From a virus: a stretch of 40,069 nucleotides of DNA. Every line of letters begins with the position of its first letter. The stretch's first letter is position 1. The notes beneath the pieces were generated by a model, which saw only the letters and a list, made by a program, of their open reading frames with translations, was not told where the DNA came from and searched no databases. This document shows positions 1 to 40,069 of the stretch, one piece after another. The DNA lies in the IMG/VR virus record IMGVR_UViG_3300039206_000080, positions 1-40,069 of that record. One strand, written 5' to 3'. The position numbers and the translations under genes are program-made.

Positions 1-17
1 GTTTCCCAGTCACGATC
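1..17. other. Amplification primer (left end)
   Basis: The first 17 bases, GTTTCCCAGTCACGATC, are the defined part of a primer widely used for random amplification of viral DNA. Its reverse complement closes the window. The next five bases (18-22) do not match the phage sequence that precedes the repeat at the other end, as expected for a random primer tail. This is a library artefact, not phage DNA. Confidence 0.93.
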
Positions 18-22
18 TCGGG

Positions 23-84
23 TTCCACGTCGATTATGTGATTTATCAGCCGTTCAATCGTTGGGGTTATCATTTCTTCCACCC
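23..84. repeat. Terminal overlap, copy 1
   Basis: These 62 bases are identical to 39990-40051. The copy contains the first codons of the endolysin gene (from ATG at 73, minus strand) and the 3' end of the 67-residue gene. The overlap shows that the contig wraps around a circular or circularly permuted genome. It is too short to be taken as proof of a true direct terminal repeat. Confidence 0.95.
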
Positions 85-273
85 GTCCATCGTCAAGATA
101 AACACCACCAGCGCACCAATACCAGCAACGCCCAAAACTTTCAAGCTGAATATGCCAAAGTCTTGCACGTACTCTTTGACAAGCTCCTTAAAGCCTTCTT
201 TCGCGCCCTGCCTCAGCTCGCGGCGGTACTCCTCAGGCGATAAGTCTGATAGTCTGCGCTGTTCGTCACTCAT
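70..273 (-). CDS. Small single-pass membrane protein, lysis operon (holin candidate)
   Basis: This 67-residue protein has a charged, helical first half (about residues 1-38, rich in Glu and Arg) and one hydrophobic segment at about 42-61, followed by a short Lys-Lys tail. A Shine-Dalgarno sequence (AAAGGAAA) precedes the ATG. When the contig is circularised its stop overlaps the endolysin ATG (ATGA), so the two are co-translated. Position between tailspike and endolysin suggests a holin, pinholin or holin regulator, but I recognise no specific family. The 80-residue gene after the endolysin is a second holin candidate. Confidence 0.75.
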   Translation of the reverse strand: MSDEQRRLSDLSPEEYRRELRQGAKEGFKELVKEYVQDFGIFSLKVLGVAGIGALVVFILTMDGWKK

Positions 274-296
274 AAAGCCATTTCCTTTCTGGCAAG

Positions 297-315
297 CCCC
301 GCTCTTGTGGCGGGG
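297..315 (-). other. Hairpin between tailspike and lysis genes
   Basis: CCCCGC (297-302) and GCGGGG (310-315) form a 6-bp stem with a 7-nt loop just after the tailspike gene. No T-run follows on the minus strand, so it is not a standard terminator. It may stabilise the 3' end of the tailspike message or attenuate read-through into the lysis genes. Confidence 0.4.
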
Positions 316-340
316 AGGTGGGGGTCTATTAGATGCTTAG

Positions 341-2203
341 TCATTTGGCCACCCACCCAGTATTACCTGTGCCAGTTTCCTTGACATATAAAGTCGTACT
401 TGTCCCACCAGAACGATTAGTATACATAGACCCCTGAGCGGCTGTTATTACGCCTTCGGGGGTGCCAACACCTGTCAACCATTTTATAGTTGTACCGCTG
501 TTCAGGAACTCAATACTGCCACCATCTTGCAGCCGAACCTTGCCACCATATAGGTCAAAAATCCCATTGGTGGTGTTAAATCTATAAATCTCGGTGTCTG
601 AACTGTTGCAAAGAGCAATAGCATCACCAGAGGACGCTACACGTAAGTGCAGATCGGCCACACCATTCTGGAAAAATCTCACTTTAGATCGGTTGGTGCC
701 GTCCGAATCTACGCGCAATTCGCCGCCAGAGACAAGCTGCAAGCCTGTGTTTGCTGTTTTATAAACGTGGCCTTTTTTGCCATTACCTATAAAGTGACCG
801 CCTGCGTTATTAAAGAAATCACACAAGGCTATAACTGATTTAGTGTTGGCGTCCATGCCAATACCGATTGCCCCAGCTTGTGCAGACTCAATAGAACCGC
901 CAAGAAAAACTGCCGTTTCAAAATCAGCAAAATATATAGCTGTATTAAAGGCGCTTTCCCACTGCGTGCCTATAGACGTGAAGCCATTGCCATAACGCAA
1001 ATAGCCGTTATAATTGCAATTGCTGACATAGCTATTGGATACAACACCGTTAGTCCATCCGCTTGTTGAGTTTGGGCCTACTGCGTCAAAACCCCTGTCA
1101 AAGTGGCTGACATAAACTTCATCAAACTTAATATCAAACCACCCCGCGTCAGCTACGTCTGTAAAACCGAAGCCTCGCTGCGTTCTTGTCGTATGCCCTC
1201 TTAATCTAATATCATAAAACTGTGACCGCCAAACGCCATCATCAATAGTAAGCGCGTCACACGCACCAGAGACGGCAGATAGGTCTACATAAAAACCTCC
1301 TATTTTATTGTTGATGCTGAATAAACCAGTAGTAACAAACCTAAATAGCGGTACTGCGGTAGTCGCGTTAAATCGGCAGATGCCACGCCCCGCTCCATTT
1401 ATGTGCATCCCTTTTTCGTCACCACTTGGCAGAGTTATGGTAGTCGTGGCCGAGTATTCAAAGACGCCAGCGGGCAATATTAAATTGTAATTCAGGGAAT
1501 TAACCACTGTAGCTGTGGCTGACATAACAGCATCAACGCTAGATGCCGCTAGGGTTGAGACAAGGCCAAACATAACAGGCGATATGTCTGTGTTTTCTAA
1601 ATCAAGCTCAAATACGCCAACACCGACTGGAGCTGTCTCGCCAACTTTGTTTAAAAAATCAGTGTGAGCAGCGCCGCTTGCACCATTCCACGGCACAGTC
1701 GGGCTAATAATCGTCCCGCCGTTGTGGGTAGACTTTAATCCCGTAGCGTTATATCTAAACGTGCGCCCAGATTTTAGGCTGCCATCGCTGTAGTAATCTT
1801 TAACTGTGTATAGCTGGTTAGCTACAGGGACTATTGACTGCAACTCAGCCAGCGTGGCGACGGTTTGGAGGGCGTTCTGAATAGCCTCTGACACATTACC
1901 ATTAGGCGAGTAATACACCTGCGACATAGACGAATTAAGTACTTTAATGGAGTAGTCGCCTTCGATTTTAATAGCCACTGGCGAGCCGTTATAGGTCGGT
2001 ACACCGCCCGCGCCAGTGCGTACTGGCTGAGTTCCAACAACTTGGTTACCATCTTCCTGCACGAAGTAAATCGTCTTCTGATTGGCGAGAATTTCAGGGT
2101 CTAAATCAGGCTCACCAAAATAGAGATAGCCATTATATACCGGCCTCCCGCTGTCAAAGTTCGGCGCGTATGCGTAGGGGAAATTTACATTGTTTAGAGC
2201 CAT
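341..2203 (-). CDS. Tailspike protein with P22-like head-binding domain
   Basis: This 620-residue protein forms the receptor-binding spike. Residues about 1-105 follow the P22 gp9 head-binding domain: G-Y-L-Y-F-G, a DP-x4-ANQ block, EDG, TQP, YNG and a final YSPNGNV. Residues about 190-480 show the short Gly/Asn-rich repeats of a right-handed beta-helix, with a pectate-lyase-like start (LPAGVFEYS). The C-terminus (about 575-620) carries a motif shared by many environmental phage proteins: GTPEGVITA, GSMYTNRSGGTSTTLYVKE and GTGNTGWVAK. The helix probably binds or cleaves a surface polysaccharide, but the substrate cannot be read from the sequence. The start has a good Shine-Dalgarno (AGAAGGTG, 7 nt spacing). 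It is the last structural gene before lysis. Confidence 0.93.
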   Translation of the reverse strand: MALNNVNFPYAYAPNFDSGRPVYNGYLYFGEPDLDPEILANQKTIYFVQEDGNQVVGTQPVRTGAGGVPTYNGSPVAIKIEGDYSIKVLNSSMSQVYYSPNGNVSEAIQNALQTVATLAELQSIVPVANQLYTVKDYYSDGSLKSGRTFRYNATGLKSTHNGGTIISPTVPWNGASGAAHTDFLNKVGETAPVGVGVFELDLENTDISPVMFGLVSTLAASSVDAVMSATATVVNSLNYNLILPAGVFEYSATTTITLPSGDEKGMHINGAGRGICRFNATTAVPLFRFVTTGLFSINNKIGGFYVDLSAVSGACDALTIDDGVWRSQFYDIRLRGHTTRTQRGFGFTDVADAGWFDIKFDEVYVSHFDRGFDAVGPNSTSGWTNGVVSNSYVSNCNYNGYLRYGNGFTSIGTQWESAFNTAIYFADFETAVFLGGSIESAQAGAIGIGMDANTKSVIALCDFFNNAGGHFIGNGKKGHVYKTANTGLQLVSGGELRVDSDGTNRSKVRFFQNGVADLHLRVASSGDAIALCNSSDTEIYRFNTTNGIFDLYGGKVRLQDGGSIEFLNSGTTIKWLTGVGTPEGVITAAQGSMYTNRSGGTSTTLYVKETGTGNTGWVAK

Positions 2204-2290
2204 TGTGTTACACCTTCTGATTTAGTTTGTGGTGCTGGTTTAGTTGCAATGCGGTATACTTGGGCTTTACTGCTGAATAAAGGATTTGCT

Positions 2291-2527
2291 ATGGGCTTTA
2301 TTATCTCCAGCATAGCTATTGCTCTGTCTCTTTTTGCGATTCAGAAGATTCATTCTGAGTGGCTGCCGTTAAAACAAGCTGGGCATTTAAAAGAGCTTGA
2401 GCGTAACCGCTTGAGTTCGGCTGAGCTGAACCAAGCTTTAGTAACGCGTTACGAACAGGAGCACTTTCGTACAGCCTTGCTAATCCTCCTAGTGTCCCTG
2501 CTACCCCTGCTGTCGCTGCTGGGTTAG
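2291..2527 (+). CDS. Possible antisense gene for a two-helix membrane peptide
   Basis: On the plus strand a 78-codon frame starts at ATG 2291 with AAAGGA six bases upstream. It encodes two hydrophobic segments (about residues 2-18 and 62-78) around a charged middle. The last 212 bases lie opposite the 3' end of the gp16-like ejection gene, which is clearly coding on the minus strand. Antisense of Ala/Gln/Ser-rich sequence often gives hydrophobic frames by chance, so this is weak. It is listed because start, RBS and topology all fit a small holin-like protein and part of it lies in the otherwise empty gap 2204-2315. Confidence 0.2.
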   Translation: MGFIISSIAIALSLFAIQKIHSEWLPLKQAGHLKELERNRLSSAELNQALVTRYEQEHFRTALLILLVSLLPLLSLLG

Positions 2528-4094
2528 CCACCACACTGGCGCCAGTTAAAAGCGGTATTAGAGCCTGTCCAGTTGGCGTTGTAACGCCAGCTTCTTGCGC
2601 CCTATACGTAGCCTCAAGCACTCTTTGCAAGCCCTTTAACTGACCTTTCTCGGAGCCCTTAAAGAACGTATCAATTTGACTCCCGTGCTTTCTAAGCTCT
2701 GAGGCGAAAGCGTTAGGCGTTAGTCCGCCACGGCGCTTAGATACGTCTTCAACCACCTTAGATATAATCGCAGCCCTTGCATTTGCGCGGCCCTGATTGG
2801 TTAGTGATTGGTACAACAGCTTTTGCTCTGATGGCTTTTGGCTAAAGAGCATGGTCTTCACTGATTCCGGCGTAACATCTCCTTTGTCTAGCACGTTTTT
2901 AAGCTTCGTCTTGGTGAGCTTTGCGGCCTCGCTAGCGTATACCGTATTTGCCCGCTTCCATTGGCCAAATTCTTGAGGAGTAAGATTAGATTTGGCGAAC
3001 GACTCCATATCTTTGGTTAAGCCTTCGCCAACTTTGGTAAGCAGCGATTTAGCGCGGCTGGTCATTTGGCTTCTATCCGCCTTGTCTGTTGAGTCTACAA
3101 TTTCCCGAAACGCTGTCCGGTTTTCTTTCAAGGATGTGAAAGTTTGCGGCTCGCCTAGCGCGTCAACCAGTGTCTGCAAGTCTTCTAGCGCGCCGCTTGA
3201 CTTGATAACGCCTGGCTGCGAAAGCACATCCCTCGCCTCGGTAATCGCCTGCCTAGCATTAGACAAAGGCACTTCGCCAATAGGGTCTAGCGTATTGCCG
3301 ACTCGCTCCAGGGTTGACCCTGCCGCCTTGCGAATGGTGTCCTTTTTGTCGTTCAGGCTTTTAATGATGGCGTCATAACTGTACTCGCCGTATTTATCAG
3401 CAATATTCTCTACCGCACGCTGCCGCAATCCTTGCTGAGCTTCGCGAACGGGGCCAGTTCCCACTAGCGGTATTTTTTCAGCGCTCTGCTGTATAGACTT
3501 ACCCACAAATGTTTCCGGCTGGATAACGTCGCTAGTCATCAATGGGACGCCTGCCTGTTCAGCCTCTCTGATAAGCGCGGCTGGTTGAGCTGGGACATCG
3601 CCAGCTAGTGACTTTGCCGATCTAGCTGCACCCCTTGCCGCCGCAGCGCCTAAAAGCTCGCCCGCCAATGTTGGTAGCGTCTCGCCTATTGCCCCACCCA
3701 CTGGGCCTAGGGCTTCATAACCAAACTCGCCAGCGGTTTTCTCTGCCGACTCAAGCGCACTGGTTAGCGGGCTTAATGTTTCCGCAATACTTCTTAGCGC
3801 CTGTTCTCCCTCTGGCGTTTTAGGCTGGTAGGTTAGCGCCTCGCGAACTCTGCGAACGATATCGCCAGCCTCTGACCCCTTAAACGGAATAGATGCAATC
3901 CCTGCAACACCAGCTATAGGCTCTGCTAGCGCACCGCTAAGCATTGTACCTGCCGCCTCAGCAACCCCAAGAGGGCTAGTGCCTTGCGATACTGGGGCGA
4001 CTGGCGCAACCCCTTTGCTTGCCAGATATGCGTCAGGATCAAAGCCAGTAGATTGCTTTTTGCTTGCTAGGTACGCATCTGGATCAAAAGCCAT
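2316..4094 (-). CDS. Internal virion / DNA ejection protein, P22 gp16-like
   Basis: This 592-residue protein is the last and largest of three ejection proteins, in the order seen in P22 (gp7, gp20, gp16). P22 gp16 is about 609 residues. The N-terminus has a repeated block, FDPDAYLASK, at about residues 3-12 and 18-27, a motif common at the start of gp16-like proteins. An Ala/Gly-rich, weakly amphipathic region follows (about 40-165), and then a long charged helical part. Such proteins leave the head with the DNA and help it cross the inner membrane. Its start overlaps the stop of the upstream gene by one base, so the two are translationally coupled. Confidence 0.82.
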   Translation of the reverse strand: MAFDPDAYLASKKQSTGFDPDAYLASKGVAPVAPVSQGTSPLGVAEAAGTMLSGALAEPIAGVAGIASIPFKGSEAGDIVRRVREALTYQPKTPEGEQALRSIAETLSPLTSALESAEKTAGEFGYEALGPVGGAIGETLPTLAGELLGAAAARGAARSAKSLAGDVPAQPAALIREAEQAGVPLMTSDVIQPETFVGKSIQQSAEKIPLVGTGPVREAQQGLRQRAVENIADKYGEYSYDAIIKSLNDKKDTIRKAAGSTLERVGNTLDPIGEVPLSNARQAITEARDVLSQPGVIKSSGALEDLQTLVDALGEPQTFTSLKENRTAFREIVDSTDKADRSQMTSRAKSLLTKVGEGLTKDMESFAKSNLTPQEFGQWKRANTVYASEAAKLTKTKLKNVLDKGDVTPESVKTMLFSQKPSEQKLLYQSLTNQGRANARAAIISKVVEDVSKRRGGLTPNAFASELRKHGSQIDTFFKGSEKGQLKGLQRVLEATYRAQEAGVTTPTGQALIPLLTGASVVANPAATAGVAGTLGGLARLYESAPVRNALLKLGSAQPNSSGYAQALLNAQLVLTAATQNESSESQKETEQ

Positions 4095-5317
4095 TATTGA
4101 CCGCCTTGTAATCTAAGAATTTCAGCAGACCTTGGGTCATTAAGGTTTGCCTTGGCCCATTGCACCGCTTCTGAATCTGCTGTTGGTTCAGCTATCGGCG
4201 CCACCTCTTGAGCAAGCTTTGCGCGTACAATGGCGTCAATATTTTTGAGCTTTGCCGCCCTGGCTTCCGGCAGGTCTTTGCGTGTTGGTAGCATACCCAT
4301 TAAAAGCTCTTGGTCTTTGTCTGTGAATACACCTTCACCAGCAGACCTAAACATCTGCTTTAACACTGGCCCCATTGCTGCAACAGCGCCATCTGCTATC
4401 TGGGCGTCTGCTGTCATCGCTGGCATTAAGCCTACTATCGGCCCAGTATAAGCGTTAGTCATTGCGCTAGCGAGCGCGCCCATGCCAGTATTGTAAACAT
4501 CAAGCGCCTTGGTGTTACTGCGATTCTCTTTGTCTATGCCCGCTTTAGCTGTGGACACTGCTACAGCGTCAGCTACTGCCGATTTTACCGCTGGGGCAAG
4601 CTTGTACTGTGCTGCAAGTTTGGCAGACTCTTTGGCCCCAGATTTTGCGCCCTCAATAATAGCTTCGCTGCTCGCGACTTGCCCCGCCACTCCTGTTAAC
4701 GCAATAGTTTGCGCGGCTGAGCCTGTGGCGCGAGGGTCAAGGCCAAGCTTAATATTTTTAGCTAGGCGCTGCTGCTCAGGTGGCAGGCCATCAATAAGAC
4801 GGTTGAATTGCGCCTCTTCTGTGCCCACGTCCCCGCCTGCTGCCCCCGTCGCCTTCTTCCACGCCGTATAACCTTGAGGATCGCGGATAGCAAGCAATTG
4901 CTCAGCACCAGCCATAAACCCTTGCGGGTCGGCGCGAAACTCTTCAAGCGCCGCAATAGAGTCGCTAGGGTCGCCGCCTTGATCAGTGACAAGCTTAATG
5001 CGCTCTACCAATACCTGCTCTGGGTTTTCCCCAGACAGCACACGTTTAGCAGAGTCTACTAAATTTTGCTCGGTCATTTGATTGGCGAACTGAACGCCAG
5101 CAGCGGCCCGTGATCCAATTTCAGGATTGGCAATCATAAACTGTGAAATTTCTTCAGGATTTCCGCGAGAGAAGACGGCCTGCGCTTCTTGCGTTTTGGC
5201 CTGCGCCTCTTTCTCTTGGCGGCGCTCATTCAAAACAGACCCAAGACCCTGCAAACCTTTTGCAATGTTTCCATACTGACCGCCTAGCGGCTCGATATAA
5301 AACGGGTTAGCCGCCAT
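4094..5317 (-). CDS. Internal virion / DNA ejection protein, P22 gp20-like
   Basis: This 407-residue protein sits between the gp7-like and gp16-like genes and has the helical, Ala/Gln-rich composition of P22 gp20 (471 residues). It opens with FYIEPLGGQYGNIAKGLQGLG, followed by a coiled segment rich in Glu, Lys and Gln, typical of this family of ejectosome proteins. The role is inferred from order and composition; no catalytic motif is visible. It starts two bases after the gp7-like stop codon. Confidence 0.8.
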   Translation of the reverse strand: MAANPFYIEPLGGQYGNIAKGLQGLGSVLNERRQEKEAQAKTQEAQAVFSRGNPEEISQFMIANPEIGSRAAAGVQFANQMTEQNLVDSAKRVLSGENPEQVLVERIKLVTDQGGDPSDSIAALEEFRADPQGFMAGAEQLLAIRDPQGYTAWKKATGAAGGDVGTEEAQFNRLIDGLPPEQQRLAKNIKLGLDPRATGSAAQTIALTGVAGQVASSEAIIEGAKSGAKESAKLAAQYKLAPAVKSAVADAVAVSTAKAGIDKENRSNTKALDVYNTGMGALASAMTNAYTGPIVGLMPAMTADAQIADGAVAAMGPVLKQMFRSAGEGVFTDKDQELLMGMLPTRKDLPEARAAKLKNIDAIVRAKLAQEVAPIAEPTADSEAVQWAKANLNDPRSAEILRLQGGQ

Positions 5318-5319
5318 AA

Positions 5320-6147
5320 TTAAGCTCCAATTGCTGCATAGTTTACGACCATGTAACCGTCTCGTGTCGATACGTGTTCTGGATGGGTCGCTAGCACTTC
5401 ATGAGCCATAACGCCTTCGCTGTCACCCTTTAACCCCAGCGCCTCTGCTGCCTTGTTCCACGTCCACGAATACCATTTATGCCCGCTGCGCTCGCCTTGG
5501 GCTTGCACGTTCGTTTTTAGGCGAGGGTCGGAGAATGCCAACCCAGCGGCACCAAGCCCTGCGGTCAACAATCCGCCCAATCCAGCTTGTTGAGCCTGTG
5601 CACCTGCGACTTGACCTTGCGCGAGAGTTTGAGCCGACCCCATAACACCTTGACCTAAAGTTTGGCCAACCCCGCTAATACCGCTGGCAATTTGAGAGGC
5701 GTTAGAAGGCAGCGAGGCCAGCCCTTGAAGACCGGAAAGAGACTGCATTAAGGCTTGGTTTTCTAAGTCGCCAGAGTAGCGAGCTAGTGCGTCCTGCGTA
5801 TTGCCAGAGCGCAGCCCACCTGTCATAGCTTGGTTGCGTAGAATAGCATCCTCACCAGCGGCGCGCTGACTTGTAATGGCGCCATACATAGGGCTTGATC
5901 TAAGGCTAGCTAGCGCTTGATCCCCGCTGACATCGCCAATGCCGTACAGTCCGCCAATCTGACCTAGCGCGGACTCTCGGAACTGCTGAGGCAAAGCTTC
6001 GCGCTCTTTGAGATAGTCAAGCGCTGCCATTTGCGCATCGGCCTGAATCTGTGCGCCAGCCTCAATACCTTCCGCTTGGCCTGCTGCGGCTCGATTTGAC
6101 GCCTTAGCCGCCTTTGATCCCGTCAGTGTACGTACAAAACCGCCCAT
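5320..6147 (-). CDS. DNA ejection protein, gp7-like, with S74/chaperone-like C-terminus
   Basis: This 275-residue protein is the first of the ejection trio. Residues about 1-205 are Ala/Gly/Gln/Ser-rich and helical, as in P22 gp7 (229 residues). At about 208 the sequence changes to SDPRLKTNVQ, followed by GVMAHEV, HPEHV and MVVNYAAIGA. These are the conserved blocks of the peptidase S74 / intramolecular-chaperone domain of phage fibres, in shortened form. The Ser-Lys pair of SDxRLK is present. In fibres this domain trimerises the protein and cuts itself off; whether the short form acts here is unknown. The gene overlaps its upstream neighbour by one base. Confidence 0.8.
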   Translation of the reverse strand: MGGFVRTLTGSKAAKASNRAAAGQAEGIEAGAQIQADAQMAALDYLKEREALPQQFRESALGQIGGLYGIGDVSGDQALASLRSSPMYGAITSQRAAGEDAILRNQAMTGGLRSGNTQDALARYSGDLENQALMQSLSGLQGLASLPSNASQIASGISGVGQTLGQGVMGSAQTLAQGQVAGAQAQQAGLGGLLTAGLGAAGLAFSDPRLKTNVQAQGERSGHKWYSWTWNKAAEALGLKGDSEGVMAHEVLATHPEHVSTRDGYMVVNYAAIGA

Positions 6148-6488
6148 TATCTTAACCTCTTGTAAACTTCCAGACCGTCAGAGCTAAACCAATACACAAA
6201 CCCGCAACATTTAACTAATCTACGCACAGACGGCCTAGCAATTTGCGCTGTAATCATTTTACACCAATCGAATAGCCAAAACACGTACAAACACCACTCT
6301 TCGATAGCTTTTTTCAATAATCGTAGCCCTGCTTTGTCAGATGCAATGTGACAACTGGCAGCATCGCCCCGTCTTGCTACGGAAAACAACACCTTGCAAT
6401 CGTCGCGGCACCACCTGAAAACGAGGTGGTTATCGTTGACGGGTAGACCGATTAGGTCGCCGTGGTAGGGTGTGAACTTAGCTCGCAT
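6147..6488 (-). CDS. Small protein before ejection genes (gp14 position, GNAT-like end)
   Basis: The protein is 113 residues from the ATG at 6488, which overlaps the upstream stop. It occupies the place of P22 gene 14, just before gene 7. The C-terminal half, with RPSVRRLVKCCGF, resembles the last motif of GNAT acyltransferases and of small phage proteins found at this place in other podoviruses. The acetyl-CoA loop (R/Q-x2-G-x-G/A) is not visible, so enzymatic activity is doubtful. Its function is unknown; association with assembly of the ejection proteins is inferred from position only. Confidence 0.65.
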   Translation of the reverse strand: MRAKFTPYHGDLIGLPVNDNHLVFRWCRDDCKVLFSVARRGDAASCHIASDKAGLRLLKKAIEEWCLYVFWLFDWCKMITAQIARPSVRRLVKCCGFVYWFSSDGLEVYKRLR

Positions 6489-6891
6489 CCGCATAAGTAA
6501 TTTTAACCGTAATGGCTAGACTAAAATCTGCCGTTTTAGTAAGAGATTGCCCATCTATCCCGCCGACAAGTGTAGTGCTAGACGTGGTTACGTTAGCCGC
6601 TGTATCGTCATGCAGGGCAATACGACGGATTACAAAGTTGCCTTGCCCTGTCGGTATGGTGCTTAGGTGCGTAATTGTCTGCCCTGACTCGGTCGGAGTA
6701 GCGTCAAACGCTTGATCAAATTCGTTAGTAATAGCGCCGCCTGAGTTTAATGCGGTATGACCGGCAGCAAACGCCACGGTGCCATCGTCGATAGACAGAG
6801 TTTGTATGTGCCTGGCTACATTGTAATTAGTTGACTGGCTGGCTTGCTGGCCTATACGTAACAGGCCACGGTTTACGATCTTAGCGGCCAT
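6478..6891 (-). CDS. Putative virion-associated protein
   Basis: This 137-residue protein is rich in Thr, Ser, Ala and Gly with alternating hydrophobic residues, as in a beta-sandwich decoration or tail protein. I recognise no family. The ATG at 6891 overlaps the upstream stop (TAATG) and has AAGGAG eight bases before it. A GTG nine bases upstream is possible but too close to that site. The gene lies inside the continuous tail/ejection block. Confidence 0.7.
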   Translation of the reverse strand: MAAKIVNRGLLRIGQQASQSTNYNVARHIQTLSIDDGTVAFAAGHTALNSGGAITNEFDQAFDATPTESGQTITHLSTIPTGQGNFVIRRIALHDDTAANVTTSSTTLVGGIDGQSLTKTADFSLAITVKITYADAS

Positions 6892-7157
6892 TAGCGGCAC
6901 TCCTTTTCGTGGTCAATGATAACTTGCTCTGATTTACTGTAAGCGCCGCAATAGTCGCAGCACCATACTATTTCGGTCGGGTTAGTCTTTGTGTCCAGCA
7001 CTAAAAATATTCTCTTTTCGTCGTCGCGCTCAATAATCTGATTACCTAACGATTCAAGCTTGGATTGTGCGTCATCCATGCTTATGTCGCTTTCCAGCCG
7101 CATGACGGCAGACGATTCTATTACCACATCCATGTTTGTGCGTTTTTGTATATTCAT
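6891..7157 (-). CDS. Small protein with C-terminal zinc-finger motif
   Basis: The product is 88 residues from the ATG at 7157, which overlaps the upstream stop (ATGA). The last 22 residues hold C-x2-C-x13-H-x4-C, a likely single zinc site. The N-terminal part is mixed alpha/beta with no known motif. A zinc finger inside a structural operon is uncommon; it may stabilise a tiny tail component or act outside the virion. The frame is open further upstream, but that part overlaps the preceding gene. Confidence 0.65.
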   Translation of the reverse strand: MNIQKRTNMDVVIESSAVMRLESDISMDDAQSKLESLGNQIIERDDEKRIFLVLDTKTNPTEIVWCCDYCGAYSKSEQVIIDHEKECR

Positions 7158-7999
7158 AGCGTTACGTTTAGCTCCATGTATGGCCGGTTGCCGGTAGTGG
7201 CGTTCTCCTTTGAAGCTACAGTAATTGTGCCTAAGCCAAGCAATGCGGTGCCAGGGAGCCGTATCCACAACCATCGACCTCTAGCGCTTGCTAGTGTAGT
7301 GGCGTTGAGCGTCAATGTCTGCTCAGCTAGCGTGGTGGTTAGCGCACTGGCGATTGTTTCAGTGTTTGTGCCTGTGATTGGCTCGTCACCCGTCCACGTC
7401 GCCGTGTCTTCTTCAAACGGCTTAGCTACAGACGTATGTATTGCAAAGTTCCCATCCTCGCCAAGCGCTGTAGATGTTTGCGCCCATACATGAATTGCTG
7501 CGCTATTGATTGTACCAGTTAGCGGCACCCACGTCAGATCCCATGCAAGATAGGCGACCTGTGCATTACTGCCTACTGCTGCGGATGTTTTAGCTAATAA
7601 ATTGACAGCCCCGCCGAATGATGTTCCTGCGCTTGCCTGATCTAAATACGTGTCTTCTGAGCTGATAAGCCGGTCAATGCCTAGCGTTGTTTGCTGGCTA
7701 ACCCCAACAATACCACCACCATCAACTGCGAGCGACGGCATTGTGATGCTGCCATTGGCGATAGTGTTACCCGTGACCGCAAGCGCAGGCATAGTTATCG
7801 CCCCGCTCACGCCTGTATCACCTATAAGCCCTAGTGAGTCGAGATCCAATGCGGCACTGGCGTTAAATGTCGATTCATCATCACCGGCACTTTGGCCAAA
7901 AGACGGGCCAATGTTTATAGTCCCTCCTGGGCTTGGTCCTCCACCGCCGCCACCGCCGACCTTGCGAATAGCTGTGCTTATGCGTCTGCGCGTTACCAT
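7154..7999 (-). CDS. Putative tail-associated protein, DNRLRE-like beta domain
   Basis: This 281-residue protein starts at the ATG at 7999 (TAATG overlap with the upstream stop). After a basic N-terminus (MVTRRR) there is a run of eight Gly and two short near-repeats, SGAITMPALAV and NGSITMPSLAV. Residues about 113-280 match the plan of DNRLRE-type surface domains: EDTYLDQ, GTSFGGAVNLL, AYLAWDLTWVPL, INSAAIHVW. Such domains are beta-sandwiches found in secreted and virion surface proteins. A role in the tail or as an accessory adhesin is inferred. Confidence 0.68.
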   Translation of the reverse strand: MVTRRRISTAIRKVGGGGGGGPSPGGTINIGPSFGQSAGDDESTFNASAALDLDSLGLIGDTGVSGAITMPALAVTGNTIANGSITMPSLAVDGGGIVGVSQQTTLGIDRLISSEDTYLDQASAGTSFGGAVNLLAKTSAAVGSNAQVAYLAWDLTWVPLTGTINSAAIHVWAQTSTALGEDGNFAIHTSVAKPFEEDTATWTGDEPITGTNTETIASALTTTLAEQTLTLNATTLASARGRWLWIRLPGTALLGLGTITVASKENATTGNRPYMELNVTL

Positions 8000-8295
8000 T
8001 AAGTCACCGTCACTCTGCAAGTTTCGCCGCTTGGCCCTTGGGCGCGAACTGTGATATATGGCGCTGGTGGTACGCGATAGAATACGCCTTCGTCACCGAT
8101 TACGCATTTCTTTATCACAGACCAATGGCCTGTGCCTGGCCATGTAGCGTCAACGCCAGAGGCATAAATAAGCACCTGTATATCTCTATTACCATTGCAC
8201 GCCAATGTTTTCCAGTCGACACTGGCCATAGGCGCTATGCACTCGATGGTGTCGTTATCGGCTGGCATGGCTACTGACCCAGAATCAGCCATCAT
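7999..8295 (-). CDS. Small virion-block protein, unknown
   Basis: This 98-residue protein begins at the ATG at 8295, which overlaps the upstream stop (TAATG) and follows GGGAGGG at good spacing. A second ATG is at 8292. The sequence is predicted beta-rich (IQVLIYASG, YITVRAQGPSGETCRVTVT at the C-terminus). I do not recognise a family. The frame extends to 8319, but that start lies inside the preceding gene and lacks an RBS. Confidence 0.65.
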   Translation of the reverse strand: MMADSGSVAMPADNDTIECIAPMASVDWKTLACNGNRDIQVLIYASGVDATWPGTGHWSVIKKCVIGDEGVFYRVPPAPYITVRAQGPSGETCRVTVT

Positions 8296-9749
8296 TACAC
8301 CCTCCCTGCGTAAATCCATCTTACGATTTGCGATCCTGACCCAGATATAGCGTAAAACAATGGCGTCGAGTCCACTTCAAATGTAATGAAGTCGCCAGCT
8401 TGCAGCGCGCCGGGCGCATTACCACTTGTTACGGAGGCATTAAATCCAAAATAAACAACCTTGGTATTGTCTGGATCGGCTTGAATTGTTATGGTTCTAG
8501 TGCCTGCTGGTGGCGCGCTAGCTATTTGAGTAGCTGAGCCACTGCCGACGCTTGTGGCATTGCCAGATAGCGCATTTAGAGATTCTATCGGAGTCTCTGC
8601 TTCATGCTCATAGATAGACACGCGCTTGCCACCTTGCGGGCCTCGCGTGATATTGCCGTAATCTCCTGAATCGTTTATTGCAAACTCAATATTGCGCCCT
8701 AATGCCGCGCTTTGCGTCGGGTCAATGTCGTTTTCTATGCTTGTCGTGGTCGGCTCAGTGACGCCGTTTTTAAGCTCCAATGACAGGAAAAAACTGCCCT
8801 GCGGAATACCACCGTTAGTATAGGTTATGCGGAATCCGTCCAATGATGGCGCGAACCTTTTCACTAAAAACCCAGAGCTTACCGCGTCGGCACCGAAAGT
8901 GAATTTAGGGCCAGGGTAATACACCGGCACAGCCGCCCCAGCGTCGGGAGTGAACTCGACAACGATACCGTCTTGCAGGCTCACTTGGTCAGTCGCAATA
9001 TACAGTTCTATCGCTTTCCATCCGTCAGTGTCAAACGGGCCTATAGTTGTAGACCCAGACGCAATTAACGGGGTGGTTACATGGGCGACATTGCCATCCG
9101 CTGGACGGTTGACATAATCGCCGTCGGGCTGCTGCTCTTTCGCGACGGCCTGAACTAGCGCCGCCTGTGAGAAATCTGTAGGACTTACTGACAACGGGAA
9201 AACTGACAGCTTATCAGAGCTGCCATAGGAGGCCTTGATAGCGGCATAACAGCCGCTAACCGGCGAGCCTGTGTTGTTCTGCCACCGGATGCGCAAGTAG
9301 CGTTGACGCACAATAACGTTGAATAGCTGGAACGTAGTATTAATTACAGTGCTTGATGTGACAGTAAACTCAGATAGCGCCGCGTCGTTCGCTGTTTCAA
9401 TAACTTGAGTCAGCCCAGCAGCACCCGCGCCAAATTCGCCCTGCCACTTGTCCACTGACTCCATATCTAAGATGGGGCTAACAATCTCAGCGCCGTCGGC
9501 AAGTGTGGCCTCGTATTGGCTGAACAGGTAATCGGAGGCAACATTAGCCGCCACCGTACCGCCAACCGTTACAGGCACAGGCGATGCCCTTAACTCCGCA
9601 TCAGTCAGTGCGTCTGTCTGCGTGTTGGCGACATACTGCGCCTCAGTAAGCCAGTCACCCGTTACCGGCAATTCATCCGTGGGCGATACCGGCACGACAG
9701 CAACGCCGTTGTCAAAATAAACCTGATGAACTAACTTACTAACTGGCAT
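8295..9749 (-). CDS. Putative large tail protein (beta-sandwich modules)
   Basis: The protein has 484 residues. The N-terminus (about 1-65) holds LPVTGDWLTEAQ and LTDAELRASPVPV, a segment seen at the start of many phage tail and receptor-associated proteins. At least two beta-sandwich-like regions follow (about 85-170 and 205-320). The final module (about 400-484) contains TRTITIQADPDNTKVVYFGF and ends in IYAGRV, a plan shared with small phage surface proteins. In P22 this position is taken by the tail needle gene, but no long coiled coil is visible here, so it is not a gp26 homologue. It may be an appendage around the tail hub. Confidence 0.72.
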   Translation of the reverse strand: MPVSKLVHQVYFDNGVAVVPVSPTDELPVTGDWLTEAQYVANTQTDALTDAELRASPVPVTVGGTVAANVASDYLFSQYEATLADGAEIVSPILDMESVDKWQGEFGAGAAGLTQVIETANDAALSEFTVTSSTVINTTFQLFNVIVRQRYLRIRWQNNTGSPVSGCYAAIKASYGSSDKLSVFPLSVSPTDFSQAALVQAVAKEQQPDGDYVNRPADGNVAHVTTPLIASGSTTIGPFDTDGWKAIELYIATDQVSLQDGIVVEFTPDAGAAVPVYYPGPKFTFGADAVSSGFLVKRFAPSLDGFRITYTNGGIPQGSFFLSLELKNGVTEPTTTSIENDIDPTQSAALGRNIEFAINDSGDYGNITRGPQGGKRVSIYEHEAETPIESLNALSGNATSVGSGSATQIASAPPAGTRTITIQADPDNTKVVYFGFNASVTSGNAPGALQAGDFITFEVDSTPLFYAISGSGSQIVRWIYAGRV

Positions 9750-9751
9750 GA

Positions 9752-10057
9752 TTAAGGCTCATAAACGTAATCCTCATAGACGCCACTTGTACGGCGTGTC
9801 CGTATGGTTGATAGTATATCAGGATTCGCCTCTATCGGCAGCGTTGGGGGGTCGTCGTCCGTCTCAACCATAAAGAACTGGGTATCCACTATCGCGTTTT
9901 GCAGCTCATTAATTGCCGTGGCAAAGTCGATAAGGTCGCTGAGGATGTTCAAATAGTCCTCAACCATCGAATCAGGCCAGCCGGTGAGGTCTTTAATCTC
10001 AGCCGCTGACAGTATCAGCCGTAGCTCTGTGGCGCTTACCGGCGTAAACTCAGCCAT
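9752..10057 (-). CDS. Small tail-block protein, unknown
   Basis: This 101-residue acidic protein is mainly alpha-helical over residues 5-65 (SATELRLILSAAEIKDLTGW, EDYLNILSDLIDFATAINEL) and ends in EDYVYEP. It overlaps the gp10-like gene by eight bases and is followed after two bases by the large tail gene. I recognise no family. A short helical protein directly after gp10 could be a joining component. Confidence 0.65.
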   Translation of the reverse strand: MAEFTPVSATELRLILSAAEIKDLTGWPDSMVEDYLNILSDLIDFATAINELQNAIVDTQFFMVETDDDPPTLPIEANPDILSTIRTRRTSGVYEDYVYEP

Positions 10058-11456
10058 AGGTAACCACTCCCTTGCTAAACGCCATGCGTGAACGTGACGC
10101 GCCTCTTAATTTAAATCCCACCCAGTTTGATACATTACCAAGGCGCCGCACCACGTACCGCTCGCCGTACTGCGCAGGCTCTCCATACAGCTCCGTCCAT
10201 TCGCGCCCGTAGGTGATGCCGTTGTACGTCATCGACATAAACACGGTAGCGTCTTGATAGGTGGTAAAGCCAGGTATTCCCTGGACCTCTATCTCGTCAA
10301 TACTGGCTTGCTCAAGATAGATAAAAGGCGTATATAGCAACCACTCAACAATGTCGCCGTACTGTGTTGATAGCTCGCTATTAATGCCACCTATGCGGCT
10401 GTCGCGCTTGTCGCCAAATATCCAGCGGTTAGCTGTAGCGTCGAATACACCGTTGCGAGCGCGCCAAGTGCCTGAGCCGTTAACGTCTGACTGTAGTATT
10501 GTCCAAGCGTTATCAATGCCAACCGCCGCCGCAATAGTTTGGTTAAACATTAGCGTGTCGTTTGGCAGGTTAATAATCACGAAGGTATAGCCGTCATGCT
10601 CATACGATTCAATGTTTGAGTCGCTAAGTTCCGCTTCTGAATACTGCGCTATGATCTTGTCCACCTCCCGTGTGCCAAGCTTCTGCGCGCCACCAACACC
10701 AATCATGTGCAGCGATACAGCGTCTTCTTTGCGGCCACCAAGGATGTACATCTTCCCGCCGACTTCCGCCTTGCAGTGAGTGCCAACAATGCCGATTTTC
10801 ATTGAGCGAGACGGCACCCGCTGAAATGCAAAGTTATCCGTGGCCACGTTAATGAAATACTCAATAGAGTACCGACCGAACACCATAACCTTGTTATCGT
10901 CGGTCTTAGATACGCCGTAGGTGTAGTCGGGGATAAACTCCGCCGTTGCAAACTTTAGCGGGTCTATACTTGATTCGTCGGTAATGTCGGTGTGATAAAT
11001 GAACTCGCCATCAGTGAAAAAGTAATAGTTATCGACCCATACAACGTCAATAGGGCTGCCCACGTCTGAATCAGTGACCTCCCTAAAACCTGTAGTGGCA
11101 TCGTAAAGGTAGTATTTGCCACCCGCCACCACTGCTTGCGTGTTGAATGAGCTAGCAAACGATACTTGCTCAGTGCCGTCAACAGCGCCAAGCTGTGTAA
11201 CTGTGGAGCCGTCAACCTTGATTAGCTGGTCGCCCGACACTCTAAAGTGTGTGTCTTGCTTGTCATTCCAGTACCCGCCACGGTCGACACCAACACCCGT
11301 AGCAGTCTGTTCAAGGCCAGGCATTTGTAGCATATATCCCTCAACCCCAAGAATGGGGCGAGATACGGCATACATGTTCTGGGGAAGTGCGTCGCGGTAG
11401 TCTGTTTCGCTACCGACCTTATCGCCCTTAATAAAGGTCAATACTGATTCGGGCAT
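10050..11456 (-). CDS. Head-completion / packaged DNA stabilization protein, P22 gp10-like
   Basis: The 468 residues match P22 gp10 (472 residues) in length and block order: an N-terminal KGDKVGSETDYRDALPQNM, the SIEYF block (about 202-206), the GI-x-GT-x-CK block (about 226-233), the EKI/DKIIAQYS block, and a C-terminal QYGDIVEWLLYTP plus GITYGREWTE. gp10 sits below gp4 in the portal-tail complex and keeps packaged DNA inside the head. The gene overlaps the gp4-like gene at TAATG. Confidence 0.92.
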   Translation of the reverse strand: MPESVLTFIKGDKVGSETDYRDALPQNMYAVSRPILGVEGYMLQMPGLEQTATGVGVDRGGYWNDKQDTHFRVSGDQLIKVDGSTVTQLGAVDGTEQVSFASSFNTQAVVAGGKYYLYDATTGFREVTDSDVGSPIDVVWVDNYYFFTDGEFIYHTDITDESSIDPLKFATAEFIPDYTYGVSKTDDNKVMVFGRYSIEYFINVATDNFAFQRVPSRSMKIGIVGTHCKAEVGGKMYILGGRKEDAVSLHMIGVGGAQKLGTREVDKIIAQYSEAELSDSNIESYEHDGYTFVIINLPNDTLMFNQTIAAAVGIDNAWTILQSDVNGSGTWRARNGVFDATANRWIFGDKRDSRIGGINSELSTQYGDIVEWLLYTPFIYLEQASIDEIEVQGIPGFTTYQDATVFMSMTYNGITYGREWTELYGEPAQYGERYVVRRLGNVSNWVGFKLRGASRSRMAFSKGVVTYG

Positions 11457-12238
11457 TATGCGGCCCCTGTGGGTGATACCTGAATGAATCTGCGGCGAGT
11501 TTCCACCCGTCCGGCGTCAGTTGTTGCAACGATGGTGATTTGGTACACCGTGTTACTGAGGTTTTCGGAAGCCGTACCCGCTTGAATGCGGTAGCTAATA
11601 TCGGGGCTTACTAGTGAGTCACTAACAACAGTTAAGCCGCTATCGACCACAATAGAGTAACTAGCGATAACCTCGCCATCGTTTAGGTATGAGTCGTAAT
11701 GCTCAACGTAGTCGCGCACATCGCCAACAAACATTGAATCTGACGTGCTAGCGTTGGGAGGATTGCCGCCTGTACGGTAGAACCTAGCCCACCGTGAATA
11801 CTGGTAGCTGTTACCTGAGCCGATAGGCTGGCGTGACGGGTAGTCAACATGGCGCATACGCTGAGCAGCTAACCGGCCAATCATATTGGACAAGCTTTGT
11901 GACGCCCCTAGCTCTAGCGCGGGAGGTATCTGCTTATTAAAGTCTGGGATTAACCGAACGGCCAAATTAGTCTCAAACGCGTTGCGATAACCGCGAATCA
12001 ATCCGCTAGGACTGTTCGGATCTGGCTCGTCTTCAAAGAAATAACCAGCGTCATCACTGGTCGTGCCCCACTCAGCCGCCATATTCTCAAGGCGACACAA
12101 TGCCAGTTCCAAGTCTTCCGGAGTAGGCGAGCGGGTAATGCCTGATATGCGTAGCTGAGAGTACGCACCCACAATAATATCTATCTTGTAGGTAATGCCG
12201 CCAGTTGCTGCCACGCTATATAGGCTAGTGTTAGTCAT
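11456..12238 (-). CDS. Head-tail adaptor, P22 gp4-like, with extra fibre-adaptor domain
   Basis: Residues about 20-155 correspond to the P22 gp4 adaptor (166 residues): a PxxxDLELAL helix, LENMAAEWG, acidic FFEDEPD and the near-identical YPSRQPIGSGNS. gp4 binds the portal after packaging. Unlike P22 gp4, the protein continues to 260 residues. Residues about 170-260 (DVRDYVEHYDSYLNDGEVI, IVVDSGLTVV, YQITIVATTDAGRVETRR) match the small beta-sandwich domain of phage fibre-tail adaptor proteins. The fusion probably gives an extra docking surface for tail parts. It overlaps the 79-residue gene by eight bases. Confidence 0.85.
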   Translation of the reverse strand: MTNTSLYSVAATGGITYKIDIIVGAYSQLRISGITRSPTPEDLELALCRLENMAAEWGTTSDDAGYFFEDEPDPNSPSGLIRGYRNAFETNLAVRLIPDFNKQIPPALELGASQSLSNMIGRLAAQRMRHVDYPSRQPIGSGNSYQYSRWARFYRTGGNPPNASTSDSMFVGDVRDYVEHYDSYLNDGEVIASYSIVVDSGLTVVSDSLVSPDISYRIQAGTASENLSNTVYQITIVATTDAGRVETRRRFIQVSPTGAA

Positions 12239-12470
12239 TCGCTTCTTCCAATTCGGCCATTAATGTTGCAAAGGCTTTCTTGTGGTGGGGCTTCTTGCCG
12301 AACTTCTCTTCGTACAATTCGCGGGCCGCTTCAAGCTCTGCGTAAGACTCTGACTCAACAGGTGCAGCAACCGGCGTTAATTCTGTGGTGTAACCGTTTT
12401 GAATGTGTGCATAAACGCGTAGCGGGTCAACCCTATGCTCTACGCCGTCTTTATATAATATTGTAGTCAT
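12231..12470 (-). CDS. Small protein between coat and gp4, unknown
   Basis: This 79-residue protein has an N-terminal beta-like part (ILYKDGVEHRVDPLRVYAHIQNGY) and an acidic helical C-terminus (about 42-79). Its layout, with a modified-residue-style start and then a charged helix, resembles short proteins found after coat genes in several podoviruses, but no family can be named. AGAGGT precedes the ATG at 6-nt spacing. Confidence 0.72.
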   Translation of the reverse strand: MTTILYKDGVEHRVDPLRVYAHIQNGYTTELTPVAAPVESESYAELEAARELYEEKFGKKPHHKKAFATLMAELEEAND

Positions 12471-12488
12471 GCAAACCTCTAAGGAATA

Positions 12489-12506
12489 AGGGGGCCGAAG
12501 CCCCCT
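12489..12506 (-). terminator. UUCG-capped hairpin after the coat gene
   Basis: On the minus strand AGGGGGC-TTCG-GCCCCCT forms a 7-bp, very stable stem just after the coat stop codon. It is followed by TTATTCC rather than a long T-run. It is therefore best read as a partial terminator or mRNA-end stabiliser that leaves more coat message than downstream tail message. Confidence 0.6.
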
Positions 12507-12510
12507 AAGA

Positions 12511-13785
12511 TTAGAACGTTACTGCAACACCTGCGCGGCTTGGGTCACGTACTGTGATACCGTACCAAGTGAATAAACGGTAGCGGAAATTCATAGTCGC
12601 GATGTTGCCATCGTAAACCATGTACATCTCTTGGCCGTTCTTCATAGTGCTAGACAGAACTTTCATGCCGTTGAACTCTTTGAACAAGTTCGCGGGAATG
12701 GTGCCGCCGATAACCTCGATTGCGTCTTTATCCCAGAACAGGTTGGTTTTGTTAGACGCGTCAATGTTCACACGGTCAACAGTCGCTAAGTTCAAGATCA
12801 AGGTGTCAACGTTGGCATAGGCCAGTTCTGAGGCAGACAGCGAGCCGTCATCCAAAGCGATAGGCTTAGGATAAACAGTAATGCTAGTGCCGTCGGGCTT
12901 AGCAACGATGGTGAAAGTCATAGCCTGACCTGAATCAGTCTTGTCATCCACACCCAAAGCTTTAACGGTAGTGCCGCCATTGCTGAAGGTTACCTTGTCG
13001 CCAATGTTGTACGAAGCAGATGCCGCAACAGGGATGGTTGCAGTACGGTAGTCAACGTTGGTTACAACGCCGGTTGCCGATACTGAGCCGCCCTCTGGTG
13101 CAAACGACTGGTTGCCAGTTACGGTAGTAGCTGGGTTTGCGCCGCCTGCTAGACTAGGCAAGAATGAGCCAGTAAAAACGTCGAATTCAGCAACGTTGTT
13201 ACCGATCTGGCCGCTCTTCCAGGTGTCTTCTGGGCGACCCTGCACGGTCTGACGGCCTGCTAAGTCACTAGAGAAGGTCAGCGTGTCGCGGTCATTCAAC
13301 AGCAAGTAGCGGTCTGTTTTCTTGCCTTGACGCTCATTCATGATCGCTTGGCAGTTGGCCGCAAAGGTGTAACCGCTTGTCGCGTTAGAGCGCAAGAACA
13401 TAGAACCCTGCTGAGCAATCGCGTTGGCGATGTTCTTGTTCAGGGTAGATGCCTGCTTACGGCCTGATGCAATACCGCGCTTCATCCAGAATTGCGTATC
13501 GCGTAAGTCATCAGCACGCTGCTCAACCAAATCGTTTTCTGGCGTGCCAAGCACAGACGGGTAAGTCTGCTCGATAGGCGTGCCAGCGGTTGCTGCTGAC
13601 AAATCCCAGCCGCTAATGGTTGGGGCTTGTTGCTCGACTGAACGCCACACGAAGTTGCCAGCGTTCTGCATCATGCCCGCGTCGGGCTTGACGAAATCGA
13701 CTTTATCCAAGAGCATATCTTGGGTTTCGTATGTCTCTAGAGCATTCTCAAAGAGAACCTCTACAATCTTACCTGTAGTCGCCAT
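12511..13785 (-). CDS. Major capsid (coat) protein, P22 gp5-like
   Basis: The 424 residues match P22 gp5 (430 residues). Conserved blocks are VEQQAPTISGWDLS (about 50-63), the RADDLRD block (about 90), the NYD/NVDYRTATIPV insertion region (about 235-250), PKPIALDDGSLSASELAYANV (split over about 305-325), NLFWDKDAIEVI and IPAN, and the C-terminal FTWYGITVRDPSRAGVAV. This is the HK97 fold with the telokin-like I-domain of P22 coats. It forms the procapsid with the scaffold encoded immediately upstream. Confidence 0.95.
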   Translation of the reverse strand: MATTGKIVEVLFENALETYETQDMLLDKVDFVKPDAGMMQNAGNFVWRSVEQQAPTISGWDLSAATAGTPIEQTYPSVLGTPENDLVEQRADDLRDTQFWMKRGIASGRKQASTLNKNIANAIAQQGSMFLRSNATSGYTFAANCQAIMNERQGKKTDRYLLLNDRDTLTFSSDLAGRQTVQGRPEDTWKSGQIGNNVAEFDVFTGSFLPSLAGGANPATTVTGNQSFAPEGGSVSATGVVTNVDYRTATIPVAASASYNIGDKVTFSNGGTTVKALGVDDKTDSGQAMTFTIVAKPDGTSITVYPKPIALDDGSLSASELAYANVDTLILNLATVDRVNIDASNKTNLFWDKDAIEVIGGTIPANLFKEFNGMKVLSSTMKNGQEMYMVYDGNIATMNFRYRLFTWYGITVRDPSRAGVAVTF

Positions 13786-13803
13786 AATTAAATTACCTGT
13801 GGT

Positions 13804-14805
13804 TTACCATTCTGAAACATCAATACCGTTCCGCTTGGCTTCGCGACGGAGGTCAAAACGCTTCTGCATATCGGTAGTAGACTGATACTGCTTTTTAAGC
13901 TTGCTGCCGCCTGTGCTAACTGCGTCGCCACCTTCAGCGCGTGCTGCGGGTTTCGGTGCCTTGGTTACTTTTTTCTGCGGCGAAGCTACACGCCCTTTCA
14001 ACTCTCCCAAGTAAGTCGCCGCTTCAATGCCTGAAGGGTCTGTGGCTAACTTGCCCTTGAAAATATCAAGTTCGCGAGTGTTGCGGCCAAGGTAGTACAT
14101 CACCTTTTCCGAACCATCGCCAAGGCGGGAAATAAACGCGTCTGTGATATCGTCGCCTTTGTCGGGGAAGGCTGAGTCAATCGCCTGCCTTACCGCCAAG
14201 TCTGCGCGCTGATACACTTCTGCGCTGATACCCGTCTCTTTCGCTAACTTCGCCGCTCTTTCGTAGTGGCCGTCAACCGCGCTAGCTTGGGCCTGTTGAG
14301 CCTTTGCCTGTCGGTCTGATACTTGGCTAGTGCTTTGTACCGCTTGCACTTGTCCTTGTATCCACGCTTGCATAGCCTTTGCGTATTGTGCTTCGTCGTA
14401 GTCCACAGATTCCAGCGTAGGCATAATCGCCGTTTGCGGCTTAGCCGCTGCTGTACTGCCACCATTCTTTAAAGCTTCAATCTCCGCTTTAAGCTGTGCT
14501 AACTCGTCGTTATGCTGCCGTTCTAGCTTGGCTCTTAGCTTGCGTTTTGCCGCTGCTATATCACCATCACCGAACTTCGCATCACCACTACTATCGGATG
14601 CCTGTTCATCCTCTTCAATCTGCCAAGGTTCTGCTTCTGGTTCGTCGGCCTCTTCACCGTCTGATTCCGCAATCTCTGGTGATTCTTCCGCTTCCTCTTC
14701 TGCCGCCTCGTCTTCCGCTTCTTCTAGCTCCGGTTCGGTAGCCTTTGCCGCCTCTGCTTCTTCCGCTGCGTTTTCTGCCTTCAGCTCTTCCAGGGTTTTA
14801 GCCAT
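13804..14805 (-). CDS. Scaffolding protein, P22 gp8-like
   Basis: The protein has 333 residues against 303 in P22. The first 75 residues are very acidic, with Glu/Ala runs. A helical, Gln/Ala-rich middle follows (about 85-170). The C-terminal end is basic (KKVTKAPKPAARAEGG, KLKKQYQSTTDMQKRFDLRREAKRNGIDVSEW), where P22 gp8 has its coat-binding helix-turn-helix. Position between portal and coat agrees. It directs procapsid assembly and leaves before DNA packaging. Confidence 0.88.
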   Translation of the reverse strand: MAKTLEELKAENAAEEAEAAKATEPELEEAEDEAAEEEAEESPEIAESDGEEADEPEAEPWQIEEDEQASDSSGDAKFGDGDIAAAKRKLRAKLERQHNDELAQLKAEIEALKNGGSTAAAKPQTAIMPTLESVDYDEAQYAKAMQAWIQGQVQAVQSTSQVSDRQAKAQQAQASAVDGHYERAAKLAKETGISAEVYQRADLAVRQAIDSAFPDKGDDITDAFISRLGDGSEKVMYYLGRNTRELDIFKGKLATDPSGIEAATYLGELKGRVASPQKKVTKAPKPAARAEGGDAVSTGGSKLKKQYQSTTDMQKRFDLRREAKRNGIDVSEW

Positions 14806-14895
14806 CTGTTTTGTAACCTCGTCGATGTAGAACGATAAACCTTACAAGTCAGTGTAAGTGCTGTTGCGTTTAACCTGTTCGCCTCAGTAGTCCGT

Positions 14896-14924
14896 AGTAT
14901 AGCTTAAAACTATCGGAATAAAAA
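14896..14924 (-). promoter_or_regulatory. Weak promoter candidate before scaffold-coat genes
   Basis: In the 125-base gap between portal and scaffold, TATACT (14901-14896, one mismatch to TATAAT) lies 17 bases after TTTTTA (14924-14919), which matches the -35 consensus poorly (3 of 6). A 6-bp hairpin, CTTACA/TGTAAG, lies further along the leader. The largest gap in the head operon, placed before the most abundant protein, is a sensible place for an extra promoter. Confidence 0.28.
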
Positions 14925-14930
14925 TACTTG

Positions 14931-17057
14931 TTAAAATTGGCTATTAACACTCGCCCGCAATTGGTTCGCCTTGCCTTGCTGAATCTTAATAGCCGCGTCC
15001 ACCTGAGTGTTAAACGTATTGGCGGCGCGGTTATCTATCTCAGCTTGGGCCTTAGCAGCGTTAATTTGGGCTGTCATGCGCCCAGTCTCAGCCTCAAAGC
15101 CTTTGATTTGCGTGTTAGACACATCATTCTGCGCATCAACCGCATCTTTCTGCATTTGCCGCTGCTCGCGAGCTAGTGCCGCCTGACCTTTCATTAGTTC
15201 TGCCTGTCCAATAAGCATTTCAGCGCTTGGCTCTTGGGCTTGCTGCTGCGCCTGCTCTAGCATTGCTTTGTCTTCGTCAGACTCCGGCTCTTTGTACCCC
15301 TGTATAATCAGTTGCTTACGGGCATACTTGCGCACTGCGTCCATGTTCACGCCGTCCACGTCTTCCAATAAGGTAAGGCGCATAATGTTTTTAAGCGGGT
15401 CGCCGTCTGGAATCGTTTCCATAATTTCAAGCAACCGTTCACGCGTCTGCTCTTTCTGGCTGGCGTATGACTGACCTATCTCTGCGTAAACGTCAAATTC
15501 CATATTGGTGAGGTCGTTAAGCACAACCGGCTCGCCCGTCTCAGCGTCAACAGTAAGGCGCATCATCTGTACGGTTTTGCGCGTACCGTCAGGCATCTCG
15601 ATGTTCATGGTCTTAGGCGCGTCATGTACCACTGTTGCCATGCTTGCGTAAATCTCGGCGTCACGGCGCTTGGCAAACTTAAAGTTATGCTGATAGATAT
15701 AGCTCTGCTTATCCATCTGGTTTTGCAGGGCGATAACAGCTTTACCACTGAGGTCTGGGTCTGCGATGTTCTGGGGCAGCCCTGGGTTTGCTACGTCCTC
15801 AACGGCTTGACGGGTTAGCTCAATGCCAACCATGAGCGCATTAGGGATAGTGACCTCTGGCATCTGAGCAACAGGGCCGATAGGTAGCGCCTCGCCGTTC
15901 TTAGTGGTGCGGTTCTGTAGAGCATACGGGTAGTTATTATCCGCGCCACTCTCGTCATACATGAACTCAAACCCAGATAGCTGTTCTGGGAGGAATATCG
16001 GTTTAGGCCGTGGCGAACGGCTTACAATGTCGGCAAGGTAGGACATTTGGAAGTTGCGCAGGCGCTGCGGGTCTTTAGCAAGCCTTACAATGCCCTCGTA
16101 ATGCTCCGCGCCATCAACGATAGCGCGCTCACCGTAACAAGGAACAACGGGTATAAACTCGCCCGCAATAACCTCGCCATCTTCGCCGTTCAGTATCTCC
16201 TTGCCATCAGCGATATACTTCCGCACTTCCCAGCGCTGAATCTCTTTCTCTGACTCTACCGTGTAGCCGCTGTCGATAAGGTCGTCCATTACCTCTTCGA
16301 GCGAGGACTCACGCAACATCAGCGTCTCACCGAACGGGTCAGTAAGGGTTAGCACCTTGTCACGTACCTTTTTACGCACGTAAATGGTAGCCACGTAGAC
16401 CACATCATTAGTCTGTCGCCAAACCAATGCGCCGGAGTCTTCAGGGTTTGCGAAGCTGGTCGGGTTGCAGTCGTCTTCGTCGTATTCGTCGGTATCGTTA
16501 ATCTCTGCAAGCAGCGCCTTATAACCATCTTTGGAATAGGCGCGAAGAATGGTGCAGCGCTTAGCGTCTGACTTATCTAGCTGCTTAGCGTTAGCGTCCC
16601 AAAATACGCAGTTGTTGGCCTCTGGGATAAATGACCGGCGAATGACTTGGTTTAGGTCGCCTATCTGGTTGGTTGCGTACTTGGTGTACAGCTCCCATGC
16701 GCCAACGCCACAAACTACAGCGTCTTGGGTTGCGTAGTCATAAGCGTACTGACTACCAAGCAAACGGTCGTCAGCCCTGTATAGGCCATCCATTAACTCA
16801 GCGTCGTCGGTGCGGGCATCGTCTCGCGGCTTGAAGTCGGGCTGAACCGGATTGGCTCGCAAATCGCCCATGATCTGACGGCCTGCCTTTCGCAGAATAT
16901 CGAACTGGCCCCGATACTGTAGCGGTATATCCGCAACTAGCTGGTCATCCCACTGCGTGACCCAATAGAAGAAAAGGTCATCAGCCGCCTTTTCTCTTGA
17001 ATCTTGGTTGGCCGTGAAGTCTCGGTCAAAAAACTTCTGTAATTTTTTTACTTCCAT
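14931..17057 (-). CDS. Portal protein, P22 gp1-like
   Basis: This 708-residue protein compares with 725 in P22 gp1. The N-terminus has the conserved YWVTQWDDQL, YRGQFDILRKAGRQIMGDLRANPVQPDFKP region (about residues 32-80), followed by a clip/stem/wing core with PVVPCYGERA (about 288-297). From about 600 the sequence becomes a long Ala/Gln-rich helix, which fits the P22 barrel. The dodecamer forms the DNA entry and exit channel. The ATG is one base after the region of the TerL stop (TAAGCAATG). Confidence 0.94.
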   Translation of the reverse strand: MEVKKLQKFFDRDFTANQDSREKAADDLFFYWVTQWDDQLVADIPLQYRGQFDILRKAGRQIMGDLRANPVQPDFKPRDDARTDDAELMDGLYRADDRLLGSQYAYDYATQDAVVCGVGAWELYTKYATNQIGDLNQVIRRSFIPEANNCVFWDANAKQLDKSDAKRCTILRAYSKDGYKALLAEINDTDEYDEDDCNPTSFANPEDSGALVWRQTNDVVYVATIYVRKKVRDKVLTLTDPFGETLMLRESSLEEVMDDLIDSGYTVESEKEIQRWEVRKYIADGKEILNGEDGEVIAGEFIPVVPCYGERAIVDGAEHYEGIVRLAKDPQRLRNFQMSYLADIVSRSPRPKPIFLPEQLSGFEFMYDESGADNNYPYALQNRTTKNGEALPIGPVAQMPEVTIPNALMVGIELTRQAVEDVANPGLPQNIADPDLSGKAVIALQNQMDKQSYIYQHNFKFAKRRDAEIYASMATVVHDAPKTMNIEMPDGTRKTVQMMRLTVDAETGEPVVLNDLTNMEFDVYAEIGQSYASQKEQTRERLLEIMETIPDGDPLKNIMRLTLLEDVDGVNMDAVRKYARKQLIIQGYKEPESDEDKAMLEQAQQQAQEPSAEMLIGQAELMKGQAALAREQRQMQKDAVDAQNDVSNTQIKGFEAETGRMTAQINAAKAQAEIDNRAANTFNTQVDAAIKIQQGKANQLRASVNSQF

Positions 17058-17060
17058 TGC

Positions 17061-18536
17061 TTAGCGTCTCCCAATTGGGCGCAGTGGTCTAGGGATTACG
17101 GTATTCGTTGACTTTCCAATATCCCCTATGTTAACAGAATATCTCCGCATCATATAGGCATAACGAACGGCATCTAGCAAATCGTCCCTAGTCTTGACGA
17201 TTCTGCCCTTTTCGTTGCGGTGATACTGGCGCACCTCATCCATTAATTCAGGCTGTCCTTTGAATATCTTGAACTTACCCTTGGACATCATATCGCGGAT
17301 TTCGTATATGCCTTGCTCGACTGAGTTGCCGCCACCAGTAGAGCCACCCTTACCGTCTGGAATGGTGGGCCATGAGGCCATTGACGGCAACATACTGAAG
17401 CCAGCCATAGCATAGTGCTGCTTCTGCTGAGTGGCATCGTCGCGGCCTTTCTCGTGCTGTAGGCCATCATGCGGCCATGCCACAGGGGTTTGCCCTACCC
17501 ACGACTTAACAGCGCCCCACGCCTCGTTTGCTGAGACTCTGGACGCCTTCCAAGAATTAGTAATGTATATAGCATCGTTATCGCGGTCATAAGCCAGTCT
17601 GATAAACGACTGAGGATGGTCATAACCAAAGTCCATACCACAAATAACACCCCAGTGATTGGGGATAGGGAACGGGTCGCACTCAATAAACTCGTCGCCT
17701 ATATCGTAGATGCGGCCATGCCCCAGCATTGGTACGCCTTTAGTCCGCATGTCGCGCTGGTGTGCTGGAAAGGACTCTAACAGCTTCTCTTTGACTAGCT
17801 CGTCTAGATGCGGCGCATCATCCCATCCTTTCTGCATGAAGTGCTGGCTTTGCCCTGGCTCATCCATGAACTTAATAACCAAATCGGTGCGGCCATTCTC
17901 AGGCGTGAACGTCAGTATGCCTCGCCCACCTTTGCCGCCGTCGCCTGTAGCTGTACGTGTTAACACCTGCGGGTATATAGCTGCGTCCTTGGGTTCTTCG
18001 TCGATGTGATACCAGTCTACAGAGTCGCCCATTAATGCGTGCTGGCCCTGAGAGTATGACCAAAATTGGCACGTCGAGACTTGGCCGCTCTTATGCTTGA
18101 CTCTAACCTCTCGCATCGCTTTAGGCGTTCCGCTCATAGCCTTCCAGTCAACAATACGGTCAGGCGGTATTAGCCCATCAACCCACTCGTCACCCTGCCT
18201 ATGACCAAAGATAGCCGATTGCAACAGGTCGCGGGTCTTCTCGCCAGAATACCCAAGGCACCAGATAAGCGGGGCATTTTCAAAACGATACCCTTCCCAG
18301 TCGTCGGGATAGTCGCCAAGCAGGTGTATAGCGTCGATGTACGTGCCAGTGTAGGTCTTGCCTATCCTGTTAGCAGCACAAAGACAAACAGCCTCATAAG
18401 AGGCCGTTTTAGCGTTGAACTCCTTTTGCCACGGGTATAAGTGGTCGTGCAGAGTTTTATATCTGTTCTGCTTTATCCGCTTCGCCTTTTCCTGAAGCAG
18501 TTGTAGCAGCTTTATCTTATCCGCCCGCGTCGTCAT
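17061..18536 (-). CDS. Terminase large subunit
   Basis: This 491-residue packaging motor is of the P22 gp2 / Sf6 size class. ATPase motifs are Walker A AANRIGKT (about 54-61) and Walker B VDWYHIDEEP (about 173-182), with the coupling motif TFTPENG (about 209-215). The RNase H-like nuclease has GMDFGYDHP (about 300-308) and a C-terminal DDLLDAVRYAYM. It overlaps terS by 20 bases, as usual for a paired terminase. The subtype suggests headful (pac) packaging, in line with a circularly assembling contig. Confidence 0.95.
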   Translation of the reverse strand: MTTRADKIKLLQLLQEKAKRIKQNRYKTLHDHLYPWQKEFNAKTASYEAVCLCAANRIGKTYTGTYIDAIHLLGDYPDDWEGYRFENAPLIWCLGYSGEKTRDLLQSAIFGHRQGDEWVDGLIPPDRIVDWKAMSGTPKAMREVRVKHKSGQVSTCQFWSYSQGQHALMGDSVDWYHIDEEPKDAAIYPQVLTRTATGDGGKGGRGILTFTPENGRTDLVIKFMDEPGQSQHFMQKGWDDAPHLDELVKEKLLESFPAHQRDMRTKGVPMLGHGRIYDIGDEFIECDPFPIPNHWGVICGMDFGYDHPQSFIRLAYDRDNDAIYITNSWKASRVSANEAWGAVKSWVGQTPVAWPHDGLQHEKGRDDATQQKQHYAMAGFSMLPSMASWPTIPDGKGGSTGGGNSVEQGIYEIRDMMSKGKFKIFKGQPELMDEVRQYHRNEKGRIVKTRDDLLDAVRYAYMMRRYSVNIGDIGKSTNTVIPRPLRPIGRR

Positions 18537-18936
18537 TCTTCATCTTTGCAATCATCGCGTCTAGCTCTGCGTCTGATAGATTTGATACGTTGCCGGAATG
18601 CTCAACGTGCTGGCGTTCGCCGTATTTCTTGGGTTTCATCTTAACGGCAGTCCACTTATAACCGTCAATTGCCACCCTTGCGGCGTTAGGATCGTACTCA
18701 CCACTTAATGCCCCATCCGCAACATGTGCAATCTTATCTGCATAAGCGTCGCCAGATTCTTCTTTGGCCCGCGCATATTGGTCAAGAAACGCAGGATGAA
18801 CGCGCATCCAAGTAAATAAAGTCTGCCTGCTAGGAAAGTCATCGTCCTTGCAAATACTATGCATAGACTCCCCTGCTGATAGCCTACCGCAAATAATGTC
18901 AGCTAGCTCCGGTGTGTAATCAGTTGGCCTCGCCAT
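18517..18936 (-). CDS. Terminase small subunit, Sf6 gp1-like
   Basis: The 139 residues open with RPTDYTPELADIICGRLSAG followed by SMHSICKDDDFPSRQTLFTWM, the N-terminal DNA-binding helix-turn-helix typical of Sf6-type small terminases. The middle has ARAKEESGDAYADKIAHVAD and ends with MKPKKYGERQ, also typical. It recognises the packaging site and activates TerL. The pac site itself may lie within or near this gene but cannot be located by eye. Confidence 0.92.
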   Translation of the reverse strand: MARPTDYTPELADIICGRLSAGESMHSICKDDDFPSRQTLFTWMRVHPAFLDQYARAKEESGDAYADKIAHVADGALSGEYDPNAARVAIDGYKWTAVKMKPKKYGERQHVEHSGNVSNLSDAELDAMIAKMKNDDAGG

Positions 18937-18937
18937 A

Positions 18938-18979
18938 CTATTTCCCGTAACCCTTTGATTTCTTACTCTTCTTGGTCAT
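18938..18979 (-). CDS. Possible 13-residue lysine-rich minigene
   Basis: ATG 18979 follows GGAG at five bases and opens a 13-codon frame (MTKKSKKSKGYGK) that ends at TAG two bases before the terS start. It overlaps the 3' end of the preceding membrane-protein gene in another frame. The strong Shine-Dalgarno and the tight fit between two genes argue for translation. It could be a coupling leader for terS rather than a functional peptide. Confidence 0.3.
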   Translation of the reverse strand: MTKKSKKSKGYGK

Positions 18980-19139
18980 AAACGCTCCAATTATCTCCGC
19001 TCTTTCTATGCCCATTCCAGTCTTTGACAAGCCAAAGCACCGTAGTTCGCTGCCCTGCCGCATTAATAACAACCCACAACGCTGGCAGAATAACCAAAAA
19101 GCCAGCAAAGGCTAGCGTATCACGTATTAATCTTTGCAT
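18963..19139 (-). CDS. Small single-pass membrane protein upstream of terminase
   Basis: A 58-residue frame from ATG 19139 to TAA 18963: MQRLIRDTLAFAGFLVILPA at the start gives a basic N-terminus and one membrane segment (about 8-27), and the C-terminal half is soluble and charged (KDWNGHRKSGDNWSVYDQEE). It overlaps the upstream gene by 20 bases. The type II topology resembles small phage inner-membrane or spanin-like proteins, but there is no lysis context here. Its function is unknown. Confidence 0.6.
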   Translation of the reverse strand: MQRLIRDTLAFAGFLVILPALWVVINAAGQRTTVLWLVKDWNGHRKSGDNWSVYDQEE

Positions 19140-19311
19140 GCTCCGTTGCCTCTCGCATCATAGCATAGATTGCGGCTTCAATCTTGCTTATCATCCACTT
19201 TGCCTGCCCTGGGTCGACAGAATGAATCAAGTCATCCTCGGCTATCTGCTCTGCCGTTATCGCTGGGTACTCTTCCCGCCAGACCAATGGGCTTACTTGT
19301 TTTGTGTTCAT
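19120..19311 (-). CDS. Small acidic protein, unknown
   Basis: The protein has 63 residues from ATG 19311 (MNTKQVSPLVWREEYPAITA). The frame is open up to 19398, where an earlier start would overlap the ParB-like gene by 14 bases. The 19311 start has only a weak AGGCGG site, so the longer form of 92 residues cannot be excluded. The C-terminal half is a helix (GQAKWMISKIEAAIYAMMREA). No family recognised. Confidence 0.6.
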   Translation of the reverse strand: MNTKQVSPLVWREEYPAITAEQIAEDDLIHSVDPGQAKWMISKIEAAIYAMMREATEHAKINT

Positions 19312-19384
19312 ATCGCCGCCTAGACGTGCATAGATTATGGCTTTAATTATACACGTCGCTGGTGATGTGTATAGGTTATTGTGG

Positions 19385-19738
19385 TTAATCGTCATCATGG
19401 ATGCACGGGCTTGGATTTACCTCGAACCTAACTGCCTTGATCGAGTCTTTACCCTCTATGATGGCCTTCATTATTCGATGCCTGCCATCCAGTACCTCGC
19501 CGTCTTCATCTAATATGATAGGGTAGTTAAGGTCTGCATCCAAAACTGCTCGCATGTGCATGACCATTTCTCTAAGCGAGAGATCATTGTAGCGATAGTA
19601 TATGTTTAGATGATTTAGTGGTATATCAAAAACCTCTAAATCTCTTGATAGCGTGATCAATCTAGCAACAGACCAGCTATTTCTACCCAGTTGAGCCATT
19701 TGCCCATCATCAATTGTGACAAATTTCTCTATCTTCAT
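19385..19738 (-). CDS. ParB/sulfiredoxin-fold small protein
   Basis: In this 117-residue protein residues about 75-108, YPIILDEDGEVLDGRHRIMKA, carry the signature of the ParB/Srx N-terminal fold (I-x-L-D-x-D-G-x-x-x-D-G-R-H-R). Phage members include nucleases, ATP-dependent enzymes and DNA-modification regulators. The domain stands alone without the ParB HTH, so a partition role is unlikely. A very purine-rich Shine-Dalgarno (GGGGGTGGGGGAGT) precedes the ATG, directly after the structured leader at 19754-19901. Confidence 0.78.
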   Translation of the reverse strand: MKIEKFVTIDDGQMAQLGRNSWSVARLITLSRDLEVFDIPLNHLNIYYRYNDLSLREMVMHMRAVLDADLNYPIILDEDGEVLDGRHRIMKAIIEGKDSIKAVRFEVNPSPCIHDDD

Positions 19739-19753
19739 ACTCCCCCACCCCCA

Positions 19754-19901
19754 TTAAAGTGAGTGTGGTGGCCCCGCGCTACTGGGGGCATGTCCGTGTA
19801 TCGGTTTCCCTAGATACCCATTGCAGAACCGTAGCTTTCGGGTATCACGGCCCATCTAGGCTATCTGCCTTTGCCTGTACTATCGCTTTACTCACCACAC
19901 T
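19754..19901 (-). ncRNA. Structured leader-like RNA before the ParB-like gene
   Basis: A 9-bp helix (19762-19770 with 19893-19901) encloses three further stems: 19771-19775/19785-19789; 19794-19798/19846-19850 extended inward by GATACCC/GGGTATC (19813-19819/19840-19846); and AGGC/GCCT (19858-19861/19867-19870). Together they form a compact four-way junction about 25 bases before the start codon of the next gene, as a cis-regulatory leader would. The rest of the gene-free stretch up to 20107 holds further small hairpins. Two short frames (33 codons at 19855-19754, 37 codons at 20001-19888) exist but lack Shine-Dalgarno sites. The strand is inferred from the downstream gene. Confidence 0.5.
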
Positions 19902-20107
19902 GCAAAACACCCGTAAGACGCTTTGCGCTGTAGTGTCCCCCTCTTTCGCCACCAGCGGGGGTACTGGCTTTCTGATGGTTCGGCTTGCAGAATATTACCA
20001 TGCTAGGCGGTTGCTTTACCTATCTATACATAGGCTTGGCGGGAGTGGAGGAAACCAAACACATACCTAACCTAGCTGGGCATCCGTTCTGCCATCGGTT
20101 GTGCTGG

Positions 20108-20305
20108 TTACTTGCCTAGCTTTTCTTTGCGTAAATCCATCAATTCTTTTGCATAAATCGCCATAATGACATGGGATATAGCTAACTGCCACTCGCCTAT
20201 AGCCATAAATACCACTGAAAACACTGCCCAAATCCACATGAATACCCGCTCAGTTTTCCATGAGCTTTCTATAAAATTCAGTTTTGCCTTAATCTTTGCA
20301 ATCAT
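20108..20305 (-). CDS. Small two-helix membrane protein
   Basis: This 65-residue protein has hydrophobic segments at about 22-37 (MWIWAVFSVVFMAIGEW) and 40-51, between basic ends. TTAGGG precedes the ATG at 20305. Genes lie far on both sides: 20306-20503 and 19739-20107 are without clear coding content. It resembles small inner-membrane phage proteins of unknown role. Confidence 0.6.
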   Translation of the reverse strand: MIAKIKAKLNFIESSWKTERVFMWIWAVFSVVFMAIGEWQLAISHVIMAIYAKELMDLRKEKLGK

Positions 20306-20503
20306 ATCCCTAACCCCTAAATTATCAATAAATTCTGTTTAGAACCACTCCCCACCCCGCAGATTCCCCCTGTTAGCGCGTAGACACTAGGCAAGGGCCG
20401 AGGTGGCTTGTGGTGTTACGCCGATAGTCTCAGCGCCTAAAGAACACCCGTACCGCTAAGAGTAGGGTAATGCGTGTGACCGCATTGGAATGGTGGCCGC
20501 CCG
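20306..20503 (-). other. Gene-free segment with hairpins, related to 19.9 kb
   Basis: This 198-base segment has no convincing gene. It contains AATGCG/CGCATT (20469-20486, 6-bp stem) and GGTGTT/AACACC (20412-20417 with 20443-20448) with an inner CGCT/GGCG stem. The 10-mer AACACCCGTA (20443-20452, plus strand) is shared with 19906-19915 in the other gene-free segment. It ends at the RBS of the membrane-protein gene, so it could be a leader RNA. Confidence 0.4.
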
Positions 20504-20728
20504 CTACCGTGTCACGGGATTACAAGCTCGGATATTGCCAACCACCATACCGATGCAGTCTTGGGGCCGTGGCCCATATTTAGCCTCATTCGGATTAAAC
20601 CCGCAAGTTTGGCAATTCCACTCGCCTTGGTGCTCGATAATATCACCCATGCATACACCACCGCCGTCATCGATTTTAAAACATGGATAACTCTCTTGGA
20701 AATCTTCTGGTATATCTTCAAAGCTCAT
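20504..20728 (-). CDS. Small zinc-ribbon-like protein
   Basis: This 74-residue protein starts at ATG 20728 with AAGGGG at proper spacing; the longer open frame upstream has no RBS. It contains CFKIDDGGGVCMGD followed by CQTCGF and a late CIGM/ACNP pair, enough Cys for one zinc site. No family recognised. Zinc-ribbon miniproteins recur throughout this phage. Confidence 0.6.
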   Translation of the reverse strand: MSFEDIPEDFQESYPCFKIDDGGGVCMGDIIEHQGEWNCQTCGFNPNEAKYGPRPQDCIGMVVGNIRACNPVTR

Positions 20729-20810
20729 ATTACCCCTTATTCCCCTTCCCGTTCTTCGTTTCGATGAACCTATAATCCCACAATCCCCCGACCTTGTCCT
20801 ATACTTTGTT

Positions 20811-20836
20811 GTTATAACGAGGTGGTTGCTTATAAC
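20811..20836. promoter_or_regulatory. Inverted repeat in intergenic gap
   Basis: GTTATAA (20811-20817) and TTATAAC (20830-20836) form a perfect 7-bp inverted repeat with a 12-base spacer inside the 214-base gap 20729-20942. Size and AT content fit a dimeric repressor site or a promoter-overlapping operator. I see no other clear element in this gap. Confidence 0.35.
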
Positions 20837-20942
20837 TGTTTTGGTTTGATGCGGGGGTTTAAACCTATTCGGTATCAGGCCAAATCTCATTTTGCAAGTC
20901 CATATAAAAGTCTTCAAGCACTGGCGTGTCCCGCGAACGGGA

Positions 20943-21119
20943 TTAGCGTGATCTTTCGATGTCCGCCCATATACGGGCCACCTGAAATTCACGATTTAAT
21001 ACCGTTAGCCCAATGTGCAGGCGGCGAAGTTTGCCCATCTTTCGGAACCTCACCGAGACAGTAGGCACCAAGTAATAGTCATCTAGCTCTATAACTGCTA
21101 ATCTCCACTTCACTACCAT
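20943..21119 (-). CDS. Small basic protein, unknown
   Basis: The protein has 58 residues from ATG 21119, which follows GGAG at eight bases and lies just after the stop of the HTH gene. It is basic and beta-rich (YYLVPTVSVRFRKMGKLRRLHIGLTVLN). No family recognised. It is the last of the tightly coupled chain that begins near 24.05 kb. Confidence 0.55.
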   Translation of the reverse strand: MVVKWRLAVIELDDYYLVPTVSVRFRKMGKLRRLHIGLTVLNREFQVARIWADIERSR

Positions 21120-21120
21120 G

Positions 21121-21366
21121 TCACAACTCCACTCCCTCGCACTCGGCCCGCACCCACATCGCACAAGCATGGTGCATGTTCTTTGCGCCGATTTTCTGCC
21201 TTGCGTTGACTAGCTGATGCTCGCAAGTGCGTAAACAAACACCCCTATCACGCGCTATTGTCGTTAAGTACTTACCCTTACAAAGCTCAATCAGTATTTC
21301 CCGTTCCGCTGGGCTTAGCTTGGTCGTCGGTATTATCGTTGTCGTCCTTGGTGCTAGTGTTGTCAT
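21121..21366 (-). CDS. LuxR/GerE-type helix-turn-helix protein
   Basis: In this 81-residue protein residues about 16-75 read LSPAEREILIELCKGKYLTT, then IARDRGVCLRTCEHQLVNAR and KIGAKNMHHA, the layout of the LuxR/GerE DNA-binding domain (LTxRExEVL...IAxxL.iS..TVxxHxxni..KL). It lacks a receiver or ligand domain. The first 15 residues are Thr-rich and overlap the preceding gene by about 80 bases. It may regulate late transcription. The start at 21366 has GGGAG at eight bases; 21381 is an alternative. Confidence 0.72.
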   Translation of the reverse strand: MTTLAPRTTTIIPTTKLSPAEREILIELCKGKYLTTIARDRGVCLRTCEHQLVNARQKIGAKNMHHACAMWVRAECEGVEL

Positions 21367-21463
21367 TGCGCTTACTCCCATATAACCGCTCCCACTCGCT
21401 GCGGTATGCGTCTGTCGTTACCCGTGTACGTATCGGGTCGCCTGTGATGTCGTTTCTGCTCAT
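21287..21463 (-). CDS. Small hydrophilic protein overlapping the HTH gene
   Basis: This 58-residue protein from ATG 21463 overlaps the upstream stop (ATGA). The first half is ordered (DPIRTRVTTDAYRSEWERLYG). The second half is low complexity (Asp, Asn, Thr, Lys) and is encoded by the same DNA as the N-terminus of the LuxR-type protein in another frame. The disordered tail suggests it is the younger, overprinted part. Confidence 0.55.
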   Translation of the reverse strand: MSRNDITGDPIRTRVTTDAYRSEWERLYGSKRNDNTSTKDDNDNTDDQAKPSGTGNTD

Positions 21464-21651
21464 ACCTTCTCCCATTGATCCCTAGCCGACCAATTGTACG
21501 GCCTTTTGTACGATTCAGACGCCTTGGCAATTGCCGCATGTGCAAGATCAATACAAGGTTTACATATTACACCAGCGCCTTTGCGCAGGGTGGCGTCTCG
21601 GATTTCGCCCATGTATTGTGTGCATAGTGGGCAGTGATACTTATTGCTCAC
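21460..21651 (-). CDS. Small zinc-ribbon protein
   Basis: The protein has 63 residues with CPLC near the N-terminus (7-10) and CKPC at about 31-34, a standard C4 zinc ribbon, followed by a helical and basic C-terminus. The start codon is GTG in a GTGA overlap with the preceding gene. Likely a nucleic-acid or protein-binding accessory factor. Confidence 0.65.
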   Translation of the reverse strand: MSNKYHCPLCTQYMGEIRDATLRKGAGVICKPCIDLAHAAIAKASESYKRPYNWSARDQWEKV

Positions 21652-21932
21652 CCTAAAGCCCTCTTCCAGAATTTATCTTCGTTATAGTGTGGATCTGCGC
21701 TATCTTGCTTTATCCAGCGGTATACTGCCCATTTATTCCAATGTTCGCAGCTTTCTGCCCCGTCCCATCTTGCATAAAAAAAGTGTGATCCGTCGCTATT
21801 AAGCATTAATGCGTACCCAGCTGGCAGGGTCACTATACCGAGTCGCTTGCTGTAATCAACGCAACCCCAAGACTTTAGCATCTCGACTTCCCTTGCTAGG
21901 GCGGCGGCGTCTAATTCGCCCTCTATAGTCAC
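21648..21932 (-). CDS. Hypothetical protein with aromatic C-terminal half
   Basis: This 94-residue product starts at GTG 21932 in a GTGA overlap, with GGGGAG at six bases. Residues about 3-20 form a helix, and the rest is rich in Trp, Tyr and His (FFYARWDGAESCEHWNKWAVYRW). No family recognised. Confidence 0.6.
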   Translation of the reverse strand: MTIEGELDAAALAREVEMLKSWGCVDYSKRLGIVTLPAGYALMLNSDGSHFFYARWDGAESCEHWNKWAVYRWIKQDSADPHYNEDKFWKRALG

Positions 21933-22102
21933 ATCGTACTCCCCACCAGCTCGCTGGCTGCTTGTCTGTATCTCGCGGCGTGTGCCAAGTTAAGCTTTAC
22001 CGCGTTAATATCGCCAATTACAGCGTAATCATGCGCTACGCTTACATGGTAATCCAGTTTTGTTAGCAGCTCTTGTAGCCTGCCTCGCTGTGTTGGTGTC
22101 AT
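21929..22102 (-). CDS. Small helical protein
   Basis: The protein has 57 residues from ATG 22102 in an ATGA overlap with the winged-helix gene. It is predicted all-helical (GRLQELLTKLDYHVSVAHDY, AVKLNLAHAARYRQAASELV). The longer frame start at 22126 would add residues inside the previous gene and is not preferred. Function unknown. Confidence 0.55.
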   Translation of the reverse strand: MTPTQRGRLQELLTKLDYHVSVAHDYAVIGDINAVKLNLAHAARYRQAASELVGSTM

Positions 22103-22377
22103 AACCTCAACTCCCCAGGCACCCAAGCCTTAGTAATCATCATCGCCCGCATAGACGCTAAATCGCCCTGTGGCGTACTTTCTCGGCTAAGGTATGTCAG
22201 CGTATAGCCTCCCCTTAGAACGGGGTCGCTGCGTGTATCTATGAGCGACTCAGCTATCATCCGATTAAACACTGAGCGACATGTGGTAATACTGAACCCA
22301 GTTAGCGCGGATGCCTCTTGTGCTGTTAGCTCTTGGTTCGCCACTAGTGCGGCGTATATTTTGTCGCGAGTTGTCAT
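22099..22377 (-). CDS. Winged-helix DNA-binding protein
   Basis: In this 92-residue protein the N-terminal 48 residues read as a winged helix: DKIYAALVANQELTAQEASALTG, then FSITTCRSVFNRMIAESLID, and a basic wing. This is the usual form of small phage regulators and of DnaT/replication-adaptor domains. The ATG overlaps the stop of a 26-residue membrane peptide gene (ATGA). Confidence 0.65.
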   Translation of the reverse strand: MTTRDKIYAALVANQELTAQEASALTGFSITTCRSVFNRMIAESLIDTRSDPVLRGGYTLTYLSRESTPQGDLASMRAMMITKAWVPGELRL

Positions 22378-22454
22378 ACAAAAGCCCCACTAACCCCATA
22401 CAGACACACGCAAACCGTGATAATCATCAGCGTTGTTTTTTGTTGTGTGGTCAT
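22374..22454 (-). CDS. 26-residue membrane peptide (second of pair)
   Basis: The frame from ATG 22454 to TGA 22374 encodes MTTQQKTTLMIITVCVCLYG plus six residues: a short polar start and one membrane segment. Both ends are ATGA overlaps with neighbours, so it sits exactly in a translational chain. Too short for homology. It could be a membrane toxin-like or regulatory peptide, or serve only to couple translation. Confidence 0.5.
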   Translation of the reverse strand: MTTQQKTTLMIITVCVCLYGVSGAFV

Positions 22455-22531
22455 ACCATCCCCCCAATCATCGCGCCGATCCCTACGGCCAGTACTATGC
22501 AGATTAATGCTGCTTTAAATTGTGGTGTCAT
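22451..22531 (-). CDS. 26-residue membrane peptide (first of pair)
   Basis: ATG 22531 has AAGGGAG eight bases upstream, a strong site. The product, MTPQFKAALICIVLAVGIGA plus MIGGMV, is almost entirely a Gly-zipper-like membrane helix. Its stop overlaps the start of a second 26-residue membrane peptide (ATGA). Tandem, equal-length, unrelated membrane peptides in one operon are unusual. Confidence 0.55.
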   Translation of the reverse strand: MTPQFKAALICIVLAVGIGAMIGGMV

Positions 22532-22544
22532 GCTATCCGCTCCC

Positions 22545-22721
22545 TTAATCATTAACACACTCCCCGCAATCGGTGCAATAAACATACTGAGACTCACTTG
22601 ACCCATTGCACGATCCGCAAATAGTCCCGTCGTGCATGCCCTCGCCGCTACCGTTACAAGCACCGCACAATCCGCGCTCCGTGTCTTCGTGCTGGCATTC
22701 TTGTTCGTGTTCAGTGTTCAT
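22545..22721 (-). CDS. DnaJ-type zinc-finger miniprotein
   Basis: The 58-residue protein contains CGACNGSG and CGSCNGS separated by ten residues, the CxxCxGxG repeat of DnaJ-like zinc fingers, and a further C-x2-C-x2-C at the C-terminus. A His/Glu-rich N-terminus adds possible ligands. ATG 22721 overlaps the upstream stop (ATGA) and has AAGGGGTGA at good spacing. Probably a small protein- or RNA-binding adaptor. Confidence 0.65.
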   Translation of the reverse strand: MNTEHEQECQHEDTERGLCGACNGSGEGMHDGTICGSCNGSSESQYVYCTDCGECVND

Positions 22722-22963
22722 ATCTCACCCCTTGCCTCAGCTAGTGCTAATCGTCCGTATTCAACTTCCGGACAATCACCTACGAGAGCTTCTAGCGCCT
22801 CGGTTAGTTTTTCAGTTGCTGCGTACAGACGTGGAGCTGCCGCTATTAGGTGGGCGTCTGGTGCTCTGGTGTGGAAAATATCGCATATCCAGCCGCCTAT
22901 CTTTGCAAAGATTATGTGTTGAGCATCATCCACTACCCACGGCCCCTCTGTAAACTTAGTCAT
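22718..22963 (-). CDS. Phage hypothetical with DA(N/H)LIAAAP motif
   Basis: In this 81-residue protein the block APDAHLIAAAPRLYAATEKL is the hallmark of a widespread family of small phage proteins, often with GPW near the start as here (FTEGPWVVDD). Their function is not known; they usually lie in accessory or early operons. GAGAGGG precedes the ATG. Confidence 0.75.
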   Translation of the reverse strand: MTKFTEGPWVVDDAQHIIFAKIGGWICDIFHTRAPDAHLIAAAPRLYAATEKLTEALEALVGDCPEVEYGRLALAEARGEI

Positions 22964-22986
22964 CGCTATTACCCTCTCTCCATCGT

Positions 22987-23385
22987 TTATATGCGCGGAA
23001 ATACATCACGCGGCAGCTCGACGCCACCAATCACCAATTCAACCACCATTTCAGATATTGAATCGACAACCTTCTTCGCTAAATCATCACCTTTAAAATA
23101 AAAGCATTGGATAGTCCTTTTAGCCGAACACTCTTTACCATTGATTTTCGCCCGCAGGCAGTAAATGTAGCAGTCTCCGTACCCATCTTTAAATACTATG
23201 ACCTCGGCACTAAAACCATTGTTCAGGTGGATCGGCGTCCGCGATATAAACCTGTCGCCAGCCGCCTGCTCCATTTCTGCTAGCAACCTCACTGATTCGT
23301 CTGTCGGTGCTCGCTTCTCTATCACGGTCTTGTTTACGCTTACGTGCCTATCTGTACTCGGCATTACTATTGTCTTGTCAAACAT
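22987..23385 (-). CDS. Hypothetical protein
   Basis: This 132-residue protein starts at ATG 23385 in a TGATG overlap with the upstream small gene; a GTG one codon earlier is also possible. The N-terminal third is charged and helical, then a beta-rich core follows (AEVIVFKDGYGDCYIYCLRAKINGKE) and a C-terminal helix (AKKVVDSISEMVVELVIG). No family recognised. Confidence 0.65.
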   Translation of the reverse strand: MFDKTIVMPSTDRHVSVNKTVIEKRAPTDESVRLLAEMEQAAGDRFISRTPIHLNNGFSAEVIVFKDGYGDCYIYCLRAKINGKECSAKRTIQCFYFKGDDLAKKVVDSISEMVVELVIGGVELPRDVFPRI

Positions 23386-23522
23386 CACTCATTCCCCTCT
23401 CTCCACTTTTTAGCACACTTTTCACACCACAATACTGCCGCTGACTCCACTTTTATGCGCCAAGCCTTTGCTAGTTTGCGTATGCAGCGCAGCTGGCGGT
23501 TGTTGGCTTCGGCGGTGGTCAT
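23385..23522 (-). CDS. 45-residue basic protein with CxxC motif
   Basis: The frame runs from ATG 23522 to TGA 23387-23385. The product has a basic helix (NNRQLRCIRKLAKAWRIKVE) and WCEKCAKKW near the end. An AAGG site precedes the start and the stop overlaps the next ATG. Together with Cys 13 the CxxC could hold a metal or form a disulfide. Function unknown. Confidence 0.55.
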   Translation of the reverse strand: MTTAEANNRQLRCIRKLAKAWRIKVESAAVLWCEKCAKKWREGNE

Positions 23523-23526
23523 GGTG

Positions 23527-24048
23527 TCATCCCTTCAAGAACATATATTCACGTTTTGCATAAGTTGGAATTTTGGCACCACTTACCACAGGCTCAATAA
23601 TAAGAGATGAGTCCTCTATTTCTGGCCCTTCAAAAAATAACACTCTCGCGCCGCGTGAAAATCTAATGGAGTGTATCTGCTGGCTTGACATTTTGTACGT
23701 GTCTCCGGTTGAATATTCGCAGTCTCGCCGCATAAAGTACGACCTACCATCCTGTGTGACGGTATGCTGGCCAATCTCCCCTTTATATTGAAGACGAGAA
23801 ACTTCAAAAAAATCACCATCACTTTCGCTGCATTCTTCCCACAAAGAATTTACAACTTTGCCTGCCAAAACCAAACACACAAAATCAAATCTATGGCTAT
23901 GCGGCGTTATCGCGTCATTATGGTCACGCTTGTTTTCAAATAGCCGCACTTTCCCGCTATTGAGCATATAGCTATCAAGCCCAGCTATCACGTAGTTAGC
24001 TACTCTATCGCTTTTCATATCCTGTAATATGCTAATTATGTCCTTCAT
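23527..24048 (-). CDS. Cupin-like protein
   Basis: The 173-residue product contains a cupin-like block at about 48-70: ITPHSHRFDFVCLVLAGKVV, with the first-motif H-x-H and the G that usually follows, then YSTGDTYKMSSQQIHSI, which fits the second motif with its His. Phage cupins of this sort are annotated as cysteine-dioxygenase-like but substrates are unknown. The start is ATG 24048 after a GAGGGGG site. Confidence 0.62.
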   Translation of the reverse strand: MKDIISILQDMKSDRVANYVIAGLDSYMLNSGKVRLFENKRDHNDAITPHSHRFDFVCLVLAGKVVNSLWEECSESDGDFFEVSRLQYKGEIGQHTVTQDGRSYFMRRDCEYSTGDTYKMSSQQIHSIRFSRGARVLFFEGPEIEDSSLIIEPVVSGAKIPTYAKREYMFLKG

Positions 24049-24077
24049 CACTCCCCCTCGCCCGTGGGCGGTTGTTG

Positions 24078-24497
24078 TTAGTTGTCAAACCAGAACACAA
24101 AGCGCACATCCTCAATTCCTTTGGGCCTATCTTCTGGGTACTTTGAAAATCCACCCCATGTATTTCCGAACAAGTAACCGAAAATATCCTCGAATCTAAA
24201 ATAGTTATGCGGCGACTGTTTCTCAGTCTCCCTCATCCAGTGCGCAAGCTCCTCTATTTCACTAGCGTTAAGCCAACTATGGCTATGACCATCCGCTCCC
24301 CATAGATTGTAATCAAGTTCAGATATTGCGCTTAAGTCACTCGGCATACCTTTTGGCAAAGATATAGGGTTTTCGCTTCCGCGTACCCCTGCCATTTTAG
24401 AAAATAAACGGTAGCTACGCTTTATATCGTTTGATCCGTAGCACTCCCATTTACCATTGACCTTTACTTCTGAATGAAAATGTATGTCGCAACCCAT
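24078..24497 (-). CDS. Conserved phage hypothetical (MGCDIH family)
   Basis: The 139-residue protein begins MGCDIHFHSEVKVNGKWE, an opening shared by a widespread phage family of unknown role. Also typical are RLFSKMAGVRG (about 30-40), the GADGHSHSWL block and NYFRFEDIFGYLFG. The conserved Asp/His residues (CDIH, H-x-HS) could bind metal. The start at 24497 follows GGAGGT; the frame extends upstream to 24542 without an RBS. It has its own candidate promoter. Confidence 0.75.
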   Translation of the reverse strand: MGCDIHFHSEVKVNGKWECYGSNDIKRSYRLFSKMAGVRGSENPISLPKGMPSDLSAISELDYNLWGADGHSHSWLNASEIEELAHWMRETEKQSPHNYFRFEDIFGYLFGNTWGGFSKYPEDRPKGIEDVRFVFWFDN

Positions 24498-24526
24498 GTT
24501 CCTACCTCCCTCGTTTGTATGATTCC

Positions 24527-24555
24527 AATATACGCCCGTCATGCGCTGTTGGGAA
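24527..24555 (-). promoter_or_regulatory. Candidate promoter restarting transcription after ninG terminator
   Basis: TTCCCA (24555-24550, 4 of 6) and TATATT (24532-24527, 5 of 6) are 17 bases apart on the minus strand. They lie just after a strong terminator and before the gene at 24497. An inverted repeat ATTCCAA (24522-24528) / TTGGAAT (24564-24570) flanks it and overlaps the -10 box, so it may be an operator. Confidence 0.42.
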
Positions 24556-24616
24556 ATATCGTTTTGGAATAAGAAAGTGGTTTTTATAACCGTATGGAAT
24601 ATGCAAACGACAGTCG

Positions 24617-24644
24617 AAAAAAAAGGCCGCAGGAGTGGGCGGCC
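24617..24644 (-). terminator. Rho-independent terminator after ninG
   Basis: On the minus strand GGCCGC-CCACTCCT-GCGGCC forms a 6-bp GC stem followed directly by eight T residues. It lies 53 bases after the ninG stop and ends the replication/recombination transcript. Confidence 0.9.
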
Positions 24645-24696
24645 AAGGGGTAGCGAGGGGAGTCGCTGGGGAATGCGTTAAGTATAGCGCTGTTCA

Positions 24697-25287
24697 TCAC
24701 ATACAATCAATCAATTTCCGCAGGCGCCTAGCTTCTGCTGCGTGGGTACGCTTAATCTCCCGCACTTCTTCTTTGGTTAACGGTTCAAGCTCTCCGCTGT
24801 CTGCCTGTCGTTTTAGCTCGTTTATCTCCTCGATCCGCTCCATGCCATAGCGGGAAATAATTCCATGGTAGTGCGCTAAACTGTTACCGCCGCCAGTATA
24901 GCTATTACATGATCGACATTGGCCGTTTATCACTCGATGGTCAAATCTTAATCGGCTGGTGCGGTACTTGCTGCCAGCATGGATAAAATGCCCCGCGTCC
25001 TCGATTTGTCCGGTTGAGCATGATATACACGTATAGCCAGCTAAAATATCTCGGTAGCGAATAACCTTATTAACAACAAGCTGCGTTTCGCTGCATAGTG
25101 TTGTTAGTGGCTTTATCCGCTCCTTATCGGCCCTTTGCTTGACCCTAGCTTTCTTCTCGATAGCAGCGCGACCAACCTCTAAGGCGCAAAACGGATTACT
25201 ACAGCACTTCTGCAAAGAATTAAAAGGCGTGTAAGTTCCGTCACAGCCAGCCGCGCCTATCTTGCACTTGCGGGAGCGGGGTTTCAT
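24697..25287 (-). CDS. ninG: NinG/Rap recombination protein
   Basis: The 196-residue protein follows lambda NinG (Rap, about 204 residues). The N-terminus has the Cys cluster CKIGAAGC and CCSNPFC. The central part has CISCSTGQIEDAGHF, RLRFDHRVINGQCRSCN and then GIISRYGMERIEEI, as in Rap (AGHYxxxxxxPQLRFxxxNIHKQCxxCN). Rap is a structure-specific nuclease that cuts Holliday junctions and recombination intermediates. It acts here with the Rad52-like annealase, Gp157 and SSB encoded by the plus-strand early genes. It overlaps the preceding gene by four bases (ATGA). Confidence 0.9.
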   Translation of the reverse strand: MKPRSRKCKIGAAGCDGTYTPFNSLQKCCSNPFCALEVGRAAIEKKARVKQRADKERIKPLTTLCSETQLVVNKVIRYRDILAGYTCISCSTGQIEDAGHFIHAGSKYRTSRLRFDHRVINGQCRSCNSYTGGGNSLAHYHGIISRYGMERIEEINELKRQADSGELEPLTKEEVREIKRTHAAEARRLRKLIDCM

Positions 25288-25478
25288 TCGTCAGGCCCGT
25301 TAAGATTTGCCCAAAACTCAACCGTATGGTCAGGAACGGGCACCCATTCATCATTTTTATAGACTGACCACCCGTCAGACCAGTACAAGAACTCATAATC
25401 GTCAAGGTGAATTCCTAGGTACATCCGGCAAAGCGCAGGCTTCGCATGTTTGTTTTTATACCATTCAATACTCATCAC
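25284..25478 (-). CDS. Small aromatic-rich protein, unknown
   Basis: This 64-residue protein between DUF1367 and ninG is Trp/Tyr-rich (YEFLYWSDGWSVYKNDEWVPVP). The WVPVPD segment recalls the conserved W-x-P-x-P end of small phage DUF551-type proteins, but the match is too short to name. It overlaps ninG by four bases. Confidence 0.6.
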   Translation of the reverse strand: MMSIEWYKNKHAKPALCRMYLGIHLDDYEFLYWSDGWSVYKNDEWVPVPDHTVEFWANLNGPDE

Positions 25479-25503
25479 TTCGCCCCTCTCATTTCGGCCA
25501 CTC

Positions 25504-25977
25504 TCACGAAAACGCCAGTATTGAATTTACCCATCTATCAATATCCTCGCGTGAACTGTCCTTGAATATATGTTTTAGCACAGCGTTGATAATATCGCTA
25601 TACACTCGCTGAAATTCTGTCTCTTCCATTGCGCCGAACGAAATAGATTTAGCTTCGGCCCTAACCTCACCTTTAAAATTAGTCACTAAGTCATAATGCC
25701 CCGCCATGATCGTTAAATCCTTTCGGAATCGGTCAAAGTTTGTCGCTACCGGCGCCCCCCTATATTCAGCCTCTGGCTTTTCCCATGCCTCAAACGCAAC
25801 TTGGAATAGTGCAAACGCCTTGCGGTGAAATGCTATGTTTCTCGGTTTAGTCAGTACCGCCTTGTATGATTGCCCGTATTGCAGCGACTCGCACGCCACC
25901 TCGCTAGACGGATCAACGATAAATCCGCCCGTGGTCTTTGTAATAATTAGCTCAGTTGCCACAATTAGCCGCTCCAT
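25504..25977 (-). CDS. DUF1367-family phage protein
   Basis: The product has up to 157 residues. Residues about 43-72, LTKPRNIAFHRKAFALFQVAFEAW, carry the RN-x-x-FHRKxFAL signature of DUF1367 proteins, which occur near nin genes in lambdoid phages. Function is unproven. The ATG at 25977 lies inside the 3' end of the HNH gene. A GTG at 25962 has GGAG nine bases upstream and matches better where relatives begin (about 152 residues). Confidence 0.82.
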   Translation of the reverse strand: MERLIVATELIITKTTGGFIVDPSSEVACESLQYGQSYKAVLTKPRNIAFHRKAFALFQVAFEAWEKPEAEYRGAPVATNFDRFRKDLTIMAGHYDLVTNFKGEVRAEAKSISFGAMEETEFQRVYSDIINAVLKHIFKDSSREDIDRWVNSILAFS

Positions 25978-26470
25978 GATTTGGATGGAATCCGTATTTC
26001 TTTTGTGCCGCCATCCTTGCGACTATAGCTTCATCTTTATCGTCAAAACAACCTATATGAATTATCTTACCTTTGACTTTAATTCTAGCCAGCCAAGAAC
26101 CCTTTCCGCTATTTTTGCTTTTATCCCACGACACGCCAGAGCAGCCGCTTTTGTTATTTGAGTGAAGCGAATGGTTCCATCCATTGCCTAATGGGGTTAC
26201 AACTCGCAAATTGCTTATAACATTATTAGTCCTATTGTGATCTATGTGATCAATATCACCGCTAGGCCACTCACCATAATGCAAAAACCAAGCGGCCCTA
26301 TGGCATCTATAATTTCGGCCATTAAAATACAGTGACTGATAACCTTTTTCGGTTAAAGATCCAGCCTCGTCCCCCGCTTTTACTCGACCTCGATCCTTGC
26401 GCCAAAATATCTTCCCGCTTTCTGGATCGTAGCGCAACGCATCATTAAAAACTTCAAATTCACTCTTCAT
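25952..26470 (-). CDS. HNH homing endonuclease with AP2-like DNA-binding domain
   Basis: The 172-residue protein starts at ATG 26470 with AGAGG at about six bases. Residues about 60-100 hold the HNH motif (HRAAWFLHYGEWPSGDIDHI, then DHNRTNNVISNLRVVT). Residues about 115-165 (GCSGVSWDKSKNSGKGSWLA, IGCFDDKDEAIVARMAAQK) are an AP2-like DNA-binding fold. This is a typical free-standing homing endonuclease. It lies directly after dnaB, between replication genes, and its 3' end overlaps the DUF1367 gene. It probably cuts allelic DNA at this place in phages without the insertion. Confidence 0.9.
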   Translation of the reverse strand: MKSEFEVFNDALRYDPESGKIFWRKDRGRVKAGDEAGSLTEKGYQSLYFNGRNYRCHRAAWFLHYGEWPSGDIDHIDHNRTNNVISNLRVVTPLGNGWNHSLHSNNKSGCSGVSWDKSKNSGKGSWLARIKVKGKIIHIGCFDDKDEAIVARMAAQKKYGFHPNHGAANCGN

Positions 26471-26480
26471 CCTAAACCTC

Positions 26481-28889
26481 TTAATAATCAAAGTCTGTTT
26501 TTTTACTAGCCATTGGCGGTGGTGGCTCATATCCGTAAGCCAGATTTTCAAACTTAGAACAATCAAGCCGCGTTACCAGTCTATCGGTGCCAATCTCGCC
26601 GCCTCTGTGCTTGGTGGTGATAATCTCAGCAATACCCTTTTCATTGCTGTTTTCGTTGTATACCTCATCGCGATAGATAAACATGATAATGTCTGCATCC
26701 TGCTCAATCTCGCCAGAGTCGCGAAGGTCAGCGTTTACAGGCCGCTTGTTTGGCCGCTTTTCAACTTCTCGGCTTAACTGTGACAATGCCATTACCGGAC
26801 AATCTAACTCTTTGGCAAGCCCCTTTAAGCCCCTTGATATACTGCCCACCTGCTCTGTTCTGCTGTTGCCATCCCCGCGAATTAATTGCAGGTAATCAAC
26901 AACGATCAGCCCTAGCTTTTCCTTTCGGTTGATACGCCTAGCCGCTGCCGCTATCTGATTGATATGCATACCAGCGCGGTCTAGTACGTGAATCTTGCGG
27001 TCTTTCATTTTAGCTACGGCACCAGACAGCCTTGGCCAGTCCTCGCCCTCTAGCGTTCCTTTCTTGATCCGGTCAAACTTAATCCCCGATACGCTCGATA
27101 CCATTTTGTCATATAGCTGATTGCGTGACATTTCCAAGCTGAATATCAATACCGGCTTACCCTCTGTAATCGCGGCAGTTTCCGCCATATTGAGCGCCAG
27201 AGTGGTGTTATGCGTAACTAAATAACCATCCGTCAAGTATAAATGGCTAGGGTGGCTAACCATAATGCACTGTGCTGGCTCGTTGCCGACAAACTCAATG
27301 GATGTAATTGTTGGGTTTGCGCTGCTTTTCCTCGAGCTCATGTTGTCAAGTAACCTTGGCGATTGAATAAAATCACCAATCCCGTCCAGCGCCACAGACA
27401 CGATATAAGCTGGCCGCCCTGTTTTCATATCTCCCTTGTAAAAATACTTAGGCTCACTTTTAACCCGCTTGCGCGCCGACCCGCCAAGCGACTGAACCAA
27501 CCGGATTACCCCATCACTTAGATCCTCTGAGCTCGAGGAAAACTGTACAGAGTTATTCTGTACCCATCCATCGCTTTCTAGCAACCCAGCTAGCACAGCC
27601 TGCCTAGTTACTTTGTCGCGTGAAAACACTACTTCAGGAATGAACTTCTCGTGAGCCAGTTTTCCCATAACACCCAAAGCCTTGAGCTTTTCACGTATTG
27701 GGTTTGGGGTTCCTCCTAGCGCATGGAATATGTTGTGCTCGTTTCCGTTTGCGCTGCTATGAACTTTAAGCCCAGATTCGAGCTCCACACGATCAATAAT
27801 GTACTGTTCTGGGTTTGAAAACCTAACGCCAGCATTGGTAAGGCATCCATCGCCAAGCAAAAAACCCAGCAGCCACCCGCTCATATCAAGCGTGCCGAAT
27901 CCAACTTTTCCGTTATGCCCTGCCAGTCTTATCCGGTTAGCAAACCTAACCTTGGTGAGCTTTTCCTTTAATTCTAAAGTTGTCATTACTCGAGGTTCTT
28001 TCCATCGACTGCTTTCGACATTCCATAAATGGCTTTCATCAGCCTTTACTATCCTGCCGTCTGACATGGTGAGCCGATAGATTGGCCGATCGCCTTGAGG
28101 ATATACACCCGTAACTATAGACAATCCACCATCGATAGACGCCACGGCCTGTCCATATCTGATTTTCCCCATCAAAACCTTGCTACCGTCAGCCATTACT
28201 ATCTCAGAATCCAATGGCTGAGCCTTACCCATTGCAGGGCGCGCCGCTAGTATAATCAAGTCAGGCCCATGTAGTCCGTGGAACCGTTCGTCTAGCGCCT
28301 TAAAGCCAGTCGGCAGCCCAAACGATGTGCCGTTGGTGAACCTGTCATCTAGCGCCGCGACCCAGTTTTTTAATACCTCGTTATTGGTTAGCTCGGCCTC
28401 TTCGCTGCTCTCGCCTATCGTCATCACTGATTGCTGGGCGCTGGCGATCTTTTCGTCTATGGTCATGTCCTTGTCATAGCCAAAGCCCATTATTGCCGTG
28501 CCTGCGGCTATAACAGCCCTCTCCTGCGCTTTAAGCTTGACAGCCTTGGCGTACCCCTTGGTATTGGTTGCGCTAGGGGTATTCATGGCAATCTCTGCGA
28601 CGTATGCAATACCACCAATCTCGTCAAGATCTGGAATAGACTCGCAAACTGTAACAAGGTCAACACCGTCGCCAGCTGAATAAACCTTGTGGATAGCTTC
28701 GTAAATAATCCGGTGTTTAGGTGCAAAAAAGTCGCTAGTCTGTATTAGCTCACTTACTTCATCGATCAACCGAGAGTCGATCATTAGGCCACCTAGTACA
28801 GCCTGCTCTGCCTGCTGCGAGTGTGGCGGTAAATTAAGTCCGCTCATGCTCTGCATGTCTTCGTACATATCCAAGTTATAGCCTCCCAC
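26481..28889 (-). CDS. dnaB: DnaB-type replicative helicase containing an intein
   Basis: The frame has 802 codons; without the 339-residue intein the helicase is about 463 residues, the normal length. The N-terminal domain has LPPHSQQAEQAVLGGLM. RecA-core motifs are ARPAMGK|TTLALN (Walker A, split by the intein), VLIFSLEMS, LGLIVVDYLQL (Walker B), MALSQLSREVEKR and DLRDSGEIEQDADI. It unwinds phage DNA and likely works with the replication protein encoded upstream. GTG 28889 opens the frame, but GGGAGG at 28881-28886 favours TTG 28874 or ATG 28868. Residue numbers here count from 28889. Confidence 0.93.
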   Translation of the reverse strand: MGGYNLDMYEDMQSMSGLNLPPHSQQAEQAVLGGLMIDSRLIDEVSELIQTSDFFAPKHRIIYEAIHKVYSAGDGVDLVTVCESIPDLDEIGGIAYVAEIAMNTPSATNTKGYAKAVKLKAQERAVIAAGTAIMGFGYDKDMTIDEKIASAQQSVMTIGESSEEAELTNNEVLKNWVAALDDRFTNGTSFGLPTGFKALDERFHGLHGPDLIILAARPAMGKAQPLDSEIVMADGSKVLMGKIRYGQAVASIDGGLSIVTGVYPQGDRPIYRLTMSDGRIVKADESHLWNVESSRWKEPRVMTTLELKEKLTKVRFANRIRLAGHNGKVGFGTLDMSGWLLGFLLGDGCLTNAGVRFSNPEQYIIDRVELESGLKVHSSANGNEHNIFHALGGTPNPIREKLKALGVMGKLAHEKFIPEVVFSRDKVTRQAVLAGLLESDGWVQNNSVQFSSSSEDLSDGVIRLVQSLGGSARKRVKSEPKYFYKGDMKTGRPAYIVSVALDGIGDFIQSPRLLDNMSSRKSSANPTITSIEFVGNEPAQCIMVSHPSHLYLTDGYLVTHNTTLALNMAETAAITEGKPVLIFSLEMSRNQLYDKMVSSVSGIKFDRIKKGTLEGEDWPRLSGAVAKMKDRKIHVLDRAGMHINQIAAAARRINRKEKLGLIVVDYLQLIRGDGNSRTEQVGSISRGLKGLAKELDCPVMALSQLSREVEKRPNKRPVNADLRDSGEIEQDADIIMFIYRDEVYNENSNEKGIAEIITTKHRGGEIGTDRLVTRLDCSKFENLAYGYEPPPPMASKKTDFDY
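27207..28223 (-). mobile_element. Intein with LAGLIDADG endonuclease in DnaB Walker A (class 3-like)
   Basis: Residues 223-561 of the frame are an intein between GK and TT of the P-loop. It begins with Ala, not Cys or Ser, and ends THN with Thr at +1. Block B has H65 and W67 (HLW), block F has C319 (QCIMV), block G has T337-H338-N339, all in intein numbering. Ala1 with the W-C-T triplet defines class 3 inteins, which start splicing at the block F Cys rather than residue 1. Blocks C and E (LLGFLLGDG and VLAGLLESDG) give the two LAGLIDADG motifs with their Asp residues intact, so both splicing and homing look active. Confidence 0.92.
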
Positions 28890-29607
28890 TGTTTTTGTGT
28901 TTTATCTCGGCTTGTTTGCCATTGGTTGATAGTAAGTAAGATTCCCCGTCAAGCCACCAAAGCTTATACCAAGATCCGCGAACGCACTTCCTGAACGCGC
29001 TTCGCCAGTCTTTGTATTTTTTACCGCTTTCCCGATTTCGCTCAATGAACTCCAGCCAGTTGAGCCGGATAAACTCTTGCGGTATCCCTGCTTCCTTGGC
29101 ATAGGTCAGTATTGGGTCATCAGGGCTAATCGTAGGCTCGCCCGATTCTTTGCACTTAGAAATAAAATCGTCAATAGTAACCAGCGCTTTAGCGGCTGGC
29201 TTTTTGGGTTTATTCTCTATTCTATTCTTATCTAATCTATTCTTATCTAGCTGGACATTGTCGGAGTTTGTCGGACTTTCTCGGTTATCAATTAAATCAA
29301 CAGCTTGCGATAGGCCAGACCGAACAAGCTTGGCGGTGTAGTCGTCTGCTCTCTTTGCTAGCTTCAAGCAAGTTATACGGCCATTGGACGCCTCAAATAG
29401 ACCAATATTAACCATGTGCTTCATAATGTCTTCGCACCGCTGAACACCCATCCCAAGGTTTCGGGCAATAATTCTGGCGTCATGCTCAAGCTCGAAAGAC
29501 AGATTGTCAGGATCTACGTTTGCCGCTATTAGCTCAAGGCAATACCAGTACAGGCCGTAACCTTCCGCGCCGTATTCTAGTATTACCGATTGCAGTTTAG
29601 CGTCCAT
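28876..29607 (-). CDS. Replication protein, Lin1244/DUF4373-like N-terminal domain
   Basis: The protein has 243 residues from ATG 29607. The start MDAKLQSVILEYGAEGYGLYW belongs to the N-terminal domain of phage replication initiators. Relatives carry about ten more residues, usually M-K-W-x-K-H-D, and here KWYKHDSSAN is encoded in frame just upstream. It is preceded by ATC (29640-29638) at the expected Met position and by AAGGAGGTG six bases earlier. The C-terminal half is basic and helical (DWRSAFRKCVRGSWYK), as in helicase-loading regions. It overlaps dnaB and probably loads it at the origin. The true start may be the ATC. Confidence 0.82.
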   Translation of the reverse strand: MDAKLQSVILEYGAEGYGLYWYCLELIAANVDPDNLSFELEHDARIIARNLGMGVQRCEDIMKHMVNIGLFEASNGRITCLKLAKRADDYTAKLVRSGLSQAVDLIDNRESPTNSDNVQLDKNRLDKNRIENKPKKPAAKALVTIDDFISKCKESGEPTISPDDPILTYAKEAGIPQEFIRLNWLEFIERNRESGKKYKDWRSAFRKCVRGSWYKLWWLDGESYLLSTNGKQAEIKHKNSGRL

Positions 29608-29641
29608 GTTTGCGCTGGAGTCGTGCTTATACCATTTGATA

Positions 29642-29782
29642 TCACACCTCCTTGTTAAGCTTGTCTTGGATTAAGTTGCGGATAATTACTGAGAATGAAT
29701 TGCCAGTCCTTGTTTGCTCTTTTTCCAGCCACTCTCGCTGATTCTTTGTTATCTTAATTGGTGCTAGTAATTTCGGTTCCAT
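29642..29782 (-). CDS. Arc/CopG-like ribbon-helix-helix regulator
   Basis: The 46-residue protein runs from ATG 29782 to TGA 29642. MEPKLLAPIKITKNQREWLE followed by KEQTRTGNSFSVIIRNLIQ gives a beta strand, helix A, a GNS/SxS turn and helix B, the ribbon-helix-helix plan. It is the first gene after the leftward promoter. Its stop codon lies inside the Shine-Dalgarno region of the replication gene, which couples the two. It is the likely regulator of the divergent promoters at 29.81-29.88 kb. Confidence 0.78.
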   Translation of the reverse strand: MEPKLLAPIKITKNQREWLEKEQTRTGNSFSVIIRNLIQDKLNKEV

Positions 29783-29813
29783 TATTACGCCCTTTCACGG
29801 TTGATTTGGGCTA

Positions 29814-29842
29814 AATATAACATTCTAAAAATATCAATGCAA
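29814..29842 (-). promoter_or_regulatory. Leftward promoter (replication operon)
   Basis: TTGCAT (29842-29837, 4 of 6) and TATATT (29819-29814, 5 of 6) are spaced by exactly 17 bases. The predicted start of transcription lies about 25 bases before the ribbon-helix-helix ATG. It is back to back with the rightward promoter. Confidence 0.7.
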
Positions 29843-29857
29843 TACATAAAAGATATT
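29830..29857. promoter_or_regulatory. Inverted repeat between divergent promoters (operator candidate)
   Basis: AATATC (29830-29835) and GATATT (29852-29857) form a 6-bp inverted repeat, 22 bases centre to centre, or about two helical turns. The left arm lies in the spacer of the leftward promoter and the right arm overlaps the -35 of the rightward promoter. A dimeric protein bound here could control both directions. Confidence 0.5.
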
Positions 29858-29883
29858 GACATGCTGCCCCCGCCTATAATAAT
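29856..29883 (+). promoter_or_regulatory. Rightward early promoter
   Basis: A perfect -35, TTGACA (29856-29861), is followed after 16 bases by AATAAT (29878-29883, 5 of 6). A perfect TATAAT also occurs at 29875-29880 but only 13 bases away. This is the best host-type promoter seen in the window and it serves the plus-strand early genes. Confidence 0.72.
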
Positions 29884-29923
29884 ATTGTGGGGTGTGAGGG
29901 TAATGATACATAGGAGAAAGAGT

Positions 29924-30166
29924 ATGGCAGCAATGATTAATGTCGCTGACCTTGATAGCGGTAACGGTAAAACATACCGAGAAGTTAATAATGCAACCAA
30001 GCATGGACTCAAGGTAGGTCAGTTAGTCCAGCTTTATTGTGGTGCACGACTCCATGTATTGAAGCACTCAAGGGATTGTGACGGAACACCTCTTTATGTG
30101 ATTGGGCTGAAAGAAAGCAATATCATTGAGGGAGGCTACCCAGAAGAAAGCCTGACGGCTGTATAA
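29924..30166 (+). CDS. First early gene, small hypothetical protein
   Basis: This 80-residue protein starts at ATG 29924 with AGGAG upstream; the longer frame would run through the promoter. It contains a small beta-rich domain: LKVGQLVQLYCGARLHVLKH and TPLYVIGLKE, like KOW/SH3-type short barrels. The function of the first gene after the early promoter is often host takeover or antirepression, but none is recognised. Confidence 0.7.
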   Translation: MAAMINVADLDSGNGKTYREVNNATKHGLKVGQLVQLYCGARLHVLKHSRDCDGTPLYVIGLKESNIIEGGYPEESLTAV

Positions 30167-30209
30167 CACCAACTTAACGGGTTGTTTATTTGATAGATAG
30201 GGGAAGGGT

Positions 30210-30416
30210 ATGAATGAAAAACTAATACGAGATTACTGGTTTCAGTCTGATAGCTGGATGTTCCCAGATTTTGAGGTTGAAATAGTAGATGTTATTGGCG
30301 GTGTTGTGATCTTTAACGAGCGCGAACCGTTTAGTTTTGGCAGTTTTGAAAAACGTCAAATAGATTTACTTGATGTAATGGCTTGGTTGTACGCAAAGAT
30401 TAATGATAAATCATAG
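30210..30416 (+). CDS. Small acidic early protein
   Basis: The 68-residue acidic, aromatic protein (MNEKLIRDYWFQSDSWMFPD) is followed by a beta stretch (VEIVDVIGGVVIFNE) and a C-terminal helix. GGGGAAGGG precedes the ATG. Its small size, charge and position fit an early host-interaction protein; no family recognised. Confidence 0.65.
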   Translation: MNEKLIRDYWFQSDSWMFPDFEVEIVDVIGGVVIFNEREPFSFGSFEKRQIDLLDVMAWLYAKINDKS

Positions 30417-30443
30417 TCGGCATGGCCGCTATAGGGGGTTAGG

Positions 30444-30686
30444 ATGGTAGTAACATTTGTTGAAACATACGACAAGCTGTCAGATATGAATGCAGGCGAA
30501 ACAGCAACATCAAAAGACAGAGAAAGCTTTTTTGTGTGCGGGTATTATTATGACGAGGCCCAAAAGCAAAATGTTAAAGTGATATTGGACTTAAATAATC
30601 TTTATGATCAATATACCGAACGCCGCAATATGAGCCAGCCGGTAAAAATATTAAAGGCTGGGGATAAGTTTATTTGCCAGCGCTAA
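30444..30686 (+). CDS. Small early protein
   Basis: The product has 80 residues with alternating strands (FFVCGYYYDEAQKQNVKVIL) and a C-terminal KILKAGDKFICQR. The leader contains GCCGCTATAGGGGG, similar to the leader before 33397. No family recognised. Confidence 0.65.
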   Translation: MVVTFVETYDKLSDMNAGETATSKDRESFFVCGYYYDEAQKQNVKVILDLNNLYDQYTERRNMSQPVKILKAGDKFICQR

Positions 30687-30699
30687 AAGGTGGCCCAGT

Positions 30700-30813
30700 A
30701 TGAATGAAGAAGATATTTCGCCTACCGCCTGCATAGTCTGCAACGGTGAAAGCGAAAAGGGTAAGGGGTGCCGTAATTGCGGCGATATTTTAGAGGGGAG
30801 TGATTATGAGTAA
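30700..30813 (+). CDS. 37-residue zinc-ribbon miniprotein
   Basis: The frame from ATG 30700 to TAA 30813 encodes MNEEDISPTACIVCNGESEK plus a second Cys pair (GCRNCGD), a minimal C4 zinc ribbon. Its last eight bases overlap the annealase gene start. AAGGTGG lies upstream. Confidence 0.55.
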   Translation: MNEEDISPTACIVCNGESEKGKGCRNCGDILEGSDYE

Positions 30814-31519
30814 TGACAATATGTCGATTTGGTCGCAGGCCAAAAAGACCGATCTAAGCGCGACAAAGGACAATAACCAAGGTGGGCGCAAGTCAACCTC
30901 AATAAATGGCTACTGGATGATTCAGAAGGCCACAGAGCTATGGGGGCCGGTTGGCAGTGCTTGGGGTTACGATATTATTGAGGAGCGATTCGACGAAGGC
31001 GCGCCGGTATTCGACAAGGACACAAAGCAAGAGCTATGCAAGACAGTAGGCCACACGATCAAGCTTAGCGTGTTCTACCCTGGATCTACCAAGCCGGTTA
31101 TTCAGTACGGCCACACTCCGTACATCTACCAATCAAAGTACGGCCCAATTACTGACAGTGAGGCACCAAAGAAGTCGCTAATGGATGCATTAAAGAAATC
31201 CCTGTCAATGCTAGGCTTTAGCGCTGATGTGTTTATGGGCGAGTTTGAAGATGCTGAGTATATCCGCGAGCTGCAAGATGAATCAGCACTCAAGAAGGCC
31301 GACAATAAAGAGGCTGAGAAAGAGCGCCAGCGACTTGAATACACCAAGTGGCGTGATGATACCCTTGCAACCATGCAAGCATCAGTCAGCCTTGCGGATC
31401 TTGAGGGTACGTTTAAACTGGCATACCGTAAAATGGCGCGCCGTGGCGATGATGATGGAATTAAAACCTTTACCCTTGCCAAAGATAAGATTAAAAAAGC
31501 ACTGGAGGAAAAAGCATGA
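30806..31519 (+). CDS. Rad52-like single-strand annealing protein
   Basis: This 237-residue protein starts at ATG 30806. The pattern ATELWGPVGSAWGYDI (about 40-55), HTIKLSVFYPG, and SEAPKKSLMDALKKSLSMLG followed by FSADVFMGEFEDAEYI (about 112-148) corresponds to the core of phage Rad52-like annealases (FG-x2-GW...DALKKAL..LG). Such proteins pair complementary single strands in recombination-dependent repair and replication. The C-terminus is a charged coiled segment. Gp157 and SSB follow with overlaps, the common gene set around this family. Confidence 0.78.
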   Translation: MSNDNMSIWSQAKKTDLSATKDNNQGGRKSTSINGYWMIQKATELWGPVGSAWGYDIIEERFDEGAPVFDKDTKQELCKTVGHTIKLSVFYPGSTKPVIQYGHTPYIYQSKYGPITDSEAPKKSLMDALKKSLSMLGFSADVFMGEFEDAEYIRELQDESALKKADNKEAEKERQRLEYTKWRDDTLATMQASVSLADLEGTFKLAYRKMARRGDDDGIKTFTLAKDKIKKALEEKA

Positions 31520-32007
31520 CAGCGTTACGGGTAATATCAGAGCAATACAGAGGCTTGCTAGACTTAGCCAAAACCGACGACCTGCCAATTGAGGCGATTA
31601 AAGATACCTTGGACGGTATCGAGGGGGAGTTTAACGATAAAGCATTAAAGATTGTCGATGTAATATCCAGCGTTGAGGGTGATATCGCTCAGATTGACGC
31701 AGAGATTGACCGGCTAACAGCGCGCAAAAAGACTATCGTGAACCGAAACCAGTCAATACGCGACTACCTGCAAAATAATATGGAGGCTTGCGGGATTACC
31801 AAGATTGAATGCCCACTGTTCACTATTACGTTAGCAGCGGGCCGCGATATTGTCGTTATTGATAACGAGGACGAATTGCCAGACGAATACATAGCCGTTA
31901 AAACATCGACGGCACCCGACAAGAAAGAGTTATTGAAAGCACTAAAAATCGGCGCTGTAGCAGGCGCTCATATTGAAAAAAGTAAGTCATCATTGAGGAT
32001 TAAGTAA
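31516..32007 (+). CDS. Gp157-family protein
   Basis: The 163-residue protein has an N-terminal helical part with a coiled coil (about 40-85: SSVEGDIAQIDAEIDRLTAR, KKTIVNRNQSIRDYLQNNM), then MEACGITKIECPLFTITLAA and a C-terminal EYIAVKTSTAPDKKELLKAL ending in KSKSSLRIK. This is the signature of Siphovirus Gp157, which is found beside annealases and SSB and has been linked to phage resistance. The start overlaps the annealase stop (ATGA). Confidence 0.9.
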   Translation: MTALRVISEQYRGLLDLAKTDDLPIEAIKDTLDGIEGEFNDKALKIVDVISSVEGDIAQIDAEIDRLTARKKTIVNRNQSIRDYLQNNMEACGITKIECPLFTITLAAGRDIVVIDNEDELPDEYIAVKTSTAPDKKELLKALKIGAVAGAHIEKSKSSLRIK

Positions 32008-32318
32008 TGGCTAAAGTAGGCGTAAGTTTAAAGATTGACGTTTCCAAGATTGAAAAAGCTCGATTGTTCAAAGGCGAAAAAGGAACGTACCTTGACGCGA
32101 CAGTGTTTATCGACCTATCAGAACTTGACCAGTACGGCAACAGCGGCATGATCACCCAGGACGTTAGCAAAGATGAAAAGGATCAAGGCGTTAAGGGGCC
32201 GATACTGGGCAACTGCAAGGTGTTTTGGAGTGAAGGCGGGCAGTCGCAGCCAGCGCAGCAAAGGCAGGCATCGCCACCGCCGCAAGATTACGATACGGAT
32301 GATTCGATCCCATTCTAG
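32007..32318 (+). CDS. ssb: Single-stranded DNA-binding protein
   Basis: This 103-residue protein shows an OB-fold-like strand pattern (VGVSLKIDVSKI, KGTYLDATVFIDL) followed by a Gln/Pro linker and the acidic tail DYDTDDSIPF, the standard SSB C-terminal tip that recruits partner proteins. It overlaps the Gp157 stop codon by one base. It works with the annealase and helicase. Confidence 0.85.
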   Translation: MAKVGVSLKIDVSKIEKARLFKGEKGTYLDATVFIDLSELDQYGNSGMITQDVSKDEKDQGVKGPILGNCKVFWSEGGQSQPAQQRQASPPPQDYDTDDSIPF

Positions 32319-32342
32319 CAAGGCATTAAAACCGCCTTTAAT

Positions 32343-32456
32343 ATAACCACAAAGTCTTTCCCCCGTCGTGCGGCGGGGTGATAGAGTTGTGGTGTGTGAG
32401 GGGTTAAGCATTAGCTTATTTGCGAGTGAAGCGAATCAATTGAAGCGCCTTGTTAT
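32343..32456. repeat. attC-like palindromic segment 1
   Basis: ATAAC (32343-32347) and GTTAT (32452-32456) bound a 114-base imperfect palindrome. Inside are ACCACAA/TTGTGGT (32346-32352/32387-32393) and a CCCCGTC/GGCGGGG hairpin (32361-32367/32372-32378). It occupies the gap between ssb and the next gene. The layout (short R-type arms at both ends, nested stems) recalls integron attC sites; the core GTTATGG departs from the consensus GTTRRRY. Confidence 0.35.
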
Positions 32457-32473
32457 GGCGCGTGGAGAGAAGA

Positions 32474-32782
32474 ATGGATAACAAAACGTGGCGCGAAGAC
32501 CAGAAGCACCTGCCGGACATTATGCGAGACTTTCATGACTGCAAAGACCTATTCAAGACGATAGATCAATACATAGTTTGCGAGGACGGCCACCCCGCAG
32601 AAAAAGTAAGCTGGGTTCAGGGCCACTGCTACACAGTAGATGTTTTTCTATGGTTTATGGCACAGCACGGGTACACGCTACAGAAATCGCGAGCAAAGGT
32701 TGAATTTGACGACTTGGGCGAAAGGTTGCGACTAGCTCGCAAAGAGCGTAGCAACGCATTCGCGAAGCTGTTAGCGCCATAA
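32474..32782 (+). CDS. Hypothetical protein in first cassette-like unit
   Basis: The 102-residue protein starts at ATG 32474 after GGAGAGAAGA. It is basic and mostly helical (DIMRDFHDCKDLFKTIDQYI, LGERLRLARKERSNAFAKLL). Its stop codon lies inside the CATAAC arm of the next palindrome, as integron cassette genes often do. No family recognised. Confidence 0.65.
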   Translation: MDNKTWREDQKHLPDIMRDFHDCKDLFKTIDQYIVCEDGHPAEKVSWVQGHCYTVDVFLWFMAQHGYTLQKSRAKVEFDDLGERLRLARKERSNAFAKLLAP

Positions 32783-32844
32783 CCCCAAGCTCACTGCGCG
32801 AACGAAGCGCCAGCGTAGTGAGTCCAGCGCAGATTTTTGTTATG
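32778..32844. repeat. attC-like palindromic segment 2
   Basis: CATAAC (32778-32783) and GTTATG (32839-32844) bound a 67-base element with inner stems CTCACT/AGTGAG (32790-32795/32817-32822) and GCGC/GCGC. A competing perfect 11-bp inverted repeat (AGTCCAGCGCA 32821-32831, TGCGCTGGACT 32843-32853) overlaps the right side. It is the clearest of the three attC-like elements in length and symmetry. Confidence 0.42.
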
Positions 32845-32890
32845 CGCTGGACTTTAAATAGGCGCTCAACTTTGTAAGAGGTAAAACCTT

Positions 32891-33043
32891 ATGAGTATTG
32901 ATGTGAAAGAACAGATCGACATTTTGAAAAAGAAAGCCAGTGAATCAGAAAAGTCCGAAGATGCTCTTCGCTTTTCGCAAGCTGCTGTGAATCTGGCTAA
33001 TGCTAGAGCCGCAATGGTGAACACTGACAAACAGGAAAAGTAG
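32891..33043 (+). CDS. 50-residue helical protein in second cassette-like unit
   Basis: The frame from ATG 32891 to TAG 33043 encodes a charged, fully helical protein (MSIDVKEQIDILKKKASESE, DALRFSQAAVNLANARAAM), probably a short coiled coil. AAGAGGT precedes it. The gene alone fills the space between attC-like segments 2 and 3. Confidence 0.62.
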   Translation: MSIDVKEQIDILKKKASESEKSEDALRFSQAAVNLANARAAMVNTDKQEK

Positions 33044-33070
33044 TAACCAAGCCGCCCCAGAAATGGGGCG

Positions 33071-33119
33071 CATAACACCCAGTTAGCGAGCCGCTATGTC
33101 TCGCTCAACGATGGGTTAT
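33071..33119. repeat. attC-like palindromic segment 3
   Basis: CATAAC (33071-33076) and GTTAT (33115-33119) bound a 49-base imperfect palindrome. The inner arms GTTAGCGAG (33082-33090) and CTCGCTCAAC (33100-33109) pair with one extra C, an unpaired base like the extrahelical base of attC sites, though on the opposite arm from the classical arrangement. The palindrome GGTTATAACC lies at its right end. Confidence 0.38.
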
Positions 33120-33135
33120 AACCACGCCGATTGAT

Positions 33136-33150
33136 ATAGCTAAACGGTAT
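33136..33150 (+). repeat. 15-bp upstream repeat, copy 1
   Basis: ATAGCTAAACGGTAT occurs here and again at 36903-36917. In both places it is followed, 23 or 32 bases later, by a G-rich stretch leading into TGrTAGAkT (33171-33179; 36947-36955), which resembles an extended -10 box. The 9-base difference in spacing is near one helical turn. The pair looks like an activator site with promoter. Confidence 0.45.
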
Positions 33151-33207
33151 TTAGTGGGTGTGGCGGTTGGTGATAGAGTGGGTTTACTGATTAATGAGGG
33201 GAAGGGT

Positions 33208-33369
33208 ATGAGTAGGCCAGAGTGGATTGGCAAAGCAGTTGAGCAATATATGATGCACGGCGTAACAAGAGAAAGAGCCACGCTATGGGCTGAGTCTATT
33301 TTAAACAATGTTCCTGAATCTATAAATAACTGCCCATACATCACGGCAGAAATTGATTACCGATCATAA
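33208..33369 (+). CDS. Small hypothetical protein
   Basis: The product has 53 residues from ATG 33208 (MSRPEWIGKAVEQYMMHGVT), after GGGGAAGGG. It is helical with a short C-terminal part. A helix such as IGKAVEQYMMHGVTRERATLWAE split by Gly-Val suggests a small interaction motif. No family recognised. Confidence 0.62.
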   Translation: MSRPEWIGKAVEQYMMHGVTRERATLWAESILNNVPESINNCPYITAEIDYRS

Positions 33370-33396
33370 CACGGCGACAGCCGCATAGGGGGAGTG

Positions 33397-33630
33397 ATGG
33401 AAACAGTAATAACGGTAACGCCTACACCAAAACAAATGGCAGAGTTAATATGGAATATGTACTCAGACGATCAAGCCGAAATGTTTAAGCACCTTTACGA
33501 TTTAGCTGGCAGCGAGCACTATTTAATGATGCAGTTCATGTGCACTCGTGACAAGTGCGTAGAGCGCAACGACGAATCGCTAGGCGCTTTTCAGGCTATG
33601 TTTAGCTCTGCTTTTAAATACATGAGTTAA
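33397..33630 (+). CDS. Small hypothetical protein
   Basis: The 77-residue protein starts at ATG 33397 (GTG one codon before) after ATAGGGGGAG. It contains TPKQMAELIWNMYSDDQAEM and a long helix to the end. A related arrangement (short Thr/Pro start, then helix with W and D-D-Q) occurs in small early proteins of many phages. Function unknown. Confidence 0.62.
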   Translation: METVITVTPTPKQMAELIWNMYSDDQAEMFKHLYDLAGSEHYLMMQFMCTRDKCVERNDESLGAFQAMFSSAFKYMS

Positions 33631-33642
33631 GGAGCAACTAAA

Positions 33643-33837
33643 ATGCTAACAACAACACAAAACAACCTAACGTACATCGAAGGCCATGTACTAGGTACGC
33701 CAGTGCTGATACAAGGCATGGACAGACAGCAAGCCAGGGCCGCGCTAGATAGCGAGACTCTGCGGATCTACGCCGAGCGGGGGTACAAGGTGCCGAAGGG
33801 GTGGGAGTTGGATAACGAGGCGGTGGTGATTGTATGA
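33643..33837 (+). CDS. Small hypothetical protein
   Basis: This 64-residue protein has a beta hairpin-like start (NLTYIEGHVLGTPVLIQGMD) and a helix (RQQARAALDSETLRIYAERG), then KVPKGWELDNEAVVIV. Its stop overlaps the next start (ATGA). No family recognised. Confidence 0.62.
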   Translation: MLTTTQNNLTYIEGHVLGTPVLIQGMDRQQARAALDSETLRIYAERGYKVPKGWELDNEAVVIV

Positions 33838-34265
33838 AAGCAGTTGACAAGCTATTCAAGTACGGCGGCGGTGCGGCATATACCGAGACGGAGCTAGATG
33901 ATATGTGCGGGGAAATCGAATCCCTCCGCGCTCAGCTAGAGGCGCAGAGTGGGGAGGCCGAGGAGGCTGCTTACTTATGCTCGAACTGTGGCCCAATCGC
34001 TCATACAGAAGTTGACGCACTAGACCAGACGCTAGGCTGCACTCGCTGTAATGGGGTAATGTGGGGCGATGATGGGATTACAATTGAACCCCTATACACA
34101 TCCCCGCCAGCCGCGAAGGTGCCGGATAAGATAACGCCAGAGGAGGCTGTAAGATGCAATGGTTACAACGGCGAAGACTTGACCGAAGAAGAAGCTAACG
34201 GTTTCGCTGACGGTTGGAACACTTGCCGCAAAGCCATGCTCTCAGCTCAGGAGGGGGAGAAGTGA
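33834..34265 (+). CDS. Zinc-ribbon early protein (paralogue of 38095-38367)
   Basis: In this 143-residue protein residues about 22-40 form a short coil (GEIESLRAQLEAQ). A zinc-ribbon domain follows at about 47-90: LCSNCGPIAHTEVDALDQTL, GCTRCNGVMWGDDGIT and LYTSP. The same domain, with about 70% identical residues, occurs in the gene at 38095. The C-terminal part (about 95-143) carries EEAVRCNGYNGEDLTEEEAN and a helix with W-x-T-C-R-K. It probably binds nucleic acid or protein. Confidence 0.68.
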   Translation: MKAVDKLFKYGGGAAYTETELDDMCGEIESLRAQLEAQSGEAEEAAYLCSNCGPIAHTEVDALDQTLGCTRCNGVMWGDDGITIEPLYTSPPAAKVPDKITPEEAVRCNGYNGEDLTEEEANGFADGWNTCRKAMLSAQEGEK

Positions 34266-34444
34266 GCGCGGCAGGGATTACCAAGTTAACGCCAGCACAT
34301 ATAGCCAAAGCCATTGAGCTGCGCACTGAGGGCTATTCTTGGGTTAAAGTTGAGATGATGTTAGGGTTGGCACACTCGACAACATGGCGGGACAATGTGC
34401 GCAAGGCTGAATTATTAGGGTTTAAAGCATGGAGGGGTATGTAA
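34262..34444 (+). CDS. Small helix-turn-helix protein
   Basis: The 60-residue protein starts at GTG 34262, overlapping the upstream stop (GTGA) behind GGAGGGGGAG. ITKLTPAHIAKAIELRTEGY followed by SWVKVEMMLGLAHSTTWRD is a resolvase/Fis-like HTH. Likely a small transcription regulator. Confidence 0.62.
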   Translation: MSAAGITKLTPAHIAKAIELRTEGYSWVKVEMMLGLAHSTTWRDNVRKAELLGFKAWRGM

Positions 34445-34445
34445 G

Positions 34446-34562
34446 ATGAAAACAGCAATAACACTAGCACTTGTAATAGCCTTGTTCGGCGGCTTCACCA
34501 TTGGTAAACAAGTCGGCGAGCGCATAGGCGCTAAGTACTGCAATATTTTAGGGGAGGATTGA
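34446..34562 (+). CDS. 38-residue membrane or exported peptide
   Basis: The frame from ATG 34446 to TGA 34562 encodes a basic start, one hydrophobic segment (MKTAITLALVIALFGGFTIG) and a short polar tail with one Cys. It could be a signal peptide or a membrane anchor; the small tail argues for an anchor. Its stop overlaps the next start (TGATG). Confidence 0.55.
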   Translation: MKTAITLALVIALFGGFTIGKQVGERIGAKYCNILGED

Positions 34563-35362
34563 TGATGAAACACTATTGTAATAACGGAAAAGATGAAATA
34601 AAGGTAGGCGGGGTTTATGTATTCCGCAATTGCTACGAAACAAGAGTTATAGCTTGCGAGGAAATAGATGGCGATCACGTATTTTGTGGCTCTACATGTT
34701 ACACCATTGACCTCATAGCGCACGAACTCCCCCGCGACTCCGACGGCTACTATCTGTGGGAAGGTGGCGAGTGTCCGGTGCCGGAGGATTGGGCTGTTGA
34801 GGGCGAGTATCGCACTGGAGAGTATGCAACCGATCCGGCGATACTGTTTAAATGGAATGAGTTGAAGCGCTTCCGCGTAGTCAGCACAGGCGAAGAGGTT
34901 AAGCCAACCAGCAAACTAGGCTGGGAAACCGTCCCAGAGGTGCCGTATACGGGGGAGGGTTTGGAGTTTAACGAAGAGGCAAGCATGGCTGAAAAGTGGA
35001 GAAATATTGAGCATAAGCTAGAGCAAGACCCAAACGGCAAAGACCCGCACGAGTCAGGCGCCAAGCTTGACGCTGGAAAGAATCGGCTAGGGCTTGTTAT
35101 CGGAAGCTTTGCACGGGCATTGTCAAAGGTTGGCGAGGTCGGTACATACGGCGCGAACAAGTACACCGATAATGGCTGGTTAGATGTACCAAACGGTGAG
35201 GCTCGCTACACAGATGCGTTATACCGGCATTTATTCAGCGAGGCTAAGGGCGAGGTTAACGACAAAGATACCGACTTGCCACACGCGGCACACGCGGCTT
35301 GGAATGCTTTGGCGCGGCTTGAGTTGGCTTTAATCGAAGAAGAGCGGAAGGGGGTGAAGTGA
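34562..35362 (+). CDS. dATP/dGTP diphosphohydrolase-like two-domain protein
   Basis: In this 266-residue protein residues about 60-120 (SDGYYLWEGGECPVPEDWAV, FRVVSTGEE) match a small phage domain with a W-x-G-G-E-C-P motif. Residues about 165-260 carry GAKLDAGKNRLGLVIGSFAR, VGEVGTYGANKYTDNGW, RYTDALYRHLFSEAKGE and LPHAAHAAWNALARLEL, the signature of the domain annotated as dATP/dGTP diphosphohydrolase N-terminal. The conserved H-A-A-H and E/D residues suggest metal-dependent nucleotide hydrolysis, shaping the dNTP pool during replication. GGGGAGG precedes ATG 34562. Confidence 0.75.
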   Translation: MMKHYCNNGKDEIKVGGVYVFRNCYETRVIACEEIDGDHVFCGSTCYTIDLIAHELPRDSDGYYLWEGGECPVPEDWAVEGEYRTGEYATDPAILFKWNELKRFRVVSTGEEVKPTSKLGWETVPEVPYTGEGLEFNEEASMAEKWRNIEHKLEQDPNGKDPHESGAKLDAGKNRLGLVIGSFARALSKVGEVGTYGANKYTDNGWLDVPNGEARYTDALYRHLFSEAKGEVNDKDTDLPHAAHAAWNALARLELALIEEERKGVK

Positions 35363-35529
35363 TGAATGCTGAGAAATGGACGCAAATAGGCGACAGAGAG
35401 ATTTCTAGTAGCGACTTTACGCATGACGTTCTATTGCGTGTCGATGGGGATTTTGAGACTAAAGACTAAGAGCAGGCGTATATTGCTGCGCTTATTGATA
35501 AGCTAAACTCAGCGTGCGACAAATGCTAA
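35362..35529 (+). pseudogene. Small early gene interrupted by an in-frame stop
   Basis: From ATG 35362 (TGATG overlap) the frame reads MNAEKWTQIGDREISSSDFT, then HDVLLRVDGDFETKD, meets TAA at 35467-35469, and continues EQAYIAALIDKLNSACDKC to TAA 35527-35529. The part after the stop is a natural continuation: the helix after a G-D-F turn ends a compact 54-residue protein. The frame is kept across the stop and the downstream gene is in register. Either the gene is broken, the base is an error, or the stop is read through. Confidence 0.6.
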
Positions 35530-35618
35530 CCTACGCCCTAGCCGCCTCAGTCATCGCGGTAGGCTTGATTGCTTACCGATGGGGGCGGGGGTGCTGGGTT
35601 AAGAGCCCGCCTATCTAG
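35523..35618 (+). CDS. 31-residue membrane peptide
   Basis: ATG 35523 to TAG 35618, overlapping the stop of the interrupted gene. MLTYALAASVIAVGLIAYRW is one membrane segment, followed by a basic tail. Comparable in size to the peptides at 22.4, 34.4 and 39.1 kb. No RBS other than the coupled stop. Confidence 0.45.
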   Translation: MLTYALAASVIAVGLIAYRWGRGCWVKSPPI

Positions 35619-35652
35619 GTATAATCGCTTATGGAATCGAATGGATTTTAAA

Positions 35653-36831
35653 CTAAATCTTCACATCCGGCTCCATGTGCGGCTGAGGAATACTGTAAAC
35701 GTGTGAGCTATACAGTCCTCCCGTTTTCCTAAATGTCAGCATTTCCATTTCACCATCGCCAGCGTACCCATGCGAGGCGTGCCAGCTATCAGGAGGAGGA
35801 AGGGCGCCGAACACTTTAACCTTGACGCCTGGTAGCGTTTTAACATTCTCCTTATGGAAATGGCCAAGGCACCACATCCGGTAAGTGGTTCGCCCCCAAG
35901 CTTGGCACATATCACGCGCCATAGATCCAGCTAATGATTCAGGCTTTTGTTTGTCGCCATGATGGATGCCTAACAGGTTATTACCGTATTCGATGTAGTG
36001 GTAAAACCCATCCGTTTTAAGTACGTTAACTCGCTTGTCTCTGCTGTAATAGAAATCAAGCATGATCTGAATTGCTGGGGCCGCGTCGGTGTTGTGGTTC
36101 CCTTTAGCAACTACCACTACCACTTTCTTAAACTTAGTCAGCATACGGTCAATCATATATCGCATGACCATACCAGCCTTAAACAGCACCATGCTGTAAC
36201 GGGAATCAACGTCCAGCGACGTTCCCGCATAGGTTGTGTTGGCTTGCCCGTTCGCGTGCATAAAGTCACCAACATCAACTAATACGCCGGTTTCAGTAAT
36301 CTCTGCCTTGTCTACTAGGTAATCAATGGCATCGCGTAATTGCTTGGTGGCTATATCGGTGTCAAAGTCGGCGTGCTTTGTTTCCTTGCCGTATGCCCTC
36401 ATTCCAACATGTGCATCACCGACAAAAATAGCTGTCATTAAATCGGGAGTGTGTTTCTTGAATTTAGGTATTGCGGAAGGCTTGCAAGGCTTCATTGTTT
36501 CGGTCAGACCATCTGCGAAATCCATTAGGGCTTGTTTTTTATCTTCGTCTATTTGCCTTTCCCATGTTCGCTGTATCTCGCCATCAGATCCACGCTGAAT
36601 AGTAACCTTCCCCATCTTGCGCCCAGCAGCTACGCCATGTTCCCAGTGGCCAGGTGCATAACCTTGATCCGCCGCATTAGTCTTAACAATTTTAAGGCTA
36701 CGCTCAACAGTACGCTGATTAAGCCCTAGCGCCTTACAAGCTTTTGGGATAGATCCATACTTAATGATTGCCTCAAGGTTGCGGTGTTGCGCATCAGTCT
36801 TACAATAATCAAGCAGCTTTGCATAATCCAT
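35653..36831 (-). CDS. HTH-calcineurin-like metallophosphoesterase
   Basis: This 392-residue protein starts at ATG 36831; an earlier TTG at 36846 is possible. An N-terminal HTH (IIKYGSIPKACKALGLNQRT, about 22-50) is followed by a calcineurin-like core with its five metal motifs: GDAHVG, GDFMHANG, KGNHN, HHGD and GHFH. SbcD/Mre11-type and phage phosphoesterases share this layout. It may cleave DNA ends or hydrolyse nucleotides, targeted by the HTH. It is the only gene on the minus strand within the plus-strand early block and has its own promoter, so it is probably an added module. Confidence 0.85.
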   Translation of the reverse strand: MDYAKLLDYCKTDAQHRNLEAIIKYGSIPKACKALGLNQRTVERSLKIVKTNAADQGYAPGHWEHGVAAGRKMGKVTIQRGSDGEIQRTWERQIDEDKKQALMDFADGLTETMKPCKPSAIPKFKKHTPDLMTAIFVGDAHVGMRAYGKETKHADFDTDIATKQLRDAIDYLVDKAEITETGVLVDVGDFMHANGQANTTYAGTSLDVDSRYSMVLFKAGMVMRYMIDRMLTKFKKVVVVVAKGNHNTDAAPAIQIMLDFYYSRDKRVNVLKTDGFYHYIEYGNNLLGIHHGDKQKPESLAGSMARDMCQAWGRTTYRMWCLGHFHKENVKTLPGVKVKVFGALPPPDSWHASHGYAGDGEMEMLTFRKTGGLYSSHVYSIPQPHMEPDVKI

Positions 36832-36859
36832 AATGTCAACTCTCAACGATAACGGCCTA

Positions 36860-36868
36860 AGTATAACA
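36860..36868 (-). promoter_or_regulatory. Extended -10 promoter for the phosphoesterase gene
   Basis: On the minus strand TG-T-TATACT (36868-36860) is an extended -10 box 29 bases before the start codon. No clear -35 is visible, as is common with extended -10 promoters. Confidence 0.5.
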
Positions 36869-36902
36869 ACTTATTCCCAGATTGCATAAGGCGCGGGTTT
36901 TA

Positions 36903-36917
36903 ATAGCTAAACGGTAT
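36903..36917 (+). repeat. 15-bp upstream repeat, copy 2
   Basis: Second copy of ATAGCTAAACGGTAT (first at 33136-33150), in front of the small-RNA candidate. It is followed by GTGCGGGGGTGGTAGATTGG at 36938-36957, which resembles GTGTGGCGG...GATAGAGTGG after copy 1 and GTGCGGCGGGGTGATAGAGT at 32368. Confidence 0.45.
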
Positions 36918-36944
36918 AAGGTGGCGCTTGTGTTTTTGTGCGGG

Positions 36945-37123
36945 GGTGGTAGATTGGAATCACCAACGCAGCTAATGCCAAACCACTACCGAGGACAAGA
37001 CAATGCAAGCGCAGGGGGAAAGCCCCTAGGGATAAATGAGACGAGCGCATATCTGCGAAGGCGAAAGCTGGAGATCCCGCAAGTACGAACATCCCGACTC
37101 AGCCCCTTAATTGGGGCTTTGTT
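36945..37123 (+). ncRNA. Candidate small RNA ending in an intrinsic terminator
   Basis: The gene-free stretch 36847-37156 holds, after a promoter-like repeat, about 170 bases with several stems: AGGGG/CCCCT with a GAAAG loop (37013-37027), CGCA/TGCG with a TATC loop (37046-37057), GC-GAAA-GC, and GGGAT/ATCCC (37029-37033/37074-37078) enclosing the last two. It finishes with a terminator. No frame here has an RBS. Alternatively it is a leader of the gene at 37157 controlled by termination, like a riboswitch. It matches no RNA family I can name. Confidence 0.5.
37101..37123 (+). terminator. Rho-independent terminator
   Basis: AGCCCC (37101-37106) and GGGGCT (37113-37118) form the stem with a TTAATT loop, followed by TTGTT. 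The T-run is short but the stem is GC-rich, and there is no matching T-run on the other strand, so it works in plus orientation. It lies 34 bases before the next gene. Confidence 0.72.
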
Positions 37124-37156
37124 GGTAAAACCGCAACCATAACAGGAATAAATAAC

Positions 37157-37501
37157 ATGAAAATCCAAAACCTAATCGACGCACTACACATGGCCCAAGG
37201 CGGCGAGCTAGCAGCGAACCTTGAAAACACGCAATCCACTATCGGTATCGGCAATGCGATTCAGGCGATACTTTACGCGTGTGATCGTAACCAGCTGCCG
37301 AACCAAGGGCAAACCGTTTACGACGATATGCTGATGAGCAATGAGTACGAAGAGGTAGCCGAAACAGCCATCATCCAGAACGCCTCAGCGATTCGTGACG
37401 CGTACCAGACCGGCAGCATTACCCAGCTAGCGAAGATGGTGTGCGGGGTGATTGAAGAGGATCTGGAGTTGCATGTTGAAGAGTTTGAGGGGCGGGAGTG
37501 A
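37157..37501 (+). CDS. Hypothetical acidic protein
   Basis: The 114-residue acidic, helical protein (GIGNAIQAILYACDRNQLPN, SITQLAKMVCGVIEEDLELH) has AACAGGA upstream. No family recognised. Its expression depends on read-through of, or initiation after, the terminator at 37101-37123. Confidence 0.65.
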   Translation: MKIQNLIDALHMAQGGELAANLENTQSTIGIGNAIQAILYACDRNQLPNQGQTVYDDMLMSNEYEEVAETAIIQNASAIRDAYQTGSITQLAKMVCGVIEEDLELHVEEFEGRE

Positions 37502-37701
37502 TGGATATTCTCGCTTGGGGGATATTGGTTGTTTTTTACGTGTTCGGGGTAGTGCCTATTATTGGCAGCATGTTCACATCTGACCTCGGATCTTACTATA
37601 TGGATGATATGAAGCTAGGTATCGTAGTGCACACAGTATTAGGCGGCACTGTTATAGTTCTGGCATCTGTTATCTGGGCGCTATATCAGGTGACATCGTG
37701 A
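37501..37701 (+). CDS. Two-helix membrane protein
   Basis: This 66-residue protein starts at ATG 37501 in a TGATG overlap. Hydrophobic segments lie at about 2-22 (MDILAWGILVVFYVFGVVPI) and 42-63 (VVHTVLGGTVIVLASVIWAL). A small early membrane protein could affect superinfection or membrane physiology; no family recognised. Confidence 0.62.
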   Translation: MDILAWGILVVFYVFGVVPIIGSMFTSDLGSYYMDDMKLGIVVHTVLGGTVIVLASVIWALYQVTS

Positions 37702-37853
37702 CCCCCTGCCCCCACTGCAAAACCCCGCCGCGCATCGTCTGCAAAGGCGTACACTTTGAGGCCGTGTGTGGGTGCAAGGTAATGGTGGGTATGTGTCGGG
37801 ATACGTTGATTATTGAATGGGATAGGTGGGCAAATGGAATCACCAAAAGCTAG
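37698..37853 (+). CDS. Lar-like zinc-ribbon protein
   Basis: The 51-residue protein starts at GTG 37698 in a GTGA overlap. TPCPHCKTPPRIVCKG, CGCKV and the C-terminal IIEWDRWANG follow the layout of Lar-family restriction-alleviation proteins (CPFCG...C-x-C...A-x-x-x-W-N). Lar of the Rac prophage modulates type I restriction and modification; small relatives are common in phage early regions, and their activity is mostly untested. Confidence 0.62.
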   Translation: MTPCPHCKTPPRIVCKGVHFEAVCGCKVMVGMCRDTLIIEWDRWANGITKS

Positions 37854-38031
37854 GCAATGCGCAAGGTGTGGCCAGCACAACATTTGGCCGGACTTGCAGT
37901 GCGTGTGCGATGTGTGCGGCGAAGTAACCTGTATCGGATGTAAGTGGAAGCATGAAGACTGTAGAGACGACGAAGCATTGCCCGAAGTGCACGAATCCCA
38001 ATCTGGGACTAATCCGCAGCCAGAATATTAA
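37834..38031 (+). CDS. Cys-rich small protein
   Basis: The 65-residue product from ATG 37834 overlaps the Lar-like gene by 20 bases. CARCGQHNIWPDLQCVCDVC and CIGCKWKHEDC give seven or eight zinc ligands, enough for two zinc sites. Its C-terminal third is polar and overlaps, in another frame, the following zinc-ribbon gene by 80 bases. Possibly only one of the two is translated well. Confidence 0.5.
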   Translation: MESPKARQCARCGQHNIWPDLQCVCDVCGEVTCIGCKWKHEDCRDDEALPEVHESQSGTNPQPEY

Positions 38032-38098
38032 GGTTTGCTCTGACTGCAATTTGATAATTAACTGGTACTTGGACGAAGGCCAGAAGGAGTTGAAATGA
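37952..38098 (+). CDS. 48-residue zinc-ribbon protein
   Basis: ATG 37952 to TGA 38098. HCPKCTNPNLGLIRSQNIKV plus CSDCNLIINWYLDEGQ is a standard C4 zinc ribbon, and the ending W-Y-L-D-E-G-Q-K-E-L is typical of small phage zinc-ribbon proteins. The stop overlaps the next start (ATGA). The gene shares 80 bases with the preceding frame. Confidence 0.65.
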   Translation: MKTVETTKHCPKCTNPNLGLIRSQNIKVCSDCNLIINWYLDEGQKELK

Positions 38099-38367
38099 GT
38101 GAAGCAATAAAGGGTTGGCTATGCTCTAAATGTGGCCCACTGCATTACGATGAAGTTGACGCGGTAGACCAAACAATAGGCTGCACGAGATGCGGCGGCG
38201 TGATGTGGAGTGATGACGATATAACTATTTCACCCCTCTACACAACCGACCACGCCGAGGAGCTGGCGAAGGCTTTGGAGTATGTGGTTGCATCATCATG
38301 CCTGAATAACGAGGTAGCCGATGGCGCTATTAAAGCCATAACCAACTACCGCGAGGCGACGAAATGA
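38095..38367 (+). CDS. Zinc-ribbon early protein (paralogue of 33834-34265)
   Basis: This 90-residue protein opens with the ribbon: LCSKCGPLHYDEVDAVDQTI, GCTRCGGVMWSDDDIT and LYTTD, nearly the same as in the gene at 33834. The C-terminal helix (AEELAKALEYVVASSCLNNE) is unrelated to the partner domains there. Shared ribbon with swapped flanks indicates duplication and domain shuffling within this genome or import from a relative. Confidence 0.68.
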   Translation: MSEAIKGWLCSKCGPLHYDEVDAVDQTIGCTRCGGVMWSDDDITISPLYTTDHAEELAKALEYVVASSCLNNEVADGAIKAITNYREATK

Positions 38368-38603
38368 GCCAGTGCCAATTTATAGAGTCCCGCCTAAGCG
38401 AGGATTGCGGATGCCCAGAGCAGGACTGGGTAATTAACGGCATATACACTACCATCCACCTAGAAGAAGACGGGGGCGGCCACATACTTTTAACTGATGA
38501 TGGTGGCGACGGGCCGGAGAAGCTAACACCTTGCGACGGAATAGGCGACCTACTTGAAAAGGCGAAGGACTGGATTGCAACACTTACTATTGAGGGCGAA
38601 TAA
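38364..38603 (+). CDS. Acidic small protein
   Basis: The 79-residue, strongly acidic protein (Asp/Glu/Gly-rich, IHLEEDGGGHILLTDDGGDG) has four Cys in the first and last thirds. ATGA overlap with the upstream gene. Such charge is typical of DNA-mimic or host-protein inhibitors, but no family is recognised. Confidence 0.6.
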   Translation: MSQCQFIESRLSEDCGCPEQDWVINGIYTTIHLEEDGGGHILLTDDGGDGPEKLTPCDGIGDLLEKAKDWIATLTIEGE

Positions 38604-38604
38604 A

Positions 38605-38901
38605 ATGAACCACTACCCCAGAATAAAAGGCTATCAAGACGTACCCGCAAACCGCCCGCAGAAAGAGTCCGAGAGGGCGTCTATTTCAGCGCAGGTTGAA
38701 GAGTATCTCCGTAGCGGTGGCGTCATATCAAGCGTCGAGCATGGCGCTACAGGGGATGGGTTTAAGGCTAAGCGGTTAAGGTCTGAGGTAGATGATGCAA
38801 CTAAGAAGATCGTATTTAACAACGGGGAGCGTAATGCAGACCTTACAACAAAGAACCCACGAACAAAAATGACGGGTCATAAAACTTTCTACAGAGAATA
38901 A
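38605..38901 (+). CDS. Hypothetical protein
   Basis: The product has 98 residues from ATG 38605; the longer frame begins inside the previous gene. ISAQVEEYLRSGGVISSVEH is a helix followed by GxGxG-like turns, then a basic region (KAKRLRSEVDDATKKIVFNN). No family recognised. TAAA of the upstream stop almost touches the start. Confidence 0.6.
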   Translation: MNHYPRIKGYQDVPANRPQKESERASISAQVEEYLRSGGVISSVEHGATGDGFKAKRLRSEVDDATKKIVFNNGERNADLTTKNPRTKMTGHKTFYRE

Positions 38902-38917
38902 GCAAGGAGCTAAAGAA

Positions 38918-39118
38918 ATGGAAAACCATAGCGAATGGATTGATGTCGATTTACTGCGCCCAGATAACGACACTAATGTGATTGGCTGTTGTGATGATGA
39001 TGTTTTTGAATGCCACCATTATGACGATGGCGCCTTTTGTGACTGTGTTGGCGAGCCAATAACCGTAACCCACTGGATGCCGCTACCGGAACCGCCATGC
39101 ACTACACCAAACTCCTAG
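38918..39118 (+). CDS. DUF551-like small protein
   Basis: This 66-residue protein has SEWIDVDLLRPDNDTNVIGC at the start and ITVTHWMPLPEPP near the end, matching DUF551 (W-I-x-V... and THWMPLPEPP). The family is common in early or accessory regions of phages of Gammaproteobacteria and of unknown function. AAGGAG precedes the ATG. Confidence 0.82.
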   Translation: MENHSEWIDVDLLRPDNDTNVIGCCDDDVFECHHYDDGAFCDCVGEPITVTHWMPLPEPPCTTPNS

Positions 39119-39192
39119 CCCTAGAAACAGCCTTTTTCATAGGGCTGTACTATGGGCGGGAGCTTTATCACTGGTGGATATGGGCTTTTTAG
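39097..39192 (+). CDS. 31-residue membrane peptide
   Basis: ATG 39097 to TAG 39192, overlapping the DUF551 gene by 22 bases. MHYTKLLALETAFFIGLYYG then RELYHWWIWAF gives a short, aromatic-rich helix. It is the last plus-strand gene before the convergent lysis operon. Low certainty because no good RBS is visible. Confidence 0.42.
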   Translation: MHYTKLLALETAFFIGLYYGRELYHWWIWAF

Positions 39193-39229
39193 TCTACGCA
39201 ATGTTACCGATTACGTGTTGTTGTGTTGA

Positions 39230-39472
39230 CTATTTGGCCTTAGCTTTAAGGAAAAACGACACCAAGGCGATACCAGCCAACACAGCCTGCACTACCACGT
39301 ATTCCAAGCTATCAGGCGCAAGTCCCGCAGCATCAGGCCCAACCATAGCGCCAACCGCAGTAACAGCAGCCACGGCTGTGCTAGGTGCCTTTAAGTTCTC
39401 CTTTTTTAATGCGTCTTTTGCCTGCACCATCGCGGGCAATACTGCTAAAAGTTTCAATAGTAATGGAGCCAT
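39230..39472 (-). CDS. Putative holin-like membrane protein
   Basis: This 80-residue protein is the last gene of the late transcript. Two hydrophobic segments, at about 2-17 (APLLLKLLAVLPAMVQ) and 56-75 (EYVVVQAVLAGIALVSFFLK), flank a Lys-containing linker; a third weaker one lies at 32-50. It ends KAKAK, the basic C-terminus common to holins. GAGAGG precedes the ATG at 8 nt. The endolysin ends four bases upstream. Holin function is inferred from size, topology and place. Confidence 0.68.
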   Translation of the reverse strand: MAPLLLKLLAVLPAMVQAKDALKKENLKAPSTAVAAVTAVGAMVGPDAAGLAPDSLEYVVVQAVLAGIALVSFFLKAKAK

Positions 39473-39476
39473 AATG

Positions 39477-40040
39477 TTAACCTCTCGAAAGATACACCCG
39501 ATTTTTTAACCACCCGAACAAAAAATCTTCTTGCTTGTGGTCGTGTTCTGCTATTGCGATATACTTCTCACCCTGCAAACAATTCAGGGCCGTTAATAAA
39601 ACCTCTTCGCCGCCTTCCTTTCCGCGCTTGTCAAGATAGGCTTTGAGCGTCTTAACCGTGTTGCGGCCTATTGCGCCATCCACTGCAATGTCTGCATAGT
39701 CTTTGCCCTGCCGGTTGAACGCATTTAAGCACCGCTGTAAAAACATTGACGCCCTGGCTGGCCCCATATTAACGCCAGTGTCAGTAAGCTCCTCAGCAAT
39801 GCGCGGCGATATTTCAGCAATCATTGAGAAATGCGGCTTAAAATAGTATTTGTTGGCAATGACTTCAAAAGCGAACTCACGCGGTAACGCTTTCATCGCG
39901 CCGTTGTAGCCATTAGCCCTTGCCACCGCCTCAGTGATACCCCATCGAGTCGGGCCGCCTTTGTCGTTTTCGTGGTAGACGTACTCGCCTTCCACGTCGA
40001 TTATGTGATTTATCAGCCGTTCAATCGTTGGGGTTATCAT
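39477..40040 (-). CDS. Endolysin, glycosyl hydrolase family 108
   Basis: This 187-residue enzyme starts at ATG 40040, which overlaps the upstream stop (ATGA, seen after circularisation); a GTG three codons earlier is possible. The GH108 signature lies at about 14-36: DVEGEYVYHENDKGGPTRWG with the catalytic Glu (usually EGGY, here EGEY), then ITEAVARANGYNG. The C-terminal peptidoglycan-binding region has DTGVNMGPARASMFLQR and VDGAIGRNTVKTL. There is no signal peptide, so it needs a holin. It cleaves the glycan backbone of peptidoglycan. Confidence 0.93.
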   Translation of the reverse strand: MITPTIERLINHIIDVEGEYVYHENDKGGPTRWGITEAVARANGYNGAMKALPREFAFEVIANKYYFKPHFSMIAEISPRIAEELTDTGVNMGPARASMFLQRCLNAFNRQGKDYADIAVDGAIGRNTVKTLKAYLDKRGKEGGEEVLLTALNCLQGEKYIAIAEHDHKQEDFLFGWLKNRVYLSRG

Positions 40041-40051
40041 TTCTTCCACCC
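39990..40051. repeat. Terminal overlap, copy 2
   Basis: Exact copy of 23-84. The bases flanking the two copies differ (C at 39989 against G at 22; T at 40052 against G at 85), which marks the limits of true overlap and the start of primer-derived bases. Confidence 0.95.
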
Positions 40052-40052
40052 T

Positions 40053-40069
40053 GATCGTGACTGGGAAAC
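40053..40069. other. Amplification primer (right end)
   Basis: GATCGTGACTGGGAAAC is the reverse complement of the first 17 bases. Base 40052 belongs to the random part of the primer. It should be trimmed before circular assembly. Confidence 0.93.

Follow-up and report, generated by a model that had tools for sequence, protein, structure and literature searches.

Putative attC arrays turned against their genes: a partly decayed example past ssb in a viral contig and better ones in unrelated phages

Both attC sites and CALINs, that is, groups of at least two attCs with no integrase, have been described in phages, and attCs of virulent phages were recombined with attI1 by IntI1 (Qi et al., 2023; PMC9892861). 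The phages in that study are TJE1, P12002L, PH101, Vibrio Va_90-11-286_p16 and Shewanella M16-3; the arrays of TJE1 and PH101 are of typical direction, and the attCs of P12002L point in divergent directions (PMC9892861). Here, we deal with a locus of a similar kind in an IMG/VR contig of 40,069 bases, the whole of which was analysed and is called the window hereafter. The window encodes a P22-like portal, and directly past its SSB-like gene an earlier note, made from the sequence alone, had pointed out three palindromes with ATAAC/GTTAT arms, which are indeed there, and took the small genes between them for promoterless cassettes captured by a phage. In our view this segment is quite probably a short, partly decayed CALIN of inverted polarity, and one case of a wider class of phage cassette arrays that would be exchanged by IntI. 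Its features, with the best limits of the three palindromes, are as follows.

32007 to 32318, plus strand: SSB-like gene (phrog_24909) with the C-terminus DDSIPF, directly before the array
32326 to 32408, plus strand: leader repeat copy 1, an imperfect direct repeat that includes GGTGATAGAGTTG and, at 32346-32392, a separate nested hairpin; abuts site 1
32341 to 32458, minus strand: site 1, a decayed attC with an attC-like left half, CCATAAC-AAG-GCGCT-T-CAATTG (downward from 32458)
32474 to 32782, plus strand: ORF1, 102 aa, phrog_15705 (a phage family, function unknown); it ends with the TAA that belongs to the site 2 R' box
32777 to 32845, minus strand: site 2, an attC with R'' GCATAAC (32845-32839) and R' GTTATGG (32783-32777)
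32822 to 32852, plus strand: perfect 10-bp hairpin GTCCAGCGCA/TGCGCTGGAC; its 11-nt loop includes TTTTT, and it shares bases with the R'' side of site 2
32891 to 33043, plus strand: ORF2, 50 aa
33070 to 33121, minus strand: site 3, TTATAAC-CCATC-GTT[G]AGCGAG-loop-CTCGCTAAC-TGGGT-GTTATGC, the best of the three
33116 to 33205, plus strand: leader repeat copy 2, upstream of ORF3, whose ribosome site and start it includes
33211 to 33369, plus strand: ORF3, 52 aa, the first gene past the array

The SSB-like gene has no Pfam SSB match and 79 relatives in IMG/VR. After the ssb of these relatives, none of ORF1 to ORF4 occurs and the genes vary; the gene order of the window without palindromes, which the earlier note had named as a finding that would speak against it, was seen in none of the 79. 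The start of ORF1 was placed at ATG 32474 because TTG 32450 falls within site 1, and its stop codon (32780-32782) is part of the CATAAC arm of site 2, just as the note had said, while that of ORF2 (33043) is 27 nt ahead of site 3 and outside any box or arm. ORF1 gave no relatives in IMG/VR as a single-protein query, and ORF2 none in annotated phages. The family of ORF1 is present in other phages without attCs. In Vibrio and Pseudoalteromonas phages (L006-L008) its members are lone, moron-like genes on the strand opposite to adjacent structural or packaging genes.

An imperfect direct repeat, GGTGATAGAGT...TGAGGGG, is located on both sides of the array. The two copies align at 47 against a background of 22.4 +/- 4.5 (maximum 43 in 382 draws), and GGTGATAGAGTNG occurs twice where 0.10 occurrences are expected; this repeat may be a record of how the array got inserted. 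Elsewhere in the window, the DnaB helicase gene (26484-28889, minus strand) is split by an apparent intein with a LAGLIDADG/Hom_end domain at roughly residues 417-480. Directly after this gene comes one for a free HNH endonuclease (25955-26566).

As a reference, 80 chromosomal integron loci were fetched via their IntI and yielded 137 attCs; the adjacent intI tells the direction of each. GTTAT is the commonest start of their R' box (after GTTA, T has a frequency of 0.51 and G of 0.35), so that the GTTATG core, which the earlier note had held against its own reading, is no objection. In local alignment to these attCs, with the chance level taken from 200 random viral draws, site 2 reaches 44 on the minus strand (background 24.5 +/- 2.9, 0 of 200) and 27 on the plus strand, and site 1 reaches 35 (26.2 +/- 2.7, 1 of 200) and 25, respectively; both resemble attCs on the minus strand only, their plus strands being at background. 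The resemblance of site 1 is confined to its 3' end, approximately 32410-32458, with a left-half score of 14.7 and an unrecognisable R' half. It is to be noted that site 1 was also considered as a single large palindrome, which was rejected; it is composite, the main hairpin (32346-32392) being distinct from the attC half. Sites 2 and 3 are compact. The exact 18-mer CATAACAAGGCGCTTCAA of site 1 recurs in attCs of L297 and L298, and the right half of site 2, AGCTTGGGGTTA, is common to a viral-contig attC in L210.

Site 3 behaves in another way. Its plain sequence alignment is at chance on both strands (28, 14 of 200), and on the minus strand it has an extrahelical G in L'' after three pairs and 5-nt spacers on both sides, the same build as L298 424-474. 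The earlier note had noticed this single unpaired base and supposed it to be on the wrong arm; it appears so because the attCs point against the genes, and it takes the expected L'' position when the minus strand of the site is read. As single-stranded DNA, site 3 folds better than shuffles (z -3.5 minus, -2.6 plus), and the fold energy of site 2 is unexceptional (z -0.9 to -1.5). What makes site 3 attC-like is its structure; for sites 1 and 2 it is mainly the sequence.

The covariance-model check proposed in the earlier note gave a divided answer. A strict model (R1) of 52 chromosomal attCs, with strong pair covariation, gives real attCs 20-45 bits and rejects the three window sites at under 9 bits. 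R1 also rejected L064, a 37-kb contig with ssb and ERF in common with the window, where a site is one missing base off the class 1 consensus. Because of these rejections a broader model (R2) was built from 34 viral-contig and 12 chromosomal attCs, with the window, L064 and L298 excluded from training; it gives the functional attC region of TJE1 24-35 bits. With R2, site 3 on the minus strand is the top match in 40 kb at 21.3 bits (E 0.0057, covariance E-values being rough) against 12.6 bits on the plus strand. Site 2 obtains a weak 16.1 bits on the minus strand with default filters and is missing from the list with filters off, perhaps due to the hit-length limit of that mode, and site 1 is not found. 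Over 670 kb of ssb-related viral DNA, the sites of L064 take ranks 1-2, site 3 is third and site 2 sixth. Directly past the ssb of L064, the order is gene, attC, gene, attC, gene, palindrome; its two attCs, both minus, score 36.1 bits (a rough E of 1.4e-5) and 23.4 bits in R2, and the former, at 5739-5810, is the one that lacks a base of the class 1 consensus.

Alignment and R2 taken together indicate that the palindromes are derived from attCs, and each unit holds one gene, as had been claimed. In the window two attCs can be recognised, of which one is weak, besides a decayed third, and a TIGR02249 search of its contig gave no match to an integron integrase, also as claimed; such a composition would probably make it a CALIN. 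A complete integron would have attI and intI, for the latter of which that search gave no match, and an integron gene cassette is a gene with an attC of the same direction, opposite to the arrangement found here.

How far does such an arrangement extend beyond relatives by ssb? Unrelated contigs were reached via the 18-mer of site 1 and two looser patterns. These are metagenomic contigs of about 40 kb with simple gene calls, a limitation where GC is high, and a single metagenome is the source of three of the best arrays. In them attCs alternate with single small genes: 11 in G037, six each in G038 and G035, five in L377 and three in G033, and L300 is also arranged in this way. Since they carry hallmark genes, G033, G035 and G037 (TerL), G038 (portal, major head protein, tape measure protein and DnaB) and L377 (Gp2.5-like SSB and exonuclease, with an attC directly past the SSB gene) are phages; a Terminase_6N search in L300 gave no match. 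The window is a weak member of the class, which G037 and G038 exemplify better. Apart from this, an NTP pyrophosphohydrolase family (phrog_4856) provides a cassette gene in L386 (2770-3057) and L377 (604-942), two unrelated phages, the products being 38% identical.

G038 has its own intI at 38395-39360 (422.8 bits, cut-off 265), approximately 300 bp past the last attC. Relative to this intI the attCs are directed as in ordinary integrons, and the genes alone are turned, running towards intI; the intI-side junction falls between CACATAAC and AGG, at the expected place of attI. The cassette that adjoins this intI (38015-38350) is 95.2% identical over 336 bp to a cassette in G037 (34920-35254), and the identity starts and stops in R' boxes, the flanks being unrelated. 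In the G038 copy (L380 18015-18350) the R'' box (GTTATG) includes the ATG, and the next R' box follows just after the stop, with hardly any spare bases. Similarly, G033 and L305 have flanks that are 93% and 87% alike and different cassettes inside, with breakpoints at R' boxes. On sequence grounds, the exchange of whole cassettes at R' boxes and the presence of intI beside one array therefore appear well established in these phages, IntI being the agent that we infer for it; no exchange involving the window phage itself was seen.

The integrase of G038 has one clear phage relative, in L390 (48%), and one weak match. IntI-like integrases are located in L390 (7947-8963) and L392 (4680-5678), each amid same-strand genes, and no attC array was detected around that of L390. 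The phage IntIs were considered as one clade, but their grouping is weak, with long branches in the IntI tree, and no such claim is made. Of 369 genomes from a single bacterial class, 61 have related chromosomal IntIs with E below 1e-95, and the best match there to the IntI of G038 is 54% identical. Since related chromosomal IntIs are so frequent in this class, supply of IntI in trans is plausible.

The polarity was evaluated on 41 hits of the model, from G033, G035, G037, G038, L377, L300, L064, L378 and the window; contigs had been chosen by attC sequence, gene direction not being a criterion. The TAA of the R' box ends an opposite-strand ORF in 31 hits, a same-strand ORF in none, both in two and neither in eight, versus 2 opposite and 54 same in the chromosomal attCs. 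Among 126 distinct viral-contig attCs there are 51 opposite and 16 same (Fisher 1e-17 against chromosomal), and in viral contigs under 52% GC 26 and 4. A first count on viral contigs, based on ORFs, was unsafe at high GC and was replaced by this exact-stop test. Inversion is common but not universal, since the isolate phage TJE1 is forward and a few viral contigs (L201, L282) are forward or mixed. By these counts, inverted polarity spans unrelated phages.

From these observations, the following mechanism can be proposed. Phage genes on the plus strand alternate with attCs whose R''-to-R' direction is minus, and in the wider class the stop of a gene is the TAA in the R' box of the next site, so that the genes run against the direction of the attCs and with phage early transcription, which would read through the array. 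IntI, whether it came from the host or a co-infecting phage or, as in some phages, was encoded by the phage itself, would act on the folded attC strand, here the plus strand of the phage, and would insert, remove and swap whole gene units between phages. The phage of the window would use an IntI from elsewhere or recombine no longer; its sites may be still working, and the genes presumably help the phage. It is about an even chance that phages run an integron-like system of their own, with inverted single-gene arrays that are transcribed early and exchanged at R' boxes by phage or host IntI, apart from the bacterial cassette pool. The two pools would be kept apart because a cassette moved to a host integron faces away from the promoter.

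Could the cassettes simply be ordinary bacterial ones, captured by phages in the normal direction? The attC homology, the single-gene units and the stop in the CATAAC arm would all be expected then, and the published arrays of TJE1 and PH101 show that phage CALINs can be typically oriented (PMC9892861). However, the attCs are opposite to the genes in the window, in L064 and in six further phage contigs (G033, G035, G037, G038, L300 and L377), ORF1 belongs to a phage gene family, and 74 phage cassette ORFs (tblastn) and the array DNA found no match in 82 integron loci. We therefore regard ordinary capture as quite unlikely, and of the earlier proposal the attC-derived single-gene units stand while ordinary bacterial cassettes of the usual orientation gain no support. 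Alternatively, the hairpins might be RNA elements, such as terminators or processing or translation signals, that became attC-like by convergence with no involvement of an integrase. They do sit between genes in the early mRNA, site 3 beats shuffles in folding, and the box often gives the stop codon and in one shared cassette the start codon as well. Nevertheless, no terminator was called at the three window palindromes, an Rfam scan over their region gave no family, the attC homology is at the level of sequence and specific in direction, cassettes break in R' boxes and one array adjoins intI, all of which makes convergence of RNA elements improbable.

It might be also that real attC arrays exist only in the other phages and that the palindromes of the window are due to unrelated chance, as the failure of the strict model, the sub-canonical matches and the incomplete site 1 could suggest. 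Yet three sites within 800 bp share one direction, alternate with genes and occupy the same place past ssb as in L064, random draws reach the score of site 2 in 0 and of site 1 in 1 of 200, and site 3 tops the 40 kb; there is little probability left for chance. The inverted-polarity CALIN is thus the reading that we prefer for the window.

If it is right, precise swaps of single small early genes between unrelated phages, genes that are often called morons and whose function is unknown, would be explained, together with a source of gene turnover beside replication genes. It would also provide a route for phage-to-phage gene exchange, and mobile phage genes could be listed by cutting at R' boxes. 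The inverted polarity, moreover, could keep the cassettes of phage and host integrons as separate pools. Such arrays resemble phage morons as far as small accessory genes, phrog_15705 for instance, are singly inserted in many phages; morons, unlike the genes of the arrays, have no bounding attC sites, and we know of no site-specific exchange for them. The sedentary chromosomal integrons found in Vibrio, Shewanella, Marinomonas and relatives have attCs of the same build (R''-spacer-L'' with an extrahelical base, L', spacer, R'), but they have an integrase and the polarity of 54 to 2 given above, and their junctions are nearly always TAACAA...CGTTA; at phage sites GGGTTA or GTGTTA is frequent. 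In the open-access literature we found no report of inverted-polarity attC arrays, so that the inverted polarity of whole phage arrays would be new, while phage attCs and CALINs are already known. The published phage CALINs are indeed alike in that attCs and small genes are found in phage genomes with no integrase; those of TJE1 and PH101 have the typical direction, whereas here whole arrays are inverted against their genes.
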